Shown in pieces: positions 1 to 48,197 of a DNA stretch of 48,197 nucleotides. The position numbers and the translations under genes were made by a program. Origin of the DNA: Prevotella sp. (GTDB taxonomy: Bacteria > Bacteroidota > Bacteroidia > Bacteroidales > Bacteroidaceae); contig JAILAI010000168.1 in the NCBI GenBank assembly GCA_024681705.1, positions 1-48,197 of the forward strand. Reading direction: 5' to 3'. Below the pieces are notes generated by a model. It was given only the letters and a program-made list of their open reading frames with translations. It did no database searches and was not told the origin of the DNA. Numbering within the stretch: position 1 is the first letter of the stretch; every line of letters starts with the position of its first letter.

Positions 1-163
1 TGAGAAGGTAGATTTCGTATGGATATTATTGTCAAAAAAATGCATTTCAGTTAAAACGAGAAGGTATTTTTGGTTCTGCAAAGTCCTTGACCGATTGTTT
101 TCACGTGTGTTTTTTAGCATTTTTCTATGTACTTTTATCAAATCTTAATGCTTTTGTGGCCCA

Positions 164-197
164 AAAACGCCTCAAAAATGCAAAAATGAGGAGTTTT
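164..197. terminator. Terminator-like hairpin
   Basis: AAAACGCCTCA-N12-TGAGGAGTTTT: 11-bp stem with one mismatch, A-rich on the left and T-rich on the right. The upstream gene is outside the window. Confidence 0.4.
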
Positions 198-396
198 GTT
201 TGTATCATTATAATAAAATATTGGATACATTAGGGCTAATGTTACATCACTTAATGAATATGAAACATTTCGAGAGGGGGTGTTGTGGGAAAATCTATAC
301 ATTTGTGGCGACAAAAAGCGAAGAATAGAATGTCTTGCATAGTGTAGTATAAACACCTAATTTCATATCATTATTCATTGTTTAACAGTAGTATGT

Positions 397-639
397 ATGG
401 TAATTTTTAAGATTCTACAAAAGCCATTTGTGTTTTTGTTCCTGTTCTGTTTGCCTTGTCTGGGAGCGATTGCCCAGAGCAAAGTAGACGGGATGGTGAA
501 TGATGTGGCTTGTGGGATGATGCCAGGTGTTACCAGTGCGAAGGTTCAGGGCAATGGCTCGGTTGCCTTCTTTGCGTGCAAATCTGAAAATACAGATTCA
601 ATAATTTCTCATATTAACTTAAATGCGATCAAACTATGA
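397..639 (+). pseudogene. Probable remnant of a SusC-like N-terminus (signal peptide plus start of a CarboxypepD_reg-like domain)
   Basis: Signal peptide ending LGAIAQ, then KVDGMVNDVACGMMPGVTSAKVQGNGSV, which resembles the V.G.V.D..G..PGV...V.G start of SusC plug domains. It ends after 80 aa. Confidence 0.45.
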
Positions 640-778
640 ATCAGAATAATACCTCTTAACACGCAACCGTAAGCCCTTCAGGCGAGCTTGGCTTGTGGGC
701 TTCAAGGAAGCTTTTGTATTCCGATCAAGAAGCTTTTCGTATTCATTACAACCTAATTATTATAGAAAAACCTTAAGA

Positions 779-3700
779 ATGAACAAAAAAATTAGAAAGA
801 CAGCGCTGCTAGTAGGTGCCTGTACAATCGCAGGATTGTTCTGGTCACCTCAGGCAATGGCTGACTCTGCTGTGAACACCGCTCAATCGGTCCAGCAGGG
901 CAGAAGAGTGACAGGTACTGTTGTAGATGCCATGGGTCCGGTGATTGGAGCCAGCGTCTTGGAGAAGGGTACTAATAATGGTACGGTTACCGATCTGAAT
1001 GGTAACTATTCTCTCAATGTCGGTTCGAATGCTACGCTTGTTATCAGCTACATCGGCTTTCAGACCAAGGAAGTCAGAGTAGGCAACAGCACTCAGATTG
1101 ACGTAACTCTCGAAGAAGACAACACCAACCTTGATGAAGTGGTGGTGATTGGTTACGGTGTCCAGAAGAAGAAGCTGGTTACCGGTTCAACTGTGCAGGT
1201 AAAGGGTGAGGACATCGCCAAGCTCTCTACGACAGATGCTTTCACTGCTTTGCAGGGCCAGACTCCTGGTGTGATGATTCTTCAGAACAGTGGTCAGGCA
1301 GGTGAAGGCTTCAAGGTCAACATCCGTGGTATCGGTACTACTGGTAATTCCGATCCATTGTACGTTATCGATGGTGTTGCCGGTGGTAGTCTCAATGACC
1401 TTAACCCTTCTGACATCGAGAGTATCGATGTGTTGAAGGATGCTGCATCGTCTGCTATCTACGGTGCTCGTGCTGCCAATGGTGTGATTCTCGTTACTAC
1501 TCGTCAGGGTAAGACGGGTAAGGTTCAGATCAACTACGATGGTTACTACGGACAACAGTATCTGGCCAAGGCTCCTGACGCTCTCAACGCTCAGGAATAT
1601 GTGTATAGCCGCAAGCTCCGTGAGTTCAACGGTGGCGCAGCTGTTCCCGAGTGGGAGGCCAAGCTTCCTGCCGATATCTACCAGAAGCTTCAGAACGGCT
1701 GGGAAGGTACCGACTGGTTCGACGAATCTTATCACAAAGGCGCAATGACTACCAACCATTCCATCAGCTTGGCTGGTGGTAACGATGTGTCAAAGTTCAA
1801 CATGGGCTTTGCCTACACCAAGCAGGACGGTATCCTCGGTGGCGAGACTCAGTCGAAGTTCGACCGCTACAACATCCGTCTGAACTCATCTCACGCAGTG
1901 CTCCGCTCCAAGCTAAAGGATTTCGATATCATCACTATTGGTGAGAACATCAATATCAACCGTAGGAGCCGTCGCGGTATCTCGCAGAGCAGCATGTACT
2001 GGAACAACGTTCACGACCTTATGAACGCCAACCCGCTGCTTCCTGTCTACGACGAGAACGGCAACTACTATACCAACGCAGAGATGGCCGCCAATGGTTG
2101 GACCCTCGGTTCTGCCGTCAACCCGATGGCCATCGCAGCCACCACCAGTCAGGGCTTGAACGAAAGCAACAACTGGAATGTCAACGCAACAGCATATCTG
2201 GAGATTCAGCCTATCAAGAATCTGGTCTTCAGGTCACAGTTTGGCTATCGTTTCGGCTTCGGCTCTTATCGTGCAATGACAAGAGTGCATGCTTCGGGAA
2301 CCAATGTAGCCGACCAGGACAATGCCTCTCAGTCGCTCAACCAGTGGTCAAGAATCTCTTGGGAGAACACTCTGACCTACACCTTCGACATCGACAAGCA
2401 CAACTTCAACGCTGTGATTGGTCAGTCAATGGAGAAGAACACTTATGGCGAGAACCTCAATGCATCCGGCAACAACCTCCTCTTCGGTGACAGCTGGGAT
2501 CACGCTTTTGTGGGCAACGCTCAGATCAAGAAGTTGGCCGACGTTTCCGTTGGTGGTACTCCCACCGGCGACAACTCGCTCGCTTCATTCTTCGGTCGTG
2601 TAAGCTACAACTACGCTGAGAAGTACATGTTGCAGGCTACCCTGCGTGCTGACGGTTCGTCAAACTTCGCCAGCGGCCATCGTTGGGGTTACTTCCCCTC
2701 GGCATCTGTAGGTTGGGTTGTTACCAACGAGTCGTTCATGGAGAGTGTTCACTCTTGGATGGACTTCCTGAAGTTCCGCGCCTCTTGGGGTCAGAACGGT
2801 AACTGTAACATTCCTAACTTCCAGTACCTGACTCAGGTAGGTTTCGACACCTCCAACAGCTACTTCTTCGGTGTTGGTAACCATGAGGAGGCTACAACGG
2901 GTGGTTCGTTCAACGTTCTTGGTAATCCCGACCTCACTTGGGAGACCTCTGAGCAGATTGACCTCGGTATCGATGCACGCTTCCTGGGAAGCCGCCTCGG
3001 TCTGGCATTCGACTGGTACGAGAAGTCTACGAAGGACTGGCTCGTTCGCGCTCCAATCCTCGGCGTTTATGGTATAGGCGCTCCTTATATCAATGGTGGT
3101 GACGTGAAGAACACTGGTATTGAAATCGGTCTTAGCTGGAACGATCAGCTTGCCAACGGCCTCCGTTACGGTGCCAGCCTGAACTTTGCATCCAATAAGA
3201 ATGAGGTTACCAAGCTTGCCAATGCTGAAGGTATCATCCATGGTCCTGGTGCAGTATGGCATCAGCTCGAGGGCGAGGTCTATCGTGCACAGGTCGGCCA
3301 GCCTATTGGTTTCTTCTATGGCTATAAGACTTCTGGCGTATTCCAGAATGGCGACCAGATTGCAGAATTCTCGCAGAAGTATCAAGACAAGGTTCATGGT
3401 GGCAACGACAAGCTGCGTCCTGGCGACCTGATTTATGTTGATTCCAACGGTGATGGTGCTATCGACGACAACGACCGTACGTTCATCGGCGATCCTCATC
3501 CAGACGTCACCTTGGGTGCTAATATCAACCTTGCTTACAAAGGCTTTGACTTCTCTATCACAGGCAACGGCGCATTCGGTCATCAGATTCTTCGCACTTG
3601 GGCCAATCAGGACTTCCTTGAGCAGAACCTGACAAAGAAGATTGTATACGGTTCGTGGAAGGGTGAAGGCACAAGCGACAAGCTCCCCATCTTCGACGGC

Positions 3701-3997
3701 TTCGACACTCCAAACTGGAAGAACATGTCGTCGGCAATGCTTGAGGATGCCGACTACTTCCGTATTGCTAACATTACTCTCGGCTACGACTTCAAGAATC
3801 TCTGGAAGTCTTGTCCGTTACAGCAGCTCCGTTTATATGTTGCAGTCAACAACCTTTACACATTCACCAGCTACACGGGTATGGATCCTGAAGTTGGTTC
3901 TGATGGTGGTTCAGGTAGTGCTTGGTCTGCAGGTATCGATACAGGTGTATATCCTGCTCCACGTACCTACTTGGTTGGTGTAAACATTAAGTTCTAA
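779..3997 (+). CDS. SusC/RagA-type TonB-linked outer membrane protein
   Basis: Carboxypeptidase-like domain (VTGTVVDAMGPVIGASVLEKGTNNGTVTDLNGNYSLNV), TonB-box-like DEVVVIGYGVQKKK, plug motif YVIDGVAGG...IESIDVLKDAASSAIYGARAANGVILVTT. Start chosen at MNKKIRKTALL. Confidence 0.97.
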   Translation: MNKKIRKTALLVGACTIAGLFWSPQAMADSAVNTAQSVQQGRRVTGTVVDAMGPVIGASVLEKGTNNGTVTDLNGNYSLNVGSNATLVISYIGFQTKEVRVGNSTQIDVTLEEDNTNLDEVVVIGYGVQKKKLVTGSTVQVKGEDIAKLSTTDAFTALQGQTPGVMILQNSGQAGEGFKVNIRGIGTTGNSDPLYVIDGVAGGSLNDLNPSDIESIDVLKDAASSAIYGARAANGVILVTTRQGKTGKVQINYDGYYGQQYLAKAPDALNAQEYVYSRKLREFNGGAAVPEWEAKLPADIYQKLQNGWEGTDWFDESYHKGAMTTNHSISLAGGNDVSKFNMGFAYTKQDGILGGETQSKFDRYNIRLNSSHAVLRSKLKDFDIITIGENININRRSRRGISQSSMYWNNVHDLMNANPLLPVYDENGNYYTNAEMAANGWTLGSAVNPMAIAATTSQGLNESNNWNVNATAYLEIQPIKNLVFRSQFGYRFGFGSYRAMTRVHASGTNVADQDNASQSLNQWSRISWENTLTYTFDIDKHNFNAVIGQSMEKNTYGENLNASGNNLLFGDSWDHAFVGNAQIKKLADVSVGGTPTGDNSLASFFGRVSYNYAEKYMLQATLRADGSSNFASGHRWGYFPSASVGWVVTNESFMESVHSWMDFLKFRASWGQNGNCNIPNFQYLTQVGFDTSNSYFFGVGNHEEATTGGSFNVLGNPDLTWETSEQIDLGIDARFLGSRLGLAFDWYEKSTKDWLVRAPILGVYGIGAPYINGGDVKNTGIEIGLSWNDQLANGLRYGASLNFASNKNEVTKLANAEGIIHGPGAVWHQLEGEVYRAQVGQPIGFFYGYKTSGVFQNGDQIAEFSQKYQDKVHGGNDKLRPGDLIYVDSNGDGAIDDNDRTFIGDPHPDVTLGANINLAYKGFDFSITGNGAFGHQILRTWANQDFLEQNLTKKIVYGSWKGEGTSDKLPIFDGFDTPNWKNMSSAMLEDADYFRIANITLGYDFKNLWKSCPLQQLRLYVAVNNLYTFTSYTGMDPEVGSDGGSGSAWSAGIDTGVYPAPRTYLVGVNIKF

Positions 3998-4025
3998 TAT
4001 CACATTCTAGCAAAAAACAGAAATT

Positions 4026-5771
4026 ATGAAAAAAATATTTTTATTGGCAGCTGCAGTAATTCTTGCCTTCACCTCTTGCGAGGACTTCCTCGACTCACAA
4101 GACTACACAGGTAAGAACAGCACTAACTTCCCATCGACCAATGAGGACGTTGACAAGATGGTTGCTGCCGTTTACAAGTCATGTTTCTACGGTCCGTTCC
4201 AGGGTAACAACCTCGAACAGTACTTCTCTGTAGCAAATATCATGTCCGACGATATGTTTGGTGGTGCCGGCCTTGGTGACCCTTGGTGGCAGGCACTCGA
4301 CAAACTGATGTACGCTCAGACCAACCAGATGCAGGACCTCTGGACCTATGCATACGAGACCATCGCCCGCGCAAATGCCGCTTTGGGTGTGATTGACAAT
4401 ATCGCTGATGAGGAAACCCGCAACCAGACAAAGGGTGAGCTCCTCTTCATGCGTGCATACAGCTATTACAACCTCGTGCTGGCATTCAACAATGTCCCGT
4501 TCATTGAGAAGGCTCCCGAGACAGTGGCAGAGGCTCAGGTTGCTCCTGCACAAGTAGAGGGTAAGGAGATTTTCAAGCACATTGCCGACGATATCTACGA
4601 GGCAACATCTATCATGCCGTCTTACAAATATGATGGCTGGCAGAAGCTTCCTTTCGGCAAGGTCACCCGTTGGGCTGCTGAGGCATTCCTGGGTCGCGCA
4701 TTCCTCTTCTATACCGGTTTCTATGGCGAGTCGAGCTGGCCTAAGACCGATGGCTCTGCTATCGACAAGGGCTATGTGACTGCCGCTTTGAAGGATTGTA
4801 TCGACAACTCTGGCCACGATCTGCTCTCTGACTATCGTTCGCTTTGGTCTTACTCAAATCAGTGGACCGCAAAGGATTACGATTATGTAACAGATATGAT
4901 CGACGCAGGCACCTGCTATCAGGAAGGCAACAAGGAGGTACTCCTCGCCATCAACTTCCAGTATCAGTCGGCATGGTCTAATCAGCTTCACCTGACCAAC
5001 CAGTACGGTTTGTTCTTCGGCATTCGTTGCGATGGTAACAACCAGGACGACGACCGTTACCACGTTGGCACACCTACTTCTATTTATCCGTTCGGCACAG
5101 GTTGGGGTTGCGGCACAGTAGCCACGAACCTTGTTAACGACTGGAAGAGAATTGAGCCAGACGATCCACGTCGTGATGCTTCTATCCTTGATATGAGCAA
5201 GACGGCTCTCGATCCTGGCACATTCTCTGATGCTGTAGAGTTGACCATGTATCACCAGAAGAAGATTACGTCTGTTCGTTCATCAGGCGGAACCAAGTAT
5301 TCTTGGTCTATCGACGCTATGGGTTCTGACGGCAATGGTAACTATCAGGCTTCTAACTGTACTCCTTTGACAGTCTTCCGTTTTGCTGACGTTCTCTTGA
5401 TGTACTCTGAATTGACGCAGGATGCCAATAGCTTGAACCGCGTTCGTGCACGTGTTGGTTTGCCTCCGGTTAGCTATTCTGACGAGGCTCTCCGCAACGA
5501 GCGTCGTTGGGAGTTGGCATTCGAGGGTAGCCGCTGGGACGACCTCCGTCGTTGGGGCATCGCAGCCGACGCTCTTTCTAAGCAGAATGGACAGGTGATG
5601 TACAACCAGGGTCAGAAGGTTTCTATGGACTTCAGCAACTATGCTGATCGTTATAACAAGACTAAGGGCTTCTATCGTATTCCTAAGTCTCAGATCGACC
5701 TTTCTGGTGGCACTTACAAGCAGAATGCTGGTTGGGAGGACGATGCAGCTAATCAGTTCGCAGGTTATTAA
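4026..5771 (+). CDS. SusD/RagB-type nutrient-binding lipoprotein
   Basis: Lipobox AFTSCED; FMRAYSYYNLV; C-terminal ERRWELAFEGSRWDDLRRWG; directly downstream of SusC. Confidence 0.96.
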   Translation: MKKIFLLAAAVILAFTSCEDFLDSQDYTGKNSTNFPSTNEDVDKMVAAVYKSCFYGPFQGNNLEQYFSVANIMSDDMFGGAGLGDPWWQALDKLMYAQTNQMQDLWTYAYETIARANAALGVIDNIADEETRNQTKGELLFMRAYSYYNLVLAFNNVPFIEKAPETVAEAQVAPAQVEGKEIFKHIADDIYEATSIMPSYKYDGWQKLPFGKVTRWAAEAFLGRAFLFYTGFYGESSWPKTDGSAIDKGYVTAALKDCIDNSGHDLLSDYRSLWSYSNQWTAKDYDYVTDMIDAGTCYQEGNKEVLLAINFQYQSAWSNQLHLTNQYGLFFGIRCDGNNQDDDRYHVGTPTSIYPFGTGWGCGTVATNLVNDWKRIEPDDPRRDASILDMSKTALDPGTFSDAVELTMYHQKKITSVRSSGGTKYSWSIDAMGSDGNGNYQASNCTPLTVFRFADVLLMYSELTQDANSLNRVRARVGLPPVSYSDEALRNERRWELAFEGSRWDDLRRWGIAADALSKQNGQVMYNQGQKVSMDFSNYADRYNKTKGFYRIPKSQIDLSGGTYKQNAGWEDDAANQFAGY

Positions 5772-5790
5772 TTCTTAATAGGTAAAAATT

Positions 5791-6501
5791 ATGAAAAAAA
5801 TAGTATATTCTTTGGCTGTTATGTTCTCTCTTGCATTCATGGCTTGTGATCCAACAGAGGACTTCACCGAAAACACAGCTGGAAACTTCACAGGTGATCA
5901 GATTGATGCTACACTTGTTCAGGAGAATGGTGACAACCTTGTAAAGGTTACCGTCCACACTCCTGGTACAGCTCAGATTTCTAATGGCAAGCAGACCATC
6001 AAGGCCAACTATGCCGACCTGATTATGCGTGAGATGGGTGCCAACACCGTCTACATCAAGATGCTTAACGCCAATGGCGAAATCGTTGAAAAGCAGTATC
6101 CTGTTACTGTTACCCAGATGACACATGCGCTTCCTGTTCTGGAAACCATTATCTGGCAAGGCGAACAGTCTTGTAACGGCTGGGATGGTTCATCTCTCCG
6201 CTTCAGCGACAGCGAAGGTAAGCTCCCGACTCTTAGCGACGAAACCTACGACTGGATGGTTGGCAAGAAGATGTGCCTCGACATTAAGGAAGTGAATGGT
6301 GAAGGCACTACCATTCGCGTAACCAATGGTTGGTGGAGCACCAATTACGTAGAGGACACTCCGGTTCATGCTGGCGACAAGTTCACATTCGAATTCACTC
6401 AGGCAATGGCCAACGAGTGTAAGAAGGGTGGCGACGGTAAGGACCTCTTGTTCGTAAGTAACAATGGTCTGACCATCACCAAGTTCTACTACGAGCTGTA
6501 A
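5791..6501 (+). CDS. Surface lipoprotein, probable SusE/F-position glycan-binding protein
   Basis: Lipobox LAFMACDP; 20 bp downstream of SusD in the same orientation; C-terminal beta-rich region. Confidence 0.7.
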   Translation: MKKIVYSLAVMFSLAFMACDPTEDFTENTAGNFTGDQIDATLVQENGDNLVKVTVHTPGTAQISNGKQTIKANYADLIMREMGANTVYIKMLNANGEIVEKQYPVTVTQMTHALPVLETIIWQGEQSCNGWDGSSLRFSDSEGKLPTLSDETYDWMVGKKMCLDIKEVNGEGTTIRVTNGWWSTNYVEDTPVHAGDKFTFEFTQAMANECKKGGDGKDLLFVSNNGLTITKFYYEL

Positions 6502-6556
6502 ACCTTCTATATTTGACTGTGCTCTAGAGAGTTACGGCCAAATATAAAACATAAAT

Positions 6557-6836
6557 GTCAGGTGTCATGATTCTCGCTACAAATGTTATAGCAAAGGTGG
6601 TGATGCCTGATATTTTTATTAACCTTAGTGAAAGGAATTGTAGGTTATTGGGAAGTCCCTTCGAGGGCTAACCTCATGCTCTGCGCAAACAATTTGGAAA
6701 CAGCGCGAGCATCAGCACCTCTTTCGAGAAGATATATGTCAAACCATATATACATTTCTTAGGTTATTATAATTTGAATGCTTAACGAAGCATGACAGAG
6801 AGCCACGTCGGGAGACATGACTCTCTTCTTTTTCTC
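6557..6836 (+). other. Hairpin-dense intergenic region (candidate 3' UTR/structured RNA), ending in a terminator-like hairpin
   Basis: Successive hairpins: GTCAGG..CCTGAT followed by TTTTT; AGGTTA..TAACCT (6642-6674); ATGCTCTGCGC..GCGCGAGCAT (6676-6712); TATATG..CATATA (6733-6750); ATGCTT-AACG-AAGCAT (6778-6793); AGAGAG..CTCTCT plus a T-rich tail (6797-6836). Confidence 0.55.
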
Positions 6837-6880
6837 GGTATTCAGTAAACTGTGGGATGAAATCTTTGGTGCTTCGTTTC

Positions 6881-8299
6881 TTATTCCCAGCAGTCGATGT
6901 CTTTCTCTATTTCGGGCAGCTGTTTGCGTCTGAATACGGGTTCCTTGATGTTGTTACTCTTTTGTGTTCTGTAGTCGTCGAGAAGTCGGAAAACGTATTT
7001 CCCCAGCTTGATGATGGCTACGAGATTGCAGGCGGTTAGGAGAGCCATGCAGAGGTCGCCCAGATTCCATACCACATCGAGGCTGGCAAGGGCTCCGAAC
7101 ATGACGAAAACACCAGCAGAGAAGATGCGATAGACGGTGAGGACGGTCGAATTCGAGGTCATGAAGCGGATGTTCGCCTCCCCGTAGTAATAGTTGCCGA
7201 TGATGGATGAGAAGGCAAAGAGGAGAATGGCGACGGCAATGAATATCGGTCCGACCGAGCCAATCTCCGAACCCAGAGCGGCCTGTGTGAGAGCTATGCC
7301 ATTGAGTTCGGGCACATTGTAGAGGCCGCTGATGAGTATGACAAAGGCCGTGCACGAGCAGACGAGCAATGTATCGGTGAATACACCCAGAGCCTGAATG
7401 AGTCCTTGTTTCACGGGATGGCTAACAGTTGCCGTAGCTGCTACGTTTGGTGCACTTCCTTCACCGGCTTCGTTGCTGAACAAACCCCGTTTCACTCCGT
7501 TCATGATGGTTGCCCCCAGAGCGCCTCCGACGCCTTGTTCCAGCCCGAAGGCATCGCGGAAGATAACACTCAGCACGTGGGGGATATGCTCGATGTTCAT
7601 CAGCACGATAGCCAACGCCAGGATGAAATAGCCAATGGCCATGATCGGAACCAGAACGGCACTGACGTTGGCGATGCGGTGAATGCCTCCGAACACGATG
7701 ACGAGGGCCACGACCGAGAGAATGATGCCTACGACCAGCGGATTCCATCCGAAAGCCTCGTGCATGGCTCCACAGATGGTGTTGCTCTGGATGCTGTTAT
7801 AGGAAAGTCCAAACGTGATGGTGATCAGAACGGCGAAGAGGTAGGCCATCCATTTGCAATGCAGGCCTTTCTGAATGTAGTATGCTGGTCCACCGACGAA
7901 CGATTCGTTGTTTCGTTGCTTGAACAGCTGGCCAAGCGTAGACTCCACGAATGCCGTTGCCGAACCCAGCAAAGCGATGAGCCACATCCAAAACACGGCT
8001 CCAGGTCCGCCAATGGCAATGGCGGTGGCCACACCAGCGAGGTTGCCCGTTCCCACTCTTGTCGCTACCGAAACGGCAAATGCCTGGAACGAGGAGATGT
8101 GTCGATGCTTCGTTTCGTCTGCTTTGTTAATGCCCGAAGTGGCCGAATCCGTGAGCAACCTGACCATTTCGCCCACCATCCGGAACTGTACGCCTTTGGT
8201 CTTCCAAGTAAACCACAAGCCGCAGAGAACCAGTACGCCAATCAGCAGATAGCTCCATAGAGCATCGTTCAGTTGTGTGATGAGTTCGTTTATTCCCAT
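6881..8299 (-). CDS. AGCS-family sodium:alanine/amino-acid symporter
   Basis: Polytopic; VATRVGTGNLAGVATAIAIGGPGAVFWMW, KRGLFSNEAGEGSAPNVAATA, FAFSSIIGNYYYGEANI are hallmark AGCS motifs. Confidence 0.95.
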   Translation of the reverse strand: MGINELITQLNDALWSYLLIGVLVLCGLWFTWKTKGVQFRMVGEMVRLLTDSATSGINKADETKHRHISSFQAFAVSVATRVGTGNLAGVATAIAIGGPGAVFWMWLIALLGSATAFVESTLGQLFKQRNNESFVGGPAYYIQKGLHCKWMAYLFAVLITITFGLSYNSIQSNTICGAMHEAFGWNPLVVGIILSVVALVIVFGGIHRIANVSAVLVPIMAIGYFILALAIVLMNIEHIPHVLSVIFRDAFGLEQGVGGALGATIMNGVKRGLFSNEAGEGSAPNVAATATVSHPVKQGLIQALGVFTDTLLVCSCTAFVILISGLYNVPELNGIALTQAALGSEIGSVGPIFIAVAILLFAFSSIIGNYYYGEANIRFMTSNSTVLTVYRIFSAGVFVMFGALASLDVVWNLGDLCMALLTACNLVAIIKLGKYVFRLLDDYRTQKSNNIKEPVFRRKQLPEIEKDIDCWE

Positions 8300-8375
8300 T
8301 CGAAGATATCAAGTTGTATTGCTTGCAAAGGTACAAAAAAATCGTAAAACTTGTGGTCAATCAGGAAAATCTTCT

Positions 8376-8383
8376 TACCTTTG
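8376..8383 (+). promoter_or_regulatory. Bacteroidetes -7 box (TACCTTTG)
   Basis: TAnnTTTG match 26 nt upstream of ATG 8409. Confidence 0.5.
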
Positions 8384-8408
8384 CCGACCGAAAAAAGAGA
8401 ATCCACGA

Positions 8409-10847
8409 ATGAAGAGAATCGTTTGGTTGTTGTTGTCACTCCTCTTGCTGAGCAGTGAATCGGAAGCCCGGTGTTTGCATCTTGCAAGCAACGACACCAC
8501 ATTCGTGTATCTTCGCAATGGTGATGTAGACGTGTATCCACAAGATTTGGCACGTATAGAAAACGCCGAAAACGATGGATGGAATGCTATCTGGAACGAC
8601 GGCACAATTGTCTATTATGATGCTCAGGAGGTCGAGAGAATATCGAGCGAACCTCCGTCGTCTCTGCCAGAGTTCACCATGTTCAAGCTGAACAACAAGT
8701 ACAACCATCAGGTCTATACCGATGTGGAAGCTGACATCAGCGACCGTCTCATCGCGTTGAAAGTGGGGTGCATAGGGAAATGGCTCACCCCTTCGTTTCA
8801 GTTGTCCGACGAGCAAGCAGTTGCCTATATCGGCAACGAGCAACAATATAGCAAGAGGAGTCGCCGACGCTTCGACACCGACGTCATCTATACGGTAGCT
8901 TCGCCTGGCATGAGGATACTCAGACGGCATCCGAAACCCCAGGGCAGCGACGAGACGGTCTATCCGCTCATGCTCACTCTCGACCAACTATCCACCAACG
9001 CACCGAGCAACTACGACGAGGGACTCGACAAAGCCATCGACAACAATCCCTCCACATTCTTCCACTCAACATGGGGAGAAGGCATCTACCAGAAACTACC
9101 CGAGGACAGCTGTCCTCATATCGAGATTCATCTGGATGAGCCTCTGCGCTCTGTGCAATGGTCTATCATCACCCGTTCCGATGCCAACCGAATGCCCAGG
9201 GTCATCGAGTTGATGGCCTCCGATGATGGTGACTCATGGCGACATGTGGCGTCCTATACCACCGCCGACGGATTACCAACACAGCCAGGAGCCTCGTTTA
9301 CATCGCCTACGGCCGATCTGGGACGCGCTTGTTCGTACCTCAGGATTATACAAAGGGAGGCTTCGTACAAGAACTATTTCTGCGTGGCGGAGCTGGATTT
9401 GGCCAAGGTGCAGCCGAAGGACGAAGGCCAACAGGGCGACTACGTATATGCGATGGAACCCTATGGACACGACTATACGGTGCAGGTTGAATGGTTGTCA
9501 GATGGTTCGACGAACGTGCCGACGGTGAGCATCAACACCCAGAATGGGCAGATGATAAGCAGCAAGGAAAACTACCTGGAAGCCGAGATCACAATCGATG
9601 GGGCTGGGGTGTTCCCTTCAATGTCGGCAACGCCAGTCCTCATCAAGGGAAGAGGCAACACCAGCTGGAGCACTAACCCATGGGACAAGAATCCCTACCG
9701 GTTGAAGTTCAACGAGAAAGTGAAGCCCTTTGGATTGACAAAGGGGAAGAGTTGGGTGCTGTTGGCCAACAAGCTGAGTGGCTCCATGATGACGAATGCC
9801 ATCGGAATGAAGGTGGCAAATCTCGCGGGAACAGCCTTCTCTAATCATATTGTGCCCGTGGAACTCTATATCAACGGACAATATCGGGGTAGCTACAACT
9901 TCACCGAAAAAATAGGATTTTCCAATAACAGCATCGATCTGGAGGACGAGTCGGACGCTACTTTGCTAGAGCTGGATACCTACTACGATGAGCCCTATAA
10001 GTTCAAGAGCAACCCCTACAACTTACCTGTACAGATCAAGGAGCCTGACTTCAGCGAGGGGACAACCACACTCACGATGAACGACATCACGACGGACTTC
10101 AACAAGGTGATGCGTCAACTGAAGGCTGGTGCAGAGATTGCCGAACTTGTCGACATTGATCAGTTGGCACGCTATCTGATGGTGTGCGACCTTATCGAGA
10201 ACTATGAACTGATGCATCCCAAGAGCACTTTCCTCTACAAAGAGCATGTAAAGGGAGACAGCAAATATATTTTCGGGCCGGTATGGGATCTCGACTGGGC
10301 CTTTGGCTACGAACTACACTACAACTACTGCATCAGCGAGCAGGAAGCCGACTATTTCGACCGCGTGTGGATGGAGTCGCGACAGTTCGTCAGGGATTTG
10401 CGCTACGTTAGCAAGCAACTCGACAGGGCGTATTATAAAGTTTGGACGCAGTTCATCAGAAACGGCCTTGACGAATTGCTCGACTATTGCGGCGACTACT
10501 TCAAATACGCGCGTCCATCGTTTGAGAACAACCAAAAGAAATGGAACGATGGCAACAACTACGCATCTGCAGCAGTCAATGCTCGCAATTGGTTGAAGCA
10601 GCGGGCTGAGTACGTCTATGCCCATCTCACGCCCTATGAACTGACTGACGAGGAACTGAATCCCTACACAGGTATAGAGAGCCTTTTGGTGGACTCTACC
10701 ACGTACGACAGACATTCACATGGCTTCGTCGATGTCTTCAATCTGCAAGGAATGTGTGTAAAGCGCCAAGTTCCGCTTGCTCAGCTCCGTTCACACCTTC
10801 CATCAGGCATTTACATCGTCAACGGAAAGAAACTGATTCTTAAATAA
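8409..10847 (+). CDS. CotH-kinase-like secreted protein with discoidin-like region and T9SS-like C-terminal tail
   Basis: Signal peptide; LIKGRGNTSW...KNPYRLKFN...WVLLANKLSGSMMTN (CotH pattern); C-terminal VDVFNLQGMCVKRQ...LPSGIYIVNGKKLILK resembles a type IX secretion sorting domain. Confidence 0.85.
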   Translation: MKRIVWLLLSLLLLSSESEARCLHLASNDTTFVYLRNGDVDVYPQDLARIENAENDGWNAIWNDGTIVYYDAQEVERISSEPPSSLPEFTMFKLNNKYNHQVYTDVEADISDRLIALKVGCIGKWLTPSFQLSDEQAVAYIGNEQQYSKRSRRRFDTDVIYTVASPGMRILRRHPKPQGSDETVYPLMLTLDQLSTNAPSNYDEGLDKAIDNNPSTFFHSTWGEGIYQKLPEDSCPHIEIHLDEPLRSVQWSIITRSDANRMPRVIELMASDDGDSWRHVASYTTADGLPTQPGASFTSPTADLGRACSYLRIIQREASYKNYFCVAELDLAKVQPKDEGQQGDYVYAMEPYGHDYTVQVEWLSDGSTNVPTVSINTQNGQMISSKENYLEAEITIDGAGVFPSMSATPVLIKGRGNTSWSTNPWDKNPYRLKFNEKVKPFGLTKGKSWVLLANKLSGSMMTNAIGMKVANLAGTAFSNHIVPVELYINGQYRGSYNFTEKIGFSNNSIDLEDESDATLLELDTYYDEPYKFKSNPYNLPVQIKEPDFSEGTTTLTMNDITTDFNKVMRQLKAGAEIAELVDIDQLARYLMVCDLIENYELMHPKSTFLYKEHVKGDSKYIFGPVWDLDWAFGYELHYNYCISEQEADYFDRVWMESRQFVRDLRYVSKQLDRAYYKVWTQFIRNGLDELLDYCGDYFKYARPSFENNQKKWNDGNNYASAAVNARNWLKQRAEYVYAHLTPYELTDEELNPYTGIESLLVDSTTYDRHSHGFVDVFNLQGMCVKRQVPLAQLRSHLPSGIYIVNGKKLILK

Positions 10848-10997
10848 TCGCCGATACCCTCGAGGCGCAAATGTCGTCTCCAAACAAATATCAACCCCAT
10901 GGATTTATCTGATTCTATTCGACTTGGATTATTCATTCTCTTTGCCAACAAAATGTATGGGTGTTTGGCTCATCTAGAAACATTTCTTCCGTTTTGT

Positions 10998-11028
10998 TTT
11001 GTCGTTTGAAGGAATTTTCGTAATTTTG
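10998..11028 (+). promoter_or_regulatory. Bacteroidetes promoter TTTG-N19-TAATTTTG
   Basis: Match to TTTG-N19-TAnnTTTG, 39 nt upstream of ATG 11068. Confidence 0.7.
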
Positions 11029-11067
11029 TCGGAGATATGATAGCTTAATGCACCTTAATGATAAATC

Positions 11068-13062
11068 ATGAGAAAACTTAGATGGGGTTTGCTTTTTCTT
11101 CTATTGATGGCATGTTTGGCTGATGTTTGTGCGCAACAGCCATGGGAGCCATATCTTGAAGCCTATTGTGACATCGAAGAAGTGGAGGAAGAAGGTTACG
11201 AACGTATCTATGAGACGTTGTGTGAGCTTTCACAGAATCCCTTCGACATCAATTCTGCCACACGTGAGGATTTCCAACAATTACCCTTCCTGGATGCTAT
11301 CGATATTGAGAATCTCTGTGCACACCTTTATCATTATGCACCGATGAGAAGCTTAGGCGAGCTTGCGATGATTGAAAGCATAGACCATAACAAACGGCAA
11401 TTGCTTTCATATTTCGTCTATGTGGGCGAGGAAAAGGAGAATAGTCCAACGCTTTCACACATGATGAAATATGGTGGTCATACGATTACGACAACAGCAT
11501 CGATACCAATGTATGAACGCCGTGGTGACAAGAATGGCTATCTGGGCTATCCCTATAAGCATCAGTTGAGATACGAATTCAAATACAGTGATTTGTTGAA
11601 GGCAGGTGTTGTTGCGGCACAAGATGCTGGCGAACCGTTCTTTGCGAATAAGAATGGTGCGGGTTACGATTTTTATTCGTTCTATGTGATGATGAAGAAA
11701 AGGGGTATCATAAAGAATCTCGTAGTGGGAAAATATCGTGCAAACTTCGGCATGGGACTTGTTTTGAACAACGACTTCTTGCTCGGTAAGTCGGGTGCAT
11801 TCGCGTCGCTAAGCAGGAATCAGGTGACGTTTCGCCCACATTCTTCTACGCTGTCGGGCTATTATCTACAGGGGGCAGCTTCCACATTACAAATTGCAAA
11901 GCATCTAGACCTCAGTGCTTTTATCTCGTATCGCGCGATAGATGCTACGCTCAATAGTGACGATGAGACAATAGCCACCGTGTTGAAGTCGGGCTATCAC
12001 CGTACGGCAAGTGAGTTGAACCGAAAAAACAATGCCCATCAGTTTGCAGGTGGTACGAACTTACGATGGCGGCGAGGAGGATTCGTTGTGGGGGCTTCAT
12101 TGCTCTACACGTCGTTCAGTCGTTCGTTGCGTCCAAACGTTAATGCTCCTTATCGTGAGTTTTATCCCTCGGGTAAAGACTTTTGGAATGCAAGTGTGAA
12201 CTATGGGTATAGTGGATCGTGGATATCGTTCGCTGGCGAGACCGCTACGGGCGATTGTGGTGCCATAGCGACGCTGAACACCTTGAATTTGAGATTGAAC
12301 AGCGAGTTATCAATCAATGCATTACAACGTTTCTACGGGAAAAAATACTATGCAATCTATGCGCAGAGTTTTAGTGAGGGAAATAGTGTCCAGGACGAGA
12401 GCGGCGTCTATGTTGGCATGACTTGGCAACCATCGCGCAAGTGGAGATGGTCGGCTTATACTGATTTCGCCTATTTTGCCTGGCCAAAGTATCAGGCATC
12501 GCTTGCGTCGCGTGCATGGGACAATCTGTTTTCGTTTGCATACACAACCGATAAGTGGGAGGTAACAGGACGCTACCGTTTAAAGATGCGTCAGAAGGAT
12601 AACTCTTCGGATACAGGTTTGCTCTACAAGAACGATCATCGCGGACGGTTCTCGGTGGCACATTCTTCTAACGGGCTGACGTTGAAAACTCAGTGCGACA
12701 TCGTACTTTCCGACTTCGAAGAGACCAGTTTCGGATGGATGGCAACACAACATGCTCGATACGCGTTTCCCAAGATTTTCGATGTGAGTCTTTCGTTTGG
12801 CTATTTCCACACAGACGATTTCAACTCCAGAGTCTATACCTATGAGCGAGGGACGCTATACTCGTTCAATATGCCTGTATTCTACGGAGAAGGTATAAGA
12901 AGCGTGTTCCTGATAAAGGCAGATATAACGAAAAAGCTGAAGCTTCAGGCAAGGCTTGGCACCACGAAATACTTCGACCGTAGCACTATTGGTACGGGTT
13001 ATCAGCTCATTGACCATTCGTCGAAGACGGACCTTGGTCTTGCTCTTTCGATAAAGTTGTGA
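11068..13062 (+). CDS. Helix-hairpin-helix domain protein with probable beta-barrel-like C-terminal region
   Basis: Signal peptide; NPFDINSATREDFQQLPFLDAIDIENL (HHH/ComEA-like); long aromatic beta-strand pattern after it. Confidence 0.75.
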   Translation: MRKLRWGLLFLLLMACLADVCAQQPWEPYLEAYCDIEEVEEEGYERIYETLCELSQNPFDINSATREDFQQLPFLDAIDIENLCAHLYHYAPMRSLGELAMIESIDHNKRQLLSYFVYVGEEKENSPTLSHMMKYGGHTITTTASIPMYERRGDKNGYLGYPYKHQLRYEFKYSDLLKAGVVAAQDAGEPFFANKNGAGYDFYSFYVMMKKRGIIKNLVVGKYRANFGMGLVLNNDFLLGKSGAFASLSRNQVTFRPHSSTLSGYYLQGAASTLQIAKHLDLSAFISYRAIDATLNSDDETIATVLKSGYHRTASELNRKNNAHQFAGGTNLRWRRGGFVVGASLLYTSFSRSLRPNVNAPYREFYPSGKDFWNASVNYGYSGSWISFAGETATGDCGAIATLNTLNLRLNSELSINALQRFYGKKYYAIYAQSFSEGNSVQDESGVYVGMTWQPSRKWRWSAYTDFAYFAWPKYQASLASRAWDNLFSFAYTTDKWEVTGRYRLKMRQKDNSSDTGLLYKNDHRGRFSVAHSSNGLTLKTQCDIVLSDFEETSFGWMATQHARYAFPKIFDVSLSFGYFHTDDFNSRVYTYERGTLYSFNMPVFYGEGIRSVFLIKADITKKLKLQARLGTTKYFDRSTIGTGYQLIDHSSKTDLGLALSIKL

Positions 13063-13227
13063 GATTTTCGTGCTGGTTTAACATGAACTCTGACGTGGAA
13101 AGCGTTGAAGTTGTCGGCTCGGAAATGCCTGATTATTGTCAGCATCCGAAACTACCTAAATGTATGATGACTTTTGTAATCTCATCTCAAAAAATTGACA
13201 TTGATTGTAAGTTATGAGAATTTTTAT

Positions 13228-13235
13228 TATCTTTG
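13228..13235 (+). promoter_or_regulatory. Bacteroidetes -7 box (TATCTTTG)
   Basis: TAnnTTTG match 20 nt upstream of ATG 13256. Confidence 0.55.
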
Positions 13236-13255
13236 TAGCCTGAAATAAAGTGCAC

Positions 13256-15415
13256 ATGATAAAGATAAAGACTATTTTTGCGCTCGTCGTAATGTTGTGG
13301 ACGACGTTTTGCTGGGGCGCAAGCGATGGAAAACTGACAAGCTATGTTGACCCTTCTATCGGAACTGGCGGTCACGGACATGTTTTCATGGGAGCGAATG
13401 TGCCTTTCGGTTTCGTTCAGGTAGGCCCCACAGAACATACGCGCGGATGGGATTGGTGTTCGGGCTATCATGCCAGCGACTCGGTGCTTCTAGGCTTTGC
13501 CCACACGCATCTGAGTGGTACTGGATGCGGTGATCTGGGCGATGTTCGATTCTTGCCCGTTAGCGACCGGAATGTGAGGGAAGTTGTGTTTAGTCATGCT
13601 GACGAGGTTTGCCGTCCAGGCTACTACTCTCTGCAGATGAAGCAGAAAGATGCTGATATCTTTGCAGAGATGACCGCTTCAAAACGTGCTGCCATTCATC
13701 GTTATACCTTTAAGAATAGTGGTGATACAGCTCGTGTGTTGATTGATCTGAAATGGGGGACTGGTTGGGATCGCGTAACCCGTTGTCGATTGATGCAAAC
13801 GGACGGACAATCGATGGAAGGTTGGCGTCATTCCAATGGTTGGGCAAACAATCAGAGGCTATATTTTGCCATTTCGTTCTCGCATCCCGTGAAAATGGAA
13901 AAACTCAACGGGGACTCTCTGGTAATGGTCAGTTGCGAGTTGAAGGATGGTGAACCACTACTAGTGAAAGTGGGATTCTCGGCCGTGAATGTGAGGAATG
14001 CACGTACGAATCTGAATGTAGAAATACCCGATTGGGACTTTAATAATGTGTACAAACAGGCAGACGAGGCTTGGGAGCAGCAGCTTTCGAAAGTGAAAGT
14101 CACTACCGCCGACGATGTGCAAAAACGTGTTTTCTACACATGCCTCTTTCACACAATGGTAGCGCCATCGGTTTTCTGCGACGTGAACGGTGACTATCGT
14201 GGTTCAGACGATGAGATATACAACGACGAAGGGCAATGGAATCTGACCACCTTCTCACTATGGGATACCTACCGCGCCTGGCATCCGTTGGCTACTATCA
14301 TACATCCTGAAATGCAGAGTAGCTTGGCGAAGACAATGCTTCATATCTATCAGCAGCAGGGTACATTACCCGTGTGGCATCTTATGGGATGTGAGACTAA
14401 TTGCATGGTCGGGTGTCCAGCTACGATTGTATTGGCTGATATGATGCTGAAGGGTTTCAACGTGGGTGACAGAGAACTAGCTATTGAGGCTATGCGACAA
14501 TCGGTGGGAAGTCATAAGCGAGCCCATGGATTGCTGGTGAAACATGGTTATATTCCTTTTGATTTGGACAACGAGAATGAGAGTGTCGGCAAAGGTCTCG
14601 AATACGCCATCGCCTATGGCTGTGCCTCGAAAGTGAGTGACGACCCGATGTTTGAAAGACTCGGCCAATCGTATAAGAACTATTTCGACAAGCAAACACA
14701 CTTCATGCGCGCCGTTTCTTCCGACGGTGCATTCAGGAATGACTTTGATCCCTTTGCCGCTGAGATGAATCATATAAAGGACTATACCGAGGGTAATGCT
14801 TGGCAATACATCTGGCTTGTACCGCACGATGTTAAAGGACTGATTGAATTGTTTGGTTCGGAAAAGGCATTCGTCGAGAAACTCGATTCGCTCTTTATCG
14901 TTCAGGGCGACTTAGGCGAGGATGCTCCGCCAGATATTACAGGTCTGATAGGACAATATGCTCATGGCAACGAACCTAGTCACCACATTCCTTATTTGTA
15001 CAACTACGTCGGTCAGCAATGGAAAACAGCATTGCACGTTCGCGAAATCATGGAAACGATGTATCACGATGGTATCGACGGTCTTTGCGGAAACGAAGAT
15101 GTGGGGCAGATGTCTGCGTGGTATGTGCTCTCGGCTTTGGGATTTTATCAAGTTGATCCAGCAGGTGGCCGCTATTTGTTTGGTTCACCGTTGTTTGATG
15201 AAGCATCCATTCAGGTAGGAGAAGGTAAAACGTTTACTGTCAAGACTTTAAACAACAGTAAGAAGAACGTTTATATTCAGTCGATAAGGTTGAATGGACG
15301 TAAATACACGCAATCGTTCATCGATTTTAGCGACATTGCAAAAGGCGGAGTTTTGGAAATAACGATGGGACCAAAACCCTCGAAGTTCGGAACGAAGAAA
15401 GGAGATCGCCCATGA
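13256..15415 (+). CDS. GH92-family alpha-mannosidase
   Basis: VDPSIGTGGHGHVFMGANVPFGFVQVGPT, HTHLSGTGCGDLGD, WGEDAPPDITG-like segment, GNEDVGQMSAWYVLSALGFYQVDP. Confidence 0.96.
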   Translation: MIKIKTIFALVVMLWTTFCWGASDGKLTSYVDPSIGTGGHGHVFMGANVPFGFVQVGPTEHTRGWDWCSGYHASDSVLLGFAHTHLSGTGCGDLGDVRFLPVSDRNVREVVFSHADEVCRPGYYSLQMKQKDADIFAEMTASKRAAIHRYTFKNSGDTARVLIDLKWGTGWDRVTRCRLMQTDGQSMEGWRHSNGWANNQRLYFAISFSHPVKMEKLNGDSLVMVSCELKDGEPLLVKVGFSAVNVRNARTNLNVEIPDWDFNNVYKQADEAWEQQLSKVKVTTADDVQKRVFYTCLFHTMVAPSVFCDVNGDYRGSDDEIYNDEGQWNLTTFSLWDTYRAWHPLATIIHPEMQSSLAKTMLHIYQQQGTLPVWHLMGCETNCMVGCPATIVLADMMLKGFNVGDRELAIEAMRQSVGSHKRAHGLLVKHGYIPFDLDNENESVGKGLEYAIAYGCASKVSDDPMFERLGQSYKNYFDKQTHFMRAVSSDGAFRNDFDPFAAEMNHIKDYTEGNAWQYIWLVPHDVKGLIELFGSEKAFVEKLDSLFIVQGDLGEDAPPDITGLIGQYAHGNEPSHHIPYLYNYVGQQWKTALHVREIMETMYHDGIDGLCGNEDVGQMSAWYVLSALGFYQVDPAGGRYLFGSPLFDEASIQVGEGKTFTVKTLNNSKKNVYIQSIRLNGRKYTQSFIDFSDIAKGGVLEITMGPKPSKFGTKKGDRP

Positions 15416-16809
15416 AGAAGATGCTATTCACTATGGCCTTATGCTTATTCGCCAATGCGGCGATGAGCGAAGAAAAGGCCGACAAACTTGTTAGTCAACG
15501 CCCACCCGTAGAACAGAGACTTTTCCGTTCGGAAGTCATCGAAAGGAAAATAAGGGAGGTGAAGAAGGCGTTGAAAGACTATCCTAAACTTGCATGGATG
15601 TTTGAAAACTGCTTTCCAAACACGCTCGACACTACCGTACACTACCGTAAGCTTGACAATGGCGACGATGATACCTTTGTGTATACGGGCGATATTCATG
15701 CCATGTGGCTTCGTGACTCAGGTGCTCAGGTGTGGCCCTATGTGATATTTGCCAATGACGATCCTCAGCTGAAATCATTGATTCGTGGCGTGATATTAAG
15801 GCAACTGAAGTGTATCAATCTCGACCCATACGCCAATGCGTTTAATGATGGACCCACGGGGAGCGAGTGGGAGAGCGACTATACGAAGATGATTCCAGAG
15901 TTGCATGAGCGCAAATACGAAATCGATTCGCTTTGTTATCCGATACGACTTGCCTACCACTATTGGCAAATCACTGGCGACGATTCGTTTCTAAGGACAA
16001 CGGTTTGGAAAGATGCCGTAGAGAATATTTTGAGGACATTTCGTGAACAGCAACGTCGAGAAGGGCAGGGCAGCTATCGTTTCATGAGAAAAACCGAACG
16101 TGCGCTCGACACCGTACAGAATGATGGTTACGGACATCCAGTGAAGCCTTGCGGACTGATTGCATCGATGTTCCGACCTTCTGATGATGCCTGTACATTT
16201 CCTTTTTTGATTCCTTCAAACCTGTTTGCCGTAAGCATACTTCGGAAGATTGCCAAGATGGATGACGGCTTTGCACAAGCGTGCAACCAATTAGCAGATG
16301 AGGTGGAAAAAGCCGTAAAGGACTATGGTGTTGTGAATCATCCTAAATACGGTCGTATATACGCTTACGAGGTGGATGGTTTTGGGAATCAGCTGATGAT
16401 GGACGATGCAAATATCCCAAGTCTTCTCTCGTTGCCTTACATTGCTGATATAGATATTGAAGATACGATTTATCAGAATACAAGGCGATTCGTACTGAGC
16501 GAAGATAATCCCTATTTCTTCTGTGGTAGTGCTGCCGAAGGGATTGGAGGTCCACACATTGGTCCTGGTTATATCTGGCCCATGAGTATTATTATGAGGG
16601 CGCTCACCTCGCAAGATGAGAAAGAGATGAAAAAGTGCCTTGACTGGCTACAACATACTGATGGCGGCACTGGTTTCATGCACGAGAGTTTCGATAAAGA
16701 CCATCCGGAAAAGTATACGCGGAAGTGGTTCGCTTGGGCGAATACGCTCTTTGGTGAACTCATCTTGAAAGTTTTGGACGAACATCAACAAGTTTTATAT
16801 ATTCAATAA
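15412..16809 (+). CDS. GH125-family exo-alpha-1,6-mannosidase
   Basis: IHAMWLRDSGAQVWPYV, GFGNQLMMDDANIPSLLSLPY, GTGFMHESFDKDHPEKYTRKWFAWANTLFGE. ATGA overlap with the GH92 gene. Confidence 0.95.
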   Translation: MKKMLFTMALCLFANAAMSEEKADKLVSQRPPVEQRLFRSEVIERKIREVKKALKDYPKLAWMFENCFPNTLDTTVHYRKLDNGDDDTFVYTGDIHAMWLRDSGAQVWPYVIFANDDPQLKSLIRGVILRQLKCINLDPYANAFNDGPTGSEWESDYTKMIPELHERKYEIDSLCYPIRLAYHYWQITGDDSFLRTTVWKDAVENILRTFREQQRREGQGSYRFMRKTERALDTVQNDGYGHPVKPCGLIASMFRPSDDACTFPFLIPSNLFAVSILRKIAKMDDGFAQACNQLADEVEKAVKDYGVVNHPKYGRIYAYEVDGFGNQLMMDDANIPSLLSLPYIADIDIEDTIYQNTRRFVLSEDNPYFFCGSAAEGIGGPHIGPGYIWPMSIIMRALTSQDEKEMKKCLDWLQHTDGGTGFMHESFDKDHPEKYTRKWFAWANTLFGELILKVLDEHQQVLYIQ

Positions 16810-16814
16810 AAAGT

Positions 16815-17279
16815 ATGGAAAAATTAGTAATCAATTCTTACGATGAATTTGCCTCTCATCTTGGTGAGCAGCTAGGTTGTTCCGAATGGTTAGAGGTTGG
16901 ACAGGAACGAATCAATCTGTTTGCCGACGCTACACTCGATCATCAATGGATTCATGTGGATGTTGAGAGGGCTAAGCGTGAAAGTCAGTACAAGAGTACC
17001 ATTGCTCATGGCTATCTCACGTTGTCACTGCTCCCCTACATGTGGGATCAGATTATTGAGGTGAACAACATAAAGATGCTTGTGAACTACGGAATGGACA
17101 AGATGCGCTTTGGTCAGCCTGTAATAACGGGAAGTCGTATCCGATTGGTAACAACTCTTCACAACATTGCTAATTTGCGCGGTATCTGCCGTGCTGAGAT
17201 TGCCTTCAAGATTGAGATTGAGGGACAACGCAAGCCCGCACTTGAGGGTATTGCCTCATTCCTTTACTACTTTGTTTAA
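16815..17279 (+). CDS. MaoC-like dehydratase
   Basis: DATLDHQWIHVD...STIAHGYLTLSLLPYM hydratase motif. Confidence 0.9.
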   Translation: MEKLVINSYDEFASHLGEQLGCSEWLEVGQERINLFADATLDHQWIHVDVERAKRESQYKSTIAHGYLTLSLLPYMWDQIIEVNNIKMLVNYGMDKMRFGQPVITGSRIRLVTTLHNIANLRGICRAEIAFKIEIEGQRKPALEGIASFLYYFV

Positions 17280-17366
17280 GAAGGAATCATAGCGATTATT
17301 CAAAGTAAGACGGTTGATTTGGTGATATCAGCAATTGTTATGGATTGACCAAATCTCATATTTAAC

Positions 17367-17411
17367 AAAAAGAGAGCCTTCGTTAGAAAACTAATACGAA
17401 GGCTCTTTTTT
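17367..17411. terminator. Bidirectional intrinsic terminator between convergent genes
   Basis: AGAGCCTTCGTTAG-AAAA-CTAATACGAAGGCTCT flanked by A-rich and T-rich tracts, between the + MaoC gene and the - RNase E/G gene. Confidence 0.85.
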
Positions 17412-18985
17412 CATTTGGTTTCAATCTCCTCTCTCATGTCGATGAGTTGTTTCTTGCTATCATAGAATTCATATTGCAAAAAACCCATCTTTTGTGAGGG
17501 AATGATGTGAACTCCTAATCCGTAGTGCAACTGCCATTTGCGTTTCAGGGAGACAAAGCCCTGATTGATGTATGCAGCCACGTAGGGGTGCACATGAAGA
17601 TAGAAGGTCTTAATGCCGATCTTGCATACAAGATTGTGAATCTTTCGCTCGAGTTGTTCTGTAAACAGTATTGACGACTTGATTTTTCCTGAACCGAAGC
17701 AAGTGGGACATTCTTCGTCTACGTTGACGTCCATTGCTGGTCGTACTCTTTGACGGGTAATCTGCATGAGACCAAACTTGCTGAGTGGCAAGATGTTATG
17801 CCTTGCTCGGTCTTTCTGCATGTTCTTGCACATCCGTTCGTAGAGTAACTGACGGTCTTCGGCAAGGTTCATGTCGATAAAGTCGACGATGATGATTCCA
17901 CCCATGTCACGAAGTCTAAGCTGGCGTGCTAATTCATCAGCAGCACCTAGGTTGACTTCTAGCGCATTTCCTTCTTGTCCTTTTTCTGCTTTAGTTCTGG
18001 TACCACTGTTGACGTCGACAACATGCATCGCTTCGGTATGTTCAATAATTAAATAAGCACCGTGCTTATAGTTCACCGTTTTACCAAAGCTCGATTTTAT
18101 TTGCCTTGTAACATTGAAGTTGTCGAAGATGGGAACATTGCCTGTGTATAGTTTTACTATTCCAACTTTCTCGGGAGCAATCAGTGTGACGTAGTCCTTT
18201 ATCTCTTGGTATACGGACTCATCGTTCACGTAGATGTTCTCGTAAGAAGGGTTGAAAAGATCTCTGAGCAATGCAACCACACGACTCTCTTCTTCATAAA
18301 CGAGTTGTGGTCTTTTTGTCGTCTTCTGTACTTTTGCGATGGCCTCCTCCCAACGCTTCAGTAATATCTTCAGTTCGGTATCGAGTTCGGCCACTCTCTT
18401 TCCTTCGGCCACCGTTCTGACAATGACTCCGAAGTTTCGTGGCTTGATGCTCTGAATGAGCTGTTTGAGTCGTGCTCTTTCCTCGCTACTTTTAATTTTT
18501 GACGACACAGAGACTTTGTCACCAAATGGTACAAGTACCAAATATCTTCCAGCAAAGCTTAATTCTGCTGTTAGTCTCGGACCTTTGGTGTTGATGGGTT
18601 CTTTTACGATTTGAACCAACACCTCTTGGTCTTTCTGAAGGGTGTTTGCTACTGATCCGTCTTTCTTCAGATCAGGTAGCTTCTGCGCTTTTGCAAACGG
18701 ATAGAGTTTTTTTCTGTCGCTTGCAACCTGTTTGAGATACTTCTCGTATGAGCTGAATTGATTTCCTAAATCAAGATAATGCAGAAAGGCATCACGCGAT
18801 GAGCCAACATCAACAAAACTGGCATTGAGTCCTGCCATTATTTTCTTGACTTTGGCCACATAGATGTTTCCAACGGAGAACGAAGCCGAACGCGGTTCTG
18901 TCTGGTATTCAACAAGATTTTTGTCTTCCAGCAGTGCAATCGAAATCTCGTTCTGTTGGACGTCAATTACGACTTCGCTGGTCAT
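17411..18985 (-). CDS. rng: Ribonuclease E/G family protein
   Basis: GNIYVAKVKKIMAGLNASFVDVG (S1), GGIIIVDFIDM, ECPTCFGSGKIKS zinc-link motif. Confidence 0.95.
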   Translation of the reverse strand: MTSEVVIDVQQNEISIALLEDKNLVEYQTEPRSASFSVGNIYVAKVKKIMAGLNASFVDVGSSRDAFLHYLDLGNQFSSYEKYLKQVASDRKKLYPFAKAQKLPDLKKDGSVANTLQKDQEVLVQIVKEPINTKGPRLTAELSFAGRYLVLVPFGDKVSVSSKIKSSEERARLKQLIQSIKPRNFGVIVRTVAEGKRVAELDTELKILLKRWEEAIAKVQKTTKRPQLVYEEESRVVALLRDLFNPSYENIYVNDESVYQEIKDYVTLIAPEKVGIVKLYTGNVPIFDNFNVTRQIKSSFGKTVNYKHGAYLIIEHTEAMHVVDVNSGTRTKAEKGQEGNALEVNLGAADELARQLRLRDMGGIIIVDFIDMNLAEDRQLLYERMCKNMQKDRARHNILPLSKFGLMQITRQRVRPAMDVNVDEECPTCFGSGKIKSSILFTEQLERKIHNLVCKIGIKTFYLHVHPYVAAYINQGFVSLKRKWQLHYGLGVHIIPSQKMGFLQYEFYDSKKQLIDMREEIETK

Positions 18986-19004
18986 TTCTGCTGTTTCTTG
19001 TTAA

Positions 19005-19038
19005 TCATAAGAGCAAGTAAAACTACTTGCTCTTATGA
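19005..19038 (-). promoter_or_regulatory. Perfect 15-bp inverted repeat with 4-nt loop, spanning the end of the 29-aa ORF and the RNase E/G leader
   Basis: tcataagagcaagta-aaac-tacttgctcttatga; no T-tract downstream on the minus strand. Confidence 0.75.
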
Positions 19039-19112
19039 CGATTCTTTCTCAGTCTCTTCTTACGCTTGTGAGTAGCCATCTTGTGGCCCTTTTTCTTTTT
19101 TCCGTTTGGCAT
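19023..19112 (-). CDS. 29-aa highly basic microprotein (possible ribosomal or RNA-binding protein)
   Basis: Minus-strand ATG 19112 to stop 19023 gives MPNGKKKKGHKMATHKRKKRLRKNRHKSK. Not in the supplied ORF track. It lies between HU and rng on the same strand. Confidence 0.75.
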   Translation of the reverse strand: MPNGKKKKGHKMATHKRKKRLRKNRHKSK

Positions 19113-19152
19113 AATAATTAATTTTTTGAATAAAAATATGTTTCTTGGTTTC

Positions 19153-19437
19153 TTACTCTTCACCCTTCATGTGGGCGACAAAACTCTTTGCGGGCTTGAA
19201 GCTTGGGAAGTCGTGTGCGGCGATAACAATCGTGGTGTTCTTCGAAATGTTACGGGCTGTCTTCTCAGCGCGGTGTTTAACTACAAAACTACCGAAACCG
19301 CGAAGGTATACATTGTCCTTCTTCTCAAGAAGGCATGTTTTCACACTTTCCATGAATGCTTCAACAACGGTAGTGGCTTCCTTACGAGGCACTCCGGTGC
19401 GTGCAACGATATCGTCAATGATGTCTGCTTTTGTCAT
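19153..19437 (-). CDS. HU-family DNA-binding protein
   Basis: MTKADIIDDIVARTGVPRKEATTVVEAFMESVKTCLLEKKDNVYLRGFGSFVVKHRAEKTARNISKNTTIVI; TATCTTTG -7 box upstream on the minus strand. Confidence 0.95.
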   Translation of the reverse strand: MTKADIIDDIVARTGVPRKEATTVVEAFMESVKTCLLEKKDNVYLRGFGSFVVKHRAEKTARNISKNTTIVIAAHDFPSFKPAKSFVAHMKGEE

Positions 19438-19751
19438 CTTTTTTCAATAATTCTTTGTTAATCTTCTGATTTTGAGTTGCAAAGATACGAGTTTTTTGCG
19501 TCATGGCGAAATTTATTTTGCTTTTTTTGCAAAAATAGATTGCTTTTTCACTCTATGTAGTGTGTAATGTAGCGGTTATTAGGAATTTACGACAATAATG
19601 TGTGTAAATTATGGTTCTTAATATCTATAATTCTAGTTTAATAATTCTTGATTTTCTTCTTTTCCTAAACGTCGATGTTCCGACTATGATTTGACGTGAT
19701 TTTTTACGATAACAATAATAAATAAGTGTTTTTCTCAAAAAAGACTTACCA

Positions 19752-19904
19752 ACCTACCATAACACCTCTCAAATGCCCATAAATAAAAGGGTAGGTCTAT
19801 GGTAGGTGTTGAAGATAGACCTACCATTAACCTACCTTAACTTAAACCCTTCATTTATAGGTGTTTGCGGACCTTTTCGAAGTGGTCATGGTAGGTCGGT
19901 AGGT
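19752..19904. repeat. Cluster of seven exact GGTAGGT/ACCTACC motifs with an 11-bp perfect dyad
   Basis: Motifs at 19752(-), 19790(+), 19801(+), 19819(-), 19830(-), 19890(+), 19898(+). Dyad GGTAGGTCTAT-N14-ATAGACCTACC at 19790-19825. Confidence 0.8.
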
Positions 19905-19958
19905 GTTTATTCAAATTATATGGAAAAAGATGTAGATTCTATTTCCAAATTTGATGAA

Positions 19959-20089
19959 GCCTTTCTTTCAAAACTCAAAAGCGGCTCTTTCCACGACCTA
20001 AAGCATCGATTTTAATGAGTAAAACTGGCGCTTTCCATGAGTGAAATTGTCGCTTTTGAGGACTCTAAAACCGCTTTACTAATAAATTG
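19959..20089 (+). repeat. 22-bp-period degenerate tandem repeat, locus A
   Basis: gcctttctttcaaaactcaaaa / gcggctctttccacgacctaaa / gcatcgattttaatgagtaaaa / ctggcgctttccatgagtgaaa / ttgtcgcttttgaggactctaaa / accgctttactaataaattg. Confidence 0.7.
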
Positions 20090-20194
20090 TTCTATGCTCT
20101 TTTTCGTTGAGGTCATGTTATTATCAAAAAGAAAATCCACAAGAGCGATATGTTGCTCCTGTGGATTCTCTATAATAAATTGATTGCCGAAATC

Positions 20195-20455
20195 TTATTT
20201 CCGATCATCTTCGTATTGCTTCAGCGCTCTTGCCAACTGGTCGGGACAGCTTGTGTTCTTATAGCCGCATCGGATTCCTTCAAGTTTTGACTTTACGTCT
20301 TCGACTTTCATCCCTCTGACGAGTTGACCAATACCTTGCAAGTTGCCATTGCATCCTCCGATGAAGGAAACATCTTGGATGCGTCCTTCTTCGTCGATGT
20401 CAATATCAATTTGCCGTGAGCAGGTTCCTGAAGTTTGAAAGGTGATGTGGTTCAT
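20195..20455 (-). CDS. TSCPD-domain protein (TIGR03905-like)
   Basis: TSGTCSRQIDIDIDEEGRIQDVSFIGGCNGNLQGIGQLVRGM...IRCGYKNTSCPDQLARAL. Confidence 0.85.
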   Translation of the reverse strand: MNHITFQTSGTCSRQIDIDIDEEGRIQDVSFIGGCNGNLQGIGQLVRGMKVEDVKSKLEGIRCGYKNTSCPDQLARALKQYEDDRK

Positions 20456-21186
20456 TCTTCGACTTCGGGTTTCATATTTGTGTAAACCGTCTGAACATCA
20501 TCGAAGTCCTCGAGCTTTTCCACCATCTTGTCAATAGTTTCACGCTGCTCAGGTGTAACGTCCTTCAGGTCGTTGGGTATGCGAGTGAACTCAGCGCCCG
20601 TTACCTCGAATCCGTTTTCCTCAAGATGCTTCTGGATGGCTCCGAAACTCTGTGGGTCGCCATAGATGGTGATGCTGTTCTCTTCTTCGTCTTCGTCGAA
20701 TTCGTCTTCTACTCCGTAGTCAATCAAATCGAGAATCATTTCATCCATATCCAGGTCGTCTTTCTTCTTGAAGGTGAAAACGGCCTTGTGGTCGAAGAGG
20801 AAAGCGAGGCTTCCCTGAGTACCCAAGTTTCCATTGAACTTGTTGAATACCGAACGAACATCACCAACGGTACGCGTGGTATTATCGGTCAGTGTCTCTA
20901 CAAATATGGCAATTCCATGAGGACCATAGCCTTCATAACTAACCTCTTTGTAGTCGCTGGTATCTTTACCCATTGCATTTTTGATGGCACGCTCGATGTT
21001 GTCCTTCGGCATGTTCTCGCGCTTTGCATTGGCAATAATAGCACGCAAAGCGGGATTCATGTCCGGATCAGGACCACCTGCCTTTACGGCAATAGCAATC
21101 TGCTTGCCTATCTTTGTGAAGGTCTTGGCCATGTGGCCCCATCTCTTTAATTTCGTAGCTTTGCGATATTCAAATGCTCTTCCCAT
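20452..21186 (-). CDS. yebC: YebC/PmpR family protein
   Basis: AKTFTKIGKQIAIAVKAGGPDPDMNPALRAIIANAKRENMPKDNIERAIKNA...YEGYGPHGIAIFVETLTDN. Confidence 0.95.
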   Translation of the reverse strand: MGRAFEYRKATKLKRWGHMAKTFTKIGKQIAIAVKAGGPDPDMNPALRAIIANAKRENMPKDNIERAIKNAMGKDTSDYKEVSYEGYGPHGIAIFVETLTDNTTRTVGDVRSVFNKFNGNLGTQGSLAFLFDHKAVFTFKKKDDLDMDEMILDLIDYGVEDEFDEDEEENSITIYGDPQSFGAIQKHLEENGFEVTGAEFTRIPNDLKDVTPEQRETIDKMVEKLEDFDDVQTVYTNMKPEVEE

Positions 21187-21223
21187 TTTTGTTCTTATTT
21201 TAGTTGTTATTCTTAATTCACGT

Positions 21224-23671
21224 TTATCTCAGTTCTGCATTAAGCTGTTTCTTGAGATTTGCAATAATCTTTTGCATGATTGCATCTATCTGCTTGTCAT
21301 TCAGCGTCTTCTGCTCGTCCTGAAGAATAAAGTTTACCGCATAGCTTTTCTTGCCAGCAGGCAGATTCTTTCCTTCATATACATCGAAGAGCTCAACTTT
21401 CTTCAGCAACTTCTTCTCGCTCTGGTAAGCAATCTGTTCAATGCTTGCAAATTCAACGTTATTATCGATGAGCAGGGCGAGGTCACGGCTAACGGCAGGA
21501 TATTTGCTGATTTCTGTATACGACACGCGACTCTTACGAACAGCCTTCATCAGCGATGTCCAATTGAGGTCGGCATAATAGACATCATTGTCAATTCCCT
21601 GTTGTTTCAGGAGTTTTTTGCTTACGATGCCGAGAACGCCGAGAAGTTTGCCTCCACGATTCTCAATTACCATTGATTTGGCAAACATTTCATTATCTTC
21701 CTCCTTGAAAACGATGCTACCGAAAGGTAAACCAATACGACGGAGAATATTGAGAACGTAAGCTTTCAATTCGTAGAACGAACTCTGCTCATCAGGATGA
21801 GCCCACGAACCAGTTACGCGCTTACCCGTCACCCAAATACCAAGATGATTTTCTTCCTTGTAGGCGTTCATAGGGTTCTCAGGATCGGCTTTTTCGGGAG
21901 AATAGAAATATGTGTTGCCAAACTCGAAGAATTTCAAGTTCGGATTTTTGCGGTTCGCATTATGTGCAATGCTCTCCAGACCTCCATAAATCAATGACTG
22001 GCGCATGACGTTCAGGTCAGACGACAACGGGTTCATTATTCTGACGAGTTTGTCATTCTCACCGTAATAGGCCGATTTGGTCAGAGAGTTATTCAGGATC
22101 TCGTTGAAACCACAACCAACGAGTTGTTCGCTTACGAGATTTGACAACTGATGCTTGATATCTTCATCGCCCTTGATAACCAAAGAAGATTTGAGTTGCG
22201 TTGGAATCTCTACATTATTATATCCGTACACGCGAAGAATGTCCTCAACGACATCGCAAGGACGCTGAACATCAACTCGATATGCAGGTACCAGTAACTT
22301 GAGGCCGTCGTTGTCTTCAGCTTCGATTTTCATCTCCAGTGATTCAACGATGCTCTTAATGGTCTCAACGGGAATCACCTTGCCGATGAGTTCATTCACA
22401 TAATTGTATTTCAAATCGACTTGGAAGTCTGGCATGGGAAATGGATAGACATCTTTAATCTGCATGCTTACTTTTCCACCAGCTAGTTGCTTACAGAGAA
22501 TGGCAGCCTGCTTCAAAGCATAGATTGTTCCATTTGGATCAATGCCACGCTCGAATCGGAAGCTGGCGTCAGTGCTCAAACCATGACGGCGAGCGCTCTT
22601 TCTTATCCAAGTAGGATGGAAATAGGCACTTTCCAGCACCACATGCTTCGTTGTGTCATAGGTTCCAGAACCCTTACCGCCAAACACGCCGGCAATACAC
22701 ATCGGTTCTTCTGCATTACAAATAGCCAAATCGCGCTCTGAAAGCTTGTGCTCCTCGCCATCGAGTGTTACGAAAGGCGTTCCTTCAGGCAAGGTCTTTA
22801 CAACGATTTTGTTGCCCTTTACCATATCAGCGTCGAAACAATGCAACGGTTGACCATAAGCCATTATCACATAATTCGTAATGTCTACAATGTTATTGAT
22901 GGGACGGAGACCAACCGTAGTCAATTTGTTCTTCAACCATTCAGGACTCTCCTTCACGTCGCAATCCTTTACGCTCACACAAGCATAGCGCTTGCATGCT
23001 TCGGTGTTTTCGATTTCGACGTCGATATTCAGATCCTCGTTCTCAACGACAAACTCGTCACAACTTGGGCGATGTAAAGACGTTTGGTAACCGTTTTGCT
23101 TAAGCCAAGCGTAGAGGTCGCGAGCAACTCCCCAATGTGACAATGCGTCAGCACGGTTAGCCGTAATGTCAACCTCTATGAGCCAATCGCTTTCCAGATG
23201 ATAGTATTCGGCTGCTGGTTGTCCTACGGGAGCGTCTTCTGGTAAAACGATAATACCATCGTGACTTGTTCCAACGCCTATTTCGTCTTCAGCGCAAATC
23301 ATTCCGCACGACTCAACGCCACGCAGCTTTGATTTCTTAATCTGAAATTCTTTGTCGCCATCATATAATATGCAACCCAAGTCGGCCACGATAACCTTTT
23401 GGCCAGCCGCAACATTCGGTGCTCCACAAACAATTTGAGAGGGAGTCTCGTGGCCAAGGTCAACAGTCGTCACATGCAGGTGATCGCTGTTGGGATGCAT
23501 TTCACATGTAAGCACTTGTCCAACGTAAAGTCCCTTCAGTCCTCCACGAATAGATTGGACTTCTTCAAGTGCATCAACTTCCAGACCTTCCGACGTCAGT
23601 GCATCGCACACTTCTTGCGGTGTCAGGTCGAAGTCAACATATTCTTTTAACCATTTATAGCTAATATTCAT
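21224..23671 (-). CDS. pheT: Phenylalanine--tRNA ligase beta subunit
   Basis: MNISYKWLKEYVDFDLTPQEVCDALTSEGLEV, ITANRADALSHWGVARDL, SFRFERGIDPNGT, C-terminal FDX-like domain. Start moved to MNISYK. Confidence 0.97.
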   Translation of the reverse strand: MNISYKWLKEYVDFDLTPQEVCDALTSEGLEVDALEEVQSIRGGLKGLYVGQVLTCEMHPNSDHLHVTTVDLGHETPSQIVCGAPNVAAGQKVIVADLGCILYDGDKEFQIKKSKLRGVESCGMICAEDEIGVGTSHDGIIVLPEDAPVGQPAAEYYHLESDWLIEVDITANRADALSHWGVARDLYAWLKQNGYQTSLHRPSCDEFVVENEDLNIDVEIENTEACKRYACVSVKDCDVKESPEWLKNKLTTVGLRPINNIVDITNYVIMAYGQPLHCFDADMVKGNKIVVKTLPEGTPFVTLDGEEHKLSERDLAICNAEEPMCIAGVFGGKGSGTYDTTKHVVLESAYFHPTWIRKSARRHGLSTDASFRFERGIDPNGTIYALKQAAILCKQLAGGKVSMQIKDVYPFPMPDFQVDLKYNYVNELIGKVIPVETIKSIVESLEMKIEAEDNDGLKLLVPAYRVDVQRPCDVVEDILRVYGYNNVEIPTQLKSSLVIKGDEDIKHQLSNLVSEQLVGCGFNEILNNSLTKSAYYGENDKLVRIMNPLSSDLNVMRQSLIYGGLESIAHNANRKNPNLKFFEFGNTYFYSPEKADPENPMNAYKEENHLGIWVTGKRVTGSWAHPDEQSSFYELKAYVLNILRRIGLPFGSIVFKEEDNEMFAKSMVIENRGGKLLGVLGIVSKKLLKQQGIDNDVYYADLNWTSLMKAVRKSRVSYTEISKYPAVSRDLALLIDNNVEFASIEQIAYQSEKKLLKKVELFDVYEGKNLPAGKKSYAVNFILQDEQKTLNDKQIDAIMQKIIANLKKQLNAELR

Positions 23672-23851
23672 TGTAATGGGTTTATTTGTTCGTTTAAAAA
23701 CGGGTGCAAAATTACGAAAAAAACAGCAGATACACAAATACCTGTCATCTTTTTTTCAAACCACCTCCATCAAGACCTTCGTCGTTTTCTCAATTGCACG
23801 AATTTAGTAGATTTTTTTACTTCATCATTGCAATGGGAAAGTCGAAAGTTT

Positions 23852-24409
23852 TTAGTCAAGTTGTGAAGCAACGAACGAAGCCAGCTGCTGCCCACGCAAT
23901 CCCGCCTGAAGCAGATGTCCCTGACTATCGAGAACCATTGTAAACGGAATAGACTGAACGCCAAACATCGTGGCGGCAGCATTGTCCCATCCCTGAAGGT
24001 CGGAAACCTGTTGCCAACTCATATTCATGCTCTTGACAGCTGTCTTCCATGATTGCTCGTCTTGATCAAGCGAAACGCCGAGTATGCCGAGCCCTTTGTC
24101 TTTGTAACTATTGTATAGTTCGACTACTTGAGGCATTTCAGCACGACAAGGACCACACCAACTCGCCCAGAAATCGATGATGGTAATTTTATTACTCTTC
24201 ACGAAACTTAATGCCGAGACAGGTTTGCCGTTCATGTCGTTCATGGTGAAGTCGGGCATTACACGGTCGTCGGCTTCTGCTTCTTCATTTTGAGACGTTT
24301 GAGTAGCGACTTCTGTCTCTGTCGCATCTTTTTTATTTTCACTTTGCTTCGATTGGCAACTTGTGCACATCAAAGCGATGACGATAAGGGGCAGTAGTAT
24401 CTTTCTCAT
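23852..24409 (-). CDS. TlpA/ResA-like thioredoxin lipoprotein
   Basis: Lipobox ALMCTSCQ; IIDFWASWCGPCRAEMPQVVELY. Start at MRKILLPL. Confidence 0.92.
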   Translation of the reverse strand: MRKILLPLIVIALMCTSCQSKQSENKKDATETEVATQTSQNEEAEADDRVMPDFTMNDMNGKPVSALSFVKSNKITIIDFWASWCGPCRAEMPQVVELYNSYKDKGLGILGVSLDQDEQSWKTAVKSMNMSWQQVSDLQGWDNAAATMFGVQSIPFTMVLDSQGHLLQAGLRGQQLASFVASQLD

Positions 24410-24416
24410 ACGATTA

Positions 24417-25355
24417 TCACACAATATATTGGTCACTGATGCTCTTGTTCTCCAACACGCGACGAATGGTTTCGGCAAACATGTCGGCAACACAGAGTTG
24501 TTTCACCTTCGAACATCTCTGCGTGTAGGGAATGGAGTCGGTAAATACGATTTCTTCAAGGGCCGAATCCTGAACGCGTTCGTTGGCGGGACCACTCATC
24601 ACACAATGGCTTGCACAAGCGCGAACACTCTTGGCGCCTGCTTCTTTCATGATGTCGGCGGCTTTTGTAATCGTACCTGCGGTGTCCACCATATCGTCAA
24701 TGATGACCACATTCTTTCCTTTTACTTCACCGATAATCTGCATCGTTGCCACTACGTTGGCACGAGATCTCGTCTTGTTGCAAAGCACGAGTGGAACTCC
24801 CAGATACTTGGCATAGGTGTTGGCTCTCTTAGAACCGCCTACGTCGGGCGAAGCAATCACCATGTCCTCAAGGTGAAGGCTCTGCAGATAGGGAAGAATG
24901 ACGCCAGAAGCGTAGAGGTGGTCTACAGGAACATCGAAGAATCCTTGAATCTGATCTGCGTGCAGGTCCATCGTAATGACGCGATCAACACCTGCAACGC
25001 TCAGCAAGTCGGCCACAAGTTTTGCACCGATGCTCACACGCGGACGGTCTTTTCTGTCTTGACGAGCCCATCCGAAATACGGAATCACTGCGTTAATGCT
25101 CTTGGCAGAAGCTCGCTTAGCGGCATCAATCATCAGCAAAAGCTCCATCAGATTGTCGGAATTGGGGAATGTGCTCTGTACAAGGAATACATCGCGTCCT
25201 CGAATAGACTCTTCATAGGAAACGGCGAACTCGCCATCTGAAAACCTGGTGAACTGCAAGTTGCCAAGCGGGCATCCAAGACTCTGACAGATTTTCTCGG
25301 CCAGATATTTGGTCGCTGTACCCGAGAATACCATAAAGGAATTTGAATCAATCAT
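24417..25355 (-). CDS. prs: Ribose-phosphate pyrophosphokinase
   Basis: FSDGEFAVSYEESIRGRDVFLVQSTFPNSDNLMELLLMIDA, VITMDLHADQIQGFFDVPVDHLYA, VVIIDDMVDTAGTITKAA. Confidence 0.96.
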   Translation of the reverse strand: MIDSNSFMVFSGTATKYLAEKICQSLGCPLGNLQFTRFSDGEFAVSYEESIRGRDVFLVQSTFPNSDNLMELLLMIDAAKRASAKSINAVIPYFGWARQDRKDRPRVSIGAKLVADLLSVAGVDRVITMDLHADQIQGFFDVPVDHLYASGVILPYLQSLHLEDMVIASPDVGGSKRANTYAKYLGVPLVLCNKTRSRANVVATMQIIGEVKGKNVVIIDDMVDTAGTITKAADIMKEAGAKSVRACASHCVMSGPANERVQDSALEEIVFTDSIPYTQRCSKVKQLCVADMFAETIRRVLENKSISDQYIV

Positions 25356-25408
25356 GATTTCTAATTGCTATATATAATAATATGTATACATTTTCGTCTT
25401 AGGAGTGA

Positions 25409-26017
25409 TCACTCTATTGTCTTCCTGAGTTTCTCAAAGTGATTGAGAAGGTTGCGGTAGTCCTGTTGATTGTGGATGTCAAACCGATTCCACAGGTCAC
25501 CACAAATAACGACACCTCCAAATCCAAGGTCTTTTGCGACTCGTACATTCTCAAGATTCATACCTCCCAAAGCATATACGTGCTTGTCTATCAGTCCTCT
25601 TCTTGAAGCTTCATGAAGGTCTTCATAATTGAATGTCTGGTCAGCGTCAGGCTCACTTTGGCTATGGAATATGTATTTTAACATGACATATTCTGCCTTT
25701 TTCTTTGCCGCTTTCAGCAGATCGAGGTTCATGCATGTGCGTGTGAACTTGCCCTTGTATCTATCTGGAAGAGGTTTATCGGCGGAGTCTATGTGAATGC
25801 CCGCAAGGCCATATTCATTCTTCAGATAATAGTGGTCGTGAACATATATTCTGCGGTGGTAGTCATCTGGCAGAAGCGTAAGCAAGCGCTCTGCATACAT
25901 AGGTGCAGAACCCGGCTTATAGAGATGCAGGTCATCGAGCCCTTCGTCGAAGAGCGTGGCCAGAATTTTGTCTTCCTCCACAAAGAATGTGGGCTTGGTC
26001 ATTAGAACGAGTTTCAT
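25409..26017 (-). CDS. Thiamine phosphate synthase-like (ThiE/TenI) protein
   Basis: ILATLFDEGLDDLHLYKPG, YGLAGIHI, YVMLKYIFHSQS, VYALGGMNLENVRVAKDLGFGGVVICGDLW. Confidence 0.75.
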   Translation of the reverse strand: MKLVLMTKPTFFVEEDKILATLFDEGLDDLHLYKPGSAPMYAERLLTLLPDDYHRRIYVHDHYYLKNEYGLAGIHIDSADKPLPDRYKGKFTRTCMNLDLLKAAKKKAEYVMLKYIFHSQSEPDADQTFNYEDLHEASRRGLIDKHVYALGGMNLENVRVAKDLGFGGVVICGDLWNRFDIHNQQDYRNLLNHFEKLRKTIE

Positions 26018-26130
26018 TCGTCTTCCTGTTTTACGTTGCAAAATTATTAAATTTTGGCGAAACACACAATTTAAAGACTATAAAAATTTATTTTTCTTCG
26101 ATTAAATTGCGCAATATCCATTTTTCTTCG

Positions 26131-26138
26131 TAACTTTG
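26131..26138 (+). promoter_or_regulatory. Bacteroidetes -7 box (TAACTTTG)
   Basis: TAnnTTTG match 30 nt upstream of ATG 26169. Confidence 0.55.
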
Positions 26139-26168
26139 CGCATCATAAAGTAAAAAAACGATATACGT

Positions 26169-27236
26169 ATGGCTCAGATAAGTAATCATCTTGTGATTAT
26201 GGCGGGCGGTGTTGGAAGTCGGTTTTGGCCGATGAGTACTTCAGAGCGCCCCAAGCAGTTTATCGATGTGTTGGGTGTCGGACGTAGTTTGCTTCAGCTG
26301 ACATTCGACAGATTTAAAGGTATTGTCCCCCCTCAGAATGTGTGGGTGGTGACAAATCAGAAATATGCTGACATCGTCAAGGAACAACTGCCCGAAATGC
26401 CAGAAAAGCAGATTCTTTGTGAGCCTTGTCGGCGTAATACGGCGCCGTGTATCTGTTATGTGAGTTGGCGAATCAAGGCACAAACGCCACATGCCAACAT
26501 CGTTGTAACACCAAGCGACCACATTGTCGCAGATACAATGGAGTTCCGAAGAGTTGTAAAGCAATGCATGGTGTTTACAAGTGAGACGGATGCAATCGTT
26601 ACATTGGGCATGAAACCCACTCGTCCCGAAACTGGTTATGGATATATTCAGGCCGATCTCTCGATGAACAGCTCGAGAAACAAAGAGATCTATCGCGTAG
26701 ACAGATTCCGCGAAAAGCCCGATTTGGCTACCGCTCAGACATATATTCGCGACAAGAGTTTCTTCTGGAATGCAGGTATTTTCATCTGGAGCGTAAGCAC
26801 AATTGTCAATGCTTTCCGCGTATATCAGCCAGCAATGAGCAATATATTCGAGAAAATGCTCCCCATCTATGGTACAGAACGTGAGCAAGAGGAGATAAAC
26901 CGCCGGTTCCCCGAATGCGAGAGCATTTCCGTCGACTACGCCATCATGGAGAAGGCTGAGGAAATTTTCATTTGTCCTGCTGACTTCGGATGGAGCGATT
27001 TGGGAACATGGGGCTCTCTGCTTGCGCAAACGAAGCACGACCTTTATGGCAATAGCGTTATCGGTCAGGATATTAGTCTCTTCGATACTCACAATTGTAT
27101 TGTGCATGCTTTGGGCGAGAAGAAGGTTGTCGTGCAAGGTCTCGACGGCTATATTGTGGCTGAACAAGATGGAAAACTGCTCATCTGCCGTTTGGAAGAA
27201 GAACAGCGCATCAAGCAATTCTCTGGAGAAGGTTAA
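26169..27236 (+). CDS. manC: Mannose-1-phosphate guanylyltransferase
   Basis: MAGGVGSRFWPMSTSERPKQF, VTPSDHIV, ETGYGYIQ, FREKPD, FFWNAGIFIW, FGWSDLGTWGSL. Confidence 0.95.
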   Translation: MAQISNHLVIMAGGVGSRFWPMSTSERPKQFIDVLGVGRSLLQLTFDRFKGIVPPQNVWVVTNQKYADIVKEQLPEMPEKQILCEPCRRNTAPCICYVSWRIKAQTPHANIVVTPSDHIVADTMEFRRVVKQCMVFTSETDAIVTLGMKPTRPETGYGYIQADLSMNSSRNKEIYRVDRFREKPDLATAQTYIRDKSFFWNAGIFIWSVSTIVNAFRVYQPAMSNIFEKMLPIYGTEREQEEINRRFPECESISVDYAIMEKAEEIFICPADFGWSDLGTWGSLLAQTKHDLYGNSVIGQDISLFDTHNCIVHALGEKKVVVQGLDGYIVAEQDGKLLICRLEEEQRIKQFSGEG

Positions 27237-27338
27237 TCGTTCTCCCGGGAATTGTTTCCTTTCTCGCTGATTATGAGATAGTTGAATGCTCTGTATTCTT
27301 TACCTATTATGACAAATCTGAAAACTAATTATAAAACA

Positions 27339-29114
27339 ATGAAAAAGTATCCTAAGATTGGTATCCGTCCCATTATCGACGGAAGACAAGGTGGTATTCG
27401 TGAAAGCCTTGAAGAGAAAACAATGAATTTAGCTAAGGCTGTTGCCGAGTTGATTTCATCAAACCTCCGTAATGGTGATGGTAGTGCGGTAGAATGCGTG
27501 ATTGCTGACACCACGATTGGTCGTGTGGCAGAAGCTGCCGCTTGTGCCGAAAAGTTTGAGAATTGTGGTGTTGGTGCAACCATCAGCGTAACACCTTGCT
27601 GGTGCTATGGTTCTGAGACGATGGACATGAATCCACATTATCCGAAAGCCGTTTGGGGATTCAACGGAACCGAACGTCCTGGTGCCGTCTATCTAGCCGC
27701 CGTTCTGGCCGCACATGCTCAGAAAGGTTTACCCGCTTTTGGCATCTATGGTCATGATGTTCAGGACCTTCCCGATAATACGATTCCTGAAGACGTATCC
27801 GTTAAAATACTTCGTTGGGCACGTGCCGCCCAGGCTGTTGCCGTTATGCGTGGGAAAAGCTATCTGTCGGTAGGTAATGTAGCAATGGGTATTGCTGGTT
27901 CTATCGTCAATGCCGATTTCTTGCAAGAGTATCTTGGTATGCGTGCCGAGCAGGTTGATATGACCGAAGTGTTGCGCCGCATCCAGCTTGGTATCTATGA
28001 TAAAGACGAATACGAAAAGGCTATTTCATGGACGCGTGAGAATTGTGTGCCTCAAGAAGGATTTGACAAGAATCGTCCAGAGAAAACGAAGACTCGCGAG
28101 GAGAAAGATCAGGATTGGGAGTTTGTCGTGAAGATGACGATGGTGATTCGCGATCTGATGCATGGTAACCCGCGTCTGCTCGAAGCTGGTTATAAAGAAG
28201 AAGCTTTAGGCCACAACGCTATCGTTGGAGGTTTCCAGGGACAACGTCAATGGACAGACTTCCTTCCCAATGGTGACTTCTCAGAGACGATGCTCAACAC
28301 CTCTTTCGACTGGAACGGTATTCGCGAAGCCATCACCTTCGCTACGGAAAACGACTCACTGAACGGTCTCACCATGTTGTTCGAGCATTTGCTTACGAAT
28401 AAGGCCGTAATCTTCTCTGACGTACGCACTTACTGGAGTCCTGAGGCTGTAGAACGTGTAACGGGAAAGAAACTTACGGGACGTGCTTCTGGCGGTATGA
28501 TTCACCTCATCAACTCTGGCGCCACAACGCTCGACGGAACGGGTTATAGCACAGATGCTGAAGGCAAGGCTACCATGAAGCATCCTTGGGAAATGACCCA
28601 GACAGATGTCGATGCTTGCCTGAAAGCCACGAGTTGGTGTCCAGCTGATCGTGACTATTTCCGCGGTGGTGGTTTCTCAAGTCATTTCCTCTCCAAAGGC
28701 GAAATGCCTGTTACGATGGCCCGTCTTAACTTGGTAAAAGGACTTGGCCCGATGCTTCAGATTGCCGAAGGATGGACGGCTGATGTAGATGACGATGTGT
28801 TCGAGACATTGAACCAGCGTACCGATCCCACTTGGCCAACTACTTGGTTCGTACCTCGCCTTGACGAAACAAAAGCTCCGTTCCGTGATGTATATAGCGT
28901 CATGAACAACTGGGGCGCCAATCACGGTGCAATTGCCTATGGACATATCGGTGCCGATCTCATCACATTGGCTTCTATGTTGCGCATCCCCGTTAGCATG
29001 CACAACGTGCCCGATGAGCAGATATTCCGTCCGGCCGCTTGGAACGCTTTTGGAATGGACAAGGAAGGTGCTGACTATCGTGCTTGCGCCGCCTATGGTC
29101 CTATTTATAAATAA
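27339..29114 (+). CDS. fucI: L-fucose isomerase
   Basis: [103 protein letters not shown]. Confidence 0.97.
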
Positions 29115-29195
29115 GTTATATCTATGGGCGGAGTTTTTGCAAGCTTCGCCCATTCATTCTTTCATCATCAAAAACACCGAATAACGGTATCATCT

Positions 29196-30500
29196 ATGGA
29201 AAAAAAGAAACTCGTCGAGAAAAAGTATCTTGTAACATTCATCCTCATCACGTCTCTTTTTGCGCTTTGGGGATTTGCCAATGATATTACCAACCCAATG
29301 GTAGCTGCTTTCCAAACCGTGATGGAACTATCGGCCGCAAAGGCCTCGATGGTTCAGTTCGCTTTCTATGGTGGATATGCTACGATGGCCGTTCCAGCAG
29401 CCCTTTTCATTCGCAAGTATAGTTACAAGAGTGGTATTCTTCTCGGGTTGGCTCTTTATGCCATAGGTGCCTTCCTCTTTATTCCGGCAGCTGCCTATCA
29501 GGAGTTTACATTCTTCTGTCTGTCTCTCTATATCCTGACATTCGGACTAGCTTTCTTGGAAACCACAGCCAATCCCTTTATCCTTTCGTTGGGCGATAAG
29601 GAGACTTCAACCCGTCGACTTAATATGGCGCAGGCCTTCAATCCGATGGGTTCACTTTGTGGTATGAGTGTTGCTTCACTCATCGTTTTGCCACAACTCA
29701 TCAGTGACAAGCGCGATGCAGCTGGGCAAATCATCTTCCCAACTTTGTCAGCCGCCGAGAAAGCCAATATTCGCATACACGATCTTGCTATCATTCGCGA
29801 CCCATACGTTGCCATCGGTTTGGTCGTTGTCGTTATGTTCATCATCATTGCTTTAAAGAAGATGCCTCGCACTCAGAGCGAGGAGCAGAAAGCTGCTGGT
29901 CATGTACATTCCGCTTCGGTAACGCTCAGCAATCTTTTCCACAATACCAACTATCGTGAAGGTGTGTTGGCTCAGATGTTCTATGTTGCCGCACAAATAA
30001 TGACTTGGACATTTATTATTCAATATGCTGATAATCTGGGCATTAACAAGGCAACGGCTCAGATGTACAACATTGTTGCAATGTCGATGTTCCTTTGTAG
30101 TCGTTTCATTTCAACCTTCCTGATGAAGTATGTAAACTCTCGTCGATTGTTGGCTATATTCGCTCTTGGAGCTGCCATCTGTACTATTGGTGCCATCTGT
30201 ATTGTGGGAATCGTTGGCCTCTATTGCTTGGTTGGCATCAGTTTCTTCATGTCGCTCATGTTCCCAACCATCTATGGAATAGCGCTTGAAAATGTTGATG
30301 CTCAGGACACAACGCTCGGTGCTGCTTTCCTCGTGATGGCTATTGTTGGTGGAGCATTGATGCCACCGCTTCAGGGTATGATTATCGATTTGGAAACGGT
30401 ATTTGGACATCCAGCCGTCAATGTATCCTTCGTCTTGCCTTTACTTTGCTTTGCTATTGTCGGAGCTTATGGCTTGCGAAGCTACCGTCGATTGGCATAG
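29196..30500 (+). CDS. fucP: L-fucose:H+ symporter (MFS)
   Basis: LFALWGFANDITNPMVAAFQTVMELS, FLETTANPFILSLGDKETSTRRLNMAQAFNPMGSL; adjacent to fucI. Confidence 0.95.
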   Translation: MEKKKLVEKKYLVTFILITSLFALWGFANDITNPMVAAFQTVMELSAAKASMVQFAFYGGYATMAVPAALFIRKYSYKSGILLGLALYAIGAFLFIPAAAYQEFTFFCLSLYILTFGLAFLETTANPFILSLGDKETSTRRLNMAQAFNPMGSLCGMSVASLIVLPQLISDKRDAAGQIIFPTLSAAEKANIRIHDLAIIRDPYVAIGLVVVVMFIIIALKKMPRTQSEEQKAAGHVHSASVTLSNLFHNTNYREGVLAQMFYVAAQIMTWTFIIQYADNLGINKATAQMYNIVAMSMFLCSRFISTFLMKYVNSRRLLAIFALGAAICTIGAICIVGIVGLYCLVGISFFMSLMFPTIYGIALENVDAQDTTLGAAFLVMAIVGGALMPPLQGMIIDLETVFGHPAVNVSFVLPLLCFAIVGAYGLRSYRRLA

Positions 30501-30657
30501 AATTGTCTGGGAACTTGATTGTTCCTTATCTCTGTCTATGTTCGAGAGTTTTTGTTAACTCTTTGATTTACTGTTATTTAAGTATAATACTGAGGTCCTT
30601 CATCTCTTGTTGCGATGGAGGACTTTAGGTATTTCAGCAAAATGACTTGTGAAAAGC

Positions 30658-30742
30658 GGCGAAATGAATCATCAATTTTGGCGCAATTAGTTACGCATTT
30701 TGGCGCTTTTACTAAAGCATTTCGGCGCATTCTCTTTAGACC
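30658..30742 (+). repeat. 22-bp-period degenerate tandem repeat, locus B
   Basis: ggcgaaatgaatcatcaatttt / ggcgcaattagttacgcatttt / ggcgcttttactaaagcatttc / ggcgcattctctttagacc: exact 22-nt spacing of GGCG. Confidence 0.75.
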
Positions 30743-30762
30743 TTCGTCGAAGAGGTTTTTTG

Positions 30763-31581
30763 TTATTCTGATTTTTGTTGTCGTTGTCTAACCGCCTCGA
30801 AAAGTAATATGGCGGCAGAGACTGATACATTAAGCGAATCGAGGTGTCCAAGCATTGGAATTCGGATGTGGGCCGTTGCCGCCTCACGCCATTGGTTGGT
30901 GAGCCCTGTTGATTCGGTTCCCATAACAATTGCCGTCGGAATATTCATCGGAGTGTCATAATAGGGTAGGGAATCTTGTAATTGTGCCGTCAGAATCTGA
31001 ATGTTTCTTTCTTGTAAAAAGCGGATGCATTCTTCGGAAGAACAAGCAACGGTAGGCACCGTGAAAAGTGCACCCAAAGAAGCACGAATGAGATTAGGGT
31101 TGTAAAGATCGGTGAGCGGGTCGCAAACAATCACGGCATCTGCTTGAGCGGCATCGGCGGACCTCAATATGGCTCCCAGATTACCAGGCTTCTCTACGCT
31201 TTCTAACACTACGACTAGAGGATTGTCTGGCAAATCCAAATCTGATAGTTTGGTTTGTTTGGCTTTAACTATTGCAATGACTCCTTCGGTACTTCCACGA
31301 TAGGCAATACGCTCATATACACGTGAAGAAACCGTGAATATATCCGTTGTGGGAAGCATAGACGTGAGCTGGGATAGTGATAAAGTAGAATTGCTGTTTT
31401 CGTTGCAAACGAAGAGACAAACAATTTCATAACCCGCCTCGAGACAATGCATCACCTCACGCTGACCTTCAACTACGAATTGGTTTTCTTGACGACGCGT
31501 CGACGACTTCTGTTGTAAAGTCAGAAGGTGCTTGATGCGTGGGTTCTGTACGCTGGTTATGCTTGTTTCCATTGCCGTCAT
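30763..31581 (-). CDS. TrmH/SpoU-family RNA 2'-O-methyltransferase
   Basis: NPRIKHLLTLQQKSSTRRQENQFVVEGQREV, ESVEKPGNLGAILRSADAAQADAVI, AIVMGTESTGLTNQW, IPMLGHLDSLNVSVSAAILLFEA. Confidence 0.93.
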   Translation of the reverse strand: MTAMETSITSVQNPRIKHLLTLQQKSSTRRQENQFVVEGQREVMHCLEAGYEIVCLFVCNENSNSTLSLSQLTSMLPTTDIFTVSSRVYERIAYRGSTEGVIAIVKAKQTKLSDLDLPDNPLVVVLESVEKPGNLGAILRSADAAQADAVIVCDPLTDLYNPNLIRASLGALFTVPTVACSSEECIRFLQERNIQILTAQLQDSLPYYDTPMNIPTAIVMGTESTGLTNQWREAATAHIRIPMLGHLDSLNVSVSAAILLFEAVRQRQQKSE

Positions 31582-31836
31582 TATCGATTTCTTTTTGTTT
31601 GCAAAAGTACATATTTTAAGCCGTTCTACCAAACATTCTTCTTAAAAAGCCGAAACAGATAGTTTAGGATTAATAATTGTTGTATCCATAATGGCTTTGC
31701 GATAAGTAGAAGCTTTACGTTTTTACTAAAAAAATCAAAACGTCTGGCATTTCTTTTGTTGATTGGAGATTATTCAGTACCTTTGAATTGTTTTAAAGGA
31801 TTTGGCGTAGGATTACACTCGTTTGAGTTTATGATA

Positions 31837-32439
31837 ATGAATAAAAAGATATTATTCCTTCATGGGTTCTTTGCTAGTGGTCAGTGCATTCCGGCATTGG
31901 CTTTGCGCGATGCGTTTGTCGGCAAAGCGCAGGTTCTCACTCCCGATTTGTCAATACATCCATACGAATCCATCGAACTGATACGGAAGATTTGCGAAGA
32001 AGAAAGACCCGATTTGTTGGTGGGTAATAGTTGTGGAGCGTTTTATGCACAGATAATTGCCTCAAAAATCGGTTTACCTGCTTTATTGGGCAATCCTCAT
32101 TTTCAGATGACGGAATTTCTTAAAACGCGTATAGGAACTCATCAGTTTAAATCACCGCGCAAAGATGGGAATCAGCAATTTATTATCGACGATGATCTTA
32201 TAGCTGAGTTTGCGCAAATGGAGAAAGTTCAGTTCGATAATTATCATCCGAAAAACAAAGAACGCATATGGGGGTTGTTTGGAGAGAATGATACTTTGGC
32301 TCACTTTGAACCTCTTTTTTTGAAGTATTATACGGAGTCTTTTCACTTTCCAGGTGGGCATACACCCACTGATGATGAAGTACGAATTTGGTATGTTCCC
32401 TTAGCGGAGAAAATGCTTGAATCAATTAAGTATGAATAA
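31837..32439 (+). CDS. YqiA/YcfP-like alpha/beta-fold esterase
   Basis: MNKKILFLHGFFASGQ, LLVGNSCGAFYAQIIASKIGLPALLGNPH, FPGGHTPTDDEV. Confidence 0.8.
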   Translation: MNKKILFLHGFFASGQCIPALALRDAFVGKAQVLTPDLSIHPYESIELIRKICEEERPDLLVGNSCGAFYAQIIASKIGLPALLGNPHFQMTEFLKTRIGTHQFKSPRKDGNQQFIIDDDLIAEFAQMEKVQFDNYHPKNKERIWGLFGENDTLAHFEPLFLKYYTESFHFPGGHTPTDDEVRIWYVPLAEKMLESIKYE

Positions 32440-33160
32440 AATGAACGATAAACAGATGAAATCAGCCATAGAAGCTCGTCATAGTGTGCGAGCGTATAGA
32501 GAGAAACCATTGACCGAAGATGTTGTCAGCACGTTGGAGGATAAAATCACAGAAGTCAATCGTTTGGGAAATCTGCATATTCAACTCATTCAGAACGAAC
32601 CGAAAGCCTTTCAAGGAAAACTGGCTAAATATGGTAAGTTTCGGGGAGTTACGAATTATCTCGTAATGGCAGGTAGGAAAGCTGACGATCTCGACGAACG
32701 CATCGGCTATTATGGTGAGCAACTTGTGTTGCTTGCTCAGACTCTTGGGCTAAATTCTTGTTGGGTGGGACTTAGCTATTCGAAAGTTCCGGGAACGTAT
32801 GTGCTCGATGAAGGTGAAGTCATAAAGGCCTACATTTCTATAGGATATGGGGAGACTCAGGGCATTTCGCATAAGACAAAGAGCATAGAACAAGTGAGTT
32901 CATCTAGGGCAACCGACGGTCAAACGCCTTTATGGTTTCGACAAGGTGTCGAAGCGGCCTTATTAGCACCTACGGCCGTAAATCAGCAGAAGTTCTTTTT
33001 CGAATACATTCCAGCTAAAGATGGAAAACTTGCTCAGGTTCTTGCTAAACGTAAATTCTCTTTAGTAGGTTTCACCCAGATGGATTTAGGAATCGCCAAG
33101 TGCCACTTTGAAATTGGGGCAGGGATAGAAAACTTCGAGTGGAAACAAGAAGAAAAATGA
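32432..33160 (+). CDS. Nitroreductase family protein
   Basis: AIEARHSVRAYREKPL, YLVMAGRKADD, GLNSCWVGLSYSKVPG, ISIGYGE, LLAPTAVNQQKFFFE. ATGAATAA overlap with the previous gene. Confidence 0.88.
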   Translation: MNKMNDKQMKSAIEARHSVRAYREKPLTEDVVSTLEDKITEVNRLGNLHIQLIQNEPKAFQGKLAKYGKFRGVTNYLVMAGRKADDLDERIGYYGEQLVLLAQTLGLNSCWVGLSYSKVPGTYVLDEGEVIKAYISIGYGETQGISHKTKSIEQVSSSRATDGQTPLWFRQGVEAALLAPTAVNQQKFFFEYIPAKDGKLAQVLAKRKFSLVGFTQMDLGIAKCHFEIGAGIENFEWKQEEK

Positions 33161-33166
33161 GTGGAA

Positions 33167-33493
33167 ATGGAACATCTGACGAACATCAACGATATTGAAC
33201 AGACGATAAAAGACAACCGTTTGTGCCTTTTCTACATTAAAGCACCCGATTGCGGAGTATGTAACGTCATGCTCGATAAGGTGGTGCGAATGACAGATCG
33301 TTATCCTTCACTTAAATCTTTCTTTACAGATATAACGGAAGTTCCCTTAATAGCAGGGAGATTTCTAGTTTATTCGGGTCCAACAGTTCTATTGCTGATG
33401 GAAGAAAAGGAAATCTATCGGGCGTCACAATTCATCAATATTGAGGAACTGGAACGAAAAATCGCCCAATATCTCGAGCTCTTAGGACTTTAG
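33167..33493 (+). CDS. Thioredoxin-like protein
   Basis: CLFYIKAPDCGVCNVMLDKV (CxxC), FFTDITEVPLIAGRFLVYSGPTVLLLMEEKE. Confidence 0.85.
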   Translation: MEHLTNINDIEQTIKDNRLCLFYIKAPDCGVCNVMLDKVVRMTDRYPSLKSFFTDITEVPLIAGRFLVYSGPTVLLLMEEKEIYRASQFINIEELERKIAQYLELLGL

Positions 33494-33514
33494 CGCAATT
33501 GCAGATAAATATCG

Positions 33515-35344
33515 TTAATTCTTCTTACCAGTAATGATATAAGGAATGTTGTTGATTATCAGCATGTCTTTTTGCAATTCACCTGGTAACTCCTCGTAAG
33601 GGGCGATATCTAAATGAATGAATTGTTCATTCTTCAGTTCATTAAAACGAGAACGGTCTTTACGCTCTGAAATCGTAGCAGCTCGATAACCCATAAATAA
33701 CATTGTTGTCATCCATCTCCGATGTTCCAATTCTGAGAGTCTATACAAATCAGCATCTGAGAGGTGCAACTCTTTTTCATTGTTTACGTCAATTTGTAAA
33801 CTTCTGAGTTTCAATACAATTGAGTTCGCGCTTGCAATACTGGAGTATTTATGAGCATAGGGCAGTTTCTCCCACGCTTCCGATTCATCATTTGCAGGAG
33901 GATTACCATATTCTAAATCATAGACACGATTTACTCTCTTGCCCATGGCTGAACGTTGTAGGAATAAAGGATCACCTCCACCAACAGAGTTGCCAAACAA
34001 AAAGATATTGCCATACATGCCTGTCGAAATAGCTGCTTTCATCACTTCGGTATAACCATTTTGGGAAACTGCTACGTTCACATCGTTGTTATATATGATG
34101 TGCGGAAGATGCAAAGCCATATATGCATTGGTCTCGTCATCACCGAAACACATAGCCATTGCTAATGTCTCAGATGGATTGTCAACCCATGATTCAATCA
34201 ATTTAGTTGTGTAAGGCGACATGAGCTGACTATCAATGAATTCCCATTCAATATCCATGAAATCACCATATTCGTTTTTCGGGATGAATTCTTCTGTCTT
34301 CTCTGACGACAAATAACGATAATGGCATAAGTCAAACATATTGCGGTAACAGGCGGTGAAGCTATTCATTTCTTTCACCCCATATCCTATTAGTGAAATC
34401 TTGGTTCTAGTGGTTTTTTCTTTGTTGTAATTGGGGAAATGACACAATTGTGCGGCAACCATGGCGAACGACCGCGAAACATCAGTGTTCCCAACAATGG
34501 CTAAATGTAAACGACGATTTGTGTCGTTAACAGTGAATGCAGGCAAAAAGTTTGTTCCTGTCATTAAGCGCTCGGCAGAATAATCCAATTCATTGATAAC
34601 CTCAACGTTCAGTCTTGAAAGCTTACTCGTTTTGATATAATTGAAAACACTGAGCGTCGTATGCATCTGCATAATAATGTAACAGGGAATTGTTGGACCG
34701 TCTCCTTTGCACACTTCTTTCAGGTGATTCAGACATCTCATGTTGAGAGAGTCATGTCCAATTTCATTGTCTTCACCAATAATATAAATTGCGCTAGCCT
34801 TATCAGCACAAGCATCTGCGAGATAGCTTAAGGTGTGCCTTTCCCGATGAAAATAATTCAGTCTTTTGCAAAATGAAGAATCCGCTAATTCTATCTTCAT
34901 CTGTCTTCTGAGGGTTATGACGTCTATTGCTGTCATCACCAATATGTCTTTTCCTTCAAAATCTTTATTGTCCTTAATTGCTAACAACATATTCTTGAGA
35001 GGTCTCCCTGCACCTATAATCAGGATGTGATCTTTATAAGGATAAACGGACTCTCCATTTCTGTATGAATTCGACATATTGTCGAAAATCTTAACAAAGA
35101 TAGAGATAAGCACTGCGGAGAAAAGTACTCTTCCGATTAAGCCGGCAATCAGCTTAAAGAGCCGATGTTCGCCAGATGCACCTATTCCAAAAAAGCTGGG
35201 AAGGATGTCAAGACACTTTAAACCAACAAAAAGCCAGTTGTAAATTAGTAAAGCAACTATTACAACGGCAATCAGTAAGACGAGCCAAATCAACTGTTTC
35301 CCATGACCTTCTGAAAGTGTCCTGTCTATATTGCGCTTTGACAT
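33515..35344 (-). CDS. Predicted membrane RCK/CASTOR-like plus RyR-domain protein
   Basis: Two N-terminal hydrophobic helices flanking a short loop; Rossmann-like DHILIIGAGRPLKNMLLAI; second nucleotide-binding-like module HLAIVGNTDVSRSFAM; C-terminal LSELEHRRWMTTMLFMGYR...HLDIAPYEELPGELQKDML resembling the RyR repeat (E-H-W...GW...P...L). Confidence 0.6.
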   Translation of the reverse strand: MSKRNIDRTLSEGHGKQLIWLVLLIAVVIVALLIYNWLFVGLKCLDILPSFFGIGASGEHRLFKLIAGLIGRVLFSAVLISIFVKIFDNMSNSYRNGESVYPYKDHILIIGAGRPLKNMLLAIKDNKDFEGKDILVMTAIDVITLRRQMKIELADSSFCKRLNYFHRERHTLSYLADACADKASAIYIIGEDNEIGHDSLNMRCLNHLKEVCKGDGPTIPCYIIMQMHTTLSVFNYIKTSKLSRLNVEVINELDYSAERLMTGTNFLPAFTVNDTNRRLHLAIVGNTDVSRSFAMVAAQLCHFPNYNKEKTTRTKISLIGYGVKEMNSFTACYRNMFDLCHYRYLSSEKTEEFIPKNEYGDFMDIEWEFIDSQLMSPYTTKLIESWVDNPSETLAMAMCFGDDETNAYMALHLPHIIYNNDVNVAVSQNGYTEVMKAAISTGMYGNIFLFGNSVGGGDPLFLQRSAMGKRVNRVYDLEYGNPPANDESEAWEKLPYAHKYSSIASANSIVLKLRSLQIDVNNEKELHLSDADLYRLSELEHRRWMTTMLFMGYRAATISERKDRSRFNELKNEQFIHLDIAPYEELPGELQKDMLIINNIPYIITGKKN

Positions 35345-35563
35345 AATAAAATCATTTATGTTAGTTTACAAAAACAACACGTAAAGCCTGAAGCCACTAA
35401 TATGACTTCATGGCAAAGGTACAAATAAAAAGTGAAAACCAACTTCTTTTTGTCGGATTATTTACATGACGTACATTGAAGATGGCATAATTGTAGTTAT
35501 ATGTACTTTTCTAGTTTCATTCTATCAGAAGTTGAATCATTAGAAGCCTTATGCTTTAGTACG

Positions 35564-35597
35564 AAAAAAGAGGGCCCCCGATTCACATCGGGAACCC
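35564..35597 (-). terminator. Intrinsic terminator of galE
   Basis: Minus strand GGGTTCCCGAT-GTGA-ATCGGGGGCCC-TCTTTTTT. Confidence 0.9.
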
Positions 35598-35655
35598 TTA
35601 ACAACACAAACACAAAACACACAAGTCCTCTGAGGCAGAGAACAAGTGTTTGGGG

Positions 35656-36696
35656 TTACTGGATGCCGTCCTCACGAAGTTTCTGCTGCCACTTCCATGC
35701 AGAACGAAGAACATCCTTTATATCGGCCTCAGCTTTCCAACCGAGGACTTTGTTCGCTTTGTCTACATTGCCCCACACTTTCTCGATGTCGCCTTCACGA
35801 CGCGGAGCGTATTTCCAATTGAGTTTTACACCTGTAGCTTCTTCGAATCCTTCTACCACTTCGAGTGTGCTTAGGCCTCTTCCGGTACCAATGTTGAACA
35901 CTTCTACGGGTTCTTCCCCTGGGTTGTCGAGCACGCGTTCCATTGCTTTAACATGAGCTTTGGCTAGATCGACGACATAGATATAGTCGCGAATACAAGT
36001 TCCATCGGGCGTTGCATAATCATTTCCAAAAATCTTCAGTTGTTCACGAATGCCGATAGCAGTTTGTGTGACAAAAGGAATAAGATTCATGGGGACACCA
36101 TTAGGCAGTTCGCCGATGAGTGCAGAGGGATGTGCACCTATAGGATTGAAATATCGAAGAATGATAGCTCTTACGGGAGCACCACTATGAATGTAGTCCT
36201 GGATAATCTCTTCGTTGATCTGTTTGGTGTTTCCGTAGGGAGAGAGGGCCTTTTGGATGGGCGCCTGCTCAGTTACAGGAAGGTTCTCCTTTGTGGGTTG
36301 TCCGTAGACGGTGCAACTACTGGAGAATATAATACCCTCGACACCATAACGAGGCATCAGTTCAAGAAGATTCACCAACGAGGTGATGTTGTTACGATAA
36401 TAGAGTAGGGGCTTTTCCACACTTTCTCCAACAGCCTTTGAAGCGGCGAAATGAATGATGCCCTTTATACCTGAATGCTTGCGGAATACATTCTCAAGTG
36501 CTTCCATATCGCAGCAGTCGACTTGTTCGAAAGCTGGACGGATACCTGTTATTTTCTCAATTCCATCAATGACTTCAGCCTTTGAGTTCGACAGGTTGTC
36601 GATAATCACAACGTCGTAGCCTGCCTGTTGAAGTTCAACAGTTGTATGGCTTCCAATAAAGCCAGTACCACCAGTTACTAGAATTTTTTGTTTCAT
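35656..36696 (-). CDS. galE: UDP-glucose 4-epimerase
   Basis: ILVTGGTGFIGSHTTVELQQAGYDVVIIDNLSNS, SSSCTVYGQP, YGNTKQINEEI, RDYIYVVDLAKAH, FNIGTGRGLSTLEVV. Confidence 0.97.
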   Translation of the reverse strand: MKQKILVTGGTGFIGSHTTVELQQAGYDVVIIDNLSNSKAEVIDGIEKITGIRPAFEQVDCCDMEALENVFRKHSGIKGIIHFAASKAVGESVEKPLLYYRNNITSLVNLLELMPRYGVEGIIFSSSCTVYGQPTKENLPVTEQAPIQKALSPYGNTKQINEEIIQDYIHSGAPVRAIILRYFNPIGAHPSALIGELPNGVPMNLIPFVTQTAIGIREQLKIFGNDYATPDGTCIRDYIYVVDLAKAHVKAMERVLDNPGEEPVEVFNIGTGRGLSTLEVVEGFEEATGVKLNWKYAPRREGDIEKVWGNVDKANKVLGWKAEADIKDVLRSAWKWQQKLREDGIQ

Positions 36697-36744
36697 ATTT
36701 ATCTTCTTTGGTTATTTTGCGTATAATAGATGGGGAAAACCTTC

Positions 36745-38412
36745 TTATTTGTATTTCTCAATGAGTGAATCGGCTTGTTCGCTTCCGAGTTCTTTTGCTT
36801 TGCCGAAACTATTGAGAGCTTCTGTTTTCATTTCTTTTCTTATCTGCGAAAGTCCTAACAATAGCCAACCCTCAGGATATTCAGGGGCAATCTCTGTGCA
36901 TTTCTGTGCAAATTGAAGAGCCTGATCGGTTTGTCCCACCCTTAGTTGTTGTTGAGCCATCTCAGCGTAGTAGACGGGTTCCTTGGGCGAGAGGATGATG
37001 GCGCGTCCCATATCGGCCAAAGCCTGTTGGTAAAGGCGACCTTTCACCTCAGCCTGCGAACGCATGTAATAGAATTCTGATGTCACACGCCCTTGCATGA
37101 GAATCTCATAGCGCGTATAATCAAACACCGCCTGACGGAAACTATCCGTTTGCAGATACGCTTCAGCCCTCGCAAGGAAATAGGGAGCTGCCTCTGCAAA
37201 ACGAAGTGTATCGGTCGTGTTGATAGCACTATCGAGCAACTGTATGATTTCTTTACTGGGCGCCTGAAGCATCTTTTTGCACTGAGCCTGCTCAAAAAGG
37301 AGTTCGGGATTGGCAAAATCCTTATTCTTGTAAAGATTGTCAAAGAGATTTAGTGCCTCTTGGAACTGTCCCTTTGAAAACAGAATCTGTGCCTGATGAT
37401 GCTGATAAAGTGGTATGGGGTTGAGAGTGAGCGCCGTGTTCACCTCCTCAAGAGCTTTGTCGAGTGTCCATTTGGGGAACTCTGCATTTGGTTTATATAT
37501 GGCCTTGTCGTAAATGATACGGCTATACTGATAGTGAGCTTCGTCCTTTTGTTCAGCTTTCTTCAGAGCCTCTTCCATTGTCTGATCGGCTTCGGCAAAG
37601 CGGTTAGCCACGTAGTGTATTCGGGCCATTGCTTCATAACCTTCGACGTTAGTTGGGAAAAGCGACATGAAATCTCGAACGGCTGCATCATATTTTATGG
37701 AGTCTCCACTTTGTTGTGCCATCATCAGTGACAATTGAGCCTGTTGAGGATCGGTAGGCATCGCCAAAGGGATAGATATCTGGCGAATAGACGGGTCGTT
37801 GTAGCTAAGGGCCGATAATGTAAGGTTATGTACATATCGGGCATCAACGGCGTAGGTGTCGAACGAAGTTGTACTGACACGCATAAGTCCCATCACCTCT
37901 CCATTGGCGTTGACAAACGGACAAGCCAGTGCATTGTCGGGAGCATTCATGTTGAAAATATAGTAGGCATACTGACCGTCGAAAGTCTCGAGTGTCTTAA
38001 CGGTAGCAGGGTAGACATCAGGATTCTTTGTGGAATAACCGACGAGCCACGACGATGTGCCTTGGCTTTGTGCTGAGGCCAACTGTGCAGGAGTCGTCTT
38101 ACCTTCTACCTTGAATCGTGCAACGTCATAAGCATCACTGATGCCTAGCATACGGGTCACATTCATTCGTGTTCCTTTTTGGTCGATGACGACGGCAGAA
38201 GCAGCTCCCAAGAATGGTTTCAAGTCGCTGATGGCTTCTCCGTTAGTGCTGATAAACACACCATGACTACTACCTAAAAATGTACCGTCGGCGCGGAAAG
38301 TAGTGAGCGTGAATACACTTTTTGCAACGTTTTTCACCGCAGCAGGTTGCGCACTCAATGCCGTCGCAAAGAATGCAAGAAGGAGGAATGATATGATTTT
38401 CTTTACTTTCAT
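36745..38412 (-). CDS. Trypsin/HtrA-like domain (apparently catalytically degenerate) plus TPR protein
   Basis: N-terminal LGSSHGVFISTNGEAISDL...DAYDVARFKV...ALACPFVNANGEVMGLMRV follows the HtrA layout without the canonical His/Ser motifs; TPR-like repeats follow. Confidence 0.7.
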   Translation of the reverse strand: MKVKKIISFLLLAFFATALSAQPAAVKNVAKSVFTLTTFRADGTFLGSSHGVFISTNGEAISDLKPFLGAASAVVIDQKGTRMNVTRMLGISDAYDVARFKVEGKTTPAQLASAQSQGTSSWLVGYSTKNPDVYPATVKTLETFDGQYAYYIFNMNAPDNALACPFVNANGEVMGLMRVSTTSFDTYAVDARYVHNLTLSALSYNDPSIRQISIPLAMPTDPQQAQLSLMMAQQSGDSIKYDAAVRDFMSLFPTNVEGYEAMARIHYVANRFAEADQTMEEALKKAEQKDEAHYQYSRIIYDKAIYKPNAEFPKWTLDKALEEVNTALTLNPIPLYQHHQAQILFSKGQFQEALNLFDNLYKNKDFANPELLFEQAQCKKMLQAPSKEIIQLLDSAINTTDTLRFAEAAPYFLARAEAYLQTDSFRQAVFDYTRYEILMQGRVTSEFYYMRSQAEVKGRLYQQALADMGRAIILSPKEPVYYAEMAQQQLRVGQTDQALQFAQKCTEIAPEYPEGWLLLGLSQIRKEMKTEALNSFGKAKELGSEQADSLIEKYK

Positions 38413-38430
38413 TTCTTTGTTGTTGAATAA

Positions 38431-40104
38431 TTAATGTGTAGAAGCACTCGACATTAACAGGGCGCGAGCATTGTTCATGGCAGCATCGCTAACATTTGCG
38501 CCACTCAGCATCTTCGCTATTTCCACCACGCGTTCTTCTGGTTGCAGAAGCAACATCTGAGATACGGTGCCGGTGGGAGTTTCTTCTTTCACAACTTTAT
38601 AATGAGTACTGCCCAAAGCAGCAATTTGTGGCAGGTGAGTGATGCTGATAACTTGGCGGTCGTTCTGTCCCATTTCTTTCATGATGATTGCCATGCGTTC
38701 AGCTATGTTTCCGCTTACTCCAGTGTCTATCTCATCGAAGATGATGGTGGGCAGTTTGACGGCTCCACTAATCATTGCCTTCAATGCAAGCATCACTCTT
38801 GCGATCTCGCCTCCGGAAGCCACTTCGCTTACAGGTTGCATGGGTGAACTGGTGTTGGCGCTAAAAAGGAAACTTATGGTGTTCTCGCCGTTGGAAGAGA
38901 GTTCTTTCGTCTTCATCTCGACTTCAAATCTGACATTGGGCATTCCAAGAGGTACGAGGCGGCTCTTCATTTCCTTTTCTATCTTGTCGGCTGCTTTCTG
39001 GCGGCTCGACGTCAATTGGTTTGCCTTCTGCTTGCATTTGGCTTTGGCTTGTTCAACCTTCTGCATGGCCAATTCAAGTTCTTCGTCGCTATTCTCAATC
39101 TTGTCGAGTTGCTCCTTGAGATTATTTCGAATGGCCAGGAGTTGCTCAACGGAGTCAACTTGATGTTTCTTTTCAAGTGTATAGATGCGGTCGAGTTCGT
39201 CTTGCACCATCTGAAAGCGTTGAGGGTTGAAGTCGACCTTTCCCACCATTGTGTCGATGTCGCTGGAAATATCTTGTAACTCTATGTAGCAACTTTCCAA
39301 ACGCTCATTGGTTTCGTTGAGGTCGGGGAAAAGCGCTGAAATACTATTCAAGCTCCGTGTGGCGTTCTTTAGTTTGTCGAGCACGCCGTTGTCGTCTTCA
39401 TCAAGTAAATGACTTGCGTTGAAAAGCCCTTCTTTGATGTCTTCAGCATGACTCATCAATGTGGCCTCTTGTTCGAGTTCTGCCTGCATTCCTTCGGTTA
39501 GCTGAACCTCGCAGAGCTCATTGTATTGAAAACGCATGAAGTCTTCATTGGCTCGCGTATTGTCGAAGAGTTCTTTCAATCGCTTCACTTCCGTCTCTGC
39601 ATTCTTGTATTCACGGAAAGCCTCTTTGTAATCGTTCAACAAGTCTTGGTTGTCGGCAATGATGTCGACTACACTTAGCTGGAAGTCTGCTTCCTGAATG
39701 AGCAGATTCTTATGTTGCGAGTGAATGTCGAGCAGTTGCTGACCCAATTGTCGCATCAACGTAAGTAGTACAGGTGTGTCGTTGATAAACGAACGACTCT
39801 TGCCCGATGCGGTGAGTTCGCGACGCAAGATGCAGTCGTCAGGGTCGTATTCAATATCATTGTCGTCAAAGAAACTCTTCATGTCGTAACGCCTAATATC
39901 GAAATGAGCTTCAATGGTGCATTTGCCGGTACCATTCTTGATGACACGCGTGTCAGCTCTCTGCCCCAAGAGCAGTGAGATTGCTCCAAGAATGATGCTC
40001 TTACCTGCACCCGTTTCACCCGTTATGACAGAGAAACCTGGGAAGAACTCCATCTCAAGTTTGTCAATCAGAGTGAAATTGTTTATGTAAAGCTGCTTAA
40101 GCAT
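38431..40104 (-). CDS. recN: DNA repair protein RecN
   Basis: MLKQLYINNFTLIDKLEMEFFPGFSVITGETGAGKSIILGAISLLLGQRAD, LLDIHSQHKNLL, EVASGGEIARVMLALK, TIIFDEIDTGVSG. Confidence 0.97.
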   Translation of the reverse strand: MLKQLYINNFTLIDKLEMEFFPGFSVITGETGAGKSIILGAISLLLGQRADTRVIKNGTGKCTIEAHFDIRRYDMKSFFDDNDIEYDPDDCILRRELTASGKSRSFINDTPVLLTLMRQLGQQLLDIHSQHKNLLIQEADFQLSVVDIIADNQDLLNDYKEAFREYKNAETEVKRLKELFDNTRANEDFMRFQYNELCEVQLTEGMQAELEQEATLMSHAEDIKEGLFNASHLLDEDDNGVLDKLKNATRSLNSISALFPDLNETNERLESCYIELQDISSDIDTMVGKVDFNPQRFQMVQDELDRIYTLEKKHQVDSVEQLLAIRNNLKEQLDKIENSDEELELAMQKVEQAKAKCKQKANQLTSSRQKAADKIEKEMKSRLVPLGMPNVRFEVEMKTKELSSNGENTISFLFSANTSSPMQPVSEVASGGEIARVMLALKAMISGAVKLPTIIFDEIDTGVSGNIAERMAIIMKEMGQNDRQVISITHLPQIAALGSTHYKVVKEETPTGTVSQMLLLQPEERVVEIAKMLSGANVSDAAMNNARALLMSSASTH

Positions 40105-40143
40105 TATCGTGAGTTTCTTTAGCTGATATGGTGCCTTGTGTGT

Positions 40144-41130
40144 TTATTCTTTTATCTTCTCCCATGAATTGTTCTGAGAGGCATTGATGGAGAAAAGAAT
40201 GTCGTAGACGATTTCTTTCTCCTTCTGCGTTCCTTTACCTTTATATATATTGGCCAGCTCATCTTTCTTGAAGTCTGTCCAAATCTGCGGAAGTAGACTC
40301 AGTGGGCGATCTTCGTGAGCTTTCTTCAGATCGTTTTCAAGTGCCGTCGACACCTCTGTCCGTCCGCGTTCTACATTGTTTGCCATTTCGTCGAGCCCTT
40401 TTCGATAGTAGTCGTATTGCAGCTGGCGGAATGGTTTCATGGCACCTTCCATATAATCGTTGATGATGGCAAAGCGGTTGCGGTCGCTGTCGAATGCTTT
40501 CCATCCAGGAAAATCAAGATTCTGTGCATTGTTGGCCAGATAGAGACAACGTTGAAGAACCTCTTCTCCACCCATCGGCGAGAAAGAATCAAGATTCCAT
40601 CCGATGATGAGGTAGGCATAATAGGCAATGAGTGCCGTCAGCTGATTGTCGAGCTGTTCTTCGTTGAAGTTCAGTTGGTCGAACTGCGCAAATTGGAAGA
40701 TGAAGTCGTTGTCCTTATTATTATATAAGGTGGAAGTATAAGACGAATTGTACACCGGCCTGTTTGCCTGAATCAATGCATTGCATGTGAACAGATTTTC
40801 CGACTGATCGTATTTCGTCACCGTAATGTTGAAGTTGCAGACGATACGTTCGTTTTTCTGGAACTGTAACGACGTCCACTGAGTGTCGTTGATGAACTGC
40901 TCAAGCGTTTGCTGGAGATTCTCGAAAACACTCGCGTCGGTTCCTTGTATCTGGTTATGATTGATGGTTACTTTGGCTTGAAGTTCCTGAGCGTTTGCCA
41001 TCTGTAGGCATAGAAAACCGAACAAACATGCAGTTGCAATTCGGTAGACACCTTGCGAAAGGCTACCGAAGAAACGGCATGATGGTTTGTGTCTTCTTGC
41101 TGTGAACATGTTGTTTGTTGCCATCATCAT
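40144..41130 (-). CDS. DUF4835/PorD-like protein
   Basis: QELQAKVTINHNQIQGTDASVFENLQQTLEQFINDTQWT, FSPMGGEEVLQRC; neighbour of recN as usual in Bacteroidetes. Confidence 0.85.
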   Translation of the reverse strand: MMMATNNMFTARRHKPSCRFFGSLSQGVYRIATACLFGFLCLQMANAQELQAKVTINHNQIQGTDASVFENLQQTLEQFINDTQWTSLQFQKNERIVCNFNITVTKYDQSENLFTCNALIQANRPVYNSSYTSTLYNNKDNDFIFQFAQFDQLNFNEEQLDNQLTALIAYYAYLIIGWNLDSFSPMGGEEVLQRCLYLANNAQNLDFPGWKAFDSDRNRFAIINDYMEGAMKPFRQLQYDYYRKGLDEMANNVERGRTEVSTALENDLKKAHEDRPLSLLPQIWTDFKKDELANIYKGKGTQKEKEIVYDILFSINASQNNSWEKIKE

Positions 41131-41143
41131 AACACTTTTTCAT

Positions 41144-42001
41144 CTATTTCTTGTTGGAGAACTCGCGCAAACGGATTCTCGTGAGCACCTGCTTGGTGTC
41201 GTAGGTGAAATCGCTGGAAAGCATCCAACTGAAATAACCAGGATCGCGTTGCAGTACTTCGCTGACCACCCATCCCTTGTATTTGCCAAAGTTGAAGACT
41301 TCTTGTCTACGTGGGTTCCCGTTCTCGTCGAGCAGGACTTCGCCATTTGCATCCTTCATGGTTTGCCAGCTGATACGTCCGGCAAAGTCAACGTTGTCGT
41401 TCACCTTCGAGAAAGCTGCCAGTTCGTCCATGTCGTTGTTGAGCTGGCGCTCTTCTTCCTCTTGTACCCCGGGTGCATAGCGATCAAGTTCGCCTTGAAG
41501 TACACGCCATGTAGCTTCTGTATCCTGGTCGGCGCGATGTGCTTCAAAGTCGTCTTCCATCTTCCGTCCGCAATAGAACTTGTAGGCAGCTGCCAGATTC
41601 CGACGCTCCATCTTGTGGAAAATGGTCTGGACGTCGATGAGCCGGCATTTGGTGAAATCATAGTCGACTCCTGCGCGAAGAAATTCTTCTGCCAGCATCG
41701 GAATGTCGAAGTGGTTGGAATTGAATCCGGCGAAATCACAGCCTTCAAAGTCCTTCGCCAATGTCTTGGCCAACGACTTGAACGTGGGGGCATCTTTCAG
41801 CATTTCGTTTGTAATGCCCGTCAGCTGCGTAATCTCAGGCGCCACTTGCTTTCCCGGGTTGACGAAGATGTTTTTGCGCTCTTCTTCACCATTGGGATAG
41901 GCTTTGATGTATGATATTTGTATGATTCTGTCTTTAACAAGGTCAAGCCCCGTGGTCTCCAGATCGAAGATCACAAGGGGCTTAGTCAAATTGGGTTTCA
42001 T
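41144..42001 (-). CDS. DnaQ-like 3'-5' exonuclease
   Basis: LVIFDLETTGLDLVKDRIIQISYIK, FAGFNSNHFDIPMLAEEFLRAG, AHRADQDTEATWRVL. Confidence 0.93.
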   Translation of the reverse strand: MKPNLTKPLVIFDLETTGLDLVKDRIIQISYIKAYPNGEEERKNIFVNPGKQVAPEITQLTGITNEMLKDAPTFKSLAKTLAKDFEGCDFAGFNSNHFDIPMLAEEFLRAGVDYDFTKCRLIDVQTIFHKMERRNLAAAYKFYCGRKMEDDFEAHRADQDTEATWRVLQGELDRYAPGVQEEEERQLNNDMDELAAFSKVNDNVDFAGRISWQTMKDANGEVLLDENGNPRRQEVFNFGKYKGWVVSEVLQRDPGYFSWMLSSDFTYDTKQVLTRIRLREFSNKK

Positions 42002-42053
42002 CTCGATTCGTTTTTTGTTTGCATCTTCACACGGGCCTTTGACAGCCAGTGCA

Positions 42054-43178
42054 TTAGTCGTTCAGCAACATAGGCATGATGAGCATCAGAATGTCTTCGT
42101 TATCGGGCTCATCGTCAGGAATAATCAGGCAGGGACGACTTGGGTCGGCAAGTTGCAAAACAACTTCTTCGGATTGCAAATTGTTGAGGACCTCAACGAG
42201 CGACGGACCCTTGAAGCCAATATCCATCTTGTTGCCCTGATACTCGCAGACAATCTCTTCTTTAGCGCTTGTGGAGAAGTCGATGTCTTCAGACGAAATC
42301 TCCATACGTCCCATTTCCAGATGCATGCGAACCAACTGGCTGCTCTCGCTGGCGAAGGGCATTACACGACGCAAAGCACCAATGAGAACCTTGCGGTCGA
42401 TGGTCAGTTCGTTTGGATTGTCTTGTGGAATGACGCTGTTGTAGTTGGGATAGCGTCCTTCAATCAGACGGCAGAGCAAAAGGTTGTCGCCAAACTTTAT
42501 CTCAGCATTGCGCTCGTCGAAGCGGATGACTACATCACTCTCGTCCTTGACAAGCGTATTCTTTAATAAGGTGGCAGGTTTCTTCGGGAGGATAAACGAA
42601 GTGGGATTCTCGCTCTTTATCTTATAGTTGCGGTTGCGAACCAATTTGTGTCCGTCACTGGCCACAATAGCAAGTGCATCAGCCGTAAGGTCGAAATAGA
42701 TACCGTTCATCACGGGGCGAAGTTCCTCTGTAGCAGTGGCGAAGAGGCTTCGGTTGATGCAATCGCTCAGCATCGCCGATGGCAGAGTCAGTAGGGTGGC
42801 ACCCTCAGGCATTTCCTGTAGCGTGGGATACTCGTTTGCGTCTTGAGCCGTGAAGTTATAGATACCGTTTTGGTAAATCACCTTGATGGTAAACGCGTTC
42901 GTGTCTACGTCAAGGGTCAGAGGCTGTTCGGGCAGTTCTTTTACGGCGTCGAGGATGGTGTGGTTGTTTACGGCGAATCGGCCTTCACCCTCTTGCTCGT
43001 CAAGCGCAATAGTTGTACGCATCACATTTTCACTGTCCGATGCGGTAATGGTCAGTGTCTGGTTGTATACTTCGAAAAGGAAACAGTCGAGGATGGGTAA
43101 AGAGTTCTTGCTGTTAATCACCCTTGACAGAATGCTGAGTCGGCCGTTTAATGCCGAACTTGACAATGTAAATCTCAT
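42054..43178 (-). CDS. dnaN: DNA polymerase III sliding clamp
   Basis: MRFTLSSSALNGRLSILSRVINSKNSLPILDCFLFEV; C-terminal DNEDILMLIMPMLL. Confidence 0.97.
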   Translation of the reverse strand: MRFTLSSSALNGRLSILSRVINSKNSLPILDCFLFEVYNQTLTITASDSENVMRTTIALDEQEGEGRFAVNNHTILDAVKELPEQPLTLDVDTNAFTIKVIYQNGIYNFTAQDANEYPTLQEMPEGATLLTLPSAMLSDCINRSLFATATEELRPVMNGIYFDLTADALAIVASDGHKLVRNRNYKIKSENPTSFILPKKPATLLKNTLVKDESDVVIRFDERNAEIKFGDNLLLCRLIEGRYPNYNSVIPQDNPNELTIDRKVLIGALRRVMPFASESSQLVRMHLEMGRMEISSEDIDFSTSAKEEIVCEYQGNKMDIGFKGPSLVEVLNNLQSEEVVLQLADPSRPCLIIPDDEPDNEDILMLIMPMLLND

Positions 43179-43330
43179 TTCTATTATGCTTTTAATAATA
43201 TTCTTTATATATCGGGAACAAAATTACAAAAAAAACATAAGGGGAGCAAAATTTTCAATTAAAATGTTTCTCATTTTAGAACTATTTTGTAATTTCGCGG
43301 ACTGAAATCAATTAATATTAATAATAAATC

Positions 43331-43774
43331 ATGGAAATCGAAGGAAAAATTATCGCTGCATTGCCAGAGCAAGGTGGTGTTTCCCAAAGAACGGGAAATG
43401 CATGGAAGAGTCAAGATTTTGTAATTGAAACACACGATCAGTTTCCAAAGAAATGTGTGTTCAGGGTGTTTGGCGCAGAGCGCCTGGCACAGTTCAATAT
43501 TCAGATAGGTGAAGAAATGCGTGTGAGCTTTGACATCGATGCTCATGAGTATCAGGGACGTTGGTTCAACGATGTGCGTGCCTGGCGCGTCGACCGCATC
43601 GACCCAGCGGCCGCTCAGGCAGCTGCTGCCGGAGTTCAGCCAATGCCCGCTCCTGGTGCCTTCCCACCGCCGCCCGCAGCACCTGCGGCTCCTGCAGCTC
43701 CTGCGGCTCCTGCTCCCTTCCCACCTGCACAACCGGAAGCCGAAGGAAGTGATGCTGACGATCTGCCGTTCTAA
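43331..43774 (+). CDS. DUF3127-domain (SSB/OB-fold-like) protein with Pro/Ala linker and acidic tail
   Basis: MEIEGKIIAALPEQGGVSQRTGNAWKSQDFVIETHDQFPKKCVFRVFG...W.NDVRAWRVDRI; tail PPAQPEAEGSDADDLPF. Confidence 0.88.
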   Translation: MEIEGKIIAALPEQGGVSQRTGNAWKSQDFVIETHDQFPKKCVFRVFGAERLAQFNIQIGEEMRVSFDIDAHEYQGRWFNDVRAWRVDRIDPAAAQAAAAGVQPMPAPGAFPPPPAAPAAPAAPAAPAPFPPAQPEAEGSDADDLPF

Positions 43775-43894
43775 AAAGCCTGATTACGGCAATTGAGAAA
43801 TAGGGTTGAGTTTCATGAACTTAGCCCTATTTTTATGTCGAATATTGTGTCTTTTGTTTTGTTATAACCTTTTGACTCCAAGGCATTTGCACCA

Positions 43895-45952
43895 TTACCA
43901 ATCACGGAATAGTTCAAGACCGATGCGACAACCCACACCATCGTAGTGACCATTGATGGAACCGACGAAAAATCCTATGGAAAACAACCTGCACGTAAAA
44001 CCATATCCAAGTTCGCAGTAGGGGTGAATGTCCTTCGCGAGCAGTGTGCTCAAGTAGATACGTTCCATCTCAACGTATTTGCCCAGTAGTGGTGTGTGGC
44101 TGAGGAAGAATAATGGCGATTCGTAGGTAAGGTTCGAGCGCACATAATAGTTTGAGCTGTTGTACTGGTCGCGTCTGAGCAGTTGGAATTCTCCTGTCCA
44201 GTCGTCGCCCCATCCGCTAGGCATGTTGTCTTCGCGGAAGTTTTCAAAGTCCAGGAAATAGGCTTCCTTGTCCTTCATCGTGTAAAGGCCCGCGCCAACC
44301 CTCATGCTTAGCGACCGCAGACGGTTGAACCGCCTTAGCCACACGGCATCCGTCTCAAGCCTTCCGTACCCCATGTTGCACTTGCCAAGACCCTTAATGC
44401 CTTGCTCATAGTTGATGGTGAGGATAGGGCCTCGCCATCCCCAAGGTCTTATTTGTGTGGCTATTGCAGGTGCAAGAGAGTGATAAGTGGTCGGTCGGTT
44501 CTCTTGTTTGAAGGACGCTTTGTTCACGGCTGAGCGTCGGTGATAGGTGAAGCCAGCGCCTATGCTCCAACGGCTCGAGATGTCGTAGTTCGACCTGACC
44601 TTTGTGTAGGTGTCCTTGAAATAGTCGAGTTCCATTTCTTCGAGCCTTGCGCTGTCTTCACGTTGCTCGTCGATCATCTGGTCGACGATGCTCCTGTTGG
44701 TAATGCGGTTGCCGTTACCTATTTCAACTTCCACATATCCATTACGCTCCCTGTTGAACGTGTATTTCAGCGGAATCCTGAAGTAGAATTGTTTTTGCTT
44801 GAAGCTGTAGCCGCCTCGGAAGTAGAGCGACAGTTCCTTGTTGGGCGTGAACGCGTAGCTTCCCCTCAACCTCGTCTTGTAGGTGAAACCCCTTCGTTCG
44901 GAGTAGCTCAGTGAGAGCGGGTCGAGTATGGGGTATATTTTGAACATTCCCTCATTGTTGGGCCCGAAGTTTCCCTTGATTCTGTTCACCAGATTGTCGC
45001 CGATGATGTCCCACATCATATATTTCACCCAGTTCCTGCGTTCTTTCTTCTTCGGCATTGCTGCCCTTATGGAGTCGATGCTGTCGGCCTCGTGGTAGAT
45101 TCTGATTTGCTTCTCGCTCAGTTCTATAGGCCTCACCGTGTCCATCAGCTTGCGGTCGTGACTGTCGACCACCGAGTCGGGCAGTTCTTTAATCAATCCG
45201 TAAATGGCCAGATAGTTTGCTTCTATTCTGTTTCCAGCCATGTGGAAAGTGGCGGTCATGTCGCACTTTCGGGGCAGCAGTGTGAGCGGTGGCACCCATC
45301 CCATGTCGGCTTTCAGCGAGAAGGTTATCATGTCGTATTCGCCCGTCAGCTCCACGCTTTCTATGCGCCCTGTCGCAAAGTCGACAATGGCCGTTCCCTT
45401 CACCGTTTGCGTGTTATGGGTTTTCGGAACGAAGGCAATCCTGCACTGTTTCTCATTGAGTTTGCTGATGCCATAGCGGTAGAACTTGCGGTTTTTAACG
45501 TGGAAGGGCGACAGCAGGTGGTCCTGCATGAGCGTCACGTCGTAGAGTCGGGGCGTCAGCATTCCAATCATGGTGGGCAGCGTCGTTCTATAGCGCGGTA
45601 TCGTTCCAACCACGATGTGGCGCAGCTCGTCGTATTCTTTCTTGTCGTTGAAAGTAATCCTCGAGTACGACTCTCCCATGAAATCGGAGCCTTTGTTACG
45701 GGCCAACGCATACATTGTAGGAACAAGGATAAGTGCCCGGTTCCTCTTCAGCGACTTCACGCTGTGGCGCATATACACATGGGTGCTGAGCCCGTCGATG
45801 TTTGCGCTGAAAGATCTGCGGTAGCTGAATATACGCTTCAGTAGCAACGAGTCTTCGCCAGCATTCTGGCTTGCTCTCGCATCCAACGGCAGTGCCATCA
45901 GCACAACCATCAATAGTCCTATGGATACTTTTGCTTTTGCGTACATACACAA
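43895..45952 (-). CDS. DUF5686-like predicted outer-membrane protein
   Basis: Signal peptide; FNDKKEYDELRHIVVGTIPRYRTTLPTMIGMLTPRLYDV; IRPWGWRGPILTINYEQGIKGLGK; beta-strand-rich C-terminus. Confidence 0.75.
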   Translation of the reverse strand: MCMYAKAKVSIGLLMVVLMALPLDARASQNAGEDSLLLKRIFSYRRSFSANIDGLSTHVYMRHSVKSLKRNRALILVPTMYALARNKGSDFMGESYSRITFNDKKEYDELRHIVVGTIPRYRTTLPTMIGMLTPRLYDVTLMQDHLLSPFHVKNRKFYRYGISKLNEKQCRIAFVPKTHNTQTVKGTAIVDFATGRIESVELTGEYDMITFSLKADMGWVPPLTLLPRKCDMTATFHMAGNRIEANYLAIYGLIKELPDSVVDSHDRKLMDTVRPIELSEKQIRIYHEADSIDSIRAAMPKKKERRNWVKYMMWDIIGDNLVNRIKGNFGPNNEGMFKIYPILDPLSLSYSERRGFTYKTRLRGSYAFTPNKELSLYFRGGYSFKQKQFYFRIPLKYTFNRERNGYVEVEIGNGNRITNRSIVDQMIDEQREDSARLEEMELDYFKDTYTKVRSNYDISSRWSIGAGFTYHRRSAVNKASFKQENRPTTYHSLAPAIATQIRPWGWRGPILTINYEQGIKGLGKCNMGYGRLETDAVWLRRFNRLRSLSMRVGAGLYTMKDKEAYFLDFENFREDNMPSGWGDDWTGEFQLLRRDQYNSSNYYVRSNLTYESPLFFLSHTPLLGKYVEMERIYLSTLLAKDIHPYCELGYGFTCRLFSIGFFVGSINGHYDGVGCRIGLELFRDW

Positions 45953-46223
45953 ACGATCGGTTAGCGGTTTTGTCGACTAAACATATCAGCGGGCAAAGTT
46001 AGCATAATAAAATGAAAGTCACAAGAAAAAATCACAAAAAGTCGAAATCCTCCAGTCGCGAGTACCTATTCGTACTAAGCATTTTAACAGTCGCAGCCCA
46101 ATCTTGACACCTCGTTCTTATTTATAGGAGATGGTCAGTGGTGGGGGTGTCACCCGACCAATAGAGTGCGCCAGAAAAGAGTGCGCCATTTAATCATGAC
46201 AGAATCCCCATTTACATCATAGC

Positions 46224-46334
46224 AAAAACCTCATGTCTGAGTAAATTGCCGCTTTTCCTCTTCGAAACCGCCGCTTTTGGGTGGTGAAAACTGACGCTTT
46301 TCATCATCGAAAGCGCCAGTTTTTATGAGGGCTT
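46224..46334 (+). repeat. 22-bp-period degenerate tandem repeat, locus C
   Basis: aaaaacctcatgtctgagtaaa / ttgccgcttttcctcttcgaaa / ccgccgcttttgggtggtgaaa / (a) ctgacgcttttcatcatcgaaa / gcgccagtttttatgagggct. Confidence 0.8.
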
Positions 46335-46372
46335 TCACGAGATTTCTCCCGACTTAGATTCATTTCAGTGTT

Positions 46373-46471
46373 TTACATCATGCAGCTCGTTACACCGAGC
46401 GACGTGGCGATGGCGGTGAGGATTGCCATCAGGGTTTGGATGATGAATTTCCAGATTTCGTTCTTTGACAT
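46373..46471 (-). CDS. Smalltalk-type microprotein (32 aa)
   Basis: Minus strand MSKNEIWKFIIQTLMAILTAIATSLGVTSCMM, matching the remembered Bacteroidetes 'smalltalk protein' pattern. Absent from the ORF track. Confidence 0.85.
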   Translation of the reverse strand: MSKNEIWKFIIQTLMAILTAIATSLGVTSCMM

Positions 46472-46500
46472 TGGGTTTGGGACTTTGGTTAAACATTTGT

Positions 46501-46722
46501 GGTAGGGGGCTATGGGGTGTTATAGGGGGCTATGGGATTTGACAGGAGATAATAGGTGATAGGTGATGATGGGGTGGGGGATGGGTGATGTCTCACGACA
46601 TCCTATGATGGGCTATAAAACCCTATGGTTTTCTATAGTGTCCTATGGTGTCCTATAAGTCCTATAAAACCCTATTCAACCCTATAGCCCCCTATCTAAC
46701 CCTATCTCCCCCCGGGAGGCCG
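46501..46722. repeat. CCTAT/ATAGG-rich imperfect inverted domain
   Basis: + strand goes from G-rich (gggggctatggggtgttatagggggctatggg) to C-rich (accctatagccccctatctaaccctatctcccccc) across a central GATGTC-TCAC-GACATC hairpin. Confidence 0.7.
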
Positions 46723-46810
46723 CTTTGAGCCCCGCTGCTCTTGTGGTCCCTCCTTTGGAGGCGTTGGGGGAGGCTTCGTTTCCACCTGCCAATTTGTAAA
46801 ATACTGCCAT
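46682..46810 (-). pseudogene. Truncated HU-like (HU-HIG-type) N-terminus
   Basis: Minus strand MAVFYKLAGGNEASPNASKGGTTRAAGLKAASRGEIGLDRGL*. The start resembles HU-like proteins (MAxFYKL...); the frame closes inside the CCTAT repeat. Upstream of the smalltalk-type ORF. Confidence 0.45.
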
Positions 46811-46978
46811 TGTGTTTTCCTTTCAAGATTTTAACGGTTAATAAATTCTGTTCTGAAGGAGTTTTCACGTTGCGCTGATCAGGCCTGTTTTATCATCGCT
46901 GAGCATCGTGTCGTGCCGTCCCCGGGCCCTTGGTTCCTGCATTCTCACGAGCTTCCACGTTTCTTCTCCTTTCAAGTG

Positions 46979-46986
46979 CAAAGGTA
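46979..46986 (-). promoter_or_regulatory. Bacteroidetes -7 box (TACCTTTG) on the minus strand
   Basis: caaaggta on + strand, with a TTTG 21 nt upstream on the minus strand (47008-47011). Confidence 0.5.
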
Positions 46987-47185
46987 CAACATAATTCCCT
47001 TAAATTCCAAATTTTTAGGGGGTCGAAAATGGCTAATAATTGTTAAGGATATTGAACGAATGTATATTCGTGACATGTGGCATTGTGAATTTGTGACATT
47101 AAAGGAGGGGGGGGACATTTATTCGATTATTGTAAAACCGTAACTTTTTAGGCAAATAATTTTAGTAATTGTAAGTATACAATTT

Positions 47186-47225
47186 TTATTATAATATATA
47201 ATATATATATTATATATTATAATAA
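47186..47225. repeat. Perfect 40-bp AT-only palindrome
   Basis: TTATTATAATATATAATATATATATTATATATTATAATAA equals its own reverse complement. Confidence 0.95.
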
Positions 47226-47345
47226 CCTATAGGAGTACACTTCTAATTAGCATATCCGCTACCCCTTTAATGTCACAATGTCATGAAGTCTCGTTGTCTC
47301 ATGTCTTTGAGTTGAGTAATTTACTAAAAAAAAACGCCCTCACAT

Positions 47346-47376
47346 TTTGCATTCTCGATTCTTCTTGTTATATTTG
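47346..47376 (+). promoter_or_regulatory. Bacteroidetes promoter TTTG-N19-TATATTTG
   Basis: Exact TTTG-N19-TAnnTTTG, 26 nt upstream of ATG 47403. Confidence 0.8.
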
Positions 47377-47402
47377 CAAAGCATAATTATAAACAATTAT
47401 TT

Positions 47403-47633
47403 ATGAAGAAAGGATATTATTTTGTTTATTCAGTAGGTGTCATAAAGGAGTCAGGTGAATTGGTTGTATACTCCATGATTCTTGACCACGAGGAGGTCTA
47501 CGACATCATTAACAGGACAATGAATAGTTGGGGAGAGAGCGTAGAATCGGTAAATGTGTCTATGTTCGACGAAAACGGCAATTGCATAAAGGAACGCGAC
47601 ATAACCGACATAATGGCTACGTACATTAATTAA
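47403..47633 (+). CDS. Hypothetical 76-aa protein
   Basis: Intact ORF directly after a consensus promoter; MKKGYYFVYSVGVIKESGELVVYSMILDHEEVYDIINRTM... Confidence 0.75.
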   Translation: MKKGYYFVYSVGVIKESGELVVYSMILDHEEVYDIINRTMNSWGESVESVNVSMFDENGNCIKERDITDIMATYIN

Positions 47634-47640
47634 AACTACT

Positions 47641-47790
47641 ATGCTTGAACACTGGTATAATTATCTCCCTGCCGCATGGTATACACCATAAGGCAGATTA
47701 TATGTTTCGATAGCTCTGGTCATCATCATCGCCATATCTTTCGGTATCGGCTATTTCGTTGGAAGAAAGAGGTCAAACTTGCAAAGATAA
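47641..47790 (+). pseudogene. Small membrane-protein frame interrupted by an in-frame TAA
   Basis: MLEHWYNYLPAAWYTP*GRLYVSIALVIIIAISFGIGYFVGRKRSNLQR*; a clear TM helix and basic tail lie after the stop in the same frame. Confidence 0.5.
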
Positions 47791-48008
47791 TAGTTTTTCG
47801 TGCACAATAAGTTCACGAGCAAAACTTTATTTATTAAATTATCTTAAAGGCAAAAAAAGTGGTTTCGGCTATTGCACGGAACCTCTTTTTTATATATATT
47901 TGTAGCATCAAAAGGAGGATGAAAGGACATTGAACTATAGTTAGCTCATTGAGTATCAGGACTCCTATGAAAGACCGTTAAAGAGTTTAATTAAAAATTT
48001 TTGTAACC

Positions 48009-48197
48009 ATGAGGTACACAACAATCGTCGAGAAAGACGAGAAGGGGTTGCAGATGATTATACGTGCAGCCCAGCAATTTGAGGAAGACCGATTCCTCGA
48101 AGGACTGAACCAGCGATGCTACACCGACGAGGACATCCGCCAGACCATCGACCAGGTGCGCATCTACCAGTCACGACTGAACACCGAGGCCCGCCGT
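48009..48197 (+). CDS. Hypothetical protein, truncated by the window end
   Basis: MRYTTIVEKDEKGLQMIIRAAQQFEEDRFLEGLNQRCYTDEDIRQTIDQVRIYQSRLNTEARR, open to position 48197. Confidence 0.6.
   Translation, partial: MRYTTIVEKDEKGLQMIIRAAQQFEEDRFLEGLNQRCYTDEDIRQTIDQVRIYQSRLNTEARR

Follow-up and report, generated by a model that had tools for sequence, protein, structure and literature searches.

The gene of interest lies on the minus strand of the window, by which is meant the whole 48,197-nt stretch of Prevotella sp. DNA that was analysed. Its open reading frame (33515-35344, exactly where the original prediction had placed it) is intact, starts with ATG and encodes 609 amino acids. From the ORF, the family profile and an AlphaFold2 model, the gene was judged complete, with the order TM1, pore loop, TM2, RCK1, RCK2 and RyR. 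The upstream neighbor is galE and the downstream neighbor is a convergent thioredoxin-like gene. A terminator-like hairpin of 12 pairs with a T tail (35571-35598, minus strand) follows galE and separates it from the 609-aa gene. Because galE ends in so strong a terminator-like hairpin, the 609-aa gene is probably a transcription unit of its own. A promoter-like TACCTTTG (35414-35421, minus strand) was read directly from the sequence 70 nt 5' of the ATG; it appears to be of the Bacteroidetes -7 type, whose consensus is TAnnTTTG. Both the promoter-like element and the solitary position among housekeeping genes had been predicted, and both were borne out. The G+C content of the gene is 39% versus 46% for the window, and on the strength of the own-unit signals, the flanks and the low G+C the gene looks like a one-gene transcription unit of accessory type.

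No TIR, RyR or STAND partner was found among the surrounding genes examined. recN and a TPR gene keep their synteny across the genus, but in near relatives they were not accompanied by galE, the 609-aa gene or the genes lying beyond it, and no syntenic counterpart of the 609-aa gene was found there. A clean empty site was sought in the genus, and a precise insertion of the gene was not demonstrable. On the downstream side a nitroreductase-like gene (32417-33160) is followed by the small thioredoxin-like gene (33161-33493), a pairing and position that were not found conserved in the relatives examined.

Family, predicted structure and pore loop

Searched alone, the window protein matched nothing significantly in Pfam, NCBIfam, PADLOC or, by sequence, the PDB. 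Its modules lie below single-sequence detection, and the domains were thus revealed only by family alignment. In the near-relative set (own genome included) 4 of 40 genomes had a homologue, as did 28 of 394 genomes of the order (E-values down to 1e-77) and three named Bacteroidales MAG contigs. The best homologue, L008, is 42% identical to the window protein. The relatives are scattered over Bacteroidales and their distribution is patchy. In an alignment of 31 proteins G285, E540, R543 and W544 were invariant, and with E-values reaching 1e-77 this excludes chance. A plasmid search with the window protein gave no match, and a search of a phage collection gave a single weak match, which was unannotated.

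The 31-member profile matched BK (human Slo1, 7e-9), MthK, GsuK, DMI1 and CASTOR over the pore and/or RCK1, and the RyR structures 6uhi (4e-5) and 3nrt (0.0095) at the C-terminus. Pfam matches among the members (E <= 0.01) were Slo-like_RCK in 13/31, RyR (PF02026) in 8/31 and TrkA_N in 4/31; the TrkA_N match suggested earlier was therefore present in relatives but not in the window protein, which alone has no Pfam match. Four of the 31 relatives are without a TM segment in the ORFs as called, from which it appears that the RCK-RyR part can serve other outputs. Across the phylum, further TM-Rossmann-RyR proteins were found (L070, L072, L078).

The AlphaFold2 model of the 609 amino acids (pLDDT 88.6, pTM 0.87) placed a pore helix and a loop between TM1 and TM2, followed these with two Rossmann domains and ended in a helical RyR domain. 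TM1 occupies residues 14-38 by DSSP of the model (35231-35305, minus strand), with a short helix at residues 2-11 before it, and the long TM2 or inner helix occupies residues 61-95 (35060-35164, minus strand). Kyte-Doolittle hydropathy peaked at 2.85 and 1.96 over TM1 and TM2, respectively, with no peak >0.98 beyond residue 100, so that the two TM segments expected around a short loop were confirmed. A pore-helix-like segment with its loop (CLDILPSFFGIGASGEH, residues 44-60; 35165-35215, minus strand) was located between them using the model, the alignment and a motif count; in the model it forms a short helix at 44-52 and a loop at 53-60. The RCK1-like Rossmann domain (about residues 107-251; 34592-35026, minus strand) was assigned from the profile against Slo1, MthK, GsuK and CASTOR, from Slo-like_RCK in the 13 relatives and from the model. 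The RCK2-like Rossmann domain (about residues 278-450; 33995-34513, minus strand) was assigned from the model and from Foldseek matches to the tandem-RCK proteins GsuK and TrkA. The two RCK/Rossmann modules of the original prediction were thereby recovered, and no clear GxGxxG could be read in either of them.

Foldseek with the whole protein ranked GsuK structures at the top, ADP- and NAD-bound ones among them (best E 1.4e-7), with MthK, Slo2.2, Slo1, TrkA and LjCASTOR next. A Foldseek comparison with viral models was discarded, its matches being mainly spurious (e.g. glycosyltransferases). By profile, model and Foldseek the window protein has the TM-pore-TM arrangement and RCK gating-domain fold of the Slo/MthK/GsuK channels. 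The best match, GsuK (the double-RCK K+ channel of Geobacter, 4gx0-4gx5), likewise has two TMs and two RCKs; no RyR domain is known in it, whereas the window protein is without the standard TVGYG or a clear GxGxxG. GsuK is activated by ADP and NAD+ (PMC3510474).

In most pore-bearing members the loop carries a filter-like DPGN, usually xDPGN or xDGNA, and 17 pore-bearing relatives have a D-P-G, D-G-N or D-S type motif there. The window loop reads GIGASG (GIGASGEH, without Asp) and departs from this consensus; other variants are GIGG in L048 and L049 and TTGG in L009 and L010. The CASTOR filter is AD(S/A)GNHA and its Asp is essential (PMC6697748); it resembles the DPGN motif of most relatives but not the Asp-less window loop. 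The K+ filter TVGYG is also absent from the window protein, the sequence at that place being SFFGIGASG. When compared with the K+ and CASTOR filters, as had been proposed, GIGASG agreed with neither sequence; that GIG itself serves as a K+ filter was considered and is conceivable.

CASTOR, POLLUX, DMI1 and the bacterial Castor_Poll_mid channels have in common with the window protein a pore followed by a tandem RCK gating ring, as judged by profile and Foldseek. The suggested comparison with the plant channels therefore stands as a working likeness (profile matches to CASTOR and DMI1, Foldseek match to LjCASTOR) but not as membership. None of the 31 members matched Castor_Poll_mid (PF06241) at E <= 0.01, whereas the bacterial channels L073 and L074 match it at 2e-29 and have no RyR match. 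Assignment to the CASTOR/POLLUX family was rejected on the Castor_Poll_mid and filter results, the pore and tandem-RCK plan being the part that agreed.

RyR domain and putative ligand pocket

The RyR-like helical domain (residues 487-605; 33530-33886, minus strand) was assigned using its own model (pLDDT 92.7), Foldseek, a channel-only profile and PF02026 in relatives. When the domain was folded separately, the top 43 Foldseek matches were all RyR entries, the best being 3nrt of Bacteroides thetaiotaomicron (at E 0.17, but with a probability of 0.99). When the profile was built from channel tails alone, leaving out the stand-alone RyR proteins, it still matched 6uhi at 2.9e-5. The window protein itself had no PF02026 score above the Pfam gathering threshold, so that the predicted RyR module is upheld by fold, by family profile and by PF02026 in eight of the 31 relatives but not by a match of its own. 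The fold of the tail is common to 3nrt, a putative ryanodine receptor, and to Repeat12 of animal RyR; 3nrt is a small stand-alone protein, unlike the window protein. The body and pore of animal RyR differ in architecture from RCK channels. RyR R12 structures among the Foldseek matches hold ATP, ADP or AMP-PCP.

In the phage protein RyDEP, H75, W78, H100 and D117 hold ADPR, H75 and D117 form the catalytic dyad, and the equivalent residues of human RyR3 hold adenine ligands (PMC13232231). Phage RyR domains are reported to bind or cleave 2'/3'cADPR (PMC13232231). Binding was seen for only six of the eight phage RyR homologues tested and is therefore not assumable for all RyR domains, and the other RyDEP homologues tested did not cleave despite high conservation (PMC13232231). 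The window protein has the same four ligand residues, all on the minus strand and equated by motif alignment, not superposition: H541 for H75 (33722-33724; in 97% of 31 members and also in stand-alone RyR proteins), W544 for W78 (33713-33715; invariant in the 31, and in 33 with stand-alone RyR), H577 for H100 (33614-33616; about 94% of members) and D593 for D117 (33566-33568; 97% of members). Stand-alone RyR proteins beside the channels keep the exact RyDEP spacings of 3, 22 and 17 (e.g. L044:9866-10168); relative to these the window protein's W-to-H spacing, up to H577, is longer by 11 residues and its H-to-D spacing, up to D593, is shorter by one. RyDEP is viral and destroys or sponges signals, whereas the window RyR domain is bacterial and fused to a channel-like protein.

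Neighborhoods of the relatives

A TIR gene (TIR_2) was present within 10 kb at 11/31 loci versus 0.45 expected (P about 1e-13), and a further RyR gene at 12/31 loci versus 0.16 expected; such values presume random placement and independent loci, while defence genes cluster in islands, and a few of the loci come from related genomes. On the family tree the TIR state needs 11 changes, which makes the association recurrent rather than inherited once. Most neighboring TIRs have Glu at what is presumably the place of the NADase catalytic residue, and several match ThsB models. The small RyR gene often directly adjoins the channel gene (L041, L044, L047, L051, L052, L061, L062). DUF4062/STAND-type neighbors were found at L008 and L065, and by sequence at L046. 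At L008, the closest relative, an overlapping DUF4062 ORF precedes the channel gene; no homologue of this STAND-type partner was found in the window genome. SLOG-like neighbors at L050, L063 and L064 were named by motif only, the two tested having no Pfam match. An FHA-like/TM/trypsin set occurs at L043, L057 and L058, where the RCK-RyR relative has no TMs in the called ORFs, and the relatives L038 and L040 lie among housekeeping-looking genes. The proposed link to nucleotide signalling and conflict systems is accordingly supported at the level of the family, but the window copy stands alone with no direct partner.

Thoeris was considered for the same loci, as TIR genes, some matching ThsB models, lie near many relatives. 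No ThsB neighbor stands beside the window gene, no ThsA-type effector was shown and PADLOC gave no profile match for the window protein. Membership of the window locus in Thoeris was rejected for want of a neighboring TIR.

Within the window genome, TIR_2 matches were confined to contigs C285 and C209. On C285 (L101:6497-8785) adjacent TIR-Sel1 and Macro-TIR genes form a possible NAD/ADP-ribose signalling pair, which could supply a signal in trans. Contig C24 (L043:2314-4047) carries a second, TM-less relative beside an FHA-like/TM/trypsin-like peptidase gene; this TM-less subtype was seen again in L058 and in L057, where a TIR-FGE gene and a kinase-like gene accompany it.

Interpretation

With moderate confidence, the window protein is taken to be an RCK-type ligand-gated cation channel with a C-terminal RyR (Repeat12-like) sensor, acting as a nucleotide-gated effector or regulator of a conflict system. 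Behind this reading stand the domain order, the predicted fold, the conserved pocket residues and, across the family, the association with TIR and additional RyR genes. Precedents that may apply by analogy are GsuK for gating by NAD+ and ADP on the RCK ring and RyDEP for the binding of TIR signals by RyR. Four subunits would line the two-TM pore and carry a ring of eight RCK domains, as in GsuK, Slo and CASTOR. The ligand would be an ADP-ribose-type nucleotide, for instance a cADPR isomer made by a TIR enzyme or a comparable product of NAD, and its binding at H541/W544/H577/D593 would shift the ring and probably open, rather than close, the pore. Within a TIR/STAND/SLOG-type conflict pathway with a presumed role in defence, the open pore could act as an effector by depolarising or leaking the cell, or could produce an ionic signal. 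The lone window copy may still work in this manner, perhaps through trans signals from TIR genes elsewhere in the genome. Against the reading are the non-consensus loop, the missing partner at the window copy, the 4/31 TM-less relatives, the E of 0.17 for the RyR domain in Foldseek, the W-to-H spacing longer than in stand-alone RyR domains, the two of eight phage homologues that did not bind 2'/3'cADPR and the assumptions behind the co-localisation P.

The foremost alternative, considered unlikely, is a K+ (or Ca2+) channel of housekeeping type that senses nucleotides or ions to keep osmotic or ionic balance; its RyR tail would respond to ordinary adenine nucleotides such as ATP or ADP, and the TIR linkage of relatives would be a later recruitment. 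It would suit a solitary gene with its own promoter-like element among housekeeping genes, the like setting of L038 and L040, the sensing of ADP and NAD+ by GsuK and the adenine nucleotides in RyR R12 structures. A presence as patchy as 28/394 genomes of the order and 4/40 near relatives, the repeated TIR, RyR, STAND and SLOG-like links and the overlapping DUF4062 ORF at L008 speak against it. Tandem RCKs with a long inner helix are hallmarks of a gated channel and would be needless in a membrane-anchored signal sink or hydrolase, whose RyR domain would sequester or cleave cADPR-type signals and so damp TIR immunity, the TMs being an anchor only. This second alternative is improbable, although H541 and D593 correspond to the RyDEP dyad, small stand-alone RyR genes adjoin many channels and the window loop is degenerate; most relatives keep a filter-like motif, and high conservation did not bring cleavage in the other RyDEP homologues. 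More improbable still is that the gene is a degenerate or orphaned component of a conflict system with no present function, as the lone position, low G+C, non-consensus loop and lack of a syntenic counterpart might suggest, but the frame of 609 amino acids is intact, it retains the complete set of four pocket residues as well as the conserved E540, R543 and W544, the promoter-like element is in place, and the GIG loop common to L048 and L049 indicates that the window loop may be a functional variant.

For the nucleotide-gated conflict channel, a wider proposal is offered tentatively: a widespread Bacteroidales signalling class in which TIR-made cyclic ADP-ribose isomers may open a CASTOR-like cation channel via the fused RyR domain. 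If true, this would parallel in bacteria the action of cADPR on ryanodine receptors. Whether cADPR acts directly on the animal receptors has long been disputed. With RyR fused to the gating ring of a bacterial channel-like protein that recurs beside TIR genes, direct nucleotide gating of an ion channel becomes testable in a simple system; the fusion also points to an ion channel as a possible output of bacterial TIR signalling. The conflict- and NAD-system papers examined do not deal with RyR domains; earlier reviews may have noted RyR-channel fusions, and no firm claim is made that the fusion itself is new.

Other genes were seen near the relatives. At L052 (10195-13200) a PPDK_N protein (pyruvate phosphate dikinase ATP-binding) is encoded immediately upstream of the channel gene. 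In two related genomes (L044:5849-7681 and L047:5745-7559) the gene immediately downstream of the channel gene encodes MutS_III and MutS_V domains, as tested in L044. At three loci (L039:9862-11569, L053:8874-10410, L059:1926-3429) an ECF-sigma-like gene, named by sequence and with no Pfam match, is followed near the channel gene by one for an anti-sigma-like protein that ends in a RyR domain, Pfam-confirmed in L039; through such pairs RyR may also feed transcription.
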